From Phycisphaerales bacterium (GTDB taxonomy: Bacteria > Planctomycetota > Phycisphaerae > Phycisphaerales > SM1A02), in NCBI GenBank assembly GCA_009691705.1, contig SIAR01000004.1:1-64000 (forward strand): 64,000 nt of DNA, read 5' to 3'. Positions within the stretch are counted from its first letter, which is position 1, and each line of letters starts with the position of its first letter. Under the pieces are notes generated by a model. That model was not told the DNA's origin. It worked only from the letters and a program-made list of their open reading frames with translations, and made no database searches. Both the position numbers and the translations under genes were made by a program. Of this stretch, positions 1 through 64,000 are shown piece by piece.

Positions 1-312
1 CGACGAGCGGCGAAGCCGCGAGGCGCCGAGTCAGTCGCGCATTTCGGGCGTGAGGCGAGGTGCATGCGCTCGGGCATGCGACCGAGCCGAATGGCTGAAA
101 TGCGCAGCGCGCGAAATCGGCGCAGCCGAGTTCGTGCGCACCTGGCCCAAGCGATGCGCAGCGCAGGACTCGACGACGAGCGGCGAAGCCGCGAGGCGCC
201 GAGTCAGTCGCGCATTTCGGGCGTGAGGCGAGGTGCATGCGCTCGGGCATGCGACCGAGCCGAATGGCTGAAATGCGCAGCGCGCGAAATCGGCGCAGCC
301 GAGTTCGTGCGC
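1..312. repeat. 173-bp tandem direct repeat, GC-rich
   Basis: Bases 1-139 recur at 174-312 with a period of 173 bp; the copies look identical over the shared part. Each copy holds internal inverted segments (GCGCATTTC against GAAATGCGC, and GCATGCGCTCGGGCATGC), so single strands could fold. The block lies just 3' of the minus-strand tRNA-Asn. The small ORFs here (64..366 and the start of 31..540) are by-products of the repeat. A related core motif, GACGA-GCGGCG-AGCCGC-GAGG, recurs near 61530. The array may extend to the left of the window. Confidence 0.9.
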
Positions 313-371
313 GGGGGGAGCAAAGCGAAAAGACCGCGCGGCGCAGCGGCGCCGACGCGGGATTGAGCAAG

Positions 372-443
372 CTCCCCCGACTGGACTCGAACCAGTAACC
401 TGGCGGTTAACAGCCGCCCGCTCTACCATTGAGCTACGAGGGA
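372..443 (-). tRNA. tRNA-Asn (anticodon GTT)
   Basis: Read on the minus strand, the seven-base acceptor arms TCCCTCG and CGGGGGA pair with one G-U. The D arm AGCTCAATGGTAGAGC and the T arm with TTCGAGTC are normal. The anticodon loop CTGTTAA gives GTT, which is asparagine. The discriminator base is G, and the 3' CCA is not encoded. The gene is 72 nt without CCA. The repeat block lies directly downstream of its 3' end. Confidence 0.95.
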
Positions 444-581
444 ATGAGGGCTGAAAGATAGCAGCGTGCGGCGATCCGTCAACTTTCGAGCGCGTTGCGG
501 CATTCACTGGTGCATCACTTGCCCTCCACTTGCGCGGCAACGATTTCTGCGTACACTTCGCGACTCGATCTGGAGCCCACT

Positions 582-824
582 ATGAAGCCTGATATCCATC
601 CAAAGTACTACCCCGAATGCAAAGTCAACTTCCGCGGACAAGTCGTGATGACTGTGGGCGCGACTGTTCCAGAGTTGAACGTCGAAGTCTGGTCTGGATC
701 GCACCCCTTCTACACGGGTCAGAAGACCTTTGTTGACACAGCGGGTCGCGTCGAGCGCTTCCAGCGCAAGTTTGCCGGCGGATACTTCGCCAAGGGCAAA
801 GATGCCACCGCGGCCAAGAAGTAG
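582..824 (+). CDS. rpmE: 50S ribosomal protein L31, zinc-free (C-minus) form
   Basis: An 80-residue protein that starts MKPDIHPKYYPE and carries the L31 signature SHPFYTG followed by FVDTAGRVERF. L31 sits at the central protuberance of the large subunit and bridges to the small subunit. In zinc-type L31 there are two cysteine pairs. Here the first pair region reads KVNFRG and the second reads EVWSGSHPF, so all four ligands are absent and this is a C-minus form; one unrelated Cys remains at residue 13. The ORF track opens at 495, but the family N-terminus fixes the ATG at 582, with a GGAG-like site just upstream. A terminator follows and separates it from prfA. Confidence 0.93.
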   Translation: MKPDIHPKYYPECKVNFRGQVVMTVGATVPELNVEVWSGSHPFYTGQKTFVDTAGRVERFQRKFAGGYFAKGKDATAAKK

Positions 825-847
825 CACCCGCCATCCCCAAACAACTC

Positions 848-880
848 AACACCGTGCCTTTTCAGGCACGGTGTTTTCTT
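848..880 (+). terminator. Intrinsic terminator after rpmE
   Basis: AACACCGTGCC and GGCACGGTGTT form an 11-bp perfect stem with a TTTTCA loop, followed by TTCTTTG. It lies 24 bp after the L31 stop codon and 17 bp before the prfA start, so it should end the rpmE transcript. Confidence 0.88.
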
Positions 881-896
881 TGTATGGTCGCTGTCG

Positions 897-1976
897 ATGT
901 CAACCCCTCCAGACAACCTCGTTCGCAAACTCGTCGAAATCGACAACGAGTTCGAGGCGCTCACCGCCGCAATGGAGGATGGCGCGGTCTTGGCAGATCA
1001 CCGTCGCCTGCGAACAATTGTGATTCGTCGCGCCTCACTCGAAGAGATGGTCAATCGATGGCGACGGTGGAACGCCGCCGGAATCGAACTCGCTTCATCG
1101 ATCGAACTCGCCGCCGACAGCGACGCATCGATTGCGGCAATGGCGCGCGAAGAGCGCACACAACTCGAAGTTGAACGGTCGCAGATCATCGAGTCGCTCG
1201 TGCGCGATCTCGTGACCGCCGATGACCGTGCAGTCGGCGAGATCATTCTCGAAGTTCGCAGCGGAGTTGGCGGCGACGAAGCGAGTTTGTGGGCGGGCGA
1301 TCTCGTCTCGATGTATCAACGCTACTGCCAGAGCCGGGGATGGACCTGGGATGAACTCGAACTCAAAGCAGGCGATGCGGGTGGCATCAGTCACGGAGTT
1401 TTCGAGGTCACCGGCGTGGGCGTGTGGAGTGCTCTGGGTTACGAGGGTGGAACGCACCAAGTGAAGCGCGTACCAGCAACCGAAGCACAAGGACGCGTGC
1501 ACACTTCGACGGCAACAGTCGCCGTGCTTGCCGAACCTGAAGAGGTCGCCGATGCGGTCGATCCTGCCGAGGTGAAAGAGATCATGACGACGGCGCAGGG
1601 TCCTGGCGGACAGAATGTGAACAAGGTTGCTACGGCGGTGCAACTGATTCATCTTCCTACTGGCATTGAGGTGCGCATGCAAGAAACGCGCAGCCAATTG
1701 CAGAACCGTGACAAAGCTTGGAGACTTTTGCGGGCCCGTGTCTACGAACTGCGTCGGGCAGAAGCTGCCGCACGCCGCGCCGACGAGCGAAGCGCAATGA
1801 TCGGGTCGGGAAGTCGCGCTGAAAAAATTCGCACATATCGTGCGAAGGAAAACGTCGCCGTCGATCACCGCATCGATGAGAGTTTCAATCTGACTGAGTT
1901 ACTCGCAGGACGGATGCACCGCTTGCTCGACGCACTTGCGCTCAAAGACATCGCTGACCGCATTCAGCGGCTATGA
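897..1976 (+). CDS. prfA: Peptide chain release factor 1
   Basis: A 359-residue class I release factor that reads UAA and UAG and triggers peptide release on the ribosome. The peptidyl-hydrolysis loop is seen as GPGGQNVNK; GGQ is the universal catalytic motif. The codon-recognition tripeptide is PAT in RVPATEAQGR, which is the RF1 type, where RF2 has SPF. The N-terminal helical domain covers about residues 1-100. The length matches RF1 (about 360). The ATG at 897 gives a normal N-terminus. The usual downstream partner prmC is not here; instead the gene converges with a minus-strand gene and overlaps it by 13 bp. Confidence 0.96.
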   Translation: MSTPPDNLVRKLVEIDNEFEALTAAMEDGAVLADHRRLRTIVIRRASLEEMVNRWRRWNAAGIELASSIELAADSDASIAAMAREERTQLEVERSQIIESLVRDLVTADDRAVGEIILEVRSGVGGDEASLWAGDLVSMYQRYCQSRGWTWDELELKAGDAGGISHGVFEVTGVGVWSALGYEGGTHQVKRVPATEAQGRVHTSTATVAVLAEPEEVADAVDPAEVKEIMTTAQGPGGQNVNKVATAVQLIHLPTGIEVRMQETRSQLQNRDKAWRLLRARVYELRRAEAAARRADERSAMIGSGSRAEKIRTYRAKENVAVDHRIDESFNLTELLAGRMHRLLDALALKDIADRIQRL

Positions 1977-2401
1977 GTTTGCCCGATTGCTTCGATCCAC
2001 TGGGCGAGAAACTTCTCCGTGAACACTTGGACGGCGCGCGCCGTGGTCGCCGCATCGACTCCGCTCAGCACGACGCGCGGATCGCTCGCGACGCGATCGA
2101 GTTGAATCTCGTATTCACCATCCACCACGAGCGCTTGCGGCAAGCGCGATGCGAGGTGTGCCACAGCAGCATTTGTGTGGATGGTTCCGAGCGCGATGGC
2201 GGGAGCAGCGACGAGCGCTGGATCGTTCAAGTACCAAAGGTCGGTGACGATCTGAGTGCGTGCGGCGCGTCCACCGCCAGAATCTTCGGCAGCAAGGGCT
2301 GATTCGAGTTGTTTCTGAAATCGATAGGCAAGCGGTCGGTCGTCGCGCTCTGCCTGGGGATGCGATCCGACCACGATAAGTATGACAGTTGCTGCACTCA
2401 T
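1964..2401 (-). CDS. Hypothetical protein
   Basis: A 145-residue protein of no family I recognise. It begins with a hydrophobic strand (ATVILIVVGSHPQ), which would fit the first beta strand of a Rossmann-like or flavodoxin-like fold; there is no signal peptide cleavage motif and no transmembrane helix. A second hydrophobic segment is near LVAAPAIALG. It is translationally coupled to the upstream DUF1573 gene through an ATGA overlap at 2398-2401, so the two probably work together. Its 3' end overlaps prfA by 13 bp. The function is unknown. Confidence 0.7.
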   Translation of the reverse strand: MSAATVILIVVGSHPQAERDDRPLAYRFQKQLESALAAEDSGGGRAARTQIVTDLWYLNDPALVAAPAIALGTIHTNAAVAHLASRLPQALVVDGEYEIQLDRVASDPRVVLSGVDAATTARAVQVFTEKFLAQWIEAIGQTHSR

Positions 2402-3504
2402 GGTCGCACGCTCGCGATCACTTCGAGATCTGCCGAGTGCGTTGAAGACTTGAGCACAATTGGCAACACGAGAATGCCAACGAAATCTGCCACGGGAGTC
2501 ACTGTGACGAAGACATTGAGTGTGCCATCCTTTCCTGGTTCGGTGCGGGCGAGCGCGACTGAAGCATCAGCGCTCGTCGTCGAGACCGATTCGACCGTGA
2601 GCAATCCGTTGCTCAATGTAAAGCGCGCTTCTTTCGAGCTCATTGCGGGGATCAATCCAAGGTTGCACCTTGTGTCCGCAAACAGAATCCGTGGTTTCTT
2701 CAGAGCCCGTTCACTACGCACGCGCACATCGACGACTCCAGCTCCGGGCGCATCCGTCTCGATCAGCAAATGCGATGGAAGATCTTTGGCAGAGGCGGTG
2801 AGGTCGTACGCGACAACATACGAATTGCGAGGCGCTTCATTCTTCTCGTCAAATCCCTGAACAGAAAATCCGGTACCCCCCCTTTCACTCAAGATTCGAA
2901 ATGGCTTTCGGTCGATCGCTTCGACGATCAGCCGTCCTGTGAGATTCTTCTGCTCGATCGCGTTGATGTACGGAGGCACCACGCGCACCGGAAGCGAGAC
3001 CTCGCCCTTCACCGCGATGTCGAGCGCGCGGGCGAAGCCATCCACTGTGACTTTGACTGATGAGCGTCGAACTCCCATCGCGGGCGCCCCATCGAGTTTG
3101 ATCGTGATCGTCTCACTCTGACCGGGAGCGATCTGTTTGCCAACGATGTCGTCGATGGTGGTGCACTTGCAGGACGCGACGACGGCGTTGATCGTCACAG
3201 ACTTGCTGCTTGTGTTTCGCAGGGTGACCTTGCCCTCGCCTGGAGTGTTTGGGGGGAGGAACCCCAAATCGAGCGCGATCGGATCGGCAACTAGCGGCGG
3301 CGGCTCTGCAACCGACCTCGAAGCGGGGCGTTGCGCAGGGGCGATGGGTGGCGTCGCAGGCGTCGTTTGGGCGCGTGCAACCGATGCGGTGGCGAGTACT
3401 AAAACGCCCATGATTAAAGCAAAAAATGGCGTGTCAGCGTGCAAGAGTGGACTGGTTCGCAACTTCCGATAACTTGTGTTTTTGGTCATTGGGGGCTCAT
3501 TCAT
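2398..3504 (-). CDS. Secreted DUF1573-domain protein
   Basis: A 368-residue exported protein. The N-terminus has a basic stretch, then the hydrophobic core FFALIMGVLVLATASVARAQ, a signal peptide ending near AQ. Residues about 70-150 match DUF1573: DLGFLPPNTPGEGKVTLRN, then CKCTT and a G-x-SETITI strand. This is an immunoglobulin-like beta-sandwich family common in Bacteroidetes and planctomycetes and of unknown function. The rest looks like further beta-sandwich strands. A second start at 3489 (MTKNTSYRK) is possible; neither has a strong ribosome site. It overlaps the next gene by ATGA. Confidence 0.82.
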   Translation of the reverse strand: MNEPPMTKNTSYRKLRTSPLLHADTPFFALIMGVLVLATASVARAQTTPATPPIAPAQRPASRSVAEPPPLVADPIALDLGFLPPNTPGEGKVTLRNTSSKSVTINAVVASCKCTTIDDIVGKQIAPGQSETITIKLDGAPAMGVRRSSVKVTVDGFARALDIAVKGEVSLPVRVVPPYINAIEQKNLTGRLIVEAIDRKPFRILSERGGTGFSVQGFDEKNEAPRNSYVVAYDLTASAKDLPSHLLIETDAPGAGVVDVRVRSERALKKPRILFADTRCNLGLIPAMSSKEARFTLSNGLLTVESVSTTSADASVALARTEPGKDGTLNVFVTVTPVADFVGILVLPIVLKSSTHSADLEVIASVRP

Positions 3505-3599
3505 GAATCAGAAACAGTGGACACCACTCTCCCATTCGGCGCAAACGATCGAGGGGGCTGACAAAAATAATTCTGATTTTTTTGCAACCAGATTTTACA

Positions 3600-3752
3600 A
3601 ATCCCAATTCGGGGATATTGTGAGAGTGCGGGTGAAAGTCCGCGTCAGCCAACACGAAAGATCGGAGAAAGACCCCGATCAGTTCAGTTGACTGACCAAC
3701 CATGCCCTTTTCCCTCCCTCCGCCCCCGAGCCTTGTGCTCGGGGGTTTTTTT
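3600..3752 (+). ncRNA. Candidate small structured RNA, unidentified class
   Basis: No + strand gene precedes the strong terminator at 3723-3752, so a short transcript probably ends there. Upstream of it several helices can be drawn by eye: ATCCC/GGGAT (3601-3616), GCGGG/TCCGC around TGAAAG (3628-3643), a perfect GATCGG/CCGATC pair (about 3660-3680) and a small TCAG/CTGA hairpin. The piece GGTGAAAGTCCG slightly recalls a cobalamin riboswitch core, but the other conserved parts are missing. The 5' end is not known; an A/T-rich stretch at 3556-3600 could hold the promoter. Confidence 0.45.
3723..3752 (+). terminator. Strong intrinsic terminator without an upstream + strand gene
   Basis: CCCCCGAGC and GCTCGGGGG form a perfect 9-bp stem with a CTTGT loop, followed by seven T residues. 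The T tract is on the + strand only, so it does not serve the minus-strand GNAT gene that ends at 3790. The next + strand gene starts more than 1 kb away. Confidence 0.85.
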
Positions 3753-3789
3753 GTCGCTGTGTGAATCGAAACCGCCCCTTCTCACCACC

Positions 3790-4320
3790 CTATTGCAGCG
3801 TCTTCTCCAGTACTTCGAAGTACAAGTCGTCGCGCCGGGGCAATCCAGAACGCGGTTCGCCATAGGGAAAGCTCTCGCGCGCGCCGGTGAGCGCATACCC
3901 CCGTCGGAGGTACCACGCGATGAGTGTGTCGCGCTGACCGATCACTGTCATGCGCGCAACTGCATGATGCAAGTCATCTCGGATGATGCGCTCGGCTTCG
4001 AGCAGCACCGATCGACCAACACCGCCACTCTGCAGATTCGGCCGCACACTAACCATTCCGATGTACCCCGCACTCTTGATGTCATCGATTCGCACGCACG
4101 CAATGACCTCTCCTTTGCGCAAGGCGAGCCGAATGCGAGAATTCTCGCCTTGAATCAGCCCTGAGATCTCTTGGGGATCAGTTCGCTGGCCATCGAGCAA
4201 CTCTGCTTCAGTCGTCCACCCGGCGCGACTCCCCTCTCCGCGGTATGCACTCTCTATCAGTGCGACGACCTCCACCACATCGTCCAGAACAGCATCGCGA
4301 AACGTGAGGGGATCAACCAT
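3790..4320 (-). CDS. GNAT family N-acetyltransferase
   Basis: A 176-residue Gcn5-related acetyltransferase. The N-terminal strand and helix LTFRDAVLDDVVEVVALIESAYRGE are typical, as is the acetyl-CoA pyrophosphate loop of motif A, VRPNLQSGGVGRSVLL, of the form Q-x-x-G-x-G. The C-terminal strand and helix ARMTVIGQRDTLIAWYLRRGY match motif B, with the common Y-x-R-x-G-Y ending. It moves an acetyl group from acetyl-CoA to an amine; the substrate cannot be told. The start is an ATG at 4320. It lies 42 bp after the short-repeat gene on the same strand and may be co-transcribed with it. Confidence 0.88.
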   Translation of the reverse strand: MVDPLTFRDAVLDDVVEVVALIESAYRGEGSRAGWTTEAELLDGQRTDPQEISGLIQGENSRIRLALRKGEVIACVRIDDIKSAGYIGMVSVRPNLQSGGVGRSVLLEAERIIRDDLHHAVARMTVIGQRDTLIAWYLRRGYALTGARESFPYGEPRSGLPRRDDLYFEVLEKTLQ

Positions 4321-4362
4321 CGCCGCGATCTTATGGATCAGGCGCCTACGACGCGTTCAAAG

Positions 4363-4686
4363 TCACCGAGTGCCTGGTAGCGCCGTCACGAATCTAATCT
4401 TGAAGTCGGCCAATGCCGTGACCTTCTGAATCTTGAAGTCTGGAAGCGCCGTCACGATCTGCCACTTTCCTACGGAATTTGGAAGTGCCGTCACCTCTTG
4501 CACTCGCAAGTCTTCGAGTGCGGTGACGACCTCAACCTTGTAGTCCGCGAACGCCGTTACATATTGAATTTTGCCGTAGATCTTGCTGAGATCTGGCTTT
4601 GCTGGAGCAGTTGTTGCTCCACAAAACTGCATGAGTGCAACCGCGACCAAGACCATGAATGGCAATCGAGCGAGCGACTTTTGCAT
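4363..4686 (-). CDS. Small secreted protein of VTAL short repeats
   Basis: A 107-residue protein with a signal peptide (KSLARLPFMVLVAVALMQFCG, cleavage after about residue 25; the Cys could also be a lipid site). The mature part is six units of 11-13 residues with the pattern K-[IV]-x-x-VTA-[LF]-x-D-[FYL]: IQYVTAFADY, VEVVTALEDL, VQEVTALPNS, WQIVTALPDF, IQKVTALADF and IRFVTALPG. One unit has a short insert, SVGKW. Such a strand-turn repeat should make a small beta-solenoid, beta-prism or knotted fold. I recall similar repeat proteins but no confirmed function. The start codon ATG at 4686 and the signal peptide support a real gene. Confidence 0.75.
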   Translation of the reverse strand: MQKSLARLPFMVLVAVALMQFCGATTAPAKPDLSKIYGKIQYVTAFADYKVEVVTALEDLRVQEVTALPNSVGKWQIVTALPDFKIQKVTALADFKIRFVTALPGTR

Positions 4687-4786
4687 GATGCGTTCCTCTG
4701 CGGATGTGGCGAGCGTGACAGCGACTCGTCGATGGTAGCCCCCCGCCGCCGCAATCAGCGCATGCGACCGATTGAGTTACGATCGG

Positions 4787-6592
4787 ATGATGGCATCGAA
4801 AACCACGCTCGCGCGCGCCCTTCAGGATGCCGAGCAGGGCCGAATGGGCGCTGCACTCGCGACACTGCGCGTCGCGGTCAATCGTGATCCCAAGGACTAT
4901 GAGGCGGTGCAGATTTTCGGAATGCTCTTGCTCTGGTCGGGCGAACTGACTCAGGCGCTTCACCACTTTGGCCGGTGCGTTACTGCGGCTCCGGGCGTGG
5001 TTGCATTTCGCAACAACTACGCCAATGCGTTGATGAACGCGGACCGCGTTGCAGATGCCGTCACACAATTGCGCGCTGCGATCGAAATCGATCCCAGTTA
5101 CGCGATGGCATACCTGGGACTCACCATCGCCTGCGCTCAGGTTGGCGATTCGGTCGCGGGAATTGCCGCTGGTCGTCGCGGGCTCGTGCTGAAACCAGAT
5201 TGGCCCGAGCTTTCGCGCAACCTCGCAAGCGTCCTCAAAGATGCGGGACAGATCGACGAGGCACTTTTCGAGTTCAACCGCGCGATCGCGAAACATCCGC
5301 GAGACGCTGGACTTCGCTCGGGATTCCTGTGGGCGCTCAATTATTCCGACGAGCCGGTCTCGTTCGCGGCGAACGCTCACCGCGAGTACGCGCAGTGTGT
5401 GCGCAAGAGCTGCGCCGCCGCGCGAACCGATCCCGCACCCGACCGGCCCCTTCGCATTGGCGTCCTTTCCGGCGACTTTCGCACGCATTCGGTGGCTTTC
5501 TTCGCCGAACCGTTCATCCGCGACGCTCCAACGGATTGCGTGCTGACACTCTTCTCCGACGGCAAGCCCGATCCCCGCGACGCGATGCGTACCCGTTTCA
5601 TCGAACTCGCGCGGGAGTGGATCGACGTTGGCGCGCTCGGCGATGAAGCCCTTGACGCAGCGATTCGAAGTCGCAAGATCGATGTACTGGTCGAACTCGG
5701 CGGACACTCTTCTGGTGGTCGACTCGGCGCCCTCGATAACGCTCCCGCCCCAGTGATTGTGAGCGCCATTGGCTATCCGAACACGACGGGGCACCCGGCC
5801 GTTGGATGGCGCATCGTTGATTCGATCACCGATCCCATCGGCAGCGATGCGCACTGCACAGAGCAGCTCGCGCGAATCGATCCCTGCTTTCTCTGCTACT
5901 GCCCACCTGCGCAATCGCCGCAACCCGCGCTGCCCAGTGAAGAGGCACCGATCACCTTTGGATCGTTCAACATGACTCCCAAGATCTCGCCGCGCACGAT
6001 CGCACTTTGGTCTGCGACTCTAAAGGCAGTGCCGGGATCGCGCCTGCTGCTCAAGAGTAAGTCGATGGCGGATGCCGGCACCCGCGCGCACATGTTGGCC
6101 CTGCTCGAGCGCGGCGGTATCTCACCGGCGTGCGTCGACGTCGTGGCATACACCGCTGGATTGCAAGAGCACCTCGCGCTCTACGCGCGCGTGCATGTTG
6201 CGCTCGACACGACTCCGTACAACGGCACAACGACGACGTGCGAGGCGCTGTGGATGGGAGTGCCAACACTCACACTTCTGGGAGATCGGCACGCGGCGCG
6301 GGTGAGCGCAAGCCTGCTGACTGCGGCGGGTCACGAAGAGCTCATCGCACACACGCAATTAGAGTTTGTCGATAAGGCGCGCGCACTCGCGACCGATCGC
6401 CCACGACTCACGACATTGCGATCAACACTGCGCGACGACCTGCTCGGCTCGGCACTCTGCGATCAGCACGCATACGCCCAGCGTTTTCACGCTGCTCTGC
6501 GCACTGCCTGGCGCACCTGGTGCGCCGCGGTGTGCGCGTATCCCGCCGAGACCGCGATCGCTGCACCGAGTGTCGGCGGAGTGTCGAACTGA
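4787..6592 (+). CDS. TPR repeat protein with O-GlcNAc-transferase-like (GT41) domain
   Basis: About 601 residues. Residues 5-180 form five TPR units (for example AVTQLRAAIEIDPSYAMAYL and AGQIDEALFEFNRAIAKHPR). Residues about 225-590 match the GT41 catalytic region of OGT/SPINDLY: RIGVLSGDFRTHSVAFF, then ELGGHSSGGRLG, IGYPNTTG, FGSFNMTPKISP and LDTTPYNGTTTTCEALWMGVP, the last being the UDP-sugar binding loop. It would glycosylate Ser/Thr of proteins in the cytoplasm; bacterial targets are often unknown. The track start at 4772 is a TTG; the ATG pair at 4787/4790 is preferred. It is divergent from the short-repeat gene, with about 100 bp between. Confidence 0.92.
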   Translation: MMASKTTLARALQDAEQGRMGAALATLRVAVNRDPKDYEAVQIFGMLLLWSGELTQALHHFGRCVTAAPGVVAFRNNYANALMNADRVADAVTQLRAAIEIDPSYAMAYLGLTIACAQVGDSVAGIAAGRRGLVLKPDWPELSRNLASVLKDAGQIDEALFEFNRAIAKHPRDAGLRSGFLWALNYSDEPVSFAANAHREYAQCVRKSCAAARTDPAPDRPLRIGVLSGDFRTHSVAFFAEPFIRDAPTDCVLTLFSDGKPDPRDAMRTRFIELAREWIDVGALGDEALDAAIRSRKIDVLVELGGHSSGGRLGALDNAPAPVIVSAIGYPNTTGHPAVGWRIVDSITDPIGSDAHCTEQLARIDPCFLCYCPPAQSPQPALPSEEAPITFGSFNMTPKISPRTIALWSATLKAVPGSRLLLKSKSMADAGTRAHMLALLERGGISPACVDVVAYTAGLQEHLALYARVHVALDTTPYNGTTTTCEALWMGVPTLTLLGDRHAARVSASLLTAAGHEELIAHTQLEFVDKARALATDRPRLTTLRSTLRDDLLGSALCDQHAYAQRFHAALRTAWRTWCAAVCAYPAETAIAAPSVGGVSN

Positions 6593-6681
6593 TTGAAACT
6601 CTGCGACCCAAATCCCACGACTGCCCCCTTGCTGTGCGCTCGCCGACGCCGTCGCCACCAGCATGATGAGTGTGAGAAAGA

Positions 6682-7467
6682 GTGTCAGTCAGTCTTTGTT
6701 GTGCACGAGAATTCCAGTCGTGTTTCGATGCTAGCCTTGAATGGATAAAAACCAACCATTATCGCTCCGCGTCTTGGATTGCGCTTCATGCTCACGGGTT
6801 AACTTTCGCTGCAGCGCTCATCGCACTCACTCTGGCGACCGCTTGCACTTCAATCGCGCCACAAATTGATGGGATGCAGCAGGCGACTGCCCGCGAGGAG
6901 CTGCTCGCGGGAAATCGCCGTTTTCTTGCGGCAGGAATGCATTCGCACATGTTGCATGCAGAACGCGTCGTCCACACTGGTGTGTTTGGGCAGAGTCCAT
7001 CGGTGGGGATTCTCAGTTGCTCAGACTCGCGCGTGCCACCAGAGATCATTTTCGATCAGGGCATCGGTGAGGTGTTCGGCGTACGCGATGCTGGCAATTT
7101 CGAAGATGTGGGGGCAACGGCAACATTCGAGTACGGCGTTGCCGCACTTGGCGTGCACACGATTACGGTGCTCGGCCACACCAAATGCGGTGCGATAGAC
7201 GCGACCGTCAGTGGACAGCAACTGCCTGGCAATATGCCCGCGATCACCGCCGCGATCGCTCCAGGTCTCGTTGAATTCATGAAGTCAACGGCAGCTTCGG
7301 GCGCGAAGCCTGACCTCACTGCCGCCTCTGAGGCCAACGCGCGCTGGCAAGCGCAGCAACTGATGGCGCGCAGTGCGTTACTCCGAGCCGCGCGCGCGAG
7401 TGGATCGCTCACGCTGCTAGCGGCGATCTATGACGTCGACACCGGAGTCGTGCGGTTTCGCGATTGA
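6682..7467 (+). CDS. Beta-class carbonic anhydrase, probable exported lipoprotein
   Basis: A 261-residue enzyme for CO2 hydration to bicarbonate. The zinc ligands of the beta class are seen in ILSCSDSRVPPE (Cys and the Asp-Arg dyad) and in VLGHTKCGAI (His and Cys). VFGVRDAGN follows, as in the family. Unlike most beta carbonic anhydrases it has an N-terminal hydrophobic stretch, TFAAALIALTLATAC, that looks like a lipoprotein signal peptide, so it probably acts in the periplasm. The only start upstream of that stretch is the GTG at 6682; the next Met would remove the signal. It converges with the DUF3817 gene. Confidence 0.92.
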   Translation: MSVSLCCAREFQSCFDASLEWIKTNHYRSASWIALHAHGLTFAAALIALTLATACTSIAPQIDGMQQATAREELLAGNRRFLAAGMHSHMLHAERVVHTGVFGQSPSVGILSCSDSRVPPEIIFDQGIGEVFGVRDAGNFEDVGATATFEYGVAALGVHTITVLGHTKCGAIDATVSGQQLPGNMPAITAAIAPGLVEFMKSTAASGAKPDLTAASEANARWQAQQLMARSALLRAARASGSLTLLAAIYDVDTGVVRFRD

Positions 7468-7498
7468 GTGAACGAGCTTTGAGTCGCAGCCGCACCCG

Positions 7499-7873
7499 TC
7501 AGTCACGCATTGAGTTGCTTCGGTTTTGACTGGGTGGGACGCAGGGTTTGCCCAACATTCCACGCGTCAGAGCCCATCGTTCGAAGGGCCAGGTCGTGAA
7601 AGGCGGAATCGCAGCGATCAAGGCGACGGCCGTGGTGGACGTGCTCCAGCGATACTCCTTGGCCGCATGAGAGGTCGCAACGAGGTAGACGATGAAAAGC
7701 GCGCCGTGAATCGGTCCCATTATCTGCACGCCGATTGCGTCGTGCACCACCAGATACTTGAAGCACATGCCAGCAAGCAATCCAGCCCACGACCACGCTT
7801 CGGCAATTGCCGCGAGTCGAAATCTGCCGCCGGTGGTTTCTGTCATCTGTACGAGTGTGTTGATTGTGTTCAT
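7499..7873 (-). CDS. DUF3817 integral membrane protein
   Basis: A 124-residue membrane protein. Three hydrophobic segments can be drawn: AAIAEAWSWAGLLAGMCFKYLV, IMGPIHGALFIVYLVATSHA and TTAVALIAAIPPFTTWPFERWAL. The motifs GPIHGALF and PPFTTWPFERW fit DUF3817, a small bacterial membrane family of unknown function, sometimes fused to transporters. The start is an ATG at 7873; a second Met is at residue 10. It is divergent from the region before the AmpG-like gene. Confidence 0.82.
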   Translation of the reverse strand: MNTINTLVQMTETTGGRFRLAAIAEAWSWAGLLAGMCFKYLVVHDAIGVQIMGPIHGALFIVYLVATSHAAKEYRWSTSTTAVALIAAIPPFTTWPFERWALTRGMLGKPCVPPSQNRSNSMRD

Positions 7874-7918
7874 GGATGGCTCGAGTCAGCGATCGTAATC
7901 ACCCTAAACGGCACGCGG

Positions 7919-8053
7919 GTGACAGATTTTCGGAGTTCGCAGAAGCGCTTGTGCTCACAGGTGCGCCAGCAGATCAAACTCGTTGGAGCAGTCTGGGGAG
8001 TACATGTTCTGGCAGTGACACTGCTGATTCTCTGCCTCTGGCTCTGGGGATAG
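7919..8053 (+). CDS. Possible small single-pass membrane protein
   Basis: The 3' end of the 175-codon ORF 7526..8053 reads as 44 residues from a GTG at 7919: a basic start (FRSSQKRLCSQVRQQIK) and one strong hydrophobic helix (LVGAVWGVHVLAVTLLILCLWLWG) at the very end. The 5' part of the long ORF is antisense to the DUF3817 gene and does not look coding. It lies 59 bp upstream of the AmpG-like start. No clear ribosome site is seen, so this call is weak. Confidence 0.3.
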   Translation: MTDFRSSQKRLCSQVRQQIKLVGAVWGVHVLAVTLLILCLWLWG

Positions 8054-8111
8054 TTGAATCTCACGTTGGGCGGCGGCGAACCGCGCAGTGCCACTTCTGT
8101 ACCCTCGCAGC

Positions 8112-9479
8112 ATGGTCACGGATCGACCGTCGCTAGCACAGCTCTACGGAAATCGCACGATGCTGGTGCTCGCGGCGTTGGGGTTCTCGGGTGGCATCCC
8201 AAATCTTTTCGCAACAAGCATCGTCCCGGCGTGGGCGACGATGCAACATTGGGGACTCGAACTCATCGGGTTTCTCGCCCTCTTTCAGTTGCCATATGCG
8301 CTGAAGTTCTTGTGGGCGCCGCTGGTGGACCGCGTTGAGATTCCGTACCTCTCGCGACTGGGACAGCGGCGGAGTTGGATTCTCGCGGCACAGATTGCGG
8401 GGCTTGCACTCATCGCTGCCGCTGCGCTGGTTGGACCACGCGCCGACGAGACCACGAATCATTTGCACAACTTGCAGTTCATGGCGCTTCTCTGCGGCGT
8501 TGTTTTCTTCAGCGCCAGCCAAGACATCGTGGCTGATGCCTATCGAGTCGAAGTGTTGACGCGCAATCAACTCGGGGCGGGTGCGAGTGTTTTCGTTAGC
8601 GGTTACCGCATTGGATACATCGTCGTGGGGGCCGGAGTGCTCGCCGCCGCAGATTCCATCGGATGGTCGACGGCGGTCCTCTGCCTCTGCGCACTTGGAG
8701 TGGTTGGAATCTTTGCAACACTCTGGGCAGCCGAACCAGAGTCCCGCGGCATTCCAGAGCCTGGATTTCGCGGCGCAGTCATCGCACCTTTTGCCACACT
8801 CTCAGAACACTGGGGAACTCGGCTCATTGCGCTGGTTGCATTCGCACTGCTCTTTCGATTGCCAGATCAACTCGCCAATGCGATGACTGCACCACTGTTG
8901 CTCAAGGGTCTCGGATACACACCCGCTGAACTCGGATGGGTGCGACAGGGTTTCGGATTCACACTCACGATCGCCGGGGCACTCACGGGTGGATGGTTGA
9001 TTGCCCGCATCTCACTGGTGCGCTGCCTGCTCGTGTTTGGCGCCCTGCAAGCAATCAGCAATGGCGGATTCTTGCTGCTCGCACTGGCGTTTGGGGCAAC
9101 GACTGCGACCGCGATTGCGACCGCGCCCGCGATTGCGCCCGCGATTGCGCCCGCGATGGGTGCACCGGTGTGGGCACTACTTCCTGTGATTGCAGTTGAA
9201 AACTTCGCGGGCGGATTGGTAACCGCTGGATTCGTTGCATTCCTGATGTCGGTGTGCCAACCGCGCCACGTTGCAACGCAGTACGCACTGCTCACGTCAC
9301 TCATGGCCGCGAGCGGCGCACTCGCGGGATCATTGAGCGGAGTGCTCGCCAAACAGGTCGACTATCCAGTGTTCTTCTTGATCACGATCGCCGCAGGAAT
9401 ACCTGGGCTGATATTGATCGCGTGGATGCGACCAGCGGCGCGCGTTACCGCCACGCAGGAGAGTCAATCCCCCTCTTAG
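8112..9479 (+). CDS. MFS permease of the AmpG family
   Basis: About 455 residues and 12 predicted membrane spans. The N-terminal signature fits AmpG: LGFSGGIPNLFATSIVPAW, then LELIGFLALFQLPYALKFLWAPLVDR with the family FLWAP-DR motif, and SASQDIVADAYRVE in span 4. AmpG carries anhydro-muropeptides from the periplasm to the cytosol in cell-wall recycling; other members are acetyl-CoA or nucleotide-sugar carriers, so the cargo is not certain. An AIAPAIAPA run (coded by a short GCGATTGCGCCC repeat at about 9110-9160) lies in a loop. The ATG at 8112 is chosen over 8088 because the family begins near RPSLAQLYG. Confidence 0.88.
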   Translation: MVTDRPSLAQLYGNRTMLVLAALGFSGGIPNLFATSIVPAWATMQHWGLELIGFLALFQLPYALKFLWAPLVDRVEIPYLSRLGQRRSWILAAQIAGLALIAAAALVGPRADETTNHLHNLQFMALLCGVVFFSASQDIVADAYRVEVLTRNQLGAGASVFVSGYRIGYIVVGAGVLAAADSIGWSTAVLCLCALGVVGIFATLWAAEPESRGIPEPGFRGAVIAPFATLSEHWGTRLIALVAFALLFRLPDQLANAMTAPLLLKGLGYTPAELGWVRQGFGFTLTIAGALTGGWLIARISLVRCLLVFGALQAISNGGFLLLALAFGATTATAIATAPAIAPAIAPAMGAPVWALLPVIAVENFAGGLVTAGFVAFLMSVCQPRHVATQYALLTSLMAASGALAGSLSGVLAKQVDYPVFFLITIAAGIPGLILIAWMRPAARVTATQESQSPS

Positions 9480-9664
9480 AAGCCCATTGCTCGAGCGAGC
9501 AAGATGCCAACAAAGAGGCTGAATGCAGCGAAGATAACCCGTTGAAATGTGTCTGGACCCTGAACATTTTTCATTGCAAGAACACCATCGAATCTGATGC
9601 GGCATCGGTCAAGTGAGAGATGCGACTTTTTGCCAATTCTGAGCACTCATGCGACAATCGTTCG

Positions 9665-10231
9665 ATGATCAATGAGCCATGCCCCACAACATTGGCGCAC
9701 GCAATTCGCGCGAGCTCCCCGCTTCTTCTGCGCTTTCTCGCTGGTTTTGACGAATCGAACCGGACTGTCCAGACGGTCGCTTGCCCCAACCATCCCGTGT
9801 GGATTCTCGGTCACTGTGCATTCACCATGTCGCGACTGGCGCACCTCCTCGGCGGCCCTGCCCCTTCGAGTGACGACTTCGACGACCTCGAGAGAGCCGA
9901 TGGGTCTGACACGGCGCGGCGCGATCCAACATGTTTTCTAGTCAGCCACATCGCCAAAGACTCCACACCGACGAGCCTTGCGAACCGTTATCCATCGCTC
10001 GCCCGAAGTTGTGAGATCTTCAGCGCTGCGATTGAAAGTCTCGCCGGCACGATTGAATGCCAGAGTTCGGCGCGACTGACTGAATCTGTTGATTGGAACG
10101 GTGCGGCAATTCGCGCCGACACGCTCATTGTTCGCGTCTGCTTTCACAACGGGATGCATGCCGGTCAATTGACCGATTTGCGCCGCGGACTTGGCTTCGC
10201 AGCGGTGCTTCCTGCCGCGAAGAAGCAGTGA
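9665..10231 (+). CDS. DinB-like four-helix protein
   Basis: A 188-residue protein that fits the DinB/YfiT-like metal-binding superfamily. It has an N-terminal helix (TTLAHAIRASSPLLLRFLAGFDE), the conserved PVWILGHCAFTMSRLAHLLGG with the first His, and near the end FHNGMHAGQLTDLRR with the His pair H-x-x-x-H. Those three His usually bind a divalent metal. Members include thiol transferases (bacillithiol and mycothiol) and uncharacterised stress proteins. The ATG at 9665 is chosen, since the part from 9620 has no family match. The operon for citrate metabolism starts 30 bp later, but a shared role is not shown. Confidence 0.78.
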   Translation: MINEPCPTTLAHAIRASSPLLLRFLAGFDESNRTVQTVACPNHPVWILGHCAFTMSRLAHLLGGPAPSSDDFDDLERADGSDTARRDPTCFLVSHIAKDSTPTSLANRYPSLARSCEIFSAAIESLAGTIECQSSARLTESVDWNGAAIRADTLIVRVCFHNGMHAGQLTDLRRGLGFAAVLPAAKKQ

Positions 10232-10261
10232 GAACACCCTGCTATCCTGCAAAACTGACCC

Positions 10262-11845
10262 ATGGCACGACTGCACGAATATCAAGGAAAAGAGATACTC
10301 GCGGCCCATTCGTTTCTCATTCCACGCGGACGAGCGGTGCGTACTGCCGATCAAGCCGCGGATGCCGCCCTCGAACTTGGCTGTGCAAGTGGTCGAGAAG
10401 TTGTCATCAAGATTCAGGCATGGATGACTGGCCGCGCCGCCATCGGCGGAGTTGCATTTGCCGCGACGCCCACTGAAGCGCGAACACACGCCGAGCGCAT
10501 GCTCGGCATGACCGTTGGACAGTTTCCTGTTGAGGCGGTGCTGGTCGAAGAGAAGGTCGCCATCGCGCGCGAGTTCTTCGTTTCTTTCGCAATCGATGAT
10601 GCGGCGCGGGCACCCGTCATTATTTTTGCAGCGGGCGGCGGAAGCGGCATTGAGGAACGCGCGGCGTCGACCCGGCGCATTGTTTGCGACGTCATGAACG
10701 GACCCGATGCGGCAGCCCTCGCCGAAGCGGTGAATTCATGCGGGCTTTCGAACCCTCAGGCCGCTGGACTCGCCGAGTGTTTGCGCAATTTGTTTGCAGC
10801 CGCCCGCGCGGTCGAGGCTCGCTCACTCGAGATCAATCCGTTGGCGCTGACGACCGATGGCACCTTTGTCGCCGCAGATTGTCGCATCACCATCGACGAC
10901 TACGCGGTCGTGCGCCATCCCGAACTGGGCATAGAAATCGCCCGCGAGTTTGACCATCCTCCAACTGAACTTGAGCGGGTGGCGTACGCGATCGAGCAGA
11001 GTGATCACCGCGGAACCTTCTACTTCGCGCAGTTGGCAACGGTCGCGGCGCAAGAGACCAACGGACTCGTCGGCTTTCACGGAGCCGGCGGAGGCGGGTC
11101 GATGATGTCGATGGACGCAATCGTCACCGCAGGATTCACGATCGCGAACTTCACGGACACGAGTGGCAATCCATCTGCAGCAAAGGTCTACCGCGCGAGT
11201 CGAATCATCCTCGCGCAACCCAACCTGATTGGCTACTTCGGATCGGGTTCAGGCGTCGCGAGTCAAGAGCAGTATTGGTCTGCGTACGGACTTGCAAAGG
11301 CGTTCTACGAACTTGACCTCGACATTCCAGCGGTCATTCGCCTCGGCGGCAACACCGAAGATCGCGCAGTCGAGATCCTCGCCAGAATGTCGAAATTGCT
11401 GCGCGCACCGGTCGAGGGATATCGAAAGACCGACTCTCCCGCCAAGATTGCCGCACGATTCGCGGCACTTGTAAAGGATGCGCACGGAACACTCTGGACC
11501 CCGCGAATGGCGCGCGTGCCAGCATTTGTGGGCGACGCGCGCGCGACATCGTTCGCGGTGAAGAGTGGACGCGTCTGGATCGACACCGCCCGCTGGCCGC
11601 AGATTCGCGCCGCTGTCGTAGAGCATTCGGGCGGATTGATCATCGACCGCGCTGGTGCGCCAGCGATTGCTGGAACTAGCGAAGAGTTCGCCGCCAAAGA
11701 TTCTGAACTGCTCGCCTGCGATGTTGAGTGCACGCTTGCTGGCGTCGAAGGCTTCTATCTCGAACTTGACATTCCCGGATTGAGCGCGTTGGTCGCGCCG
11801 CGGGCGACTGCGACTCAACCTGCTCTGGCGGGAGGTGGGCGCTAA
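10262..11845 (+). CDS. ATP-citrate lyase beta-like subunit (succinyl-CoA-synthetase beta fold)
   Basis: A 527-residue protein. Residues 1-230 form an ATP-grasp fold starting MARLHEYQGKEIL, as in SucC and AclB, with the metal-site motif LEINPLAL. Residues about 265-400 are the CoA-ligase flavodoxin-like domain: FHGAGGGGSMMSMDA, then NFTDTSGNPSAAKVYRASRI and IPAVIRLGGNTEDRA. The last 120 residues are an extra tail not found in SucC (about 390 residues). With the next gene it should form ATP-citrate lyase or citryl-CoA synthetase. It overlaps the next start by one base (TAATG). A plain succinyl-CoA synthetase role is less likely because of the partner's lyase domain. Confidence 0.8.
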   Translation: MARLHEYQGKEILAAHSFLIPRGRAVRTADQAADAALELGCASGREVVIKIQAWMTGRAAIGGVAFAATPTEARTHAERMLGMTVGQFPVEAVLVEEKVAIAREFFVSFAIDDAARAPVIIFAAGGGSGIEERAASTRRIVCDVMNGPDAAALAEAVNSCGLSNPQAAGLAECLRNLFAAARAVEARSLEINPLALTTDGTFVAADCRITIDDYAVVRHPELGIEIAREFDHPPTELERVAYAIEQSDHRGTFYFAQLATVAAQETNGLVGFHGAGGGGSMMSMDAIVTAGFTIANFTDTSGNPSAAKVYRASRIILAQPNLIGYFGSGSGVASQEQYWSAYGLAKAFYELDLDIPAVIRLGGNTEDRAVEILARMSKLLRAPVEGYRKTDSPAKIAARFAALVKDAHGTLWTPRMARVPAFVGDARATSFAVKSGRVWIDTARWPQIRAAVVEHSGGLIIDRAGAPAIAGTSEEFAAKDSELLACDVECTLAGVEGFYLELDIPGLSALVAPRATATQPALAGGGR

Positions 11846-13551
11846 TGGCGATTCTCATCGACGAAACAAAGCGGGTGCTCGTGCAAGGAATCACCGGGCG
11901 CGAGGGCCAAGCGCGCACCAGATTGATGCGGGAGTATGGCACCAACGTTGTCGGCGGGGTTACTCCCGGTAAGGGCGGTCAATCGGTGATGGGTGTTCCA
12001 GTCTTCAATACGCCACGCGAAGCGGCTGAAGCGCTTGGACCGATCGACATCAGCGTGCTCTTTGTTCCTGCCGCAGGCGTAAAGGATGCCGCAATCGCAG
12101 CGTTCGACGCGGGAGTCAAACTCACCGTGCTCGTTCCCGATCGCGTTCCAGTGTGGGATGCGATGAACATCGCAGCGGCAGCGCGCGCGAATGGCGCCAA
12201 GTTTCTGGGTCCAAACACGCTTGGAGTGCTCAGCCCAGGGCGCGGTGTTGTTGGAATGATTGGTGGTCGCGCTGAGAGTGCGCGCCAATGGTTCAAGCCC
12301 GGAGTGCCCGCCGGAGTTGGCATCATCAGTCGTTCTGGTGGTATGGCATCAAGCACGGGCTACTACCTCGGTCAAGCTGGGGTACGCATCTCAACGATCG
12401 CCCACATCGGGGGAGATGCGGTGCTTGGCATTCGCATCCCTGAAGCAGCGCTCATGTTCGAAGCTGATCCGCAGACCGAAGCGATTGTGATCTTTGGCGA
12501 GATTGGATCGACACAAGAAGAAGAACTCGCAGGATTGATTCGCGATCGCAAGGTCACCAAGCCCGTCATCGCCTACATCGGTGGCAAGGCTGCGCGCGAA
12601 GGCACGCGCTTCAGCCACGCGGGGGCGATCATTGAAGGTGGCCGCGGCACGCACGCGGGAAAGGTCACCGCTCTGCGCGACGCAGGGGCGACCGTCGTTG
12701 ACGCATTCGGCGAATTGCCAGGAGCGGTGGTCGATATTCTCCGCAACAACAAGGGAAAGAGCCTCATGAGTGAGAGTGAAAAGAATGCTGTTTGGCACAC
12801 CGCAGTCACGCAAATCGAACCCAACCGAGTCGCCGTGCGCGGCTACGACATCGCCGACCTAATTGGCAAGGCCTCGTTCGGTTCGGCGGTGCACTTGATC
12901 CTCACAGGGTCACTGCCATCGGCCGCGATTGGAAGATTGATGGACGGCATCCTCGTCGCTTCGATCGATCATGGCGCGACTCCACCGAGTGCGCTTGCGG
13001 CGCGCACCGTCGCATCAACTGGAGCGTCGCTCAGTTCAGCCGTCGCTGCGGGAATCATGTCGATCAATCGCCACCACGGCGGCGCGATCGAAGATTGCGC
13101 GCGGCAATTGAAAGCGATTGCCGATCGTGCCGCAAAGAGCAACATCGCGATGGGAGAGGCGGCCACACAACATCTTGCCGCGATGAAAGAAGCTGGCGAA
13201 CGGATGCCCGGGTTCGGCCATCGCTATCACACCAACGACCCGCGCACATCGCGACTTTTCGCGCTGGCGCTCGAAGCAGGGGTCGATGGATCGCACATGA
13301 AGGCAGCGCGGGCAGTTGAAGAGTGCTTTGCCGTAGCGAAGAAGCCGCTGCCAATGAATGTTGATGGAGCCATCGGAGCAATTCTGGCAGATATCGGCTT
13401 GAATCCAGTGGTTTTCAACGGCATATTCATGATCGCTCGCACCCCTGGTCTCGTCGCGCATGTGGTCGAAGAGCAGTCGCGCGAGAAACCGATGCGACGC
13501 ATCGATCCTGTGAATCACGGTTACGACGGACCACCACCTCGAACACTTTGA
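11845..13551 (+). CDS. ATP-citrate lyase alpha-like subunit with citryl-CoA lyase domain
   Basis: A 568-residue fusion. Residues 1-305 are a succinyl-CoA-synthetase alpha fold: VLVQGITGREGQARTRLM (CoA-binding start), ISRSGGMASSTGY, and the active-site phosphohistidine in FSHAGAIIEGGRGT. Residues about 315-560 are a citrate-synthase-like lyase domain, with PGFGHRYHTNDPR and the closing PMNVDGAIGAILADIG and GHVVEEQ-type end (VAHVVEEQSREKPMRRIDP). This is the layout of AclA of green sulfur bacteria and of the C-terminal half of animal ACLY. The pair would cleave citrate with ATP and CoA to oxaloacetate and acetyl-CoA, or run in reverse. Confidence 0.85.
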   Translation: MAILIDETKRVLVQGITGREGQARTRLMREYGTNVVGGVTPGKGGQSVMGVPVFNTPREAAEALGPIDISVLFVPAAGVKDAAIAAFDAGVKLTVLVPDRVPVWDAMNIAAAARANGAKFLGPNTLGVLSPGRGVVGMIGGRAESARQWFKPGVPAGVGIISRSGGMASSTGYYLGQAGVRISTIAHIGGDAVLGIRIPEAALMFEADPQTEAIVIFGEIGSTQEEELAGLIRDRKVTKPVIAYIGGKAAREGTRFSHAGAIIEGGRGTHAGKVTALRDAGATVVDAFGELPGAVVDILRNNKGKSLMSESEKNAVWHTAVTQIEPNRVAVRGYDIADLIGKASFGSAVHLILTGSLPSAAIGRLMDGILVASIDHGATPPSALAARTVASTGASLSSAVAAGIMSINRHHGGAIEDCARQLKAIADRAAKSNIAMGEAATQHLAAMKEAGERMPGFGHRYHTNDPRTSRLFALALEAGVDGSHMKAARAVEECFAVAKKPLPMNVDGAIGAILADIGLNPVVFNGIFMIARTPGLVAHVVEEQSREKPMRRIDPVNHGYDGPPPRTL

Positions 13552-13556
13552 CAACC

Positions 13557-14168
13557 ATGGCCACCATGACCACTCCAACACACACAACCTACGGCGTCGC
13601 GCAGATTGCTGAACTCTTCCCAAGTCTGCTCAACATTCAAGATGCAACACTGCGCGAGCGCGTTGCTGCGGTTTGGAACGAGGCGATCCACGTCGGCTGC
13701 GGCGGCAAGGGATGGACCTTCGCCGAGTTGCGTGCGGTGAAGTTCACCCTGCTCGCCGGTGACATCGACATGACTTTCATCGATCACTTGAACTCGTGCG
13801 CCAAGCAGTGCATCGCGATCGCCGATGTACTCGAGAGTTCGTTCAGTTGCGACATTCCGATTCACCGCGACCACCTCCTCGCCGGAGCACTGCTCGCAGA
13901 CTGCGGAAAACCCCTTGAATTCGACAAAGATTCAAGCGGCAAGGTGATTCAAGGAACCTTTGGTCAGCAGGTGCGCCATCCATTCACTGGTGTGGCACTC
14001 GCCTACAAGCACGGACTTCCTGGCGAGGTGATGCACATCATCGCGACTCACAGTCACGAGGGCGACAAGATGGAACGCTCGATCGAATCGATCATCTTTC
14101 ACCACGCAGACTTTGTCGACTTCGATATCGCAAAGTTTCTTGGCAAGCGCGCGTCAAAGAAGTCCTAA
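13557..14168 (+). CDS. HD-domain-like protein with altered HD motif
   Basis: A 203-residue protein inside the citrate operon. The helical pattern resembles HD phosphohydrolases: FIDHLNSCAKQCIAIADVL, then HRDHLLAGALLADCGKPLEF where most members have LLHDIGK, then RHPFTGVALAYKHGLPGEVMHIIATHSHEGD and IIFHHADFVDFD. The His of the HD pair is Ala, but the Asp and many other His are kept. It may be a changed hydrolase or a regulator; the true activity is unknown. Start is the ATG at 13557, six bases after the stop of the lyase gene; 13566 is also possible. The next gene starts 14 bp after its end. Confidence 0.7.
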   Translation: MATMTTPTHTTYGVAQIAELFPSLLNIQDATLRERVAAVWNEAIHVGCGGKGWTFAELRAVKFTLLAGDIDMTFIDHLNSCAKQCIAIADVLESSFSCDIPIHRDHLLAGALLADCGKPLEFDKDSSGKVIQGTFGQQVRHPFTGVALAYKHGLPGEVMHIIATHSHEGDKMERSIESIIFHHADFVDFDIAKFLGKRASKKS

Positions 14169-14182
14169 CCCAAAGGCGCAGT

Positions 14183-16165
14183 ATGGCTCTCACACTCGTC
14201 GAAAAGATCGCATCGCGTCACGCCGATGGTCTCGCCCCTGGCACGATCGTTCACGCTGGCGACTTCATCTCGATTCGTCCCCGCCACGTGATGACACACG
14301 ACAACACTGGCGCGGTCATCCCAAAGTTCAAACAGATCGGCGCAACGCGCATTGCCGACCCCGCGCAACCCGTTTTCGCAATCGACCACGACATTCAGAA
14401 CCTCACACCTGAAAACCTAGGCAAATACGCCAAGATTCAGGCGTTCGCACGTGAACAAGGCGTCGACTATTACCCGCCTGGCACTGGCATCTCGCATCAA
14501 GTGATGGTCGAACAGGGTTACGTTGTTCCAGGGGCGCTCGTAGTGGGAAGTGATTCGCATTCGAATTTGTATGGGGCGGTGGCGGCGCTTGGAACTCCGG
14601 TCGTTCGCACCGATGCCGCGAGCATTTGGGCGACTGGTGTGACATGGTGGCAAGTACCCGCCGTCGCGAGAGTCGTGTTACGTGGTCGATTGGCCGCGGG
14701 TGTCACTGGCAAAGATGTGATCATTGCACTCTGCGGCGCTTTCAACAATGACGAGGTGCTCAACCACGCCGTGGAGTTTGTCGGCGACGGAGTTGCGGCG
14801 CTCTCGATGGATGCCCGCATGACCATCTCGAACATGACGACTGAATGGGGAGCGCTCGCGGGGCTCTTTCCATTCGACGCAGTCACGGTTGATTATCTCA
14901 ACTCGCGGCTGGCTCCTCTCGCAAGCGATCGACGACCTGGCACACGCGGCGCGCAATCACGTTCGGGCTATTGTGAGACAGACATAGCCGGCTGGTGGGC
15001 GAACCGCGCCAATCTCAATGCCGACTCAGACGCGCAATACGCGATCGACCTCGAACTCGATCTTGCGACCGTAATCCCGCATGTTTCTGGACCAAACGAG
15101 GTCAAAACGATGGTTGCCCTTCCCACGATCGAGGCGAAACGCATCGCAATCCAGAAGGCGTATCTGCTTTCGTGCGTGAATGCGCGCGTCGAAGATTTGC
15201 ACGACGCGGCGGCAGTCGTGCGATTGAAGGGTGCGCGGGTTGCCGCTGGAGTCGAGTTCTATCTCGCTGCCGCGAGCGCTGAGGTGCAAGCAAGCGCAGA
15301 GGCGAGTGGCGATTGGAAGACGCTCGTCGATGCCGGCGCAATTGCCCTTCCTCCGGGCTGCGGAACTTGCATCGGGCTCGGACGCGGACTCGTAGGCAAG
15401 GGCGAAACAGCTATCAGCGCGACCAATAGAAACTTCAAAGGACGCATGGGTGACGCAGATTCACAGGTCTATCTCGCCTCTCCGGCAGTCGTCGCCGCCA
15501 GCGCACTCGCTGGATTCATCTGCGCCCCCCAGTCCTTCGCGCCGCGCGCAGTGGGCACAGCGATTCGCCGTGCCTCGGCAGCCGCACGCAGCACCGCGGC
15601 AACAGTCGAAATCATCCCTGGGTTTCCATCGCGCGTGCAGGCGCGCGCGCTCTTTCTGGACAAAGACAATCTCAACACCGATGGCATCTACGCTGGCAAG
15701 CACACCTACCGCGACGATCTCACCGCAGAGCAAATGGCAGCGGTGACATTCGAGAACTTCGACCCATTGTTCAACACGATTTATCAACTGGGCGACATCC
15801 TCGTCGGCGGACTCAACTTTGGCACTGGATCGAGCCGTGAACAAGCTGCAACCGCGCTGAAATTCAAGGGAGTTCCATGCGTGATCGCGAGCAGTTTTTC
15901 TGAAACCTACAAGCGAAATGCCTTCAACAACGGATTTGTTGTCTTCGAGTGCCCGGCGTTGGTGACCCATCTGCGCAACACTCTGGCGAATCGCACTGCG
16001 ACCACCGTCACTCCAATCATCTCGATCGACTACGGCACCTCAACGCTCACGATCGATTCGCAGGCGTTCGCATTTTCACCGCTCAGCCCCGCCGCGCAAG
16101 AGCTGATTGTGGCAGGCGGCGCAGAAAATCTCGTTGCCAAACGACTGCGCGCGAGCCAAGCGTAG
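14183..16165 (+). CDS. Aconitase-family hydratase, fused LeuC/LeuD type
   Basis: A 660-residue [4Fe-4S] hydro-lyase. The large domain shows THDNTGAVIPKF, VVGSDSHSNLYGAVAALG and the three cluster cysteines: one in LLSCVNARVED and two in PPGCGTCIGLGRG. TNRNFKGRMG follows. The swivel domain (about residue 490 on) has the substrate loop NFGTGSSREQAA. The single-chain LeuC-LeuD layout of about 650 residues is found in homoaconitases and in one group of bacterial aconitases. In this operon the citrate-isocitrate reaction is the natural guess; homoaconitate or 2-methylcitrate are alternatives. It begins with ATG at 14183. Confidence 0.85.
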   Translation: MALTLVEKIASRHADGLAPGTIVHAGDFISIRPRHVMTHDNTGAVIPKFKQIGATRIADPAQPVFAIDHDIQNLTPENLGKYAKIQAFAREQGVDYYPPGTGISHQVMVEQGYVVPGALVVGSDSHSNLYGAVAALGTPVVRTDAASIWATGVTWWQVPAVARVVLRGRLAAGVTGKDVIIALCGAFNNDEVLNHAVEFVGDGVAALSMDARMTISNMTTEWGALAGLFPFDAVTVDYLNSRLAPLASDRRPGTRGAQSRSGYCETDIAGWWANRANLNADSDAQYAIDLELDLATVIPHVSGPNEVKTMVALPTIEAKRIAIQKAYLLSCVNARVEDLHDAAAVVRLKGARVAAGVEFYLAAASAEVQASAEASGDWKTLVDAGAIALPPGCGTCIGLGRGLVGKGETAISATNRNFKGRMGDADSQVYLASPAVVAASALAGFICAPQSFAPRAVGTAIRRASAAARSTAATVEIIPGFPSRVQARALFLDKDNLNTDGIYAGKHTYRDDLTAEQMAAVTFENFDPLFNTIYQLGDILVGGLNFGTGSSREQAATALKFKGVPCVIASSFSETYKRNAFNNGFVVFECPALVTHLRNTLANRTATTVTPIISIDYGTSTLTIDSQAFAFSPLSPAAQELIVAGGAENLVAKRLRASQA

Positions 16166-16243
16166 ATCCCCTAAGTCGGCTGTGGAGTCGCTATCATTCC
16201 CGACCCACTCGATCATCATTACTCAACTCGAAGAAAGTCACGA

Positions 16244-17392
16244 ATGTCGAAATACACAATTGCATGGATGCCAGGCGATGGAGTCGGAAACGATGTCATG
16301 GAAGGGGCACGGATCCTGCTCGACCATATGAAACTCGACGCTGAGTATGTGCACTGCGACATTGGCTGGGATTTCTGGTGTAAAGAAGGCAACGCCCTTC
16401 CAGAGCGCACGATCAGCGCGCTGAAAGGCACAACCTGCGGACTCTTCGGTGCGATCACTAGCAAGCCACAAGATGAAGCGAAGGAAGAACTCATTCCGTC
16501 ACTGAAGAACACGGGGCTGGTTTATTTTTCGCCGATCGTCAAGCTTCGACAGATGTTCAACTTGCACACCAACATGCGGCCTTGCAAGAGTTACCCTGGA
16601 AATCCGCTCAATTTCCGCGGAAATGCGATCACCAACCCAGGCGGCGGCGATGTCGCGATCGATCAGGTCGTCTTCCGAGAGAACACCGAGGGTATGTACG
16701 GAGGCGTCGAGTTCTTTCCGCTTCCCGAGTCGGTCTATGACGCACTCTGCGCCAATCCCAAAATGAAGCCGTGGAAAGCCAAGGGGCTCGAGAATGTCGC
16801 GCTCTCAACGCGCATCGTCAGCAAACAGGGTTGCACGAGCATCTGCAAGCAAGCCTTTGAATTCGCCAAGAAAAATGGTCGCAAGCGCGTCACGCTCATC
16901 GAGAAGCCCAATGTGCTTCGCGAAACGGGCGGACTCATGACCCGTTGCTTTCGTGAAGTTGCCAAGAGCTATCCCGACATTTGGGCAGATGAAGCGAACA
17001 TCGATGCGATCTGCATGTGGATGTTCAAGAATCCGCAGGATTATTCGGTGCTGGTTGCAGAGAATATGTTCGGCGACATCGTGAGCGACTTGTGCGCAGG
17101 ATTGATCGGCGGACTCGGCTTTGCACCAAGCGCGAATCTCGGCGACACCTATGCAGTCTTCGAGCCGACCCACGGCAGCGCGCCGAAGTATGCCGGGCAG
17201 TACAAGGTCAATCCCATTGCGATGTTGCTCACCACGAAGATGATGCTCGATTGGCTCGGCGAAACCGACAAGGCGACCCGACTCGAAGCGGCGATTGCAC
17301 GCGTCATTCGCGAAGGCAAGGTGCGCACGTACGACGTCGGAGGGAAAGACTCGACGCTGGATGTGGCGCGCGCCATCGCACAACTAACCTAA
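16244..17392 (+). CDS. Isocitrate/isopropylmalate dehydrogenase family, probable isocitrate dehydrogenase
   Basis: A 382-residue beta-decarboxylating dehydrogenase. Seen: WMPGDGVGNDV, the substrate region SPIVKLRQMFNLHTNMRP with the conserved Arg residues, FRENTEGMYGGVEF, the metal Asp in NMFGDIVSDLCAGLIGG and the cofactor loop EPTHGSAPKYAGQYKVNP. The K-Y...V pattern in that loop is that of NADP-dependent isocitrate dehydrogenase from E. coli. The Asn that contacts isocitrate in E. coli (third residue of SLN) is Ile here, so homoisocitrate or isopropylmalate cannot be ruled out. The gene order after an aconitase supports isocitrate. A 78-bp gap precedes it. Confidence 0.82.
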   Translation: MSKYTIAWMPGDGVGNDVMEGARILLDHMKLDAEYVHCDIGWDFWCKEGNALPERTISALKGTTCGLFGAITSKPQDEAKEELIPSLKNTGLVYFSPIVKLRQMFNLHTNMRPCKSYPGNPLNFRGNAITNPGGGDVAIDQVVFRENTEGMYGGVEFFPLPESVYDALCANPKMKPWKAKGLENVALSTRIVSKQGCTSICKQAFEFAKKNGRKRVTLIEKPNVLRETGGLMTRCFREVAKSYPDIWADEANIDAICMWMFKNPQDYSVLVAENMFGDIVSDLCAGLIGGLGFAPSANLGDTYAVFEPTHGSAPKYAGQYKVNPIAMLLTTKMMLDWLGETDKATRLEAAIARVIREGKVRTYDVGGKDSTLDVARAIAQLT

Positions 17393-17423
17393 GGGTTTTC
17401 GCATCAGAAACAGAAAGCATTCC

Positions 17424-18875
17424 ATGTCACACCATCCAACTGAATCAAAGAAACTCTTGTCGCACACAATTGCCGAGTGGGCATGTGCGCTCAAGTACGA
17501 AGACCTCTCCCCTGCCGCGATTCAATCGGCCAAACTCTTTTGGTTTGACTCAATCGGTTGCGCCATCGGCGGCAGCCAACAAGATGATGCCAAGATCCTC
17601 TTGAAGCACTACCGTGAGATGGGCGGCGGCAAGGGCAACGCAACTGCATTCGTCTCTGGCTTCAAGACCAATCCAGTCGATGCGGCGTTTCTCAACGGGC
17701 ACATGATTCGGGCGATGGATTACAACGACATCTACTGGAAGAGCGATCCATGCCATCCAAGTGATCTCATCGCAGCACCACTGGCGTTGTGTGAGGCCTT
17801 TGGACTCGGCGGTCGCGAGCTCATTCTCGCAACTGTGATTGCCTATGAAGTCGAGATGCGGCTCTGCGAGTTCGGACTGCCTGGCATTCGAGAATATGGA
17901 TGGCACCACGCCACGCTCAGCGCATTCGCCGCGCCGATTGCGGCCGGCCGCGTGCTCAATCTCACTCCCGCGCAAATGGTTGCCGCGATGGGGATCAGCG
18001 CGTCACGCACATTCTGCCCAGGGGCAGTGACTGCTGGCAAACTCACCAACATGAAGAACACGGTCGATCCTTGGGCGGGTCGCATGGGTGCAGAAAGCGC
18101 CCTGCTCGCTCGTCATGGGTATTCGGGTCCTGAGCACATTATCGACGGCAAAGAAGGTCTCTTCGCTGTCTTCAATCATGTGCAGTACAAGGGCAAACCC
18201 GCTGCGTTCGATGCGGCAATGCTCGTCGACGCACTGCCAACCTGCCCCAAGTGCCACTACCGCGTGGTCGATTGCGGGATGAAGAGTTTTCCAATCGAGG
18301 CGCTCAGTCACGCTCCACTTACGGCGATGATGAAGACTGTCAAAGACAATAATATTCACGCCGACCACGTCGCCGAGATCAAAGTTGAAGTCATCGCCCG
18401 CGCCGCTGACATTCTGGGCGATCCACACAAGTATCGCCCCGATTCGAAAGAGACTGCCGATCACTCGCTGCCATTCTGCATGGCCGCTGGACTTGTTGAC
18501 GGAATGGTCACTCCGTTGCAGTTTCGCGAAGAGCGGGTGCTCGACAAGGCGTTGATCCCCATCATGGACAAGGTCAAAGTCGTCGCGAACGAAGAGTTTG
18601 AAGCGCTGTTTCCGAAGTTTCAACCGAGCCGCGTGACGATCACGACCACCGATGGCAAGACGTACTCAACGCGCGTCGATGTTCCAAAGGGTGATCCACG
18701 CGATCCAATGTCTGAAGAAGAGATTGCAGTGAAATTTAACGCTCTCTCAGCAGAGATCGTGGGACAAGACGCGTGCGACCAACTGCGCACGTGCATCATG
18801 AACATGGAAGAGGTCAAGACTTTCTCCAAACTCTTCGACCTCACAACCGCGCGCACGCCAGTCGCGTCGCACTAG
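17424..18875 (+). CDS. MmgE/PrpD family protein
   Basis: A 483-residue member of the MmgE/PrpD family. The typical parts are present: the N-terminal WFDSIGCAIGGS, the NGHMIRAMDYNDIY segment, the middle MKNTVDPWAGRMGAESALLA and the C-terminal strand PKGDPRDPMSEEEIAVKF. The family holds 2-methylcitrate dehydratase (which also dehydrates citrate), cis-aconitate decarboxylase and imino-acid epimerases. Here, between an isocitrate-dehydrogenase-like enzyme and succinate dehydrogenase, a role with citrate or methylcitrate is probable. No methylisocitrate lyase is in the window. It starts 31 bp after the previous stop. Confidence 0.88.
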   Translation: MSHHPTESKKLLSHTIAEWACALKYEDLSPAAIQSAKLFWFDSIGCAIGGSQQDDAKILLKHYREMGGGKGNATAFVSGFKTNPVDAAFLNGHMIRAMDYNDIYWKSDPCHPSDLIAAPLALCEAFGLGGRELILATVIAYEVEMRLCEFGLPGIREYGWHHATLSAFAAPIAAGRVLNLTPAQMVAAMGISASRTFCPGAVTAGKLTNMKNTVDPWAGRMGAESALLARHGYSGPEHIIDGKEGLFAVFNHVQYKGKPAAFDAAMLVDALPTCPKCHYRVVDCGMKSFPIEALSHAPLTAMMKTVKDNNIHADHVAEIKVEVIARAADILGDPHKYRPDSKETADHSLPFCMAAGLVDGMVTPLQFREERVLDKALIPIMDKVKVVANEEFEALFPKFQPSRVTITTTDGKTYSTRVDVPKGDPRDPMSEEEIAVKFNALSAEIVGQDACDQLRTCIMNMEEVKTFSKLFDLTTARTPVASH

Positions 18876-18897
18876 AACACTCCAGAGGAGTTCTCAC

Positions 18898-19746
18898 ATG
18901 ACTCGCGGTCCGATTTCACTTCCGCAAGTTCGCGGCTTTCTCAAGACTGAGCGCACCGATCGTTGGTGGATCGTTCCACTGCTCGTAATCGCGGGCTTTG
19001 GCGCGTTCATCATTTATTCGACGTGGGCTGCCTTTCAAGGAAACAACTTCTTCATCGGCGGCGTTGACCAACCCAGCGTGCAGCAACTGCTCTCGCCCTT
19101 CTACTCGCCTGTGATTTGGGATCCCCGCGGAGTGCACTCGGGGCACGCATGGTTTGGCGAACTTCCACTCTGGTGGCCCGCGTGGCTTCTCTTCTCCCCC
19201 GCCCTGCTGATTCTGCCCTTCCCTGGCGGTTTCCGATTCACCTGCTACTACTACCGCGGGGCTTATTACAAGGCGTTTTGGGGAGATCCAGCAAGTTGTG
19301 CAGTTGGTGAGCCTGCCATTCGTGGACAGAACTACCGCGGCGAAGAGAAGTTTCCGCTGATCCTTCAGAACATCCATCGCTACTTTCTTTATGTCGCGAT
19401 TCTCTTCATCGGACTGCTCGCATGGGATGGCTATCAAAGCCTCTGGCACTACACCGCCGATGGCAAGAAAGAGTTTGGTTTCAGCGTTGGATCAATCGTG
19501 CTGATCGCCAACCCAGTGCTCTTGGCGATGTACACATTTGGATGCCACTGCTGGCGCCATCTCATCGGCGGCAAGCATGATTGCCTCTCGTGCAGCAAGC
19601 GTCTCCAGGGCGCATACAAGCGCGTCACATGGCTCAATCAACGCCACATGCTCTTCGCGTGGATCAGCCTCTTCGGCGTTGGATTCACTGATGTTTATGT
19701 GCGGCTTTGCGCCAATGGCACCTGGACCGACTGGAGAATTCTGTGA
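18898..19746 (+). CDS. sdhC: Succinate dehydrogenase/fumarate reductase membrane subunit
   Basis: A 282-residue membrane protein of the type seen as the anchor of actinobacterial Sdh1-like complexes, not the short SdhC/SdhD pair. Five hydrophobic helices can be drawn, near VPLLVIAGFGAFIIYSTWAA, WWPAWLLFSPALLIL, YFLYVAILFIGLLAW, IVLIANPVLLAMYTFG and MLFAWISLFGVGFTDVYV. Several His within or near these (IHRYF, CHCWRHL, RHMLF) could bind haem b. CYYYRGAYYKAFWG lies on a loop. AGAGGAG precedes the ATG. The stop overlaps the next start as GTGA. Confidence 0.85.
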   Translation: MTRGPISLPQVRGFLKTERTDRWWIVPLLVIAGFGAFIIYSTWAAFQGNNFFIGGVDQPSVQQLLSPFYSPVIWDPRGVHSGHAWFGELPLWWPAWLLFSPALLILPFPGGFRFTCYYYRGAYYKAFWGDPASCAVGEPAIRGQNYRGEEKFPLILQNIHRYFLYVAILFIGLLAWDGYQSLWHYTADGKKEFGFSVGSIVLIANPVLLAMYTFGCHCWRHLIGGKHDCLSCSKRLQGAYKRVTWLNQRHMLFAWISLFGVGFTDVYVRLCANGTWTDWRIL

Positions 19747-21563
19747 GTTTGTCTGATCGCTATATCGTGCATGAACATGATGTCCTGGTAATCGGAGCGG
19801 GTGGCGCAGGACTGCGCGCCGCGATTGAGGCATCGGGCAGTGGCGCCAAAGTTGGCGTGGTCTGCAAATCGCTGCTCGGCAAGGCGCACACGGTCATGGC
19901 AGAGGGTGGGATGGCCGCCGCGATGGGAAACGTCGACGACCGTGACAACTGGGAGGTGCACTTCGCAGACACAATGCGCGGTGGTCAGTACCTCAACAAT
20001 CCAATCATGGCTGAACACCACGCCAAAGAGTCGCCCGATCGTGTGCGCGAACTAGAGGCATGGGGCGCAGTGTTTGACCGCACAAAAGAAGGCAAAATAC
20101 TGCAACGCAACTTCGGTGGCCATCGCTACCCGCGCCTAGCGCATGTGGGCGACCGCACCGGACTCGAACTCATCCGCACCCTGCAAGATCACGGCATCCA
20201 TCAAGGGATGGAAGTCTTCATGGAGATGACCGTCGTGAGCCTGCTCACCACCGGCGGACGCATCGCTGGGGCAGTGGGCTACGACCGTGAGCGCGGACGC
20301 ATGCGCATCTGGCGCGCGAAGGCAGTCATTCTCGCGACGGGCGGAATCGGAAAGTCATTTCGCATCACGAGCAACAGTTGGGAGGGCACGGGCGATGGAC
20401 ATGCGCTGGGATACCTCGCTGGCGCCGAATTGATGGACATGGAATTCGTGCAGTTTCATCCCACTGGAATGGTGTGGCCACCGAGCGTGCGCGGCATCCT
20501 CGTCACCGAAGGGGTGCGCGGCGAGGGTGGCGTACTTCGCAACAGCGAAGGCAAGCGCTTCATGTTTGATGACATTCCAGAGGCATACAAGAACCAAGTC
20601 GCCAAAGATGAAGAAGAGGGATGGCGCTACGTCTGCGGAGACAAGAACGCCAATCGTCCCCCTGAATTGCTCACCCGCGATCATGTTGCTCGCTGCATCA
20701 ATCGCGAGATCAAGGCAGGTCGCGGATCACCGCACGGCGGCGTCTACCTCGACATCGGATGGATCAAGGAGAAGATTCCCAATGCAGCCGCGCACATTCA
20801 GCGCAAGTTGCCAAGCATGTACCACCAGTTCAAACAACTCGCCGGCGTCGACATCACCACTGAACGCATGGAAGTTGGACCGACCACCCACTACATCATG
20901 GGCGGCATCGCGGTCGATGGCGACACGCAAATGTCCTGCGTTCCTGGGCTGTTTGCCGCCGGCGAGGTCACCGCGGGATTGCACGGCGCAAACCGGCTCG
21001 GCGGAAACTCGCTCTCTGATCTGGTGGTCTTTGGAAAGCTCGCGGGTGAGCACGCAGCGAAGTATGCGAAGTCAACCACAGTCGCCGAGGTCGACGCGGC
21101 GCAAGTCGAATCACACGGGCGTGCGATCGAAGAACCATTCGAGCGCTCGGGTGGCGAGAATGCATTTGCGATTCAGTCGGCACTGCAAGAAGCCATGCAG
21201 GACCTTGTAGGAATCGTTCGCACTGAGAAAGAGATGCAACTCGCGCTCGTCAAGATTGCAGAGTTCAAAGGTCGCCACGCAATGGTGAGTGTTTCTGGAA
21301 CGCGCGAATACAACCCAGGATGGCACACTACGATTGACCTCTCGTACATGCTGATCGTCTCTGAATCGATCGCCCGATCTGCCATCGAGCGCAAAGAGAG
21401 CCGCGGCGCGCAGTTTCGCGAGGATTATCCAGAGAAGTCGGCCGAGTGTGGCACATTCAACCTCATCGCCAAGCGCGCATCCGATGGGTCAATGACTGTC
21501 ACGCGTCGACCGATTGTGCCGATGCGCGCCGATCTCAAAGCAATCGTTGAGAAGATGAAGTAA
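19743..21563 (+). CDS. sdhA: Succinate dehydrogenase/fumarate reductase flavoprotein subunit
   Basis: About 606 residues from a GTG at 19743 that overlaps the previous stop. The FAD-binding GxGxxG reads VIGAGGAGLRAAIEA. The His for covalent FAD is in GKAHTVMAEGGMAA. The substrate region shows FVQFHPTGMVWP and the catalytic Arg in EGVRGEGGVLRN; a second FAD contact is RLGGNSLSDLVVFG. The product oxidises succinate to fumarate, or the reverse, at the membrane with the next subunit. The track start at 19707 lies within the membrane-subunit gene and is not needed. Confidence 0.95.
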   Translation: MSLSDRYIVHEHDVLVIGAGGAGLRAAIEASGSGAKVGVVCKSLLGKAHTVMAEGGMAAAMGNVDDRDNWEVHFADTMRGGQYLNNPIMAEHHAKESPDRVRELEAWGAVFDRTKEGKILQRNFGGHRYPRLAHVGDRTGLELIRTLQDHGIHQGMEVFMEMTVVSLLTTGGRIAGAVGYDRERGRMRIWRAKAVILATGGIGKSFRITSNSWEGTGDGHALGYLAGAELMDMEFVQFHPTGMVWPPSVRGILVTEGVRGEGGVLRNSEGKRFMFDDIPEAYKNQVAKDEEEGWRYVCGDKNANRPPELLTRDHVARCINREIKAGRGSPHGGVYLDIGWIKEKIPNAAAHIQRKLPSMYHQFKQLAGVDITTERMEVGPTTHYIMGGIAVDGDTQMSCVPGLFAAGEVTAGLHGANRLGGNSLSDLVVFGKLAGEHAAKYAKSTTVAEVDAAQVESHGRAIEEPFERSGGENAFAIQSALQEAMQDLVGIVRTEKEMQLALVKIAEFKGRHAMVSVSGTREYNPGWHTTIDLSYMLIVSESIARSAIERKESRGAQFREDYPEKSAECGTFNLIAKRASDGSMTVTRRPIVPMRADLKAIVEKMK

Positions 21564-21585
21564 CCAGTCAAAGAAGAGCCCACCA

Positions 21586-22365
21586 ATGACGAACGCAACT
21601 GCTCAATCACCCGACGAATCGCGCACCGTGCAGTTTCGTGTCTGGCGTGGAAACCGCGATGGCGGCGCGTTCGCAAGCTATCCCGTCACCGTCTCAGAAG
21701 GGATGGTCGTGCTCGACTGCGTCCACCAGATTCAGGCGGTGCATGCCCCCGATCTTGCCTGCCGTTGGAACTGCAAGGCTGGAAAATGCGGGTCATGTTC
21801 GGCAGAAATCAACGGCACGCCGCGACTCATGTGTATGACGCGCATGGACACATTGCCGGCCGATGCGGTTGTCACCATTGAGCCGATGCGTTCGTTTCCA
21901 TCGATTCGCGATCTCGTGACCGATGTCAGTTGGAACTTTCGCGTCAAGCAGAAAATCAAACCTTTCAAGCCGCGCAAACCAGACAATGCCGACGGATCGT
22001 GGACGATGATGCAGGTTGATGTCGACCGCGTGCAAGAATTCCGAAAGTGCATCGAGTGTTTTCTCTGCCAAGATGTCTGCCATGTGCTGCGCGACCATCA
22101 CAAGCACGACGAATTCATTGGACCGCGCTTCCTGATGTACAACGCCGCGCTCGAGATGCACCCGCTCGATACCGAGAATCGCCTGCGCGATCTGAAGGAC
22201 AACGACGGCATCGGCTATTGCAACATCACCAAGTGCTGCACAAAGGTTTGCCCCGAACACATCGGCATCACCGACAACGCGATCATTCCTATGAAGGAAC
22301 GCATCGTCGACGAGTTCTACGATCCCATCACGCGGCTCTTTCGAATGTTCAAGCCCAAGGGTTGA
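21586..22365 (+). CDS. sdhB: Succinate dehydrogenase/fumarate reductase iron-sulfur subunit
   Basis: A 259-residue electron-transfer subunit. The N-terminal ferredoxin domain carries the [2Fe-2S] cysteines in NCKAGKCGSC followed by RLMC. The C-terminal domain has two clusters of cysteines, CIECFLCQDVC and CNITKCCTKVCP, that bind the [4Fe-4S] and [3Fe-4S] centres. It passes electrons between the flavin and the membrane quinone. It is the last gene of the operon. The 117-bp gap behind it converges with the agmatine deiminase gene; I see no clear T-rich terminator there. Confidence 0.95.
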   Translation: MTNATAQSPDESRTVQFRVWRGNRDGGAFASYPVTVSEGMVVLDCVHQIQAVHAPDLACRWNCKAGKCGSCSAEINGTPRLMCMTRMDTLPADAVVTIEPMRSFPSIRDLVTDVSWNFRVKQKIKPFKPRKPDNADGSWTMMQVDVDRVQEFRKCIECFLCQDVCHVLRDHHKHDEFIGPRFLMYNAALEMHPLDTENRLRDLKDNDGIGYCNITKCCTKVCPEHIGITDNAIIPMKERIVDEFYDPITRLFRMFKPKG

Positions 22366-22482
22366 ACGATGGCTTGGGCCAATCGTGCGGCGCCTGTGCC
22401 TACGGGGTAGCGGGGATCGCAGTGGGAGAATCAATCACCGACCCTCCGTCGCAGTAACGCGGATCATTACCCCCGCTGCACC

Positions 22483-23499
22483 CTACTGCGGCTGATGGCA
22501 ACTCAAGCAGTGCAGACTGCCGAGTCCCACCACCAAATTGCGCGCCATCACACCTTCGACGCTCCATCCTGGGAGAGCCTTGGCGAGAATCTCAAGCGCC
22601 CGCCCGTCGCTCGATCCTCCAAAGATTGGCACGAACACCTTGCCATTGCTCAGCAAAAAATTCGCGTGACTCGCTGGCAGCATGTTGCGTCCACCGGGAC
22701 CGAATCGATCACTCGGATAGTCGTACTCGATGGGATCGGCCGCGGGCAGCGCAACAATCTTGAACGGCATCCCTTGCTCGTCGCACGCGCACGAGAGTGC
22801 GTCGAAGTTGCGTTCGAGAATCTCGTGATCGGGATGCCCAATGGGGGCGCGCAACGCCACGATCGTGTCGCGCGAAACAAACCGTGCGATGTCGTCAATG
22901 TGCCCATCGGTATCGTCGCCCTTGATGCCGCCCGGAAGCCAGACGATGTTTGTGATGCCAAGCGCGTCCTTGAGCGTCTGCTCGATATCCCCCTTGCCTG
23001 CCGCAGGATTGCGATTCTCTCCTTCGAGGCACTGGCTCGTCGTGAGCACGGTGCCCGATCCATTGACATCGATCGATCCACCTTCAAGCACAAAGGCGTG
23101 ATGCCACATCGGAATCTTCCAGCGCGCACTGATCGCAGCGGGAACTGCGTCGTCGAGTGAGCGCGCCTCATACTTGTCTCCCCATCCGTTGAATCTGAAT
23201 GAGTGACCAGCCACTCCATGCATCTCGCTCTTGACGAAGACCGGTCCAAAGTCGCGAATCCAACTGTCATTTGTCGGGATGCCAAGCGCGCCAATCTCGC
23301 GCACTTCGACGACGCGCGCGAGGCTTTCGCGCCAACCATCCCACTCGCTCTGCGCCGCTGCAAGACAGTTGGGCCAGGTCTCTTCGTTGTGGGGTCGCAC
23401 GAGCCACACGCATGATTGAGGCGCCCATTCGGCGGGCATGCGATACCCCGCAGCGGCGGCTGAACCAGGCAGTTTGAGTGGATCACTCGTCGTGGTCAT
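22483..23499 (-). CDS. aguA: Agmatine deiminase
   Basis: A 338-residue member of the peptidyl-arginine-deiminase superfamily that turns agmatine to N-carbamoylputrescine and ammonia. Seen: NDSWIRDFGPVFV near residue 80, FVLEGGSIDVNG, the Asp-His motif GDDTDGHIDDIARFV, and the nucleophile Cys in GLGSLHCLSCHQP at the C-terminus. The length is near the usual 340-370. It is 12 bp downstream of the amidase gene of the same pathway, so both form an operon for putrescine synthesis. ATG at 23499. Confidence 0.94.
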   Translation of the reverse strand: MTTTSDPLKLPGSAAAAGYRMPAEWAPQSCVWLVRPHNEETWPNCLAAAQSEWDGWRESLARVVEVREIGALGIPTNDSWIRDFGPVFVKSEMHGVAGHSFRFNGWGDKYEARSLDDAVPAAISARWKIPMWHHAFVLEGGSIDVNGSGTVLTTSQCLEGENRNPAAGKGDIEQTLKDALGITNIVWLPGGIKGDDTDGHIDDIARFVSRDTIVALRAPIGHPDHEILERNFDALSCACDEQGMPFKIVALPAADPIEYDYPSDRFGPGGRNMLPASHANFLLSNGKVFVPIFGGSSDGRALEILAKALPGWSVEGVMARNLVVGLGSLHCLSCHQPQ

Positions 23500-23511
23500 C
23501 GCGCGCTCTTC

Positions 23512-24393
23512 TCAACCATCGATGAATCGCTGCGTGAGTCCGTGATACGCATCGATGCGTCGATCGCGCAAGAAGGGCCATCCGCGGCGCATCTCTTCGA
23601 TGCGCGAGAGATCGCACTGCACGACGAGCACTGCGGGCTGATCGACTGGTGCCTCGGCGATGATCTCACCACCTGGATCGCAGACGAAGCTCGTCCCCCA
23701 GAACTTCAATTCGCTCTCAACTCCGATGCGATTGATCGCAGCCACGAAGACTCCATTGGCGATCGCATGAGCACGGTGCATCGTGATCCACGCCTCGCGC
23801 TGCTGACGCTTGTCTGCCTCGGTTTCTCCATGCCACCATCCGATGGCGGTGGGATAGAAAAGAATCTCAGCTCCCTGCAGCGCAGTCAATCGCGCCGCCT
23901 CTGGGTACCACTGATCCCAGCAGACCAGCATCCCGGCGTTTGCATGCGCTCCCTTCGCAACCTGCCAGTTCAAATCACCCGGAGTGAAGTAGAACTTTTC
24001 AGAGAAGCGCGGATCATCTGGAATGTGCATCTTGCGGTACTTGCCCGCAATCGACCCATCGGCGGCGATGTAGACGCTTGTGTTGTGATAGATCCCCGCC
24101 GCACGTCGCTCGTACAAACTCGCAGTGATCTCAACGCGCAGTTCGCGAGCGAGCGACTGCATGAACTGACAGGTCGGACCATCTGGGATCGCCTCAGCGA
24201 GATCCATCCGCGCGGGGTCCTCGCGCTGGCAGAAATACGAACCAACAAAGAGTTCTTGCGTCGCGACCACCTGCGCCCCCTTAGAAACCGCCTCGCGCGC
24301 GAGCTCGGCGACCTGCGCCAAGACCTGCGTTTTCGATGCACCCTCGGGAGATGCATGCTGCAAGAGCGCCAATGTCACGATGCGATTGCTCAT
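23512..24393 (-). CDS. aguB: N-carbamoylputrescine amidase
   Basis: About 293 residues, a nitrilase-superfamily amidase that cleaves N-carbamoylputrescine to putrescine, CO2 and ammonia. The catalytic triad is visible: Glu in VVATQELFVGSYF, Lys in KYRKMHIPDDPRF and Cys in GMLVCWDQWYPEAARL. The track begins at 24705, but the first 104 codons are antisense to the efflux gene and match nothing; the ATG at 24393 (MSNRIVTLALLQHA) gives the family N-terminus. It shares the divergent 167-bp region with the efflux operon. Confidence 0.94.
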   Translation of the reverse strand: MSNRIVTLALLQHASPEGASKTQVLAQVAELAREAVSKGAQVVATQELFVGSYFCQREDPARMDLAEAIPDGPTCQFMQSLARELRVEITASLYERRAAGIYHNTSVYIAADGSIAGKYRKMHIPDDPRFSEKFYFTPGDLNWQVAKGAHANAGMLVCWDQWYPEAARLTALQGAEILFYPTAIGWWHGETEADKRQQREAWITMHRAHAIANGVFVAAINRIGVESELKFWGTSFVCDPGGEIIAEAPVDQPAVLVVQCDLSRIEEMRRGWPFLRDRRIDAYHGLTQRFIDG

Positions 24394-24560
24394 TTGGGTG
24401 GGCAGCATAACTCGACTGCCCAATTCGCAAGATGCTCCGTCATTGACGATCGCCGTTGAATCGGTGACAATCGCTGACCCATGACAACTCAAGCCATCAT
24501 CATTGGGTGCGTCATTGTCTCCATCGCAACCAGGTATTGCAGACGTTCTTGAGGATCGCG

Positions 24561-26042
24561 ATGCTCTGCCACACCGCTCCATCCCGACGCATTGCTCACG
24601 CGGTGCTAATTGCGCTCTGCTTTGCCGCGAGTTGCAAGGTCGGTCCCAACTACGAGAAGCCGACCGAACTCCCCACCTCAACTTGGACGCAGAGTTCGAG
24701 CGCATCTGTAACGCCGTCCGAACCTGAACTCAACGAGTGGTGGAAGCGATTTGACGATCCAATCTTGGATCAACTCGTTGCGCAGGCACAAGAGTCAAAC
24801 GCCACACTCGAGCAATCTCTGGCGAATGTACGGGTGGCGTTCGCGGCGCTGGGGATTTCCGAGAGCGAATACTGGCCATCTATCAGTACGGCGATTCTCT
24901 ACGAACGCCATAAGACAAATGTCTCGCAGCTCGCGGCGCAAGGTGTAGTGACCGCGCCATACAACCAGTGGGCGCTGGGAGCGGCCATGGCGAGTTGGGA
25001 GATCGACCTCTGGGGTCGCGTCGCGCGAACCGTCGAGTCGTCGAAGGCATCGCTTGAATCGCAGGTCGAAGATTTGCGCGATGCGCTGGTATCGATTCGT
25101 TCACAGGTCGGCATGACGTACATGCAGGTGCGCACCACGCAGTTGCAAATCGCGATTGCCGAGATGGGTGCTGACAACCTTCGCCAAACGCTTGAGATGA
25201 CCACGCAGAAGTTTCGCGCTGGCACCACCACATTGCTCGACGTCAATCAGTCGCAAACAGACCTTGACATGCAGCTCGCGAAGATTCCGACGCTCGAGGC
25301 GAATCTCGCTGCCTCGATCTTTTCCCTCGCCCAACTCTGCGGCACAACTCCTGCTCCGATGATTGAACTGCTCGGTAAGGTCGCGCCGATTCCAAGCGGT
25401 CCCGCGACCGTGGGCGTAGGAATTCCTGCCGATCTGTTGCGGCGCAGATCGGATGTGCGCAGTAGCGAACGACTTGCTGCCGCTGCCGTCGCGACCATTG
25501 GCGCAACTGAAGCCCTCAATCTGCCGGTGTTCGCGCTCGCTGGAAACTTCTATCTCGCGTCAAACCAATTCTCTGGACTCGGCAGCTGGAGCAACAACGC
25601 CTACTCCTTTGGACCGACGGTCTCTTGGCTCGTTTTCCAAGGCGGATATGTCAATTCAATGATTGCACAGAGCAAGGGACAGGCGCAGGCGGCTCTTGCG
25701 AACTACCGCAACACCGTGCTGTCAGCCATTCAAGATGTTGAGACCTGCATCAGTGCTCTCACGCAGTCGCAAGAGACAACACGGCGCTATCAGACCGCAG
25801 TGAACAGCGCGCAACAGACCTACGACCTCGGCAACTTGCAATATCAAGCGGGCACGATCGATCTCGAAAATCTCCTCTCAATTCAAAACATATTGCTCGA
25901 CGCGCAGACTGCCCTCGCGCAAAGCCAGGGATACGTCGCGCAGAACATTGTCAATCTTTACCGCGCACTCGGCGGCGGGTGGGAAAGCAGTTCAGTAAAC
26001 ATGGCGGCAGACGAAGCGGCCAAAGGCAAGGGATCATCATGA
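24561..26042 (+). CDS. RND efflux outer-membrane lipoprotein (NodT/OprM family)
   Basis: About 493 residues. A lipoprotein signal ends at CFAASCKVGPNYEKP; the KVGPNY-x-x-P start after the Cys is typical for OprM. Two repeats of long helices and strands follow (for example DEWW-like NEWWKRFDDPILDQL and GIPADLLRRRSDVRSSE). It forms the trimeric outer-membrane channel of a tripartite pump. The ATG at 24561 has a GAGG about eight bases upstream; the track start at 24507 is too early. It overlaps the adaptor gene by ATGA. Confidence 0.92.
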   Translation: MLCHTAPSRRIAHAVLIALCFAASCKVGPNYEKPTELPTSTWTQSSSASVTPSEPELNEWWKRFDDPILDQLVAQAQESNATLEQSLANVRVAFAALGISESEYWPSISTAILYERHKTNVSQLAAQGVVTAPYNQWALGAAMASWEIDLWGRVARTVESSKASLESQVEDLRDALVSIRSQVGMTYMQVRTTQLQIAIAEMGADNLRQTLEMTTQKFRAGTTTLLDVNQSQTDLDMQLAKIPTLEANLAASIFSLAQLCGTTPAPMIELLGKVAPIPSGPATVGVGIPADLLRRRSDVRSSERLAAAAVATIGATEALNLPVFALAGNFYLASNQFSGLGSWSNNAYSFGPTVSWLVFQGGYVNSMIAQSKGQAQAALANYRNTVLSAIQDVETCISALTQSQETTRRYQTAVNSAQQTYDLGNLQYQAGTIDLENLLSIQNILLDAQTALAQSQGYVAQNIVNLYRALGGGWESSSVNMAADEAAKGKGSS

Positions 26043-27187
26043 GACGCAATCGAATTGTCACCACCATTGTGTTGGGGGCATGGGCCCTCAGCGCGTGTGA
26101 GAAACCGCAAGCATTCCCCACTCGACCGACTGAAGTATCGGTGACGACCATCATCGTCGCATCACAAACAGTCGCGAAGAGCGTCGGGTTTCCAGGGCTC
26201 ACAGCGTCGCCGCGGTCCATCCCACTCGATGCGCGTGTGGAGGGGTTTCTGCTCAAACAAGCAGTTCCCGATGGCACAATGACCAAGGCGGGCGATGTGA
26301 TCTACCGAATCGATCCACGTCAATATGAAGCGACGCTCGCCCAAAACGAGGCGACGCTCGCGCAAGCAATCGCTGAACGCAACTATTCGAAGAAAGAAAT
26401 GGAGCGCAACGCCCCGCTAGTTCCGGCAAGTGCGATCAGCCAGCAGTCCTTTGATCAACTTGTTGCGAACTATCAAGCCGACGAGGCGCAGGTGCTCGCG
26501 CAGCAGGCTGCGGTTCTCAACGCAAAGCTCAACCTCTCGTACTGCACGATTTCGAGTCCATTTGCTGGGCTGCTCGGCGCAAGCGAGTCGTTCGAAGGTG
26601 CAGTTGTAGGACCAAGCGTCGCGCGCACAATCAACACGCTTGTGCAGCTCGATCCGATGTGGGCGCAGTTCAGTCCATCGGCTACAGAGTGGCCGCAGTT
26701 TGCCGCACTGCTGGCGAAGGGGCCACTCGTTGCGCAGATCACCTATGGCGGCGACGAGGCCATCAAGGCGACTGGACGGGTGATCTTTAGCAACAACGCC
26801 GTCTCGACCACCACCTCGACGCTCATGATGCGGGTCGAGTTTGAGAATCCAGGGGCGATTTTTCGGCCCGGCACATACGTCAACGTCGAGGTCACACTTG
26901 GGGATCAGCCCGATGTTCTGGTCGTCCCGCAGCAAGCAGTTTTTGCACGCGAAGCAGACTTGTTCGTGTGGAAGGTGATGCCAGATCAGACCGTGCAAAG
27001 TGTGAAGGTCGAGCCGATGCGCAAGGTCAGAAACATGCTCGCGCTCAAGAGCGGGCCAGCTGTCGGTGACCGAATCGTCGTTGACGGGGTGCAGAAGTTG
27101 CATGCTGGATCCAAGGTCGTCGATGCGACCCCGACCCCCGCAACCACCACCCCGGCCGCAAGCCCAACCCCAACACACTCAAAGTAA
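26039..27187 (+). CDS. RND efflux periplasmic adaptor, lipoprotein
   Basis: About 382 residues of the HlyD/AcrA type. A lipoprotein signal reads IVLGAWALSACEKP. The barrel-sandwich and hairpin regions are seen in LDARVEGFLLKQAVPDGTMTKAGDVIYRIDPRQYEA and LNLSYCTISSPFAGLLGASE; a coiled-coil hairpin lies between, about residues 95-160. The C-terminal tail is a Thr/Pro/Ala-rich linker. It connects the inner-membrane pump to the outer-membrane channel. ATG at 26039 overlaps the stop of the previous gene. Confidence 0.93.
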   Translation: MRRNRIVTTIVLGAWALSACEKPQAFPTRPTEVSVTTIIVASQTVAKSVGFPGLTASPRSIPLDARVEGFLLKQAVPDGTMTKAGDVIYRIDPRQYEATLAQNEATLAQAIAERNYSKKEMERNAPLVPASAISQQSFDQLVANYQADEAQVLAQQAAVLNAKLNLSYCTISSPFAGLLGASESFEGAVVGPSVARTINTLVQLDPMWAQFSPSATEWPQFAALLAKGPLVAQITYGGDEAIKATGRVIFSNNAVSTTTSTLMMRVEFENPGAIFRPGTYVNVEVTLGDQPDVLVVPQQAVFAREADLFVWKVMPDQTVQSVKVEPMRKVRNMLALKSGPAVGDRIVVDGVQKLHAGSKVVDATPTPATTTPAASPTPTHSK

Positions 27188-27196
27188 GAGCAAACC

Positions 27197-30100
27197 ATGG
27201 TTCGATTTTTCATCCATCGCCCGATCTTTGCAAGCGTGATCGCGATCATCACCGCACTCGCGGGAGCGATCGCAATGGTCGTCTTGCCAATCGCTCAGTT
27301 TCCCAACATCGTTCCACCAACGGTGCAGGTTTCGTCGACCTACAACGGCGCTGACGCTGTCACCGTCGCCAACTCGGTGACGATGCCCCTCGAAGCGCAG
27401 ATCAATGGCGCTGAGGGAATGATCTACATGTCGTCGAATAGCACGAGCACTGGGGCGAGTGTGATTACGGTGACGTTTGAAGTTGGATACGACCTCGACA
27501 TCGGTGCGGTCGACGTGCTGAACCGCACCCAGACTGCCATGGCCCAATTGCCACAGCAAGTGCAGCAACTTGGCGTTTCGATCACCAAGCAATCGACCAA
27601 TCTGACCGTTGTGGTCTCGCTGCTCTCCCCCGACGGAACCTACGACAGTAAGTTTCTCTCGAACTACGCAAACATCGTGGTGCAGCCGATTCTCTCGCGC
27701 GTCGAAGGTGTTGGCGACATCAACGTCTTTGGACTCCTTGAGTATTCCATGCGCGTCTGGCTCGAACCCGACAGCATGGCTGCGATGGGCATTTCGACCG
27801 ACGAAGTCACCCAAGCGATCCAGATTCAGAATCAGCAGGCGGCCATTGGCAGCATCGGCGCGAGTCCCACAGTCGGTGCCACGGCTTTCAATATCACACT
27901 CACGACGCAGGGCCGACTTTCGACGGCAGAAGAGTTTGGCAACATCGTTGTTCGCACGGGCGAGGATGGTGCGGTCGTGCGAATCAGAGACATCGGCCGC
28001 ACCGAGCTCGGCGCCTTTCAATATGGTTCGACCTCGACGATGAACGGTCTGAGCACCGGAACCATCGGCGTCTATCAGTTGCCAACAGCAAACGCATTCG
28101 GAGTTGTCGAGGCGGTCAAGGAGCAAATGGAACGGCTGCAGCCAATGTTCCCGCCCGGAGTCACCTGGCAAGTCACCTACGACAGTACCGCCTTCGTTTC
28201 GGCATCGGTCGACGACCTCGTCACGACACTTGTCGAGGCTGGACTGCTCGTGCTCGCGGTCATTTTCATCTTCCTGCAGAGTTGGCGTGCCACTCTGATT
28301 CCGATGATCGCGATTCCAGTTTCAATTGTTGGCACCTTCGCAATCATGTTGGCGTTCGGGTTCACAATCAACACGCTCACGCTGCTAGGACTGGTCTTGG
28401 CGATTGGACTCGTCGTCGACGACTCGATCATCGTGGTTGAAAACGTCTATCGCCAACTCGAACTTGGCGCCCCCGATGGCAAGACTGCTGCCGAACGGGC
28501 GATGAAAGAAGTTGCAGGACCGATTGTCGCGACTAGCTCGGTGTTGCTCGCGGTCTTTATCCCCGCCGCGCTGATGCCAGGAATAACTGGACAGCTCTAC
28601 AACCAGTTTGCGCTCACCATTGCCTTCAGCATCGTCTTGAGCATGGTGAATTCACTGACGCTGTCTCCGGCGCTCTGTGGCGTTTTTCTTCAGAAGACGC
28701 ACAAGACGACCTTTCGTCCATACGTGCTCTTCAACGAGGCATTCGAGACTTGCACAGGTCACTACTCGCGATTCGTGCGCTATCTCGCGCATCGCTGGTA
28801 CATCATCGCCGCGACGTTCGTCGCCGGTGCCATCGGTGTTGTGATCATGTTCGATCACACTCCCACCGCCTTCATTCCTAATGAAGACCAAGGGTATTAC
28901 TTCGTCGGATTCCAACTTCCGTCGGGCTCGAGCCTTGAGCGCACTGAAGCAGTGAGCGCGCGCGTGCTCGAGATCGTGAAGGCAGACCCTGCGGTCGTTG
29001 ACGTCATCCAAATCAACGGATTCAACTTCTTGACCGCAGTGGGCGAGGTCAACTCAGGGTTCATCATCGTCACGTTGAAACCCTGGGATGAGCGCGATGC
29101 GCGCACCGAAAATTCGCGCGCGATCATCGTGCGCGCCTTTCCGAAGTTGATGGCAATTCCAGAGGCCAATGTGTTTCCATTCCCCCCGCCACCGATCCCT
29201 GGACTCGGCGCAGTTGGTGGATGGCAGTTGCAACTCGAAGACATCAACGGCGCTGGATTTCCGGTGTTGGCACAAGCGTCAGCCGACTTCATGGCTGCGC
29301 TCGCCAAGCGCCCCGAGGTTGTGAATCTCTCAACTCCATTTCAGAGTCAGGTGCCGATCATCCGGCTCAAGATCGACCGCGCCAAGGCGATGAGCTACGG
29401 TCTCTCAATGACCGATGTCTTCAACACACTTGGGCAAACCATCGGCCAATCGTTCGTCAACAACTTCAACGAGTTCAATCAGGTCTACAACGTCATGATC
29501 CAAGCCGAGGCCGAGGATCGCATGAAGTTGGCGGACATCTTTCGGCTCTACGTTCGCAACGCCTCTGGCGGGATGGTGCCGATCTCGGCATTCACGACCT
29601 ACTCGTTCGAAGTCGGAACCAACAATGCCACGCGCTACAACATGTACAACACGGTGCAGATCAATGGATCGACCGGTCCCGGCTTTGGTTCGGGGCAGTC
29701 GATCGCCGCCGTTGCCGAAGTTGCAGCGGCGACCCTTCCAACCGGAATCACTTACGAGTGGACTGGTGTCACATTCCAGCAAATCGAGGCGGGCACATAC
29801 GCGCCGTTCATCTTCGCACTGGCGCTCATCGCGGTGTTCTTGCTGCTCGCGGCACTCTACGAGAGTTGGCTCTTGCCGCTCAACGTGCTACTGGCGGTCA
29901 CGTTCGCCGTGCTAGGCGCATTGCTCTTATTGAAATTGCTCGGCCGAAACCTCGACGTTTACGGTCAAATCGGCCTCGTTATGTTGGTTGGACTCGCGGC
30001 AAAAAACGCGATTCTCATCGTCGAATTTGCCAAGATGCGCCACGATGGCGGCGAGGGAATCATCGACGCCGCGGTCAATGCATCCCATCAACGATTGCGC

Positions 30101-30337
30101 CCAATCATGATGACCGCCATCGCATTCATGCTTGGCGTTGTGCCACTCACGATTGCTGTTGGCGCTGGCGCGCAGAGCCGTCGATCGATTGGCACAACGG
30201 TCTTGGGCGGAATGATCGGATCGAGCACGATGGATCAGCTGGTTGTCCCAGTTTTCTTTGTGATGATCATGAGCATTAGCGTGGGATTCAAGAATTGGAT
30301 CGGCAAATCAAAGAAGCCAGCCGCGCCGACGCACTAA
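27197..30337 (+). CDS. RND family multidrug efflux permease (HAE-1/AcrB type)
   Basis: A 1046-residue proton-driven pump with 12 membrane spans and two large periplasmic loops. The start FIHRPIFASVIAIITALAGAI is typical. Proton relay residues are seen as the Asp pair in GLVVDDSIIVVENVYRQ (span 4) and the Lys in GLAAKNAILIVEFAKM (span 10). GQSRRSIGTTVLGG-like text near the end matches the family. It exports hydrophobic compounds out of the membrane or periplasm. It begins 9 bp after the adaptor gene. The 3' end overlaps kdsC by 4 bp on the other strand. Confidence 0.96.
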   Translation: MVRFFIHRPIFASVIAIITALAGAIAMVVLPIAQFPNIVPPTVQVSSTYNGADAVTVANSVTMPLEAQINGAEGMIYMSSNSTSTGASVITVTFEVGYDLDIGAVDVLNRTQTAMAQLPQQVQQLGVSITKQSTNLTVVVSLLSPDGTYDSKFLSNYANIVVQPILSRVEGVGDINVFGLLEYSMRVWLEPDSMAAMGISTDEVTQAIQIQNQQAAIGSIGASPTVGATAFNITLTTQGRLSTAEEFGNIVVRTGEDGAVVRIRDIGRTELGAFQYGSTSTMNGLSTGTIGVYQLPTANAFGVVEAVKEQMERLQPMFPPGVTWQVTYDSTAFVSASVDDLVTTLVEAGLLVLAVIFIFLQSWRATLIPMIAIPVSIVGTFAIMLAFGFTINTLTLLGLVLAIGLVVDDSIIVVENVYRQLELGAPDGKTAAERAMKEVAGPIVATSSVLLAVFIPAALMPGITGQLYNQFALTIAFSIVLSMVNSLTLSPALCGVFLQKTHKTTFRPYVLFNEAFETCTGHYSRFVRYLAHRWYIIAATFVAGAIGVVIMFDHTPTAFIPNEDQGYYFVGFQLPSGSSLERTEAVSARVLEIVKADPAVVDVIQINGFNFLTAVGEVNSGFIIVTLKPWDERDARTENSRAIIVRAFPKLMAIPEANVFPFPPPPIPGLGAVGGWQLQLEDINGAGFPVLAQASADFMAALAKRPEVVNLSTPFQSQVPIIRLKIDRAKAMSYGLSMTDVFNTLGQTIGQSFVNNFNEFNQVYNVMIQAEAEDRMKLADIFRLYVRNASGGMVPISAFTTYSFEVGTNNATRYNMYNTVQINGSTGPGFGSGQSIAAVAEVAAATLPTGITYEWTGVTFQQIEAGTYAPFIFALALIAVFLLLAALYESWLLPLNVLLAVTFAVLGALLLLKLLGRNLDVYGQIGLVMLVGLAAKNAILIVEFAKMRHDGGEGIIDAAVNASHQRLRPIMMTAIAFMLGVVPLTIAVGAGAQSRRSIGTTVLGGMIGSSTMDQLVVPVFFVMIMSISVGFKNWIGKSKKPAAPTH

Positions 30338-30870
30338 ACCAGCGCGATCAGCGCATCCCACCTGGCTTGAGCGCGCAAGACTTTCTCGACCACCTCGCGA
30401 ACTGCGCCTGCCCCACCGCGGGCACTCGTCACGAAATGTGCACCCGCGCGCACTTCAGCCGCCGCGTCGTTGACCGCCACTGCAAATCCAACCTGGCGCA
30501 TCACAGCAAGATCTGGAATGTCATCCCCCACAAAGATGCACTCAGTGCGCGTGACTCCGAGTCGAGCAGTGATGCGATCAAGTGCCGCGACCTTGTCGCT
30601 CGCCCCCTGTTCAACCGCTGAAATGGCGAGTTCGCGCATTCGGTGCATCAATGCGAGTCCACGACGACCGGTGATGACTCCCGACTTTCCCCCAGACTTG
30701 TGCCAGAGCGTGAGACCGAAGCCGTCGCGCACGTCGTAACGCTTGCTCTCTTCTCCTGAATCGTTGATGTGGATGCCCCCATCGGTCAATGTGCCGTCGA
30801 TGTCCATCACGATCGCACGCACCGCCGACCAATCGGGATCACTCGTCATGACGTGATCGTACTGCGACAA
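30334..30870 (-). CDS. kdsC: 3-deoxy-D-manno-octulosonate 8-phosphate phosphatase
   Basis: A 178-residue HAD-superfamily enzyme of the C0 type, which lacks a cap domain. Motif I is VMDIDGTLTDGGIHI, motif II ITGRR, and motif IV is FVGDDIPDLAVM. It removes phosphate from Kdo-8-phosphate on the way to the inner core sugar of lipopolysaccharide. Some homologues act on N-acylneuraminate or other sugar acids. No other kds gene is in the window. Start at 30870 gives about 20 residues before motif I, as usual. The next gene on the same strand ends 13 bp before it. Confidence 0.9.
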   Translation of the reverse strand: MSQYDHVMTSDPDWSAVRAIVMDIDGTLTDGGIHINDSGEESKRYDVRDGFGLTLWHKSGGKSGVITGRRGLALMHRMRELAISAVEQGASDKVAALDRITARLGVTRTECIFVGDDIPDLAVMRQVGFAVAVNDAAAEVRAGAHFVTSARGGAGAVREVVEKVLRAQARWDALIALV

Positions 30871-30883
30871 TCAACGCACCGTC

Positions 30884-31513
30884 TCAACCCAACGGTGCGA
30901 TTAGTTCGCGCAGGCTTGAGCGCACGCCGAGCATGAGATGCGCGAGCGACATCGATGGTCCACCGCGAAGAGCTGCCTGCTCGGGTAGTTGTGGCAGGTG
31001 CACGAATCCTGCGCGGCGCACGCTTGCGAACTCGCCCCCACCACTGCCATGCAATAAGAAAAAGAGAATCTCATTGCAGGTAAAAGTCCCCGCGCTCATC
31101 GAGAGAATTGCCGGCACCCCCTCTTCTTCACACGCGTCGCGCATCGCACGCATGGGCAAGGTAGAGAAGTACGCGACAGGCGCGCCAACAATCACTGGCT
31201 CGTCGCAGCACTGCCCCCCTGCGTTGTCGGCGATTCGCTCGTCGCGCAAATTGACAGCCAGCCGCTCGAACGTGATGTGGGTCGCGCGCGCCGACTCGCC
31301 AAAGCAGACCACCGTATCGGGCTGCGCCCGTTCGATCGCACGCGCGAGCTCGGCGCGGGCACTCGTGGCACTCTGACCACCGATCACTGGCAGGATGGCC
31401 GTCGATAGTTCGCTGCCCAAAAGCCCCTCAGCAGCGAACGCGGCCACTAGAGAACTGCTTGGGTTGAATGAACTCCCACCAAATGGCTCGAAGCCCGTCA
31501 AGAGAATTCTCAT
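30884..31513 (-). CDS. Pyroglutamyl-peptidase I-like cysteine peptidase (C15)
   Basis: About 209 residues. MRILLTGFEPFGGSSFNPS is the family N-terminus. The catalytic Cys is in SAGTFTCNEILFFLLH and the His in AGFVHLPQLPEQA; the Glu is in CFGESARATHITFER. It removes an N-terminal pyroglutamate from peptides in the cytoplasm. The track starts at 31615, but the ATG at 31513 begins exactly at the motif. It is divergent from the sigma-factor gene with about 85 bp between. Confidence 0.9.
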   Translation of the reverse strand: MRILLTGFEPFGGSSFNPSSSLVAAFAAEGLLGSELSTAILPVIGGQSATSARAELARAIERAQPDTVVCFGESARATHITFERLAVNLRDERIADNAGGQCCDEPVIVGAPVAYFSTLPMRAMRDACEEEGVPAILSMSAGTFTCNEILFFLLHGSGGGEFASVRRAGFVHLPQLPEQAALRGGPSMSLAHLMLGVRSSLRELIAPLG

Positions 31514-31598
31514 CAGCGCACGGTAGCGCAATGAAATCTCTTTGGGAGAATCAGCTTGATCCCGTCCCTGCTTCGACCCAACGACCAACAAACAACGA

Positions 31599-32135
31599 AT
31601 GAAACGCCCCACCAAAGAACCAACTGCGCACGAGGTCTTTGAGTTGTTGGCCCGAGACCACGCCGATCACCTGATGGTCTTTTTGCGTGCCGTCGTCTAT
31701 GACCGAAGCCTCGTCGACGATGTCTTTCAAGAGACGATGATGGTGGCTTGGAGGCGACTCGCAGACTTCGACAAGAGCCGTTCGTTCGGCGCTTGGCTTC
31801 GCGGCATTGGATCGCGCGTCGCGATGGACATGGCTGGACGGCGCCGGATGGCGATCGTCGATCCAACGATATTGTCAGAGATCGAGCAACACTCGGCGCG
31901 TTTTGACGGCGACCATGCCCTCTCATTTCATAATCGGATGGCCGCCGTCGATGACTGTCTCGCAAAGTTGCCAGACATGTACGCAGAGGTGATTCGCATG
32001 GTTTATCGCACCGACGTTCCGATACGAGCAGTCGCGAAGACCCTCGAGAACAACGAAGAATCAATCAAGAAGCGACTCCAGCGCGCCCGCACGTTGCTTG
32101 GAGAGTGCTTGCAACGCAAGGGAGTATTCGCATGA
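31599..32135 (+). CDS. ECF-type RNA polymerase sigma factor
   Basis: A 178-residue sigma factor with region 2 (HADHLMVFLRAVVYDRSLVDDVFQETMMVAWRRL, then SFGAWLRGIGSRVAMD) and region 4 (YAEVIRMVYRTDVPIRAVAKTLENNEESIKKRLQRARTLL). It overlaps the partner gene by ATGA, which points to a sigma/anti-sigma pair. A close paralog is at 51252. ATG at 31599 is used; the pcp-like gene lies divergent. The signal it answers to cannot be told. Confidence 0.93.
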   Translation: MKRPTKEPTAHEVFELLARDHADHLMVFLRAVVYDRSLVDDVFQETMMVAWRRLADFDKSRSFGAWLRGIGSRVAMDMAGRRRMAIVDPTILSEIEQHSARFDGDHALSFHNRMAAVDDCLAKLPDMYAEVIRMVYRTDVPIRAVAKTLENNEESIKKRLQRARTLLGECLQRKGVFA

Positions 32136-33151
32136 GCAATCCAGAGCAATCCGATTTTGAATCCACCAACAACGAGGCTTCGACGAGCACTGATCGATTC
32201 GTTGATGCCCTTATCACTCACAGATTGTGCGACTCGCCACAGGCGATGGATCGCCGGCTCAACCGTGCGATGCGCGCGGTGCGTGGCGGCAACTATCGCT
32301 TGAACGCGTGGCAGTGGTGGGCGCTGCCAATCGCCGCACTATTGACCCTTTCATTCTTGTTCATGCCTACGTCGAGTTCGGCATCAGCTCTCGTGCGTTC
32401 TGCGACCAAGGTTGCCCGACTCGCTGCCGATCGCCGCTATGAGATTGTGATGGTTCCAGTCGCACGAAACTCGGGCGATTACCCACCACCGATCCAAGCG
32501 ACGCTCGATGTGCGCGATGCACAGCACATGCGTCTCGAGATTCGGTTTCCCGACGGACAAACCATAGTTCGTGGTCGCGATGGTGCCGTCACTTGGGATG
32601 TTGGGCGGGATGGCGAAGTTCGAATCACCGATGGATCGCAACCATGGCCGCGGTGGATCGAGACTCCTGATGGGTCGCTCCTCATCGACTCGATGGCATC
32701 GATGCTCGACGAACTTGCACAGAGGTACACACTGACTCGTGTCGAAAGCACCCAGTGCGGTGGACAGAGTGGACTCGTTCAGATTGACGCGGCGCGCACT
32801 ACCACATCACCTTCATTAACGCAGAGTGCGATGCCACCCGCGAGGCACAATCCAGCGCAACGCATCGTGATGTGCATCGATCCGGCGACGAATGAAGTGA
32901 TTCGTCTCGAGATGCAGTTTCCGCAGGTGAATGGGGGGCCGCGCGGTGAACGGGGTCCACCGCCGCCGCACGGTGAACGGGGTCCACCGCCGCCGCACGG
33001 TGAACGGGGTCCACCGCCGCCGCACGGTGAACGGGGTCCACCGCCAGCAGGAACTCTTCCACCGCCAGGGGCTCCTCAGTCTGTGACCTACGACCGCGCC
33101 GCACTGAGCGCGTTCCCAACGGGATGGTTTGCAGCACCCAACGCGCAGTGA
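32132..33151 (+). CDS. One-pass membrane partner of the ECF factor (putative anti-sigma)
   Basis: About 339 residues. The cytosolic part (1-60) has no zinc anti-sigma motif (H-x3-C-x2-C). One membrane span follows, WWALPIAALLTLSFLFMP, then a periplasmic domain of beta strands (YEIVMVPVARNSG to IRLEMQFPQVNGG) that recalls the outer-membrane-lipoprotein-sorting fold, and a tail of four GERGPPPPH units before the end FPTGWFAAPNAQ. ATG at 32132 overlaps the sigma stop. The role as anti-sigma factor is inferred from coupling and topology; the same plan is found at 51791. Confidence 0.78.
   Translation: MSNPEQSDFESTNNEASTSTDRFVDALITHRLCDSPQAMDRRLNRAMRAVRGGNYRLNAWQWWALPIAALLTLSFLFMPTSSSASALVRSATKVARLAADRRYEIVMVPVARNSGDYPPPIQATLDVRDAQHMRLEIRFPDGQTIVRGRDGAVTWDVGRDGEVRITDGSQPWPRWIETPDGSLLIDSMASMLDELAQRYTLTRVESTQCGGQSGLVQIDAARTTTSPSLTQSAMPPARHNPAQRIVMCIDPATNEVIRLEMQFPQVNGGPRGERGPPPPHGERGPPPPHGERGPPPPHGERGPPPAGTLPPPGAPQSVTYDRAALSAFPTGWFAAPNAQ
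32945..33045. repeat. 27-bp tandem repeat coding GERGPPPPH
   Basis: GGTGAACGGGGTCCACCGCC plus CGCCGCAC is repeated at 32945, 32972, 32999 and, in part, at 33026. It is in frame inside the partner gene of the ECF factor, so copy number can change without a frameshift. The copies are identical in DNA, which suggests recent expansion. Confidence 0.93.
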
Positions 33152-33177
33152 CCCTGCGATGAGGTAGACATACTCGC

Positions 33178-33915
33178 GTGCCAACGCTGTTTGTGGTGAT
33201 GCCGATTTTCAATGAACCGCACACGCTTCGCGCCTCGCTTGCGCGTGTGATGTCTGTTTCTTTGCCACTGTCGTGGCGCCTCGCCCCGATTCTCATCGAC
33301 GACGGATCTGACGCGCTCACAGCGCAGACGATTGATGCCGTCGTGCATGAGTCCCACCCTCCCCTTGCGTTCGAACGTCACGAGAGCAATCGCGGAAAGG
33401 GTGCAGCTCTTCAAACTGGATTCGCGCGCGCACTCGCCCTCTCGCACGACGACGATGACGTCGTGATCATTCAAGATGCCGATCTTGAATACGACCCAAA
33501 CGACTTCATCGCAATGATCTCTGCGCTCGACCCCGCGCCCGCCAAGTGCGCGGTGTTCGGAAATCGATGGCATCGTGGATCGACTCGCGCAGGATGGAAG
33601 AGCCGATTGCACCGCCGCGGCAACCGCATGCTCACCCGCGCGAGCAACCTCGCGACGGGGCTTGTGGTCTCAGACATGGAGTGTTGCTACAAGCTCTTCT
33701 CTGTGCGCGTGCTTCGTGAGATTCTCCCCGCGCTCACCGAGAATCGCTTTGGTATCGAACCGCAGATCGCCGCGGCCCTTGCTCGGGCCAAGGTTCGAGT
33801 GGTCGAAGTACCGGTGGCCTATTGCGCGAGATCCTTCAGTGCCGGCAAGAAAATCGGCCCACTCGACGCAATTCGGGCGGTTTGGGTAATTGCGCGGTCA
33901 AAGTTTCGCCACTAA
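33178..33915 (+). CDS. Family 2 glycosyltransferase, DPM1-like
   Basis: A 245-residue GT-A enzyme. Seen: VVMPIFNEPHTLRAS, LIDDGSDALT, ESNRGKGAALQTGFARAL and the metal motif in IIQDADLEYDP. These fit the dolichyl- or polyprenyl-phosphate hexose transferases (DPM1/GtrB type). There is no membrane helix at the C-terminus, unlike GtrB and ArnC, so it is a DPM1-type soluble or peripheral enzyme. The GTG at 33178 has the usual N-terminus, 26 bp after the previous gene. The sugar donor is not known. Confidence 0.88.
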   Translation: MPTLFVVMPIFNEPHTLRASLARVMSVSLPLSWRLAPILIDDGSDALTAQTIDAVVHESHPPLAFERHESNRGKGAALQTGFARALALSHDDDDVVIIQDADLEYDPNDFIAMISALDPAPAKCAVFGNRWHRGSTRAGWKSRLHRRGNRMLTRASNLATGLVVSDMECCYKLFSVRVLREILPALTENRFGIEPQIAAALARAKVRVVEVPVAYCARSFSAGKKIGPLDAIRAVWVIARSKFRH

Positions 33916-33962
33916 GTAAACACCACATTTGCATTTGCCTTGCGCCGAAGTACCTTTGAGCG

Positions 33963-34985
33963 ATGAGAATTCTCCCCATCGTTGCGGCAGTCTTCGCCAC
34001 ATCCAGCGCGCTCGCAGGATCATTCAACTTTCAAGTTCTTCCAACGAGCGTTGCGCAGCAGTCGCTCACGGTCACCTACCCGCTAGCGGGTACGTTCAAA
34101 GGCGACTACGACGCAACAACCAATCCGACTGGAACACGGACTATCCCAGGCTACTTCGGTGGATCTGGCAACAACCTAATCGCTTACACCGCGTCGACGC
34201 AGATGGGCGACACGCTGAATTCACACCCCGCAGGATCTTTCGTTCTCACACTCAACGAACCAGGTGCCGTTGTGATTTCGATGTTTACCACCGACTTGAT
34301 CAATGGCACTCCGGGTGACGTTGGCATCGACATGACGATTACCTATCCATCGTTTCATACAGTCGCTCCAAACTCGATTTATCCATCGGTGGGAGCGATC
34401 ACGATTCCCATCGCCTCTGGTTATCTCAAGGTCGCCAGCGCGGTGCAGAGTGGTCCGGCGATCGGCACCCGCGTTGAGACAACCCCAAACACATACACCG
34501 TCACTGTGCTGATTCCTGTCCTAGTGGTCGCCTCTGGAAGCGCGAGCGGGCAACCATTCGGCGCAGATCCAACGCCGGGCGTTATCGCGCTCACTGGAAC
34601 GCTAGTTGTGAATGGATCGACGGCGACATTCACAGCAACATCATCGATGTCTGAACCAGTTGGTCCACTTCCTCCGCCACCGCCAATTGTCGATCAGGCA
34701 TTTCCGCTTCCAACGGTTCTTCCCGCTGGCGGCACAGCGAATCTGCTGCTCTCTGGAGTCTTTTCTGAGGGCAACGGAACTTCGACGCTCAACCTCTCGA
34801 TCAATGCTGCTGGCACGGCCGCAGCCGTGAGCGGCGACCTCAACGGCGACCAACTCGTCAGCGCGATCGACTTGGCAATTGTGCTTTCAGCGTGGGGAAC
34901 ATCGAGTCCCGTTGCCGACATCAATCAAGATGGCACGGTCAACGGCGCCGATCTGCTGTTCGTGTTGAGTAACTGGACGATCTGA
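33963..34985 (+). CDS. Secreted protein with C-terminal dockerin-like domain
   Basis: A 340-residue exported protein. The signal peptide is RILPIVAAVFATSSALAGS. The central part (25-280) is beta-rich and matches no family I can name. The C-terminus (about 287-340) holds two calcium-binding, EF-hand-like repeats: GDLNGDQLVSAIDLAIVLSAWG and DINQDGTVNGADLLFVLSNW. This dockerin type I-like end is very common in secreted planctomycete proteins; cohesin partners are usually not known. A proline-rich linker (PVGPLPPPPPIVDQ) precedes it. Confidence 0.82.
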   Translation: MRILPIVAAVFATSSALAGSFNFQVLPTSVAQQSLTVTYPLAGTFKGDYDATTNPTGTRTIPGYFGGSGNNLIAYTASTQMGDTLNSHPAGSFVLTLNEPGAVVISMFTTDLINGTPGDVGIDMTITYPSFHTVAPNSIYPSVGAITIPIASGYLKVASAVQSGPAIGTRVETTPNTYTVTVLIPVLVVASGSASGQPFGADPTPGVIALTGTLVVNGSTATFTATSSMSEPVGPLPPPPPIVDQAFPLPTVLPAGGTANLLLSGVFSEGNGTSTLNLSINAAGTAAAVSGDLNGDQLVSAIDLAIVLSAWGTSSPVADINQDGTVNGADLLFVLSNWTI

Positions 34986-35047
34986 AACCGCAACAGTTGA
35001 TGTCCCCAAGAAAACGTTGTGCCCAATATGCGTCAGGAGACTTTCAC

Positions 35048-36190
35048 ATGACGCCCTCCACAACCCATTGCATCGTCCACTTCGTCTCACTTGTGATCGC
35101 CGCTTCAGCCTCCGCTCAATCTGTTTTTTCGGCGGTGACCCCGTGGAAGATCAATACGACTGGACAAACTGGATTCCAAGGGATCGCCGCAGATGTGCAG
35201 AGCGTCCGCTACGGACAGAGTTACGTGTACATCGCTTCAAGCGGAATTCCTTCCTACACAATTGGCCCCTGGCCGGGCAATCCTGGTTCTCCGACAAATC
35301 AGAATTGGTCCTTTCGGATTCCTCGCAATCCGACGCTCGCCGCCACGATGCCGACCGTTGGGATGGGGCACGTTGGGGTCTTCGTCAACGGAGTCACGAT
35401 TTTCAATCCCGCCGATGCGCGTTCGTACAACAATCTGAACATCTGGCATCAGAATGCGATGTGGTTCGAGGCGGCTGGTTTCGACACCGCACTGGGTCAT
35501 CCTGCGATGGTCGAGTACCACCATCACCAGCGCACTCCTCAACTTCCATCGGGAAACATGACGCAGCATTCTCCGATTCTCGGCTACGCCTTCGACGGAT
35601 TCCCAATCTACGGGCCCTACGGCTACGCGAACACCGATGGATCGGGGGGCGTCGCGCGCATGACGACTTCGTGGCGCAAGCGAGATATCACCCAGCGCAC
35701 AACGCTTCCAAATGGCACGCAACTTCCGGCGAATCAGTATGGTCCACCCGTTTCCGCAACCTATCCACTGGGCGCGTACATCGAAGACTTCGAGTACGTC
35801 GTTGCGCTCGGTTCGCTGGGTGAGAACAACGGCCGCACGTGCGTCACCCCCGATTACCCACTGGGCACATTCGCCTACTTCGCCAACATCAATGCCAACG
35901 GGGCCAATGAGTACCCATACCTCATCGGGCAGAAGTATCGCGGAACGCTCGTGACTGGAAACACTGGCCCCAACAGCGGACACAACACGCCAACAGAAAC
36001 TGTTGTGACTTTCTGTTGCACTCCGTGCGAATCTGACTCCGACCTTAATCGCATTGTCGATGGCGCAGACATGGCGTCGCTGCTCTCGCACTGGGGCACG
36101 GTCGGCGGAGCTGGCGACATCACGCGCGACGGACGGGTCGATGGCGCTGATCTCGCGACCTTGCTGACTGCGTGGGGAGTTTGCCCGTAA
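35048..36190 (+). CDS. YHYH-domain secreted protein with dockerin-like repeats
   Basis: About 380 residues from ATG 35048, with AGGAGA 7-9 bases upstream. A signal peptide ends near ASASAQ. The YHYH domain is seen as WHQNAMWFEAAGFDTALGHPA, then VEYHHHQRTP, ILGYAFDGFPIYGPYGY and DYPLGTFAYF; its His and Tyr probably bind metal, but the function is not established. The C-terminal 55 residues are two calcium repeats: SDLNRIVDGADMASLLSHWG and DITRDGRVDGADLATLLTAWG. The ORF track start at 34997 is less good because the signal peptide would be too long. Confidence 0.87.
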   Translation: MTPSTTHCIVHFVSLVIAASASAQSVFSAVTPWKINTTGQTGFQGIAADVQSVRYGQSYVYIASSGIPSYTIGPWPGNPGSPTNQNWSFRIPRNPTLAATMPTVGMGHVGVFVNGVTIFNPADARSYNNLNIWHQNAMWFEAAGFDTALGHPAMVEYHHHQRTPQLPSGNMTQHSPILGYAFDGFPIYGPYGYANTDGSGGVARMTTSWRKRDITQRTTLPNGTQLPANQYGPPVSATYPLGAYIEDFEYVVALGSLGENNGRTCVTPDYPLGTFAYFANINANGANEYPYLIGQKYRGTLVTGNTGPNSGHNTPTETVVTFCCTPCESDSDLNRIVDGADMASLLSHWGTVGGAGDITRDGRVDGADLATLLTAWGVCP

Positions 36191-36191
36191 G

Positions 36192-38138
36192 TTGCCGGGT
36201 GTGACGCTTCGAATACTCGCGCAGTTGCTTGTTCTTTGCTTGAGCGATTCCTCGCGCGGTGATGCACAGTTCTCTGGGATCGATCCAATTGATGTCGTGC
36301 GTCACGTCGTTTCCGAACAGTGCGCGTCATGTCACAGCGGTCAGGGACCGGGTCCATTTTCTCTGCTGACCGATGTTGACCTCGCGCGACATGGGCCCAC
36401 AATGGTGCGCGCAGTCGAGACGAAGTTGATGCCGCCATGGCTGCCAGCCGCGGGTAGCAGTGGATGGCGCGATGCGTGTCAACTCGCGCCCGAGGTGCTC
36501 GCGGCATTTCACGCGTGGAAGGAAGGTGGATTTGTGATCACGCCAGCGACACAACTGCCCGCGCACGAATTCACGGCCAACAAACTTCCGTTGCCGATCG
36601 CGCCGGCTTTGACAGTCGATGTCGCTTTTGGCTGGACCCCAAACGCCCAAGACCCTGACGCGCTTCGCTCATTCTCGGTGCCACTCAAGAATGAAACCAC
36701 ACTGCGAATTCGGGGGTGGATCGCGACGCGCGAGAGTCCAACACTGCCGGTTCGATACAACCTCTTGGTCTCGACCTCTCCCGTCGCAATGGCGCTCGAT
36801 GAGGCTGACCCTGGAATCGGATTTGGTCGACTCGGCGACCTTCCAGAGCGCACCAGCGGATCGGCTGGTGCCATCGGCGTAGATGGACGATTCGAACTGC
36901 CCGCTGGGTTCGCCATTGAGATTCCACCCCAAGCAACCCTTGTTGCCGAGGCAATCGCGAGTGGAAAGGGACGATCGCTCTCGGCGGGGGCGACGCTTCG
37001 AACGATTCCCGCGCGAGTCGACGATCGCATCGTGCATGACTTTTGCGTCATCCCAGATCGAAGCGCGCCTGCGATCCGCGCAGATACACGCGTGCACGTC
37101 ACAACTGAACCGCTTGATGCGCCGCTCGATCTCGTCGCGATCATCTTGCGCCCCGATATGCGCGCGCGTGCGCTCGCGCTGCGGCGCGTGGACGTCGCCG
37201 GCAATGAGTCAACGCTTCTTGAGATTCCTAAGTACATCGCGATGCTGGACCGTGGATATGTCCTTGCCGCTCCGCTGCGGCTCGCGCGCGGAGATCGCAT
37301 TCGATATGAGATCACCTACGACACCGCCAACACGGCACGCCGCGCGACACCCGTGGCGGTTCTGCTCACTGCCCAGCCCCTCGAACACACTGCTGACGAG
37401 CGAGCCGCTCCCCCGCCGACACTGTCAGGCAGCGCCGATGGTCGCGCGTGCGAAACGCTGGCCATCGACCTGATCGCGCTCGACTCAGATGAACCCTTTC
37501 GAATGAGCCGCACTGAGATTACGCAGAGGCAGTTTCAGAATCTTCTCAAGCGCAATCCATCGCTCTTCGCAACGGGCGAGAACCCGCTCGAGCGCCCGGT
37601 CGATTCGGCGACTTGGTTTGACGCCGCAGAGTTCTGCAACACACTCTCGACGCGCGAAGGATTACCAACGCGCTACGAACTCACTGCCATCGAGCGCACC
37701 GCTACCGGGGCGATCACAAGTGCACTCGTTCGAGTCACGAGCGCCCGCAGCTATCGACTTCCCAGCGAGGCGCAGTGGTTGCAGTGCGCGTGCGCAGCGG
37801 CTGCCCGCCCGTTGCAGACGCCGCCCGATGACGCAGATGTCAAGAGCATTGCATGGCTGAGTCCATGGGCACAGAACATCTCGCACCCAGTAGCCACGAA
37901 GGCGGCAAATGCACTGGGATTTCACGATCTTTCAGGAAACGTCTGGGAGTGGTGCGAAGATGCATGGGATGACCACACCGCGCAAGGTCCTGTGCAGCGT
38001 GCGATTCGGGGGGGAGCATGGTGCGATACGCCTGCAGCAGCCGCGTGCGATTTTCGAAGTGGCATTCCCGCTGGAACAGCAAACTCTCCCTTTGGTTTTC
38101 GAATTGCACTGGATGGCTTGCGGGCAAAACTCCCTTGA
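36192..38138 (+). CDS. Cytochrome c / degenerate PHM-like / FGE-sulfatase fusion protein
   Basis: A 648-residue exported fusion. After a signal peptide (ILAQLLVLCLSDSSRG) comes a haem c site QCASCHSGQGPGPF with LMPPW downstream. Residues about 140-395 resemble the PHM-like copper monooxygenase domain that often follows such a haem domain, but the usual His pairs are lost: RYNLLV stands where HHVLLF is common, and PDMRARAL where PHMHLRG is common. Residues about 415-645 are an FGE-sulfatase (SUMF1-like) domain with MSRTEITQRQFQNLL, YRLPSEAQWLQCA, GNVWEWCEDAW and RGGAWCDTP. Start may be TTG 36192 or GTG 36201. Confidence 0.82.
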   Translation: MPGVTLRILAQLLVLCLSDSSRGDAQFSGIDPIDVVRHVVSEQCASCHSGQGPGPFSLLTDVDLARHGPTMVRAVETKLMPPWLPAAGSSGWRDACQLAPEVLAAFHAWKEGGFVITPATQLPAHEFTANKLPLPIAPALTVDVAFGWTPNAQDPDALRSFSVPLKNETTLRIRGWIATRESPTLPVRYNLLVSTSPVAMALDEADPGIGFGRLGDLPERTSGSAGAIGVDGRFELPAGFAIEIPPQATLVAEAIASGKGRSLSAGATLRTIPARVDDRIVHDFCVIPDRSAPAIRADTRVHVTTEPLDAPLDLVAIILRPDMRARALALRRVDVAGNESTLLEIPKYIAMLDRGYVLAAPLRLARGDRIRYEITYDTANTARRATPVAVLLTAQPLEHTADERAAPPPTLSGSADGRACETLAIDLIALDSDEPFRMSRTEITQRQFQNLLKRNPSLFATGENPLERPVDSATWFDAAEFCNTLSTREGLPTRYELTAIERTATGAITSALVRVTSARSYRLPSEAQWLQCACAAAARPLQTPPDDADVKSIAWLSPWAQNISHPVATKAANALGFHDLSGNVWEWCEDAWDDHTAQGPVQRAIRGGAWCDTPAAAACDFRSGIPAGTANSPFGFRIALDGLRAKLP

Positions 38139-38271
38139 CCTACCGTAGCGCATCGGAATGAACACAAACACCACGCTTGAAGTCTCGCAAGAATTGCACA
38201 ACGGGGTGTTGTCGATTTCTCTGCGCGGGCGACTCGACGCAAGTGCGCGCCGAAGCGCTGGCCAACCAGTG

Positions 38272-38700
38272 ATGAAGTTCGTTTTCCCAACTCTGCTCGC
38301 CATGGCCTGCACGAGTTGTGCCCATCAACCCAGCCCTTCGGCGCTCGCGCAGCAACCTCTGGTCCACCCGCAAGCTGCTCCCGTCGATTTCGCGCGCAGT
38401 TGGCCAAGAACCGCAACTCTGCATGTTGCGCAAACGCTGCGAGTGGTGCTGCCGTTGCAGGGTGGCACGGGTTATTGCTGGCGAGTCGGCGATCCACTTC
38501 CTGCTTGCCTCGCCCTCACCAGTGAAACCACGTTGAGTTCTGTTGGCGCGGCACTCGGAGCGCCCACCGAGCAGATACTGACATTCACCGCCACGAGCAG
38601 CGGCGAGGGAGACCTCATCTTTCGATTGATGCCCCCAGGCAGCAAGACTCTGGATGCCGTCGAAATCCGCACAACACGAGTCTTGGTGAGTGCGCCGTAA
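38272..38700 (+). CDS. Lipoprotein with chagasin-like (I42) domain
   Basis: About 142 residues. The ATG at 38272 begins a lipoprotein signal (MKFVFPTLLAMACTSC). The mature part has the chagasin-type marks: a beta strand LHVAQTLRVVLP, the loop GGTGYCWRV (usual GYxW), and a later strand GEGDLIFRLMPPGS. Chagasin-like proteins block papain-type cysteine peptidases; bacterial ones are often exported. The track start at 38158 would put 38 non-matching residues in front. No peptidase gene of that type is adjacent. Confidence 0.72.
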   Translation: MKFVFPTLLAMACTSCAHQPSPSALAQQPLVHPQAAPVDFARSWPRTATLHVAQTLRVVLPLQGGTGYCWRVGDPLPACLALTSETTLSSVGAALGAPTEQILTFTATSSGEGDLIFRLMPPGSKTLDAVEIRTTRVLVSAP

Positions 38701-38717
38701 CGGAGTATCGTGCCGAC

Positions 38718-39095
38718 ATGCGAGACTACTTCTCAATGACGACCGCTACAACGATCACGCTCGCTTCACTCATCGCCATCACTGGATGCAAAAACGACAC
38801 TGAGAATGGCGCGCTCATTGGGGCGGGCGGAGGCGCGCTCGCCGGCGGACTAATCGGCGGATGGGAGGGCGCGGCGATCGGCGCGGGAGCGGGTGCAATC
38901 GGCGGCGCGGTCGTGGGCAACCTCATGGACAAATCGAAAGAGAAGCAACAAGCCCAAGCTGACTCGCAGTCCGCCGCTCAAACCCAAGACCAGCTCGCGC
39001 AAGAGAAACTCAAGCAAGAGAAACTCAAGACGCAACAACTGCAACAACAGTTGAATCAGTCGCAGTCGGGTTCGCCAGCGCCAACAACTCCCTGA
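38718..39095 (+). CDS. Glycine-zipper lipoprotein
   Basis: A 125-residue protein. A lipoprotein signal ends at LIAITGCKND. Residues about 32-70 are a glycine-zipper, GALIGAGGGALAGGLIGG then GAAIGAGAGAIGGAVVG, two hydrophobic helices that can pack closely in a membrane. The tail is a Gln/Lys-rich coiled-coil stretch (QEKLKQEKLKTQQLQQQL). Related lipoproteins (YmgG, OsmB type) sit in the outer membrane; the exact role is unclear. It lies 17 bp after the I42-like gene. Confidence 0.85.
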   Translation: MRDYFSMTTATTITLASLIAITGCKNDTENGALIGAGGGALAGGLIGGWEGAAIGAGAGAIGGAVVGNLMDKSKEKQQAQADSQSAAQTQDQLAQEKLKQEKLKTQQLQQQLNQSQSGSPAPTTP

Positions 39096-39113
39096 AGTTC
39101 GCCACGCGCCGAC

Positions 39114-39716
39114 TCAGAAGCCGATGGCGTTCTTCTCGCCCTGCTTGGTGATTGTCTTTTCACCCTCCCACACCAGTCTTCCAGAGGCAGTGTCAGCGAG
39201 CGACATCTGAAAAATGTATGAAATCTGCTTCGTGCTTCCAGCCGATGTTGCATTCTCAAGAATCTTTGCGGTGATCGTGAAGTCTGGCAGGTCGACCGGA
39301 GTCTGCGACTTGCCATCGAGAAAGCGCTTCGCCTCGTAGGTCTCTTTCGCCATCGGATCTTCGACTTTGCCGCCGAATCCGACCGCTTGTGTTACTTGCA
39401 CCTTTCCAGTCTGCAAGAGCGCAATGCGAATCTTCTTCATCAGTTGATCGGTGTCGAATTGACGACTCGTGTCGTTGATGATGCGCGAGATTGCCAGCGC
39501 GGCTGGTTGCCGGGGCGCCTTCGCGAGCACTCCACTGTCAATCATGCTGGTTACGAGCGCCTCACTTGCCTGCTCAAAGTCTTGAATGTTGACTTGGTTC
39601 ATGCTGACGACCAAGTTTGTTCCCTTCGAGTCAACATATTGTGTTGGACGGCAACCCAGGGTTGCGATCAGGGTGCACAACGCGGCGAGCAGGGATGGAT
39701 GGGCGGATGTTGTCAA
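39114..39716 (-). CDS. LpoB-like lipoprotein (penicillin-binding protein activator)
   Basis: About 200 residues. The start is a TTG at 39716 with GGAG nine bases upstream; the signal ends at LCTLIATLGCRPTQYVD. The folded part fits LpoB: DFEQASEALVTSMIDSG, AISRIINDTSRQFDTDQLMKKIRIALLQTGKV, DFTITAKIL and MSLADTASGRLVWEGEKTITKQ. In E. coli LpoB activates PBP1b from the outer membrane. Here it is the last gene after a YcfL-like gene, as in the E. coli ycfL-lpoB pair. The track start at 39842 overlaps the upstream gene and is not needed. Confidence 0.87.
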   Translation of the reverse strand: MTTSAHPSLLAALCTLIATLGCRPTQYVDSKGTNLVVSMNQVNIQDFEQASEALVTSMIDSGVLAKAPRQPAALAISRIINDTSRQFDTDQLMKKIRIALLQTGKVQVTQAVGFGGKVEDPMAKETYEAKRFLDGKSQTPVDLPDFTITAKILENATSAGSTKQISYIFQMSLADTASGRLVWEGEKTITKQGEKNAIGF

Positions 39717-39750
39717 GGTAAAACTCCAAACTAGGTGAGGGGTGAATCGA

Positions 39751-40203
39751 TCAAGGCGCGCTCGAGTTCCAAGGATAGTTCGTGTCAGAAATCTGCAGAA
39801 TCCAATCGGACACCTGCGGACTCGGCGCAGTGGCATCCACAACGATGGTCTGTTTTGGCAAGATCATGAGACTCTTCCACGAGTCCATTCCACCAATGCG
39901 CATACCTGACTTGTCGAACCACTCGAAGCGATAGGAAAACCGCTGCTGTTGCAGCTGGTCGGAGTAGATCGAGACTTGCACTTTCTTCGTGTCGCCGTTC
40001 ACGACACTCTCGCGTGCCTCGACAACGTTTGCCTTCGAGTCGAGCCACCAATTGGGCGCAGTCTGAACAACCCCTGCAACCGCTCCATCAGGGGCACGCT
40101 TCGGGCGCACTGTGTTTGTGAGATTGCATCCAGTTGATGCCACGATGGCGCCCAACAGAATGATGGCCATTGGTGGCAGCGAGAACGGGCTGGTTATTTT
40201 CAT
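39751..40203 (-). CDS. YcfL-like (DUF1425) lipoprotein
   Basis: A 150-residue lipoprotein; the signal ends at LLGAIVASTGCNLTN. The rest is a beta-sandwich-like domain with VQVSIYSDQLQQQRFSYRFEWFDKSGMRI and the closing LPKQTIVVDATAPSPQVSDWILQI, as expected for DUF1425 (YcfL). Its function is unknown, but in many bacteria it is next to lpoB, as it is here. It overlaps the upstream gene by ATGA at 40200-40203, so translation is coupled. Confidence 0.84.
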   Translation of the reverse strand: MKITSPFSLPPMAIILLGAIVASTGCNLTNTVRPKRAPDGAVAGVVQTAPNWWLDSKANVVEARESVVNGDTKKVQVSIYSDQLQQQRFSYRFEWFDKSGMRIGGMDSWKSLMILPKQTIVVDATAPSPQVSDWILQISDTNYPWNSSAP

Positions 40204-41663
40204 TGGCGCGGGATCCCAAATGTGTGCACCGTGGGCGGAGTGCCTGGGGCGACGCTCTTAATGTAGATGACAGAAACCATCTCCGAATCAGGAGTCACTG
40301 GATCGAGTTTTGTGCCATCGGCGAGCGTGACCTCGATCTTGCCACCCGTCGGCGCCAGATACACGCGTGCGTAGTAGAAGTGCTTGGGCAGCGACTCCCA
40401 AGTGCGCAAGTCTGCGCTGTTCATCGCGACCTGATAGAGCACCGACGCGATGTAAAGCACCGCCAGCACTCCTGCGGCCGATCCGCCGTTCTGTGAATTG
40501 TTCGCGCTTTGCGATCCTGCGTAGAGGGCGTACGAGACAGCCGCTTTCGACGCACTCGAAACAAGCGTCGCCAGGATGGTCGCTGGCAACCTGTTTCGAA
40601 AGTCTGCGGTGACGATTGCATCGACGTTCGTCAGAATGGTGCTGGTTGGCGACTGTGATCCAATGCGCGCGGTGAATCCCGCGACTGCCGCTTCGTGGTA
40701 CTCGAGTTGTGGAAACGCCGCGCCAACGTAAGGCACGCCCGGTAGGAAGAGCGGGATATCGATGCGCAACTCTTTGCGGCTCGGCGCGAGGCCACTCTCC
40801 ATGACGATGTAACAGACTCGCCGCGTGGATGCTCCGACTGCAAGATCACTTGCAAGCCTGGCGTCTGCCGCTAGCGGTGCGCCGTTCGCACGACCCAACA
40901 TTCCCGCCGCGCGCGAAAAGCATTGGCGGGCCTGTTCAAAGTCTGACGGGGCGCCGCGGCCGAGATAGAAAACTCCCCGCAACCACGTTGCGACGGGCAC
41001 CTCGTAGTCGGCGTATCCCTGAAACTGAGCCATCGGCGCATACGCGACATCGAGTTTCTCCTGAAACTCAGCACTTTTTAGCGTCGACTCTGGGTCGTAC
41101 TTCGACGCATCCCCATTGTTCGCCGCCCGCCACTGTTCGTTCTCTTGATCGATGCGCTTGCGTTCCCGGTCAACTGCATCTTCTTGCCACTTTCGGGCGC
41201 GCACGAACTCAACCCCAGCCTTCTCAGGATGCCCCGTTTGCAGGTGGTTCATCGCCTGATAGGTGCACGCCAAGATTCGGTCGTAGGTCGTTCCGCGATA
41301 GGTCCGGACGGATTGATTCGTCATCGCCGCGGCAACTTCTTCGGTGACCTTCGTGTCTGCAGCGATATCGAGGTAGGGCTCCATGCGGTCCCACGACTCG
41401 TCGAATGCGATGATGCTCGCGTCCAACTGCCACGCTGCGCGCGCGACCGATCCCTGTTCAAGATCAAAGATCACCGCGTCGACCTCATCCTCGTGGTACT
41501 TCTCCCAGACCGACTGCATCTCTGAGGCTGCTTTCGAGAAGTCGCCATCGTCGTATGCGGCAACCACATCTTTCATACGGTTGTGATGACTGCAACCGAG
41601 CGCGCCACCTGCGACGATGATCGCTGCTGCGAACAACCACAATGGTCTGATGGTCCCGCTCAT
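40200..41663 (-). CDS. COG3014-type lipoprotein, TPR-like
   Basis: About 487 residues. The ATG at 41663 follows the stop of the CsgG-like gene by four bases (TAAACAGATG) and starts the signal WLFAAAIIVAGGALGCSHH. The first half has helical repeats (AAYDDGDFSKAASEMQ and TYDRILACTYQAMNHLQTG), as in the COG3014 family that is often coded beside CsgG/LpoB-type genes. A hydrophobic stretch, AAGVLAVLYIASVLYQVA, lies near the C-terminus. The function is not known; an outer-membrane assembly with its neighbours is possible. Confidence 0.78.
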   Translation of the reverse strand: MSGTIRPLWLFAAAIIVAGGALGCSHHNRMKDVVAAYDDGDFSKAASEMQSVWEKYHEDEVDAVIFDLEQGSVARAAWQLDASIIAFDESWDRMEPYLDIAADTKVTEEVAAAMTNQSVRTYRGTTYDRILACTYQAMNHLQTGHPEKAGVEFVRARKWQEDAVDRERKRIDQENEQWRAANNGDASKYDPESTLKSAEFQEKLDVAYAPMAQFQGYADYEVPVATWLRGVFYLGRGAPSDFEQARQCFSRAAGMLGRANGAPLAADARLASDLAVGASTRRVCYIVMESGLAPSRKELRIDIPLFLPGVPYVGAAFPQLEYHEAAVAGFTARIGSQSPTSTILTNVDAIVTADFRNRLPATILATLVSSASKAAVSYALYAGSQSANNSQNGGSAAGVLAVLYIASVLYQVAMNSADLRTWESLPKHFYYARVYLAPTGGKIEVTLADGTKLDPVTPDSEMVSVIYIKSVAPGTPPTVHTFGIPRQ

Positions 41664-41667
41664 CTGT

Positions 41668-43836
41668 TTAGGGAACAACGGGAGCAACTAACTCTGCGGC
41701 GGGCGCAGCGGGCCACCAACCTGGCACGATGTATGTCGGTGGTTGATTCGTGTTGATGGTTGTCGAATTCTGCATGTCAAGCACAACGCGTGAATTGCGA
41801 ATGAACTCAGCCGTCGCCCGAATGACCTCGACATCGGCATCAGTCAACTGTTGCGCCTGCGTGAGGTTCTGCAAGAACTGCAGTTGCGATTGCCAGCGCA
41901 GGAGTCCCTCATCGGTCAGTTGAAGCGCGACTGTGAGATTCATCCCAGATTGCACATTTACCGTTCGAGACCACGGCCGAAAGCCCTCGCATGAGATGGT
42001 GACCTTGTGCAGTCCTGGAAAGACGTTCATCAACTCTGGCGCACTGCCGACCACAACGCCGTCTATCTCGACTGATGCGTTGGTCGCAAGCAAGTTCCAA
42101 TTCACGCCACTCACGATGTATCGACCCGTCGCGGGGTCGGACACGACGCCTGGAACCGACATGTCTTGCATCGTGCAAACCACCCGCAATGCCACCTTCT
42201 CAGGAAGCGCCGCGCCGCCCTGCAACGCCGACTCGCTGCAACGCTTCGCCAGGCTGTCGCCAACCGAATGCGCACACCTGCGAATCACGACATCGATGAG
42301 ATCGCGTTTCTGTTGCAGCGTTGGAGACTCGCGAATCTTCTCAGTCGCTGTGACCGAATCGCTCGTTATCACTTGTCCCTCTGCGCGACCGAGCAATCGA
42401 TAGGTCACATCCATCTGAGCCGAACGAATACTTGTTGTTGCGCCGTACGCCTCAGCGTCGATTCGGTCGTTGATGTATGCCGTGATAGAGGCGATCATGA
42501 TGTAATCAACCCCCATCTGCTGCGCGAGTCGAAGGGCGCTTGTCTCGTCGCTGAGCAGGCGGTCCAAATCTTTCTGTGGGTCGACTGCTGTACCCGCATT
42601 CGCACCCGCCGCTGCGAATCGCGCGACAGCGTTGAGCGTGTCTTCACGACTCACCGTGGTGAAGCAGAGTCGATCAACTTCGGCTGCGATGTAATCCTCG
42701 AGCACCATCACCTTTTCTGGCGCGACATCTGCGGGACGATTCTTCACGAAGATCGCCGCGGTGTATCGCTTGCCCGTTGATTGCACGGGCGGGAGTGGCG
42801 TGACTGGCGTGAGTGGATTGTTCGGCGCAGGTGCGGCAACTGGCGCACTGGATGGTGCGGCAACTGGCGCACTGGATGGTGCGGCAACTGGCGCACTGGA
42901 TGGTGCGGTGCTCAACGTCGGACAGTTCGACTCAGTCGTACGACGCACGATGCATCCCGCTGCAACGCCGAAGTCCCCGCCGCAGACTCCCGCGCGCGAT
43001 GAACGGGTATCGGCGGATTGAATCTGAATCCATCCCACAGAAACCTCTTCATCGCCAATCGACTCACCAGTATCTGGATCAACGAGTGCCTGCCCTTGCG
43101 CAAAGACTTGCCAGATCTGACCCGCTGCAACACCCGCACCTGCACCACGGCTGATTGTTGCGATGCGGTCGGTGATTGCGAGAATCTTCGCCGGCATGAG
43201 GCGATCAACGATGTCACGGGCAACTTGTTCGGCAGTCGACCGCGCAATCGACAAGATCATCGAGTCGGTGAAGCGTCCCCCCTGCACGGTTGTGTTCGTG
43301 GGGTCGTTGATGATCCGCTGATCGTCGAATTGCGAATTCACACTCTCGACGAGCCTTCCACTCGTCGTGTTGTAGACCTTTGTGACGACTGCCAACTTCA
43401 CAAGCCGACGGGTCATCTTCTGCCCGAGTCCCTCGAAGTGCGCCGACTCGATGTAATCCTGAAAGTCAGCGATTTGTGGCACGATCAACCAGCGGATTCC
43501 CCGCAGCGAAAAACTCTTCGCTGCCTGTGCATCCATCGCGTCGATGTTTCCGCTCGTTGCGAAATCTTGCTCGCGCAGGAGTTGCGGCCAATCGTTGCGC
43601 GCGATCACGTCGAACTTTGCAGTCGCGCCGATGGCCGCAGTCAACTGTCCATCGAGCGACTGCTTGACGCGGTCGAGTTCGAGCAACTGCTCGCCGTCGC
43701 GTGCTGCGAGTGTTTGAACGAGCGCCGGCAGAACTTCGACCGTGCCAATGCCAACGGCAATTCGCCCGGCGGGCGCTGGCGTTTGCGCGAGCAAATGAGT
43801 TGTGAGTGCGAGTGTCGTGATCAATGAGGTGAGCAT
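41668..43836 (-). CDS. Exported protein with two CsgG/LpoB-like regions and a PEGA domain
   Basis: A 722-residue exported protein (signal MLTSLITTLALTTHLLAQ). Residues about 25-300 resemble CsgG: FDVIARNDWPQLLREQD, RWLIVPQIADFQDY and LVKLAVVTKVYNTTSGRLVES. A Ser/Ala/Pro linker with three SSAPVAAP units follows. Residues about 360-545 repeat a similar pattern (TTVSREDTLNAVARFA and GVDYIMIASITAYIND). Near residue 590-660 is a PEGA domain, ASVEIDGVVVGSAPELMNVFPG. The first gene of the CsgG/COG3014/YcfL/LpoB operon; it has no lipid Cys, unlike CsgG. A pore role is not shown. Confidence 0.8.
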   Translation of the reverse strand: MLTSLITTLALTTHLLAQTPAPAGRIAVGIGTVEVLPALVQTLAARDGEQLLELDRVKQSLDGQLTAAIGATAKFDVIARNDWPQLLREQDFATSGNIDAMDAQAAKSFSLRGIRWLIVPQIADFQDYIESAHFEGLGQKMTRRLVKLAVVTKVYNTTSGRLVESVNSQFDDQRIINDPTNTTVQGGRFTDSMILSIARSTAEQVARDIVDRLMPAKILAITDRIATISRGAGAGVAAGQIWQVFAQGQALVDPDTGESIGDEEVSVGWIQIQSADTRSSRAGVCGGDFGVAAGCIVRRTTESNCPTLSTAPSSAPVAAPSSAPVAAPSSAPVAAPAPNNPLTPVTPLPPVQSTGKRYTAAIFVKNRPADVAPEKVMVLEDYIAAEVDRLCFTTVSREDTLNAVARFAAAGANAGTAVDPQKDLDRLLSDETSALRLAQQMGVDYIMIASITAYINDRIDAEAYGATTSIRSAQMDVTYRLLGRAEGQVITSDSVTATEKIRESPTLQQKRDLIDVVIRRCAHSVGDSLAKRCSESALQGGAALPEKVALRVVCTMQDMSVPGVVSDPATGRYIVSGVNWNLLATNASVEIDGVVVGSAPELMNVFPGLHKVTISCEGFRPWSRTVNVQSGMNLTVALQLTDEGLLRWQSQLQFLQNLTQAQQLTDADVEVIRATAEFIRNSRVVLDMQNSTTINTNQPPTYIVPGWWPAAPAAELVAPVVP
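42830..42901. repeat. 24-bp tandem repeat, three copies
   Basis: GGTGCGGCAACTGGCGCACT plus GGAT is present three times in a row (42830, 42854, 42878) with no difference, then an incomplete fourth. It codes for the Ala/Pro/Ser linker between the two CsgG-like regions, in frame, and could vary in length among strains. Confidence 0.93.
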
Positions 43837-43905
43837 GGATGGATTCTCCCGAATGTGGGGAGCGAGAACCGATGTTCCCGCGCCCCCACAGTCTAGAGCC
43901 CCGCC

Positions 43906-43943
43906 ACTGAAGTCAAGAGACTGAAGTCAAGAGACTGAAGTCA
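43906..43943. repeat. 14-bp tandem repeat, 2.7 copies
   Basis: ACTGAAGTCAAGAG starts at 43906 and 43920, with ten more bases of a third copy from 43934. It fills the space just after the stop of the PEP-CTERM-like gene (minus strand), upstream of the CsgG-like gene. No coding role. Confidence 0.88.
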
Positions 43944-43945
43944 CG

Positions 43946-44665
43946 TCACTCCCGTTTGCGCGATCCCGCCGCAGCGGTGGCAAGCCCTGCCGCGCCGAGC
44001 AAAGCAACTGCTGGAGCTGGCACCGCAACACCTTCGACGCGCACGAGGTCGAATCGCAGCGTTCCTGCGCTTGAGTAGTTTGCAGTCGCTCCTGTGGCTG
44101 CGTAGGCACTCGTTGTCGGCGCGAAGACGCTCACCATGCGCACCGCAAACTTGGCATTGCCGGCGACGCCGCTGATCTTGCTCAGATCGCAGCGCCGCTG
44201 GGCTTGCCAGACATCTGCGCCGAGAGTCGCTTCGAAGATTCCACTTTCGGAGAGACCATCGCTCGTGTACACGGCGCCATCCAATGTGTATTGCAGTTGT
44301 GTGAACCGACTTGAAGAGCCCGAGTGTCGCTCGTACCAAGTCACGACGATCGACTCATACCCTGCCGTCGAGAGTGCGAAGGCGGCTCCTCGCTCACAGC
44401 TTCCCGTGCCCTGCGCTGCGAATGCGGCGAGATTCCATCCCTTGTTTTCTGCTGGGATTGATGCGCCGTCGTCGGCCGCAGCACCCGCCGAGAACGCCGA
44501 CGAAACTCCACCAATTGTTTGTGCAAACCCAATTCCGGTCGCAGTATCAGTCGTTCCCTTGGGGCCGTTGAAATTCCATTCGCAGAAGACGATCGCTCCT
44601 TGCGCGCTGCTCGCGGCAACTAGGGTCGTCAGCACAACGCTCATCATCGATAGGACTGCTCTCAT
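43946..44665 (-). CDS. Secreted protein with PEP-CTERM-like sorting tail
   Basis: A 239-residue exported protein. The signal peptide is VLSMMSVVLTTLVAASSAQGA. The body (25-205) is beta-rich and I do not recognise it. The C-terminus reads VPAPAVALLGAAGLATAAAGSRKRE: a VPAP motif, a hydrophobic helix and a basic end, as in PEP-CTERM proteins that exosortase cuts and sorts to the surface. The tail is like the one at 53126. No exosortase is in the window. ATG at 44665. Confidence 0.8.
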   Translation of the reverse strand: MRAVLSMMSVVLTTLVAASSAQGAIVFCEWNFNGPKGTTDTATGIGFAQTIGGVSSAFSAGAAADDGASIPAENKGWNLAAFAAQGTGSCERGAAFALSTAGYESIVVTWYERHSGSSSRFTQLQYTLDGAVYTSDGLSESGIFEATLGADVWQAQRRCDLSKISGVAGNAKFAVRMVSVFAPTTSAYAATGATANYSSAGTLRFDLVRVEGVAVPAPAVALLGAAGLATAAAGSRKRE

Positions 44666-44776
44666 GTTCGAATCTCGCTTTCATGGCGCACGAATATGCA
44701 ACACGCGCACGACGCCCACGCCCGCTTCTGGATGACGCATCCAGCATTGCCGTGCGAACCTATGGCGGCGCCGAGT

Positions 44777-44805
44777 GACATCTCTCATAGATGTCCTTTT
44801 TTCTT
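44777..44805 (+). terminator. Possible + strand terminator with no + strand gene before it
   Basis: GACATCT and AGATGTC form a 7-bp stem with a CTCAT loop, followed by CTTTTTTCTTTT. The T-rich side is on the + strand. Both genes around it are on the minus strand (start of the PEP-CTERM-like gene at 44665, end of the DUF4126 gene at 44831), so a short + strand transcript of about 100 nt may end here. Confidence 0.55.
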
Positions 44806-44830
44806 TTGTTGGCGCGCGCACTCCCCTGCG

Positions 44831-45478
44831 TCAGCGTCCAGCGGGCGCGGTCGGATTCGCGGCCGCCCGCGCGGCGAGAACACGCTTCGACCACCGCGCC
44901 ACCTTCAACATGATTGCGATGATCGCAATGACCACCACCAACGCGACAACTGCCGCAACCAGTGGCAGCAATATCGCGAGCACCGCGAGTGTGACACTCG
45001 CGATTGTCTCCACAATCGAGAAGATCGGATTCAGAATCCCACCACTCACCGCCGTTGAGCCAGCCCGAATCGTGCCCGATGCAATATGCACCCCCGTCGC
45101 AACACCGCCCCCCACAACCGCAGCGAGCGCCCACGTCGCCCAGGGTGGAACCGCGGTTGTGTCCATGCCAGAAGCTGACGCCAATTGTGTTGCCATCGCA
45201 AGAGTTCCAGCGACGGCTGCGACCGGAGTCCCGGCAACATCAAGCACATGATCGAGCCACGGAATCAGCATCCCCAATATCTCGAGTACGCACGCAGCGC
45301 AAAAGCAGATCACCGCGGGCATGGTTCCAATCCACGAGAGCGATTCTCCTGGACTGAGCCATCCAAAGTGCACCGCGAGCGAAAGCAACGCGAGTGGCGC
45401 GAAGATGCGCATGCCACATGCCGCGCTGAGTGCAAATCCAACGACCACTGCCAATGTGTAACTGAGTGTTTCTTCCAT
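44831..45478 (-). CDS. DUF4126 membrane protein
   Basis: About 215 residues from ATG 45478. Hydrophobic spans are near LAVVVGFALSAACGMRIFAPLALL, MPAVICFCAACVLEILGMLIPW, VAAVAGTLAMATQL, ATWALAAVVGGGVATGVHIAS and the last LAVLAILLPLVAAVVALVVVIAIIAIMLKV. The start SAACGMRIFAPL and the IPWLDHVLD segment fit DUF4126, a membrane family of unknown function. The track start at 45568 overlaps the upstream PEBP gene; with the ATG, the gap is 16 bp and the pair is an operon. Confidence 0.85.
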   Translation of the reverse strand: MEETLSYTLAVVVGFALSAACGMRIFAPLALLSLAVHFGWLSPGESLSWIGTMPAVICFCAACVLEILGMLIPWLDHVLDVAGTPVAAVAGTLAMATQLASASGMDTTAVPPWATWALAAVVGGGVATGVHIASGTIRAGSTAVSGGILNPIFSIVETIASVTLAVLAILLPLVAAVVALVVVIAIIAIMLKVARWSKRVLAARAAANPTAPAGR

Positions 45479-45494
45479 AGTTCTTTCGGTGCCG

Positions 45495-46073
45495 TCAGGG
45501 ACTGTCAATGACCAAGGGTCGTTCGTACAAACCGACGAGTGTTGCGGTTGAGAGCACATGACCTTCAATCGCCTTCTTGAATTGCTTTGCCGTCGCCCCC
45601 TGCTTCAATTCGATACTCGCATCGAGCGCATAGATAGTGAATGTGTAGTGATGCACACCACTGCCCTTGCCCGGGGCAGATCCCCAGTAACCAGGACGTT
45701 CCTTGCCCCACGAGGTCACTCCCTGCCGTGCGCCCGCCGGAATTTTCACTTCAAGGTCCTGCGGCACCCCCGCAGTGAGCGCCGTTGTCGTTGCAGGAAT
45801 ACCCCAGATGATCCAGTGCACAAATCCGCGTGCTTGTGGATCGTCCATCATGATCGCAAATGTCACCGTCGCTTTGGGCGCGTCACTCCACGCGAGTGGA
45901 GGCGACGTGCCCGCGCCATCGGCAGTGCATTCTGTTGGAAGTGCGGTGTTAGTCGCGAAGAGCGTGCTCGTGAGCGCGAATGGTTTTTCGGCAGGAACGG
46001 GCGCAGGCGCGGGCGTCTGCGCTATCGCCACCGATGCACTCAGCGCAACACAGAACATCGAGTACTTCATCAT
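45495..46073 (-). CDS. Exported YbhB/YbcL-family (PEBP) protein
   Basis: About 192 residues. The signal is MFCVALSASVAIAQ. The PEBP fold is clear: LPTECTADGAGTSPPLAWSDAPK, FAIMMDDPQARGFVHWIIWGIPA with the D-P-D/A-x-H ligand loop, and GYWGSAPGKGSGVHHYTFTIYALDA. In eukaryotes such proteins bind phospholipids and kinases; in bacteria the role is open. Start is one of two adjacent ATG codons (46073 or 46070). It lies just before the DUF4126 gene. Confidence 0.9.
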   Translation of the reverse strand: MMKYSMFCVALSASVAIAQTPAPAPVPAEKPFALTSTLFATNTALPTECTADGAGTSPPLAWSDAPKATVTFAIMMDDPQARGFVHWIIWGIPATTTALTAGVPQDLEVKIPAGARQGVTSWGKERPGYWGSAPGKGSGVHHYTFTIYALDASIELKQGATAKQFKKAIEGHVLSTATLVGLYERPLVIDSP

Positions 46074-46140
46074 GTTGCAAATTGTAACCGCACGCGAGCG
46101 CAGAGAGCCAACCAACCTCATGAATGCGTAGCCTCAACGG

Positions 46141-46989
46141 ATGTTTCAGACTCAGCCAATTCGCGCGGGATGCACAGCAGCGATGGTCATGCTGCTCGGC
46201 GGCGACCAAGTCGCTGTCACCCCCGAGGGGCGGGCACTCATCGCGGCACTAGACCTCAAGGCAGGTGCCGAACTTGCGCAGAGTGCGGCGCGCAAATCTG
46301 CCGGAGCCGCGCAGCGCATTCGCCTGCGAAAGGCCTGCATTCGCGCATGGATGCACGAACTCGCGCAGTGCGATCCTGACATCACATTGCAACTGATTGT
46401 CCCAGGCGCAGGACTCGCCCCCCTCGCCCTCGATTGGTGTGCGACCCACCCACACTCCCACGCAATCGAACTCGACTACGAACAAGTCGATGCGAAACGG
46501 GCGTTGATCGCACAGTGCGCACCACCCTCGATTGCCAAGCGCATCACCTGTGCAACGTGCGATCTGCGCGCAGTCGAGGCGGCGCGCGCTGTTCTGGGCG
46601 CGAGTGGATGGCGCCCCGAGCGTCCTGCACTCTGGGTCTTTGAAGGACTCTCCTACTACATCTCGAGCGCTGAACTTGCTGCACTAATCCGCCTTGCATT
46701 TTCAGGATCACGCGAATCGCGGGTGATTATCGAATTCAGTGGACCCCGCCACGAACTCACCCAAGATGCGCGGGCGCAGACCGAGCGCTATCACCAGTTC
46801 ATCGCACACACGATCGGCGCGCAAGACCTCGAAGTCACTGATATCGATGCTGTGGCGCAGAGTGCGCAGGCGCGCATCGAACGACTCGTCGATCCATCGA
46901 TGCTCGAAGAGACCCTGAACTTTCCCCGCTTCTTTCACACCCCCCGTGAGAGCGCGATGCGCATGGCGATGCTCATGGCACGCGCATGA
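46141..46989 (+). CDS. Leucine carboxyl methyltransferase-like (LCMT) SAM enzyme
   Basis: A 282-residue class I methyltransferase of the LCMT/PPM1-like family. Motif I is LIVPGAGLAPLALDW and the acidic end of strand 2 is AIELDYEQVDAKR, as in LCMT. Later: ALWVFEGLSYYISSAELAALI and a closing basic helix. Bacterial members are thought to methylate small acids, often in secondary metabolism; the substrate here is unknown. The start at 46141 reads ATGTTTCAGACTCAG. It overlaps the next gene by ATGA. Confidence 0.8.
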   Translation: MFQTQPIRAGCTAAMVMLLGGDQVAVTPEGRALIAALDLKAGAELAQSAARKSAGAAQRIRLRKACIRAWMHELAQCDPDITLQLIVPGAGLAPLALDWCATHPHSHAIELDYEQVDAKRALIAQCAPPSIAKRITCATCDLRAVEAARAVLGASGWRPERPALWVFEGLSYYISSAELAALIRLAFSGSRESRVIIEFSGPRHELTQDARAQTERYHQFIAHTIGAQDLEVTDIDAVAQSAQARIERLVDPSMLEETLNFPRFFHTPRESAMRMAMLMARA

Positions 46990-47924
46990 ACCCGCCTCCC
47001 ATGAACCCACTGTTGCTCGAGCGACTTCGGGCAATCCTGCCTGCCGAGTCGTGTGAATTGCTCAAGCCACGACCGACGCCGATTTCACTTCGGCTCAACC
47101 CACTGCGCGCTCCTCCTAACGAGACTCTTGCCGCTCTGCGTGCCGCACTCGGCGCCGCCGGCCACACGCTCAACCCAGTTACGTGGTTTGCACTCGCTTT
47201 CACGACCTCTGCAACTGTTCGCACCCTGCAAGAACTTCCCCAACACGCCGCGGGCGCATTTCATATTCAGTCTCTGTCGAGCATGATTCCAGCACTTGTG
47301 CTTGATACGCAGCCAGGAGAAATGGCCCTTGATCTCTGCGCCGCGCCTGGCAGCAAGACTTCACAGATTGCTGCGATGATGAGCAACCGCGGACAACTGA
47401 TAGCGATCGATTCGAGTCGCCCGCGCTGCTATCGCTTGCGTGAAGTGCTGCGCGTGCTGGGCGCTCAAGCCGAGTGCCTTTGCGCGCACGGCGAACGTTG
47501 GGGGCGGGGGCATCCCATGCAGTTCGATCGGGTGCTCGTTGATGTTCCATGCAGTGGTGAGGGACGCATCCACGTGGGCGACTCGGCCGCCCTCGCCGAC
47601 TGGTCACTTACGAAGGTGCGACGACTCGCCTCGCTTCAGAAGTCTTTGATGCACTCGGCGATCGATGCTCTGCGCCCAGGAGGCACGCTCGTCTATTCGA
47701 CGTGCACATTTGCTCCAGAAGAAAACGAATTGGTTCTACAACGCGCGCTCGATCGTTACAAGGATCGCATCGCAATCACTCCCATCACGCATGCTCTGCC
47801 GCCGAGCTGCCCAGCCGTCACTAACTGGTTGGGACACGAATTGCATCCAGCGATTGCCAACGCTCGTCGCATTCTGCCGCCGCTCGAAGGATTCTTCGTC
47901 GCTGCGCTTCGCAAGCGTCAATAG
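46986..47924 (+). CDS. RsmB/NOP2-family RNA m5C methyltransferase
   Basis: A 312-residue RNA cytosine-5 methyltransferase. SAM motif I is ALDLCAAPGSKTSQIA; motif IV has the first Cys in VLVDVPCSGEGR; motif VI has the second Cys, LVYSTCTFAPEENE. These two are the general-base and nucleophile cysteines of the family. The short N-terminus (no NusB domain) is unlike RsmB and is closer to RsmF or NSUN-type enzymes without the PUA tail. It acts on rRNA or tRNA; the position cannot be told. It starts 4 bp inside the LCMT-like gene. Confidence 0.88.
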   Translation: MNPPPMNPLLLERLRAILPAESCELLKPRPTPISLRLNPLRAPPNETLAALRAALGAAGHTLNPVTWFALAFTTSATVRTLQELPQHAAGAFHIQSLSSMIPALVLDTQPGEMALDLCAAPGSKTSQIAAMMSNRGQLIAIDSSRPRCYRLREVLRVLGAQAECLCAHGERWGRGHPMQFDRVLVDVPCSGEGRIHVGDSAALADWSLTKVRRLASLQKSLMHSAIDALRPGGTLVYSTCTFAPEENELVLQRALDRYKDRIAITPITHALPPSCPAVTNWLGHELHPAIANARRILPPLEGFFVAALRKRQ

Positions 47925-47934
47925 CCACCGAGCT

Positions 47935-48029
47935 GATCACTCTTGCGTCATCGCCGCAGGACAAGTTCGCCCGCAGTTCTCCCAACTCCGATCACTCTTG
48001 CGCTATCGCCGCAGGACAAGTTCGCCCGC
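47935..48029. repeat. 40-bp direct repeat, two copies
   Basis: GATCACTCTTGCG-(TC or CT)-ATCGCCGCAGGACAAG followed by TTCGCCCGC occurs at 47935-47974 and 47990-48029, 55 bp apart. Only two bases differ. It lies in the 219-bp gap between two convergent genes (47924 and 48144), so it may be a dispersed element, a duplicated protein-binding site or a recombination remnant. No T-rich terminator is seen in the gap. Confidence 0.85.
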
Positions 48030-48143
48030 GGCGAGTTTGCAAGCCGAGCAAGTCTGCGCAGCTCGGCGCAGCATGTCTGAGTCCGCGGGCAATTTGGACT
48101 GCGGCTCTCACACTCCGACCGCCCTTGCCCGCGCCCCTCACAA

Positions 48144-49250
48144 TCAACGCTGAATGTCTGGCTCCGTCTCAATGGGCGCCTCAATGAACACGTCCACCAG
48201 TTGCCCCGGCATCAGTTTCGTCGTGTGTGGGTTATCAAGTTCGTACTCCACCTCCATCACTCGCACATCGACGCGCTCAGCAGAGTCTCCACTCAACAAT
48301 CGTTTTGGAATGATCAGCGGAGTCCCGCGCAGAAACCGCAGTGCAAACACGCCGCGTGATCCCCCACGCGCACTCGCGACTGCCTTCGACTCGGGACGAA
48401 AGCGCCACGCATCCATCTCATCGATCTGCACCCGAACATGCAGTGGATCGAGTGCTCCAATGGCGACAACCTGTTGCACCGATCCAGGCACGACGTGCTC
48501 TCCTGGGTCGATATCGATGTAGAGCACAGTTCCCGCGATCGTTGACTTGACCGACTCGCGTTCGAGCTGAGTCTCTGCCCGCGCAGCCTCAGCTTGCGCA
48601 ACTGCGACCTCTGCCGCAGCAACCGCGAGATCTTCAGGCCATGCCCCCTGCTTCACCTGATCGCGCCGCGCACTCGCGGTGTCGAATCCTGCCTGAGCCG
48701 CAGCAACCTCATATTCGAGCCGCGGTTGTTCATTGCGACTCGCCGCGGTGTTGATGCCGAGTTCTTCGAGTCGCGCAAGACGACCTTTGGCATCAACGAG
48801 CTGCGCCGCTGCCGAAGCGACGACCGCTTCACTCTCGCGCAATGTCGTTTCACGCGGAAGCGCCTTCACCGCCGCCAGTTTTGCCGAAGCGACCCTCAAT
48901 CGGGCATTCGCAGCGCCTAACTCAGCCCGCGTTTGCCGTGAATCAAGACGAAAGAGCAGCTGTCCAATCGCCACCGACTCTCCCTCAATCACAGCCACTT
49001 CTTCGACGACTCCCGCGAGCGCTGTTCCAACGCTGACGATGTCAGATGACGGCAGCACTGTGCCAATTCCCGCGATGCGTTCTTCAAATGGACTGTGCGG
49101 TGGATCGACTGCTGTCGAACCAATGGGCACCCGCGGCACTTGCGATCGCACTATGTAGACCGCGAGTCCGATACCGATTAGCGCAACGGATGGAATCAGC
49201 AGGTAGCGCACTGGAATGAGGGCGCGCATTTTGGCGGAGGGTCTAAGCAT
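48144..49250 (-). CDS. HlyD/DevB-type membrane-fusion protein of an ABC exporter
   Basis: About 368 residues. One N-terminal membrane helix (LIPSVALIGIGLAVYIV), then the barrel-sandwich motif GTALAGVVEEVAVIEGESVAIGQLLFRLDSRQTRAEL, a long Ala-rich coiled-coil hairpin (about 110-240) and IAGTVLYIDIDPGEHVVPG. It fits adaptors such as DevB. The ATG at 49250 overlaps the end of the ATPase gene by eight bases (ATGCTTAG). With the next two genes it would be an exporter across the envelope; the cargo is not known (DevBCA exports glycolipids in cyanobacteria). Confidence 0.88.
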   Translation of the reverse strand: MLRPSAKMRALIPVRYLLIPSVALIGIGLAVYIVRSQVPRVPIGSTAVDPPHSPFEERIAGIGTVLPSSDIVSVGTALAGVVEEVAVIEGESVAIGQLLFRLDSRQTRAELGAANARLRVASAKLAAVKALPRETTLRESEAVVASAAAQLVDAKGRLARLEELGINTAASRNEQPRLEYEVAAAQAGFDTASARRDQVKQGAWPEDLAVAAAEVAVAQAEAARAETQLERESVKSTIAGTVLYIDIDPGEHVVPGSVQQVVAIGALDPLHVRVQIDEMDAWRFRPESKAVASARGGSRGVFALRFLRGTPLIIPKRLLSGDSAERVDVRVMEVEYELDNPHTTKLMPGQLVDVFIEAPIETEPDIQR

Positions 49251-49974
49251 GGGATTTGTGTTGCGATGGGGTTTCGATTCTGTCAACGCGTCCATCATCC
49301 ATATGAATGATGCGATCAGCGAGATGGTAGATGCGATCGTCGTGCGAGACGACGATCACTGCGCGATCGGGTGCGCGACCCGCCGCGGCGACAAGTTCCA
49401 TCACGCGCTGTCCTGTGGCACCGTCGAGTGCGCTCGTCGGTTCGTCGCACACCAGAATACGGGGTGCGTTGATGAGCGCCCGCGCGATTGCGACGCGCTG
49501 CTGCTGTCCCCCAGAGAGTCGCGTTGGACTCGACCGCTCACGGCCGCCGAGGCCAACGCGCTCGAGCAATTCCGATGCCCGCGCGACCGCAGTCCGGCGA
49601 TCGCTCCCCTGCAGAATCAATGGGATCGCCACATTCTCAGCGATGGTGAGAGTCGGAATCAAGTTGAACTGCTGAAAGACAAATCCAACATTGCGCAAGC
49701 GCCACGCCGTACGCGCTTCAGTCGAGAGCAACTGCGGATCTTGCCCGAATACTTCGAGCGCACCAGCATTGCGGGCGAGCAATCCCGCGATGATCGAGAT
49801 AAATGATGTTTTGCCGCATCCCGATGGTCCCACGAGCATGACGATCTCGCCGCAGTTCACTTCGAGGTCAGCTCCGCGCAAGGCGACAACTTGCGTATCG
49901 CCGGTGACGTAGACCTTTTCGACGCCGCGCGCATAGACCGCGCACAAAGATGGATCGCTCGTTGGCATTGTCAT
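49243..49974 (-). CDS. ABC transporter ATPase, DevA/MacB/LolD type
   Basis: A 243-residue ATPase. Walker A is [10 protein letters not shown], the signature [15 protein letters not shown], Walker [14 protein letters not shown], and a switch His in [13 protein letters not shown]. The [18 protein letters not shown] segment is the type found in the MacB/LolD group. It powers the exporter with the DevC-like permease, with which it overlaps by ATGA. Confidence 0.94.
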
Positions 49975-51131
49975 CCCTGAAAGACATCTGCTGGATCAAG
50001 TCGCAACACCCGCCACATTCCAAGCGCAGCGCTTGCTGTGCAAATGAGCGTCACCGCAAATGCCGCGATCAGTGGAATCTGCCACGTCATGCGAAAGGCG
50101 AGGCGCTCTCCTGGAATCATCAATCCAAAGCTGCTTGTGATTCCGATGCCAACTCCGAATCCCAAAATCGCAATCGTCAACGCTTGCAGCGAAACCATGC
50201 GAAGCAAGACTCCGCGCGATGCGCCCATTGCCTTCATCGCTCCGAAGTATTTGAGATTGTCGAGCACAAAGTTGTAAAACATCTGTCCAGCGACTGCGAC
50301 TCCTACGAAAAATCCGAGCACGATCGCCGTTCCGAAGTTGATCGGGATGCCCGTCTCGCGCATCCAGTAGCCGAGCGTCTTATCGATGAACTCCTGGGAC
50401 GAATACGCTGAAAGACCAGTCTGCTCTGCGATCGCCGTGCGCACGACCTCTTTCTCTGCCCCTGGTTCGAGTTTCGCCAGAATCATCGTCACCTGCCGCC
50501 GTTCACGCGGGGCATACTGCGAGGCTCGGTGAAATGTGGTGTAGATCACAGGCTGACTTTGAAAAGTCTGCGTTGCCTTGCAGATTCCAACTACTTCTGC
50601 GCGACGATCGTTGAGTTCAAGCGTATCTCCAACCCGCAGAGGTCGCGGCTCTCCACCCTCGGGTGGTCGCTCCATCTTGAACTCGCGGCGCGTCGCCCGC
50701 TCGTCGACGATGATCGCGTCGGGCTTGCGTAGGTCTGTTACCGATCCTTCGATCATGAATGGAGGCGCGGCGATCAAACTTGCGTCGTCGATGCCGATGA
50801 TCTGCGACATCTGCCGCTTGCCATCGGGCAAGTTCACAACCAAGAGTCCCTTGTAGAGCGGCACTGCCCACGCGATTCCGGCAATTCCTTGCACCCGCTG
50901 CACCGCGGTCGAACGCAGCGGTTTGTTGTCATCGAGAAAACGCTGCGCAGGATCGACAATCCACAAGTCTGGCCCTGGCGTGTCGGTGATAAAGCCGAAC
51001 GTTCGCGACATGATCCCGACAAAGATCGACGCCTGCTGCGAAATCAAGAGAGTCGAGAAGGCGAGCCCCAGAAGCATCCCGTAAAACCGAGCGGAATCAC
51101 CGAACAACATCTTCAAGGCAAACGTGTACAT
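49971..51131 (-). CDS. ABC transporter permease, DevC/FtsX-like
   Basis: A 386-residue permease. Membrane helices are at the start (YGMLLGLAFSTLLISQQASIF) and three near the end (AIVLGFFVGVAVAGQMFYNF, LTIAILGFGVGIGITSSFG, PLIAAFAVTLICTASAALGM). Between them is a large MacB-like periplasmic domain (TPGPDLWIVDPAQRFLDDNKPLRS). The start ALKMLFGDSARFYGMLLG is typical of DevC. Order permease, ATPase, adaptor; the promoter region faces the ECF gene at 51252. Confidence 0.9.
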   Translation of the reverse strand: MYTFALKMLFGDSARFYGMLLGLAFSTLLISQQASIFVGIMSRTFGFITDTPGPDLWIVDPAQRFLDDNKPLRSTAVQRVQGIAGIAWAVPLYKGLLVVNLPDGKRQMSQIIGIDDASLIAAPPFMIEGSVTDLRKPDAIIVDERATRREFKMERPPEGGEPRPLRVGDTLELNDRRAEVVGICKATQTFQSQPVIYTTFHRASQYAPRERRQVTMILAKLEPGAEKEVVRTAIAEQTGLSAYSSQEFIDKTLGYWMRETGIPINFGTAIVLGFFVGVAVAGQMFYNFVLDNLKYFGAMKAMGASRGVLLRMVSLQALTIAILGFGVGIGITSSFGLMIPGERLAFRMTWQIPLIAAFAVTLICTASAALGMWRVLRLDPADVFQG

Positions 51132-51251
51132 GCCACCGAGACTCTAGCCGAAGCGAAAATAACCTCGTACAGTCCCCGAGTCACAGTGATCGGCGAATCG
51201 CCTGTGACTCGCACTACGAATTCGCCCACACGGACTAGGCCCAGACGACCA

Positions 51252-51794
51252 ATGCGCGCAGAAGACATCTTCAACATCCTCGTTCGACAACACGCTGAAA
51301 TGCTGACCGCGTACATCCATTCGGTGGCGTTCGACCACTCCAATGTTGACGATGTCTTTCAAGAGACGATTATCACCGCATGGAACCGGCTTGACGCCTT
51401 TGACCGTGCGAGACCATTTGGACCATGGTTGCGCGGAATCGCCCGAAACCACATCTTGAGTAGCGCGCGCGGAAAACGCCGTTACAGAGCCCATATCGAC
51501 GCACTGCAGCAGATTCGCATTGACGAACAATTCGACCAGGTCGAAAACTCGCCAGGCGACTCTTTCAGCGACCGTTCCGCGGCCCTGCTCGATTGCCTCG
51601 AGAAACTGCATCCAGATTCACATGCAGCGGTCGACCTTGTCTATGTGCGTGGGCTCGATTCGACCGCTGCCGCCCGCTCAGTTGGAGCCTCCGATGAGAC
51701 ATTTCGCAAACGCCTCTACCGAGCAAGGCTGACCCTTGCTGAATGCCTCAAGATGAAGTCGCTTTTCAAACCGTCTGATGGAGTACCAGCATGA
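51252..51794 (+). CDS. ECF-type RNA polymerase sigma factor (paralog)
   Basis: 180 residues from ATG 51252. Region 2: RQHAEMLTAYIHSVAFDHSNVDDVFQETIITAWNRL, then FGPWLRGIARNHI. Region 4: SHAAVDLVYVRGLDSTAAARSVGASDETFRKRLYRARLTL. It is clearly akin to the factor at 31599 (both have HSNVDDVFQET/SLVDDVFQET and GPWLRGI/GAWLRGI). The track start at 50889 lies inside the DevC-like gene on the other strand. It overlaps its partner gene by ATGA. Confidence 0.92.
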   Translation: MRAEDIFNILVRQHAEMLTAYIHSVAFDHSNVDDVFQETIITAWNRLDAFDRARPFGPWLRGIARNHILSSARGKRRYRAHIDALQQIRIDEQFDQVENSPGDSFSDRSAALLDCLEKLHPDSHAAVDLVYVRGLDSTAAARSVGASDETFRKRLYRARLTLAECLKMKSLFKPSDGVPA

Positions 51795-52903
51795 CCGACC
51801 TCCCCACCAACCCCATATCAGACGGCGATGATCGATATTCACAGAATGACTCGGCCCAACCTACGCAGGGGGTCGGTGCGCCGCTAACTGCCGATCAGGT
51901 CGCAGATGGCATGGCTGTGCATGGATTGCTCGCGCTCCGGCAACCGGGTGAGAGTGATCGGATCAAGGCGCGTGTTCAGCGCGCCATTTCGACTATTCGT
52001 GAAATGAACGACTCGCGCCGACTCTTCTGGCGCAAACGCCTCGCTTGGGTTGGAGGATCAGTCGGAATTGCCGCAGCGATCGGCCTGGCCGTGCTTTATG
52101 TGCCTGCAGGATCAGATTCGAGCGCCTACGCGGCACTCGAGTCAATCCGTGGAACTGCTCGACAAGGGGGTCGCTCGTACGCAGTTCGCTTTGAAATGGA
52201 TGGTCTCGGAGGTCCGCCACCCGCTGTTCAGCACCGAGATAACGAAATGAAACCGATTCGTGCAGCCGAACTCGCCGTCGGAAACGGCGGTCGGTGGACA
52301 CTGCTCGTTAGCCCGCCAAACATGCCTCGCGCGCGTGGTGCGTTCGGTTGGGATGGCAGTAGTTATTGGGCGGTCGACCCTGTTGGTTCGGTTCGCACCT
52401 CCGCGACCCTGAAAGAGCTACGAGTGCCGCCGTTCATCTCAGTTCTTGAGAGTGGAACCGCCGATGCCGAAGAAGATCTCGAGTTACTCACTCTCGACTC
52501 AATGCTGTCGAAGCTCGACAAGCAGTACAAGGTTTCGTTCGATCGCGATAGTGATCGCGTCGATCGCAATGGTCGCCCCGTGACAGTCGTTACCGCTGAG
52601 CGCCGTGGAAAACGTGACTTTCGCTCACCTCACACGGTGCGAATTGTCGCAGATTCAAGCACATTTGAAGTGCTTCGTGCCAACTGGCAGTGGTCGCAAA
52701 CTCCCCTACCAGCTGGTGACCATTCTGCACCCGCCGGCAACCATCGCATGAAGCGGATCTTTCTTGAACTCACCGACACCCCACCGCACGGCGACGAGTG
52801 GTTCACACCCGAGTTTCACGCGAGAGCTTTGACAGAGATGTCACGCTCGGGGGGTCCCCCACGCCTAGGCAGTGGCGGCAACGCCAAGCAAGGCCGCGAT
52901 TGA
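51791..52903 (+). CDS. One-pass membrane partner of the second ECF factor (putative anti-sigma)
   Basis: A 370-residue protein. About 75 cytosolic residues precede the one membrane span WVGGSVGIAAAIGLAVLYVPA, then a periplasmic beta-rich domain (YAVRFEMDGLGGPP to FEVLRANWQWSQTPL). No zinc anti-sigma motif. The layout and the YEIVM/YAVRF strand after the membrane helix match the protein at 32132, but here the proline-rich repeat tail is missing. It ends with a GDEWFTPEFHARALTEM segment. Function inferred from position. Confidence 0.76.
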   Translation: MTDLPTNPISDGDDRYSQNDSAQPTQGVGAPLTADQVADGMAVHGLLALRQPGESDRIKARVQRAISTIREMNDSRRLFWRKRLAWVGGSVGIAAAIGLAVLYVPAGSDSSAYAALESIRGTARQGGRSYAVRFEMDGLGGPPPAVQHRDNEMKPIRAAELAVGNGGRWTLLVSPPNMPRARGAFGWDGSSYWAVDPVGSVRTSATLKELRVPPFISVLESGTADAEEDLELLTLDSMLSKLDKQYKVSFDRDSDRVDRNGRPVTVVTAERRGKRDFRSPHTVRIVADSSTFEVLRANWQWSQTPLPAGDHSAPAGNHRMKRIFLELTDTPPHGDEWFTPEFHARALTEMSRSGGPPRLGSGGNAKQGRD

Positions 52904-53125
52904 GCGATTTCCCTCCTCGAATCGCTGCCATTACGCCAGGACGGGCAATAGACGCCCTGATTCGGAAAATTTTCGCAAAATGCACGCCATAATTTTTGCA
53001 TCGACCGAATCTCGGGTTAGGTTGTAGTGTGTCCGCTCGTTCGGGTGGGCATCGCAAGAGGACTTCCCTAAAAGTTCCCATTGCGAAGACTCGAGTGTTT
53101 CGTCCCTTTTTCACCGGAGTTTTTA

Positions 53126-53746
53126 ATGCAAATTTCAAGTCGTTTAAACAAGCACCTCGCTGTTGCCGCTGCGGCAGCCGCCTGCGTTAGCGCTGCTAAC
53201 GCCGTCATCATTTACAGCGGAGTCGTCAACATCGTTGTTCCAGCGAACGTTGACGGCGTTTACATAAATGTTCAAACCGGGCAGTATCTCGCCGGCGCAG
53301 GCGCGGGAGTTCCTGGATGGGATTGCAATCCCTATGGGACTTCATTAACTAGCGTCGCGCTCTATGCGGCGGTGGGAACTGGTTACATGCGCAATCCTGG
53401 CGCTGGAACTAGCACTTCCCGCACAAACATCGCTGCAGGAACCGCTATCGGCTCGACATCCTTCTTCTACGGAAGTTCGAATGCAACCATCGGAACATTG
53501 GTTGGTCAATGGACTGCGAATACGACTGGAATCTTTGGATTCAAGTTCGTAGCCGCAGACACTTTGACCCATTACGGTTGGATGCGTCTCGCCATCGGTG
53601 CCAACGCAGCAACGCGCACGATCGTGGACTATGGATTTGAGTCAACCGCTGCTACAACGATTCTCGCTGGAGCTGGTATTCCAGCCCCTGGAGCGGTTGC
53701 GCTTCTCGGTCTCGCAGGTCTCATCAGCCGTCGTCGACGCGCCTGA
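53126..53746 (+). CDS. Secreted protein with PEP-CTERM-like sorting tail
   Basis: About 206 residues from ATG 53126 (GGAG is about 9 bases upstream). The signal is NKHLAVAAAAAACVSAANA. The body is Gly/Ala/Thr-rich with beta strands and ends in IPAPGAVALLGLAGLISRRRRA, a PEP-CTERM-like sorting signal. A 220-bp region without a gene lies ahead and likely holds its own promoter, and a strong terminator follows; so it is a single-gene unit. Confidence 0.85.
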   Translation: MQISSRLNKHLAVAAAAAACVSAANAVIIYSGVVNIVVPANVDGVYINVQTGQYLAGAGAGVPGWDCNPYGTSLTSVALYAAVGTGYMRNPGAGTSTSRTNIAAGTAIGSTSFFYGSSNATIGTLVGQWTANTTGIFGFKFVAADTLTHYGWMRLAIGANAATRTIVDYGFESTAATTILAGAGIPAPGAVALLGLAGLISRRRRA

Positions 53747-53800
53747 TACGACTCGCACACGCTTGAACGCTTGGGCGTGAAAGTTTGAGGTGAAAAAGTT

Positions 53801-53835
53801 CACCGGCGGTCCCGTGACCGCCGGTGTTTTCTTTT
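53801..53835 (+). terminator. Intrinsic terminator after the PEP-CTERM-like gene
   Basis: CACCGGCGGTC and GACCGCCGGTG form an 11-bp perfect stem with a CCGT loop, followed by TTTTCTTTTTT. It lies 55 bp after the stop at 53746. Confidence 0.92.
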
Positions 53836-53905
53836 TTGCCAGACGCCGTTCTTTGGAACAAACAGCGAGCGACCCTCGCTAAATCTTCCAAAGAACACGC
53901 GCGAT

Positions 53906-54484
53906 TCAGCCGACCCTGTTGCGATGAAGGGCGGGGTCGACCGCTGTGGTCATTGCCGACTCGTCGAGCTGGCCTCCCAAAAACGCGTTGATCGCATGTG
54001 CCTGCCCCGCCGGGTTTGCGATGAACTGCGCGTGCTCAAGCGAGAGCACCTTGAAGTTTGGCCGCTCGGCGAGCCACGAGTCGACGCTCTTGAGTTGAGC
54101 TTCGAAGATCGCAATGAGCCGATCGGGTGCGAGTGCCGCGCCACGCCGTCCACTTCGCTCAAGCATTACCGCTTGTGAACGAATGACCTCATGCAAGTTG
54201 CGACGCATGAAAATCACTCGATACTCGCGGTCGGTTGGCAGTTCCATCAGCAAGAGATGGATGATCTTCACAACCTTCCCATGCGCTTCATCGAGCCATG
54301 CGGTGTCGCTCTTGAGTTGCTTCACCCGCTCAAACTCAAAGTAGCCGCGCGGATTGTCCTCGTCGGGGGTGCGAATCGCATCGGACATCGCGGCGATGCC
54401 CCCAGCGCAGAGCATCTGCATCGCCATGCTCGTTCCAGAGCGCGGCAATCCAGAGACAACGATGATTGGCGCACGATCGGACAT
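53906..54484 (-). CDS. Sulfotransferase-family protein
   Basis: About 192 residues. The PAPS phosphate loop is seen as VSGLPRSGTSMAMQML, close to the N-terminus, as in sulfotransferases and related P-loop proteins. Further: NPRGYFEFERVKQL and EYRVIFMRRNLHEVIRSQAVML (3'-phosphate Arg/Ser region). The last gene of the arn operon. It may put a sulfate on a lipid or sugar; a catalytic base is not evident and some homologues have no proven activity. ATG at 54484. Confidence 0.8.
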   Translation of the reverse strand: MSDRAPIIVVSGLPRSGTSMAMQMLCAGGIAAMSDAIRTPDEDNPRGYFEFERVKQLKSDTAWLDEAHGKVVKIIHLLLMELPTDREYRVIFMRRNLHEVIRSQAVMLERSGRRGAALAPDRLIAIFEAQLKSVDSWLAERPNFKVLSLEHAQFIANPAGQAHAINAFLGGQLDESAMTTAVDPALHRNRVG

Positions 54485-54510
54485 CACACCGAGTCTAGTG
54501 CTCTGCGCTA

Positions 54511-56178
54511 TCACTTCCAGCGAATGATCGCGAGGTCGCCACGAGTGTCAGAGTCGCTTGGAGCTGGCAACGAACCGAACACATGAAGGCGCTCGAACTC
54601 GCCCTTGCTGACGACGAGAGAAAGCTCATCGCCGCGGTTGATTCGTGCCGCGACGTCATCCCACGAGATGATCCGCGCGCGGTCGTCTGGCATTTCGAGT
54701 TCGTTGTCGAACTCCCCCGGCGCGCCGACAATCAGAATGTCGCGCCGTGCTGTGACCCAACTCACGCTGTGACCCAATGACGCCGTTGTGACAAGCGTGC
54801 GCGAGGCGACGAGCGCCGATTCATTGGCCGCGAGTGCGACCCAAGGCAACTGAGTCTGACGCACGAATGCGTCGGGAAAAAGAAATGGAATCAACATGAG
54901 CATCGCAATGGGTGCAGTCGCCGTGCGCGTCAACCAGAGTCGCGTGTCGCGGGTGCGCCAACTCAATGAGTCGATTTCTGCCCAGACGATGAGTGCGAAA
55001 GCGATGGCGACGAGACGAAGTGCGCTGTGCGATGACCAGAGCGGCGGTAGTCCAACGGCTTCGACCCCGAGGATCGCAATCACAATGGCGAGTGCGGCGA
55101 GCAGGCGCAAGATAAAGCGCCCGACCTTTTCGCCTTTGCCTGCGACGACCCTGCCCGACTCGTGGGCGCAAACAAGCCCGAGCGTCACAAGAACTGCAAG
55201 CGGCGCGTATAGCGGCAAGATGTACGTGGGAACTTTTCCCTTGCTGAACGAAAGCGCGATGAGCGGAGCTGCGATCCAGCACAGACAGAAGCGTGTGCCA
55301 TCGCTTGGTGCGCTCGCCGCAGTGAGCCCGCGAAGTCCCACGTAGACGCGCGGCCAGAGAAGTGTCCAGAAGATTCCGCCGATCGGAAACAACACAAGCA
55401 AGTACCACCAGGGTTGGGTGTGTTGATTCGCATCGGGTGCAGCGAAACGCCTGAAGTGTTCGATGAAGAGAAACGCCTCCCAGAACTGTGGCTCAGATCG
55501 ATGCAGCAGAAGTGCGACGGGGGTGACAGGAAGTGCTGCGAAAAAGAGCGGAATCCAAGGCATGCGGATGATGTCGATCCAGCGGCACTGCCAAGCGAGA
55601 AATGCCAGAGCCGAGACCGCGGGGATCGCAAACCCCAGCAATCCCTTGGTGAGGAAGGCGAGTGCGGATGCGACGCCCGCGAAAGCGAGCCATCCGAATT
55701 GTGCGCGACCACGCGAGGTGCATGCGCCGTAGAACGCTGCGAGCGTCACCGCGACAAACGCTGTAAAAATGGGATCGAGCGACGCAACGCTTCCCAGAAC
55801 CTGCGCGCCCATGGTGGTGGTCTGCACGAGAAATGCCGCGACGCCGACATCGCGGCGCCCGGTGATGCGCGCGGCAAGCCATCCGGCAACGAGCGCCGTG
55901 ATGCCCGTTGCGATGGCCGATGGCAGACGGATTGCGAATGCGCTCTCGCCAAAGAGTGAAATGCTCGCGGCCATCATCCACATTCCTAGTGGAGGTTTCT
56001 CGTAATAGTGAAACCCCGCCATGCGTAGTGAGAACCACCCACCGCTCTCTGCCATTTCTGCGGCGATGATTCCGTAGCGTGGCTCGTCTGGAGAAACCAG
56101 TGGACGCACGGCGACAACCAGCACGCTAACGGCGACGAAAACGAGAAGCGACCAGATGATCTGTCGGCGCAGCGTCAT
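54511..56178 (-). CDS. arnT: ArnT-like lipid A aminoarabinose transferase (GT83)
   Basis: About 555 residues with some 12 membrane spans. The first periplasmic loop has RPLVSPDEPRYGIIAAEM with the catalytic Asp-Glu, then GFHYYEKPPLGMW, which are ArnT marks. It moves 4-amino-4-deoxy-L-arabinose from undecaprenyl phosphate to lipid A on the outer face of the inner membrane. The ATG at 56178 overlaps the arnD stop by one base (TGATG); the track start at 56280 is inside arnD. Order after arnD agrees with E. coli. arnE and arnF are not seen. Confidence 0.85.
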   Translation of the reverse strand: MTLRRQIIWSLLVFVAVSVLVVAVRPLVSPDEPRYGIIAAEMAESGGWFSLRMAGFHYYEKPPLGMWMMAASISLFGESAFAIRLPSAIATGITALVAGWLAARITGRRDVGVAAFLVQTTTMGAQVLGSVASLDPIFTAFVAVTLAAFYGACTSRGRAQFGWLAFAGVASALAFLTKGLLGFAIPAVSALAFLAWQCRWIDIIRMPWIPLFFAALPVTPVALLLHRSEPQFWEAFLFIEHFRRFAAPDANQHTQPWWYLLVLFPIGGIFWTLLWPRVYVGLRGLTAASAPSDGTRFCLCWIAAPLIALSFSKGKVPTYILPLYAPLAVLVTLGLVCAHESGRVVAGKGEKVGRFILRLLAALAIVIAILGVEAVGLPPLWSSHSALRLVAIAFALIVWAEIDSLSWRTRDTRLWLTRTATAPIAMLMLIPFLFPDAFVRQTQLPWVALAANESALVASRTLVTTASLGHSVSWVTARRDILIVGAPGEFDNELEMPDDRARIISWDDVAARINRGDELSLVVSKGEFERLHVFGSLPAPSDSDTRGDLAIIRWK

Positions 56179-57074
56179 CAGGAAGTCTCCGCAGCGCGTG
56201 TACAAACCCATCCCTCGCGGCCTGCGATTGTGCCCTTGGCGATTGCTGATGGTTTCGGTGGAGCTTGCCTGCCGATCCAATCGCTGAGCGGTTCAAACCG
56301 ATGACCCGCTGCAATCGCCCGATCGAGAAACTGCGTGAAGAGTGCGGTCTTTGACCCACCTTCGCTCTCAGCATGAATCGTGAGCACGTGCGGATTGCCG
56401 TCGCTGATGCGCGTGAGTAGCGCTTGGTTCCACGCGGCATCCGCGCCGGCGCCGCGACCAACTCCTTCGTCGTAGGTTGGCAAGTCAACGGGCACTTGTG
56501 GTTGATCGATCGGCGCGCCGTTGACAATCGGCAGGAAGGGCGAAGCGGCACCCCGACAATCGCTGCGAAACGCAAAGAGGCGCGATGATTTCAGGGCAAG
56601 CACCCGTTCGGTGCAACGCCAACCCGGCACCGCCGCAGTTGTGGGGATATGACCAATGATCGTTGCGAGCGCTTCGGTCGCGCGAGTGATCTCGAGGTCG
56701 AGTTGTGCGTCGGTGAGCGCATCAATCCCATTTTGCCAGCGGTGGTGATCCCACGCATGCACTCCCATCTCATGGCCGTCCCTATCAGGATGGCGCAGAG
56801 TCTCTGCGAGACGCCGACTGATGACTGGACCCGGCCAGAGCGTGCCGCGAAAGATGATCTCCCACCCATAGAGACTCGGCGCGCCTGATCGAAGCATCTT
56901 GACTGCGAACGCGGGGCGAATCATGCGCGCTATGTGGCGTCCCATGTTGTCGGGTCCGAGCGTGACATACCACGAGGCACGAATCTTTCGCGCATTGAGC
57001 GTTGCGAGCAGGCGTGGAATTCCATCGCGTGTTCCGCGAAAGGTGTCGACATCAATGCGAAGACCAATCGTCAC
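56178..57074 (-). CDS. arnD: ArnD-like polysaccharide deacetylase-family deformylase
   Basis: A 298-residue NodB-homology enzyme. GLRIDVDTFRGTRDGIPRLL begins at the N-terminus; then ASWYVTLGPDNMGRHIARMI, KMLRSGAPSLYGWEI, RDGHEMGVHAWDHHRWQN with the metal His residues and LTIHAESEGG. These are close to ArnD, which removes the formyl group from undecaprenyl-phosphate-formyl-aminoarabinose. It sits 8 bp from arnA and overlaps arnT. ATG at 57074. Confidence 0.92.
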   Translation of the reverse strand: MTIGLRIDVDTFRGTRDGIPRLLATLNARKIRASWYVTLGPDNMGRHIARMIRPAFAVKMLRSGAPSLYGWEIIFRGTLWPGPVISRRLAETLRHPDRDGHEMGVHAWDHHRWQNGIDALTDAQLDLEITRATEALATIIGHIPTTAAVPGWRCTERVLALKSSRLFAFRSDCRGAASPFLPIVNGAPIDQPQVPVDLPTYDEGVGRGAGADAAWNQALLTRISDGNPHVLTIHAESEGGSKTALFTQFLDRAIAAGHRFEPLSDWIGRQAPPKPSAIAKGTIAGREGWVCTRAAETS

Positions 57075-57082
57075 GGCGTGAG

Positions 57083-59110
57083 TTATGCGCGCAGGGCTGG
57101 ATTCTGCGCCTTCTTCGCCGCGGGCACCACAAGACCATGTTCACGCGCGTGCTGTTGCAAGAACCAATCGAGCGTGCGCTCAATGCTGGTGTGAGTTGCG
57201 ACTGTTGGGGTCCAACCAATCAGAGTCTGCGCATTTCGAATACTGGGACGACGATGCTGCACATCTTCGTACCCCTGTCCGTAGTAGGTCGTGCTCTCAA
57301 TCTGCTGATAGCCCGCGAACGGCGGATAGCAAGCGCGCAGTGGATGGCGCTCAAACGCTTCGACCAGCGACTCAGCGAGTTCTTTGATGCTCGCCTCATT
57401 ATCTGGATTGCCGATATTGAAAATGCGACCATCGCAGCGATTCTCTTTGTTCTCGATGATGCGAAAGAGGCACTCGATGCCTTCATCAACTTCCGTGAAG
57501 CAACGCCGCTGCGTGCCGCCATCGACCAACAGAATTGGCGTTCCTTCAACCAGATTCAAGATGAGCTGCGTGATCGCGCGCGAACTGCCGACGCGCGCTG
57601 AGTCGAGCGAGTCGAGGCGCGGACCGATCCAATTGAATGGACGGAAGAGGCTAAAACGAAGACCGCGCTGCATGCCGTATGCCCAGATCACGCGATCGAG
57701 CAGTTGCTTGCTTGCCGAGTAGATCCACCGCTGGCGGTGAATAGGACCAGTCACGAGCGGCGACGACTCTTCATCGAAGAGTTCGTCGGTGCACATTCCG
57801 TAGACCTCGGATGTGCTTGGGAAAATGAGCCGCTTGCCGTACTTCACACAATCGCGCACGACGCGCAGGTTTTCTTCAAAGTCGAGTTCAAAGACGCGCA
57901 GAGGGTTTCGCACATACTCAATCGGCGTGGCGATCGCGACGAGGGGAAGAATCACATCGCACTTGCGCACGTGAAACTCGACCCACTCCCGGTTGATCGC
58001 AATGTCTCCCTCGACAAAGTGAAATCGTGGATGCGAGGTCAGCGTTCCGAGGTTCTCGCTGTTGAGATCCATGCCGAAGACTTCGTAGTTGTCGTCTAGT
58101 AACAGTCGCTCTGAGAGTTGGCTGCCGATGAATCCATTCACGCCCAGAATCAGTACCGACGTGCGCTTGCGGGTCTTGGCAACTGCCTTTGCACCCAGAC
58201 GCATGCGAGGCAAGAGATTCAAGTCTTGCGCGAGTTGCGATCCAGATGACCACACGCCCTCAGCGCCCTGCCCCTCTTGGATTTCAAGCGCGCCATGACC
58301 GCAGGCGATGACCAAGGGCGACGACGAGAGAATCTCTCCTGGTTGACCTGTTGCGGGTGCCCCCTGCACGACCTGCGCCCGCCAGACCATGATCTTGCGG
58401 GTGCCGGCGAATGTGAAGGCTCCGGGCCACGGATGCGTGACAGCCCGCACGAGGTTGCGAAGTTCACTCGCAGGTTTCGACCAGTTGAGTAGTCCATCGG
58501 CAGGAGTGCGCTTGCCCATCACAGTTGCGTTCGACTCAACCTGTCGGGTGCGGGGCGCCTTGCCACTCTTGAGAAGCGGGATCACTTCTTCAAGGATCGA
58601 CGCGCTCTCTGCGGCGATGCGCATGGTGAGCGAACGCGCGTCGTCGTCACTGCCGATAGCGATCGTGCGCTGCGCGATGATGTCGCCCGCATCGGCCTTG
58701 TCAGCCATGAAGTGCACGGTGACCCCTGTTTCTGTTTCGCCATTCGCGAGCACCCAGTTGATCGGCGCGCGACCGCGATACTTTGGCAAGAGTGCCGAGT
58801 GCAGATTCACGCATCCCGCTGGAAAGAGCGCCCGAATCTTGGCGCCAACCATGTTGCGGTAGTGAAACGACATCAAAAGTTCAGCATTCATCGCCCGAAT
58901 CCTCTCGAGCCAAATTGGATGGTCGATCTTCTCTGGGGCATGCACTGGGATGCCATGCTGCGCTGCGATGCGCGCGACGCTCGCATACCAACCACCTTCG
59001 GCGGGATCATCGCGGTGGGTGAAGACTGCTACCACCTCGAGTCCACTGCGGATCGCTGCTTGCAGCGAGGCGGCACCAATTTCGTGATAGGCAAGAACAA
59101 CGGTTCGCAT
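57083..59110 (-). CDS. arnA: Bifunctional UDP-Ara4N formyltransferase / UDP-glucuronate decarboxylase
   Basis: About 675 residues from ATG 59110, close to E. coli ArnA (660). Formyltransferase part (1-300): [36 protein letters not shown] with the catalytic His, and [10 protein letters not shown] with Asp. Decarboxylase part (320-660): [19 protein letters not shown] (NAD site), [10 protein letters not shown] and the Y-x-x-x-K of [13 protein letters not shown]. It makes UDP-4-keto-pentose and formylates UDP-Ara4N. The track start 59242 lies in arnC. A 19-bp gap separates it from arnC. Confidence 0.95.
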
Positions 59111-59129
59111 GAGAGATCTCCGACTCAGG

Positions 59130-60146
59130 TTAGGAATGACGCTCGTGCGAGGCATGCGGTCGACCCACAGTCGACTCGTTGCGCTCGCCCAAGGTTTCTC
59201 CGACGATTCGATCCACGATGTACCGAGGACGCTCGCGCACATCGGCGTGGATGCGTCCGATGTATTCGCCCATCAAACCGAGCGCGACGAATTGCGCGCC
59301 TATGAAAAAGAAGGCGACGGCGAAGAGGGTGAAGACTCCGTTGCCAGCCCACTCTGCTCCGTAGGCAAAGCGCAGCACAAGCAAGAGTGCGCCGAAGCCG
59401 ATCGAGAGTGCTGACACCGCTGCGCCAACGATGGACAGCATCCGCAGCGGAGCCGTCGTCATGCAGGTCAACAAGTCGAACTGCAGATTGATTAGCGTGA
59501 CAAACGAGTACTTGCTCGTGCCGCGGGCGCGCTCGGCGTGCCCGACTGGAATCTCGGTGACGCGTTTGGCAAAGAGATTGGCGAGCACTGGAATGAATGT
59601 GTGTCGCTCGCGGCAGCTCAACATCGCGTCAACGACACGACGGCGGTAGGCGCGCAGCATGCAGCCGTAATCGCGCAATTTCACCCCAGTCGACTTGCGC
59701 ACCATCATGTTGATGAGTCCGCTGAAGACCTTGCGAAAGAGTGCGTCTTGGCGATCTTGGCGAACCGATCCCACCACATCGAACCCTTCGTCGATCTTGG
59801 CGACAAGCGCGCCGATCTCTTCTGGCGGATTCTGCAAGTCTGCATCGAGCGTGATCAATATGTCGCCCTGCGCAGCACCAAAGCCGCACAGGATCGCGTT
59901 GTGCTGTCCGTAATTGCGATTGAGCAGCAGCACCTTGATCTCGCCCGCGTGCTCGCGCGCGGCAGTCGCGAGCAGGTCGGACGATCCATCGCGACTTCCG
60001 TCATCCACAAGAATGAGTTCCCAAGGGCGACCGAGCGCTCGGCATGCACGCAGTGTTCGCTCGAGCAGTTCTGCAATGTTGTCTCTCTCGTTATAAACGG
60101 GAATCACGACGGTGACCGACGCGAGTGCGTTTTTGGTGCTAGTCAT
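59130..60146 (-). CDS. arnC: Undecaprenyl-phosphate Ara4FN transferase
   Basis: A 338-residue GT2 enzyme with two C-terminal membrane spans ([23 protein letters not shown] and [21 protein letters not shown]). [48 protein letters not shown] and [15 protein letters not shown] fit ArnC. It loads the formylated aminoarabinose onto undecaprenyl phosphate. ATG at 60146 overlaps arnB by 4 bp. Confidence 0.93.
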
Positions 60147-61324
60147 CGCGTCCCTCCGCTCACCGTCGCGCGCGTTTGCACAAGTGTCTCTTTGATCGCG
60201 GCAATCACGCTGAATGCATCGTCATCGGACATATCTGGGAAGCACGGGATGGTGCAGATTCGCTGCGAATTCCACTCGGTATTGGGCAGTCGACCCATCC
60301 ACTCGGAGCGATTATCGCGGTACCAACGCTGGGTGTGGGCCGCAAGAAAGTGGATGCCCGTACCGACGTTGCGGCGCTTGAGGCCATCCATGAATGCACT
60401 GCGATCGAGACCGCAAACGCGCTCGTCAACGCGCACAACAAAGAGGTGCCGCGCGTGGCGATGCGGCCACGTTGGATCATCGAGCGGAACGATTCCGGCG
60501 ATCGATGCGAGTTGTTCGCGGTAGAAGCGCGCGATCGCGGCGCGCCGCTCGATGAACGCGTCAAGTCGCGGGAGTTGTCGCACTGCGAGCACCGCATTCA
60601 TGTCGGGCATGTTCTGTTTGAACCCAGGCTCTTGCACTTCGGCTTGTGGCGAGCGACCCTGTTGACCGCGGTCGTGCGCGTCGACGGCGAGTCCGTGAAA
60701 GCGAAGTCGTCGAACGCGATCTGCAAGTGCGGAGTCGTTGGTCGTCAGCACGCCGCCCTCACCAGAGGTGACATTCTTGATTGGATGCAGTGAGAAAATT
60801 GCAGCGTCGCTGCCGCCGATCTCGCGGCCCTTGTACTGGGTGCCAATGGCATGCGCGGCATCCTCGAGAAGGGTCACGCCTCGGCGTTGACAGACTGCGC
60901 GAATCGCATCGAGATCGACTGGCGCTCCCGCGTAATGCACGGGAATGACTACTTTCGTGCGCGGAGTAATCGCTGCCTCGATCGCAGCGGCGCTTACGAG
61001 CAGTGTGTCACGATCGACATCAACAAAGACGTTGCGCCCACCGAGCAGTTCGACGATGTTGGGCGTCGACACCCAGGTCATCGATGGACCAACCACTTCG
61101 TCTCCGGCACCAACGCCCATCGCAAGCAGAGTGAGATGCATCAAGGCAGTTCCCGAACTCGCTGCGATCGCCTCGCGCGCACCAGTGCGTGCCGCGATCA
61201 TCTGCTCGAGTTCACTCACCTTGGGGCCAGTCGTGATCCATCCACTGCGAAGCACATCAGCGACTGCGGCAATGTCTTCTTCTGTGATGGATGGCCTGCA
61301 AAACGGCAGGAATGATGGACGCAT
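60143..61324 (-). CDS. arnB: UDP-Ara4O aminotransferase
   Basis: About 393 residues, a DegT/DnrJ/EryC1-family PLP enzyme. The PLP Lys is in IFSLHPIKNVTSGEGGVL; TGAREAIAASSGTALMHL and VIPVHYAGAPVDLDAI follow the ArnB pattern, and RHARHLFVVRVDE is near the end. It uses glutamate to convert UDP-4-keto-arabinose to UDP-4-amino-4-deoxy-L-arabinose. First gene of the operon. The ATG at 61324 (MRPSFLPFCRPSI) is the family start; the track start at 61366 is less likely. A repeat block lies upstream. Confidence 0.92.
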   Translation of the reverse strand: MRPSFLPFCRPSITEEDIAAVADVLRSGWITTGPKVSELEQMIAARTGAREAIAASSGTALMHLTLLAMGVGAGDEVVGPSMTWVSTPNIVELLGGRNVFVDVDRDTLLVSAAAIEAAITPRTKVVIPVHYAGAPVDLDAIRAVCQRRGVTLLEDAAHAIGTQYKGREIGGSDAAIFSLHPIKNVTSGEGGVLTTNDSALADRVRRLRFHGLAVDAHDRGQQGRSPQAEVQEPGFKQNMPDMNAVLAVRQLPRLDAFIERRAAIARFYREQLASIAGIVPLDDPTWPHRHARHLFVVRVDERVCGLDRSAFMDGLKRRNVGTGIHFLAAHTQRWYRDNRSEWMGRLPNTEWNSQRICTIPCFPDMSDDDAFSVIAAIKETLVQTRATVSGGTR

Positions 61325-61375
61325 CACTGCACTATAGACGCAAAGCACGCACTTCCAACGCTTCACTCACTCGGT

Positions 61376-61641
61376 GGCGCGCCGATGATGAGAACGCGGG
61401 ATTTGATGACGAAGCGGCGACGGGGCGCAGCGAGTGCGGGCGAGCGCGATGGCGGCGCACGCACAGCAGTGCGATGCGACGACTGAGCGCGAGAACGCGC
61501 GCGAGAACGCGCGCGAGAACGCGGGATTTGATGACGAAGCGGCGCAGCCGCTGAGGCACCAAAGCACGCGCGGGCGAGTCGAGGTGCGACGGGGCGCACG
61601 AGCGCAGCGAAGTTCGCCACGGCGCGCCGATGATGAGAACG
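61376..61641. repeat. Block of short GC-rich direct repeats
   Basis: Three sets are seen. GGCGCGCCGATGATGAGAAC plus G at 61376 and 61621; GAGAACGCGGGATTTGATGA plus CGAAGCGGCG (30 bp) at 61390 and 61515; and GCGCGAGAACGC three times in tandem from 61487 to 61522. The DNA is high in GC and codes for nothing convincing. A core at 61531-61560 resembles the repeat at the start of the window. It lies in the 450-bp gap between arnB and tRNA-Pro and may separate these transcripts. Confidence 0.88.
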
Positions 61642-61731
61642 CCATTCTCTCAATCATGCTCGCCCCGCCCTCTCAAACCCACTGCAATCGCCGCAGCATG
61701 ATTGGAGAGAATGCAGACCGACACAAACGAG

Positions 61732-61765
61732 AAAACGGAAGGCGCTGGGGCCTTCCGTTTTTCGA
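61732..61765 (-). terminator. Terminator after tRNA-Pro (symmetrical)
   Basis: AAAACGGAAGG and CCTTCCGTTTT form an 11-bp stem around a short loop, with A and T tracts on both sides. It lies 9-10 bp from the 3' end of the minus-strand tRNA-Pro, so it most likely ends that transcript. It could work in either direction. Confidence 0.85.
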
Positions 61766-61773
61766 GTGAAGAG

Positions 61774-61847
61774 TCGGGCTGGCGGGATTTGAACCCACGA
61801 CCTTTTGACCCCCAGTCAAACGCGCTACCAAGCTGCGCTACAACCCG
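61774..61847 (-). tRNA. tRNA-Pro (anticodon GGG)
   Basis: On the minus strand the acceptor arms CGGGTTG and CAGCCCG pair. The D arm is AGCGCAGCTTGGTAGCGC, the anticodon loop CTGGGGG gives GGG (proline), and the T arm has GGGTTCAAATCCC. The discriminator is A and CCA is not encoded. 74 nt. Confidence 0.95.
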
Positions 61848-61957
61848 AGACGATTTGCGAGTCTAACGCCGCACCACAGACCATGCGTCTACGGGCAGAT
61901 CTCTACGGCGAACGGGCTTGTTTTGCCCGTAACGAGGCGATTCCGCACAACCTGGAA

Positions 61958-62044
61958 CGGACAGGGAGAGATTCGAACTCTCGATACGGTTACCCGTATA
62001 CAGCATTTCCAATGCTGCTCCTTCGACCACTCGGACACCTGTCC
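61958..62044 (-). tRNA. tRNA-Ser (anticodon GGA)
   Basis: On the minus strand the arms GGACAGG and CCTGTCC pair. The anticodon stem CAGCA/TGCTG holds the loop TTGGAAA, anticodon GGA (serine). A long variable arm (TATACGGGTAACCGTATC) is typical for tRNA-Ser. The T arm is GAGAGTTCGAATCTCTC. Discriminator G, no encoded CCA. 87 nt. It is 110 bp from tRNA-Pro on the same strand. Confidence 0.95.
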
Positions 62045-62065
62045 AGGGGGGGCTAGTCTAGCGAG

Positions 62066-62809
62066 ATGCAATCGAGCGACAATGCGGCGACACCACTTGA
62101 GGGAATCATCCTTGTGGACAAGCCCGAGGGTCCAACAAGTATGCGGGTGATCGAACGCATTCGTCGCGCTGCCGGTGGCGTGCGTTGCGGTCACGCTGGC
62201 ACACTCGATCCACTCGCAACGGGACTACTCGTCGTTGCGCTTGGGCGCTTCACGAAAGAAATCGATCGCCTCATGGGCGGCGACAAGAAGTACGAAACCG
62301 TTATCGATCTCTCGGCCTTCACTGCGACCGATGACCGCGAAGGCGAACGCATCGAAGTCGACAGCGCTGCGCCTCCCACCGCATCCCAGATCGAGCAAGC
62401 CCTCCAGTCATTTCGCGGATCGATCCTGCAAACCCCCCCTGCATTCAGCGCTGTCAAAATTGGTGGACGGCGCTCCTACGACATCGCGCGCCGGGCGATG
62501 AAGGCGGCGCCATCCGCTGAACCCAGTGACGAACAGCCACAATTCACCCGATCAGCTCCCCGCCCCGCACACGTGCATGACCTCACATTGCGCGCATTCG
62601 AATGGCCACTCGTGACCATCGACCTTCACTGCGCCAAGGGTTTTTATGTGCGCAGTCTTGCCCGCGATCTTGGAACGGCACTTGGCACGGGCGGCTATTG
62701 CCGCTCGATTCGCCGCACCTGGAGCGCCCCTTTCTCGATCGAACACGCCCGCCCCTTCGACTTACTTCCCGCTGCAATCACTGCGAGCGACTTGATTCGC
62801 ATCCCCTGA
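62066..62809 (+). CDS. truB: tRNA pseudouridine-55 synthase
   Basis: A 247-residue pseudouridine synthase. GIILVDKPEGPTSMRVI is the start; the catalytic Asp is in CGHAGTLDPLATGLLVVALG; KYETVIDLSAFTATDDREGE, PPAFSAVKIGGRRSYDIAR and GFYVRSLARDLG follow, all TruB marks. It turns U55 of the T loop to pseudouridine. It has no C-terminal PUA domain, so it is shorter than E. coli TruB (314). It converges with lspA and overlaps it by 48 bp. Confidence 0.95.
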   Translation: MQSSDNAATPLEGIILVDKPEGPTSMRVIERIRRAAGGVRCGHAGTLDPLATGLLVVALGRFTKEIDRLMGGDKKYETVIDLSAFTATDDREGERIEVDSAAPPTASQIEQALQSFRGSILQTPPAFSAVKIGGRRSYDIARRAMKAAPSAEPSDEQPQFTRSAPRPAHVHDLTLRAFEWPLVTIDLHCAKGFYVRSLARDLGTALGTGGYCRSIRRTWSAPFSIEHARPFDLLPAAITASDLIRIP

Positions 62810-63427
62810 GAGTTGCACCGTCGCAATTCGCCGCTGATCTTCTCGGCGTGCGTACAAAATCAAGGTCGCCATCCCAATCAAGAGAAACATGTCGGCGCCG
62901 TTGAAGACCCACGGAAAGATCTCACTACTTCCACCTGGCCAGGCGAACTCGAAGGGCAGATGTCTGCGCGGCAGCATGTATAAAAAATCACGCACAGCGC
63001 CGTAGACAATGCGGTCATAGAGATTCCCCATTCCCCCCGCGAGAATCAACCCAATTGCGACGTGCGCCCACACTGCTCCAGCGCGCGTCCACCAGCCGAA
63101 AATAAAGACCCCCGCAGCAACAGCAATTGCGGTGAATCCGATGAAGAGCCCGCGCGCATTCTGGCCGATTCCAAAGACCGCGCCGTGATTCACAACAAGA
63201 TGAAAGTCGAGAATGTCTGGCGAGATCGCCCGAACTCCCTCGTGCCACGGCAGTCGGTAGGACGGCTCTGAGACCACTTCACGCGGCGAGAGAATCACTG
63301 CCTCGCCAGCGACGTGCGCAAACGCTTCAGATTTCGTCCATAGGTCAACACCGAGCGCGGCGATCCACACCACCGCCAATGTGATCCAAGCGCGAGGCGA
63401 GCGCCACGCAGCACCCGGTTGTTTCAC
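62762..63427 (-). CDS. lspA: Signal peptidase II-like lipoprotein peptidase
   Basis: A 221-residue membrane peptidase with four spans. It has VVNHGAVFGIGQN (the N-x-G-x-x-F region), AGGMGNLYDRIVYGAVRDFL with the first catalytic Asp and PWVFNGADMFLLIGM with the second Asp; the usual text there is FN-x-AD. It cuts signal peptides from prolipoproteins, of which this window has many. A loop of about 35 residues after the first span (REVVSEPSYRLPWHEG) makes it longer than E. coli LspA (164). It overlaps the next gene by 4 bp. Confidence 0.92.
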   Translation of the reverse strand: MKQPGAAWRSPRAWITLAVVWIAALGVDLWTKSEAFAHVAGEAVILSPREVVSEPSYRLPWHEGVRAISPDILDFHLVVNHGAVFGIGQNARGLFIGFTAIAVAAGVFIFGWWTRAGAVWAHVAIGLILAGGMGNLYDRIVYGAVRDFLYMLPRRHLPFEFAWPGGSSEIFPWVFNGADMFLLIGMATLILYARREDQRRIATVQLSGDANQVARSDCSGK

Positions 63428-64000
63428 ACCCGACCTCTGCTGCGCTCCTCAACACGTTCAGCTTCAATCGAGTATCGCGCCCATGGCTTGGCATCGAGTC
63501 GACCCTTTGGGATCGGCTTTCCCGTGCGCATACACAATCCAAATGTGCGATCTTTGAGTCGGCCCAGAGCATCATCAACTTCGCGAACGAGCTCGCGATC
63601 TTGTTGTGCAAACTCGAGGGCGAAACTCTGCTCGAAAGTGTCGGTGCCGATGTCTGCCATATGCAACGGCATCGTCGATAGATTGCCATCATTACTTTTG
63701 AGGGCTTCCTTTTCGGTGATTTCGACCCGGCCAACCAAATCAGATCGCGCCTTCAGTAATATCTCGTGATAGCGATCAAGTTCCCGGGAAGACAATTTCG
63801 TCGACCCATGTTTGATGATTCTGACATCGCTCTCGATCGCAAGCGCTGCCGCCTTCTCCGCGTTCGTTGCAGACTTCTTCTTTGCAACTTTGATGCCCTT
63901 GGTCGACATCACCCGAACGCGGCGGCCATTGATGAGCACAAATCCTGTTGCGCTCTTCTGTGCAGCAACCGCCTGCACCGCTGCTGCGGAGACAGAAATC
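63424..64000 (-). CDS. TraR/DksA-like protein, partial at the window edge
   Basis: At least 184 residues; the frame stays open to base 64000, so the true start is probably outside. The GTG at 63978 is only the first start in the window; a Met at 63909 is another choice. The core has a coiled coil (SSRELDRYHEILLKARSDLVGRVEITEKEAL) and the DksA-type end DDALGRLKDRTFGLCMRTGKPIPKGRLDAKPWARYSIE. Of the four zinc Cys of DksA only one is present. DksA-like factors bind RNA polymerase through the secondary channel. It overlaps lspA by 4 bp, as if an operon. Confidence 0.85.
   Translation of the reverse strand, partial: ISVSAAAVQAVAAQKSATGFVLINGRRVRVMSTKGIKVAKKKSATNAEKAAALAIESDVRIIKHGSTKLSSRELDRYHEILLKARSDLVGRVEITEKEALKSNDGNLSTMPLHMADIGTDTFEQSFALEFAQQDRELVREVDDALGRLKDRTFGLCMRTGKPIPKGRLDAKPWARYSIEAERVEERSRGRV

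Follow-up and report, generated by a model that had tools for sequence, protein, structure and literature searches.

A planctomycete six-repeat protein with a predicted signal peptide belongs to the family of the knotted Ureaplasma protein UU089.1

A contig of a Phycisphaerales bacterium (SIAR01000004.1) carries a short open reading frame whose product is built largely of one VTAL-type unit repeated in tandem. We asked whether this frame is a genuine gene, what fold such a regular chain would adopt and what it might do for its carrier. The analysis covers the 64,000-nucleotide stretch of the contig in which the frame lies, here called the window, together with relatives in bacteria and phages. 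An earlier note, made from the DNA letters, had proposed a small, secreted protein with a regular strand-turn pattern, perhaps knotted. On the whole this was a good call, and the results below support it in part.

Gene and repeat architecture

The gene is a minus-strand open reading frame of 107 amino acids, with an ATG at 4686 and the stop codon at 4363-4365. The translation of 4363-4686 is MQKSLARLPFMVLVAVALMQFCGATTAPA/KPDLSKIYGKIQYVTAFADYKVEVVTALEDLRVQEVTALPNSVGKWQIVTALPDFKIQKVTALADFKIRFVTALPGTR, where the slash marks the predicted signal cleavage site. The features are as follows.

4363-4686, minus strand: whole open reading frame, a putatively secreted member of the UU089.1/Q9PR55-like family (PHROG 6462), from sequence and profile matches
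4694-4699, minus strand: AGAGGA, probable ribosome-binding site read from the sequence, 7 bases upstream of the ATG
4600-4686, minus strand: putative Sec signal peptide MQKSLARLPFMVLVAVALMQFCGATTAPA, predicted cleavage after APA (residue 29)
4540-4572, minus strand: unit 1, KIQYVTAFADY
4507-4539, minus strand: unit 2, KVEVVTALEDL
4474-4506, minus strand: unit 3, RVQEVTALPNS
4468-4482, minus strand: central linker PNSVG, which joins units 3 and 4 and widens the spacing from 11 to 13; position kept in nearly all homologues
4435-4467, minus strand: unit 4, KWQIVTALPDF; the Trp and the next Val are invariant across the family alignment
4402-4434, minus strand: unit 5, KIQKVTALADF
4369-4401, minus strand: unit 6, KIRFVTALPGT; outside the region matched in UU089.1

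The motif VTA[LF] occurs exactly six times in the protein, as does the longer form [KR][IVW]xxVTA[LF]; shuffling the mature part 200,000 times never yielded more than two copies of the motif. The frame, the motif counts and the shuffles confirm the six-repeat protein that the earlier note had placed at 4363-4686. The unit pattern proposed there, K-[IV]-x-x-VTA-[LF]-x-D, describes six units with small exceptions: R opens unit 3, KW opens unit 4, and units 3 and 6 lack the closing D. The spacing from one anchor valine to the next is 11-11-13-11-11. The proposed expansion of one unit by SVGKW is therefore real as a longer linker, but one of just two extra residues, placed exactly midway through the six units. 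Its conservation in homologues, suggested as a check, was borne out.

Compared with three close relatives (80-82% identity over the aligned 79 columns), the gene differs at 33-37 third codon positions and at 6-12 first or second positions. Its pN/pS ratio is 0.12-0.21 against all eight relatives tested. The frame is a real gene, the codons of which are under strong purifying selection. The codon-position pattern and the pN/pS ratio rule out an off-frame artefact, and the unselected codons named beforehand as a result that would count against the repeat protein did not appear. The G+C content of the gene (0.52, versus 0.59 for the window) is in keeping with acquisition from outside, of which it is no proof. 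A strong terminator-like hairpin with a T run lies on the plus strand at 3722-3746 of the window, just past the end of the minus-strand GNAT gene at 3790-4320.

The N-terminus shows a basic n-region, a hydrophobic core and an AxA motif, a sequence pattern from which we infer a signal peptide and export of the window protein. Homologues L013, L015 and L016 have clear signal peptides. These are absent from L014, L017, L053 and L066, so export is not family-wide. The exported-type variants of the family include signal peptides, a lipoprotein-type LSGC motif and a membrane anchor. In one planctomycete copy (L018 1096-1737), the repeat domain follows a membrane anchor and a long linker that is acidic and rich in Gly and Ser.

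Relation to the knotted protein UU089.1

The single solved relative of the window protein is UU089.1/Q9PR55 (PDB 8IWA; phmmer E 1.9e-7). Our family profile matches UU089.1 with E values of 9.5e-14 and 7.1e-15 over chain residues 26-85, a stretch that takes in nearly all of the published knotted core, residues 27-83 (PMC9278004). This sequence similarity across the core defines membership, and we conclude that the window gene adds a member to a structural family already known. The knot of UU089.1 is of type 7_1, predicted first by AlphaFold and then confirmed by crystallography (PMC13352647; PMC11223836). For P73136, which is homologous to Q9PR55, the predicted knot is 5_1 rather than 7_1 (PMC9278004).

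The phage-derived family PHROG 6462 (function unknown) matches the window protein with an E value of 1.1e-23 over profile positions 30-101 of 103, and matches all 28 of the aligned family members. Pfam, NCBIfam and PADLOC hold no matching model for the family, and the scattered weak matches look like chance. The full-length protein found nothing in Pfam at E values up to 1, and the mature part gave one insignificant match. UsfY and BA_2335-like matches (E 0.1-0.3) were rejected. For PF19647 (DUF6150) of Pfam, possibly a related knot family, the model had no match in the window's own genome at E values up to 10.

Predicted structure and variants of the chain

AF2 run with 28 diverse homologues returned a confident model (pLDDT 92.6, pTM 0.79) with six strands, one per unit. 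The pLDDT of 31.9 obtained with only 10 close homologues most likely means merely that the alignment was too shallow. Disorder, the other outcome named beforehand as adverse, did not appear and is ruled out by the run with 28 homologues. The best PDB matches of the model in Foldseek are all Q9PR55 (probability 1.00, E 1.6e-5), and a structural search of BFVD found nothing significant. The fold type is well supported, and nothing was found in favor of the beta-prism that the earlier note had listed among its candidate folds.

The model does not superimpose globally on 8IWA (TM 0.36, rmsd 10 Å over 64 columns). A register shift is an unlikely cause, because the 34% identity of the match equals the value of the in-register alignment. 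The model may therefore have another topology: either it is arranged unlike the crystal structure, or this branch of the family is truly wound differently. AF2 is known to disregard topological barriers (PMC10672856).

The 15 possible ways of pairing the units were compared across the family. The pairing 1-4, 2-5, 3-6 scores best by BLOSUM (7.78) and ranks second by signature correlation, and units 1 and 4 have G-K-x-Q-x-V in common. This is suggestive of a 1-4, 2-5, 3-6 architecture, not decisive. Such a pairing would fit two parallel three-unit halves with a central linker, a possible route to a two-strand torus knot. The invariant family positions (V, D, G, W and P) look structural; no catalytic pattern was seen among them.

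Several relatives carry variations that bear on how the chain is held together. In a group with an N-terminal C-x-x-K/Q-G motif, a cysteine in the central linker is also present in all ten sequences compared (by eye), and the two cysteines likely form a disulfide. In one sister genus (L006, L103, L104 and L106), cysteines flank the repeats in four of four genomes, the first immediately ahead of strand 1 and the second immediately behind unit 6; a disulfide between these end cysteines could seal the chain into a ring. Within the window's genus, genome G009 encodes a diverged form behind a lipobox-like LSGC. The gene of G011 (L031 1228-1650) is the same gene as that of G009 (L008 1225-1752) and is otherwise near-identical, but lacks 105 bp (35 codons), in frame, between two 20-bp repeats, and thus has three units, not six. 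Unless this reflects an assembly error, the G011 gene is a natural half-length form.

Homology makes a knot in the window chain likely, with 7_1, 5_1 or none all candidates. The earlier mention of 'even a knotted fold' was apt in that the sole solved homologue is 7_1-knotted, but for this chain the knot is carried over by homology. We propose that the six strands would fall into two triplets, one from units 1-3 and one from units 4-6, joined through the longer central linker. The two halves would run parallel and wind round each other, giving a torus-type knot (5_1 or 7_1); read most simply, the two-strand torus knot of the homologue has this arrangement. Knotting would render the chain very stable. 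The misfit to 8IWA despite an in-register local match, the different knots (5_1 versus 7_1) published for homologues (PMC9278004) and the three-unit form in the window's genus leave some room for another arrangement, in which the window protein belongs to the same family but has no knot or another winding (such as that of a plain beta-solenoid or of a shallower knot) and the topology of the family is mixed. We consider this possible but unlikely: the sequence homology spans the published knotted core, and the central linker and the invariant V, D, G and W are kept.

Distribution and phage context

The gene has a patchy distribution. Within the window's genus, 7 of 19 genomes have a match, and in the window's taxonomic family the gene is present in 12 of 181 genomes and 3 of 45 genera. 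The planctomycete copies are not a single clade (p-AU 4e-6, on 79 columns and with some long branches). Close relatives beyond the window's phylum occur in Sulfurovum, where copy L015 lies among apparent housekeeping genes, and in Luteolibacter, where the gene is near a phage amidase gene. Bacterial copies sit in unrelated neighborhoods. The neighbors seen at the window gene include no phage genes, and no conserved operon partner was found; its GNAT and GT41 neighbors are not kept with it among relatives, except in genome G007, where a GT41 gene lies about 3.5 kb away.

The INPHARED phage genomes contain no match, and a first scan of IMG/VR with the window protein alone as query returned nothing. 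Many matches to the family are present on IMG/VR contigs, where the copies lie next to or within tail, baseplate or lysis genes (L065, L062, L026, L063, L066, L060 and L053); the neighboring genes encode a minor tail protein, a tail protein, a terminase, a spanin and an endolysin. In L065, the gene lies on the same strand between baseplate hub and wedge genes. In L062 and L026 it lies antisense between two baseplate hub genes, and in L063, L066 and L060 it is antisense to the neighboring late genes. A single extra, often antisense gene inside a late cluster is one hallmark of phage cargo (moron) genes; it is found in the family (L062, L026, L063, L066 and L060) and not at the window copy. A promoter and terminator of its own are a second mark of such a gene; scans for these were uninformative, and for L062 a consensus scan gave nothing above chance. 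On the Leptospira weilii plasmid NZ_CP092209.1, the family gene (L077 8001-8246) lies directly before baseplate J in a phage tail/baseplate cluster; the replicon is possibly a phage-plasmid. The family gene also occurs on a contig classed as viral (L048 5064-12270), beside DUF3841, GmrSD-type and type I restriction-modification (HsdM-like) genes, and in L014 a DUF4062 gene is close by. The family gene of Burkholderia stagnalis plas1 (L078 6001-6246) is missing from the plasmid collection's incomplete gene table.

The earlier note professed no known role for such proteins. This still largely holds, although the phage context adds evidence not available before. The exported, anchored and lipoprotein forms, together with the cargo-like position in phages, suggest a stable protein of the envelope from which the carrier profits. 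A different role for such a protein would be that of a secreted inhibitor or ligand in microbial competition, a protease-resistant binding scaffold unrelated to phage exclusion. It would agree with an exported, presumably very stable and patchily distributed protein and with the proximity to restriction-modification genes in L048 and to the DUF4062 gene in L014; we think it rather improbable, given that neither an immunity partner nor an export cluster was seen at the window and no neighbor is conserved among relatives. Least likely, and improbable in our view, is that the phage copies encode a small virion part (baseplate or tail tip) of which the bacterial copies are domesticated remnants, as the same-strand placement between hub and wedge genes in L065 and the position among tail genes on the Leptospira plasmid, also on the same strand, would allow, but against which stand the antisense orientation in L062, L026, L063, L066 and L060, the unrelated neighborhoods of the bacterial copies and the rarity of signal peptides among virion proteins.

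Discussion

Taken as a whole, the window gene probably encodes an exported, all-beta protein of about 78 residues of the UU089.1/Q9PR55 family that is torus-knotted, spread in part by phages and active in masking the envelope. The gene is non-core and would be spread among bacteria partly via temperate phages as a single cargo gene in late regions. Its product, resistant to proteases and located in the periplasm or at the cell surface, would bind and mask an envelope component to the benefit of the carrier. Superinfection exclusion is the leading candidate for its role, although a tentative one.

No protein knot confirmed by experiment is more complex than 7_1. Being a torus knot, it contradicts the idea that every protein knot arises when a twisted loop is threaded once (PMC10672856). 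The publications considered here describe the solved case, a lone Ureaplasma protein, and one predicted homologue. Here we describe a wide family (planctomycetes, Campylobacterota, Verrucomicrobia, Leptospira, Burkholderia and many phages) for which neither Pfam nor NCBIfam has a model, and that includes exported, membrane-anchored, lipoprotein-type, cysteine-paired and half-length variants. Carriage as phage cargo is a first functional lead for such knots and a hint at their purpose. It is conceivable, though a long shot, that nature offers in this family a graded series showing how complex knots arose and what they are used for: three-unit forms would give entangled dimers, the six-unit chain would be their fused, knotted product, the end-cysteine pair would yield a covalently sealed knot, and phages would spread exported knots as envelope shields against other phages.

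Comparison with known systems

The closest known system is UU089.1/Q9PR55 of Ureaplasma (8IWA, 8IWB, 8IWC, 8JRM and 8W68; 7_1 knot), which is built of repeated VxSFPDxKVQ-type units. The window protein is about 34% identical to it in register (22 of 64, counted by hand). Both have a longer central unit, the central linker of UU089.1 being two residues longer than that of the window protein, and their local structures are alike by Foldseek. In contrast, nothing in UU089.1 matches unit 6, its N-terminus differs, and 8IWA and the AF2 model share no global superposition. P73136, published as a probable homologue of Q9PR55 with a predicted 5_1 knot (PMC9278004), resembles the window protein in length (112 versus 107 amino acids). 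PHROG 6462 covers the window protein over 72 of 79 residues; unlike the phage members, the window gene lies on a chromosome, and no phage genes were seen adjoining it. For function alone, the comparison is with Sie-type envelope proteins, among them Ltp from phages of Streptococcus thermophilus (PMC3952083), which share with the proposed role the character of a small surface protein made from a single prophage gene.
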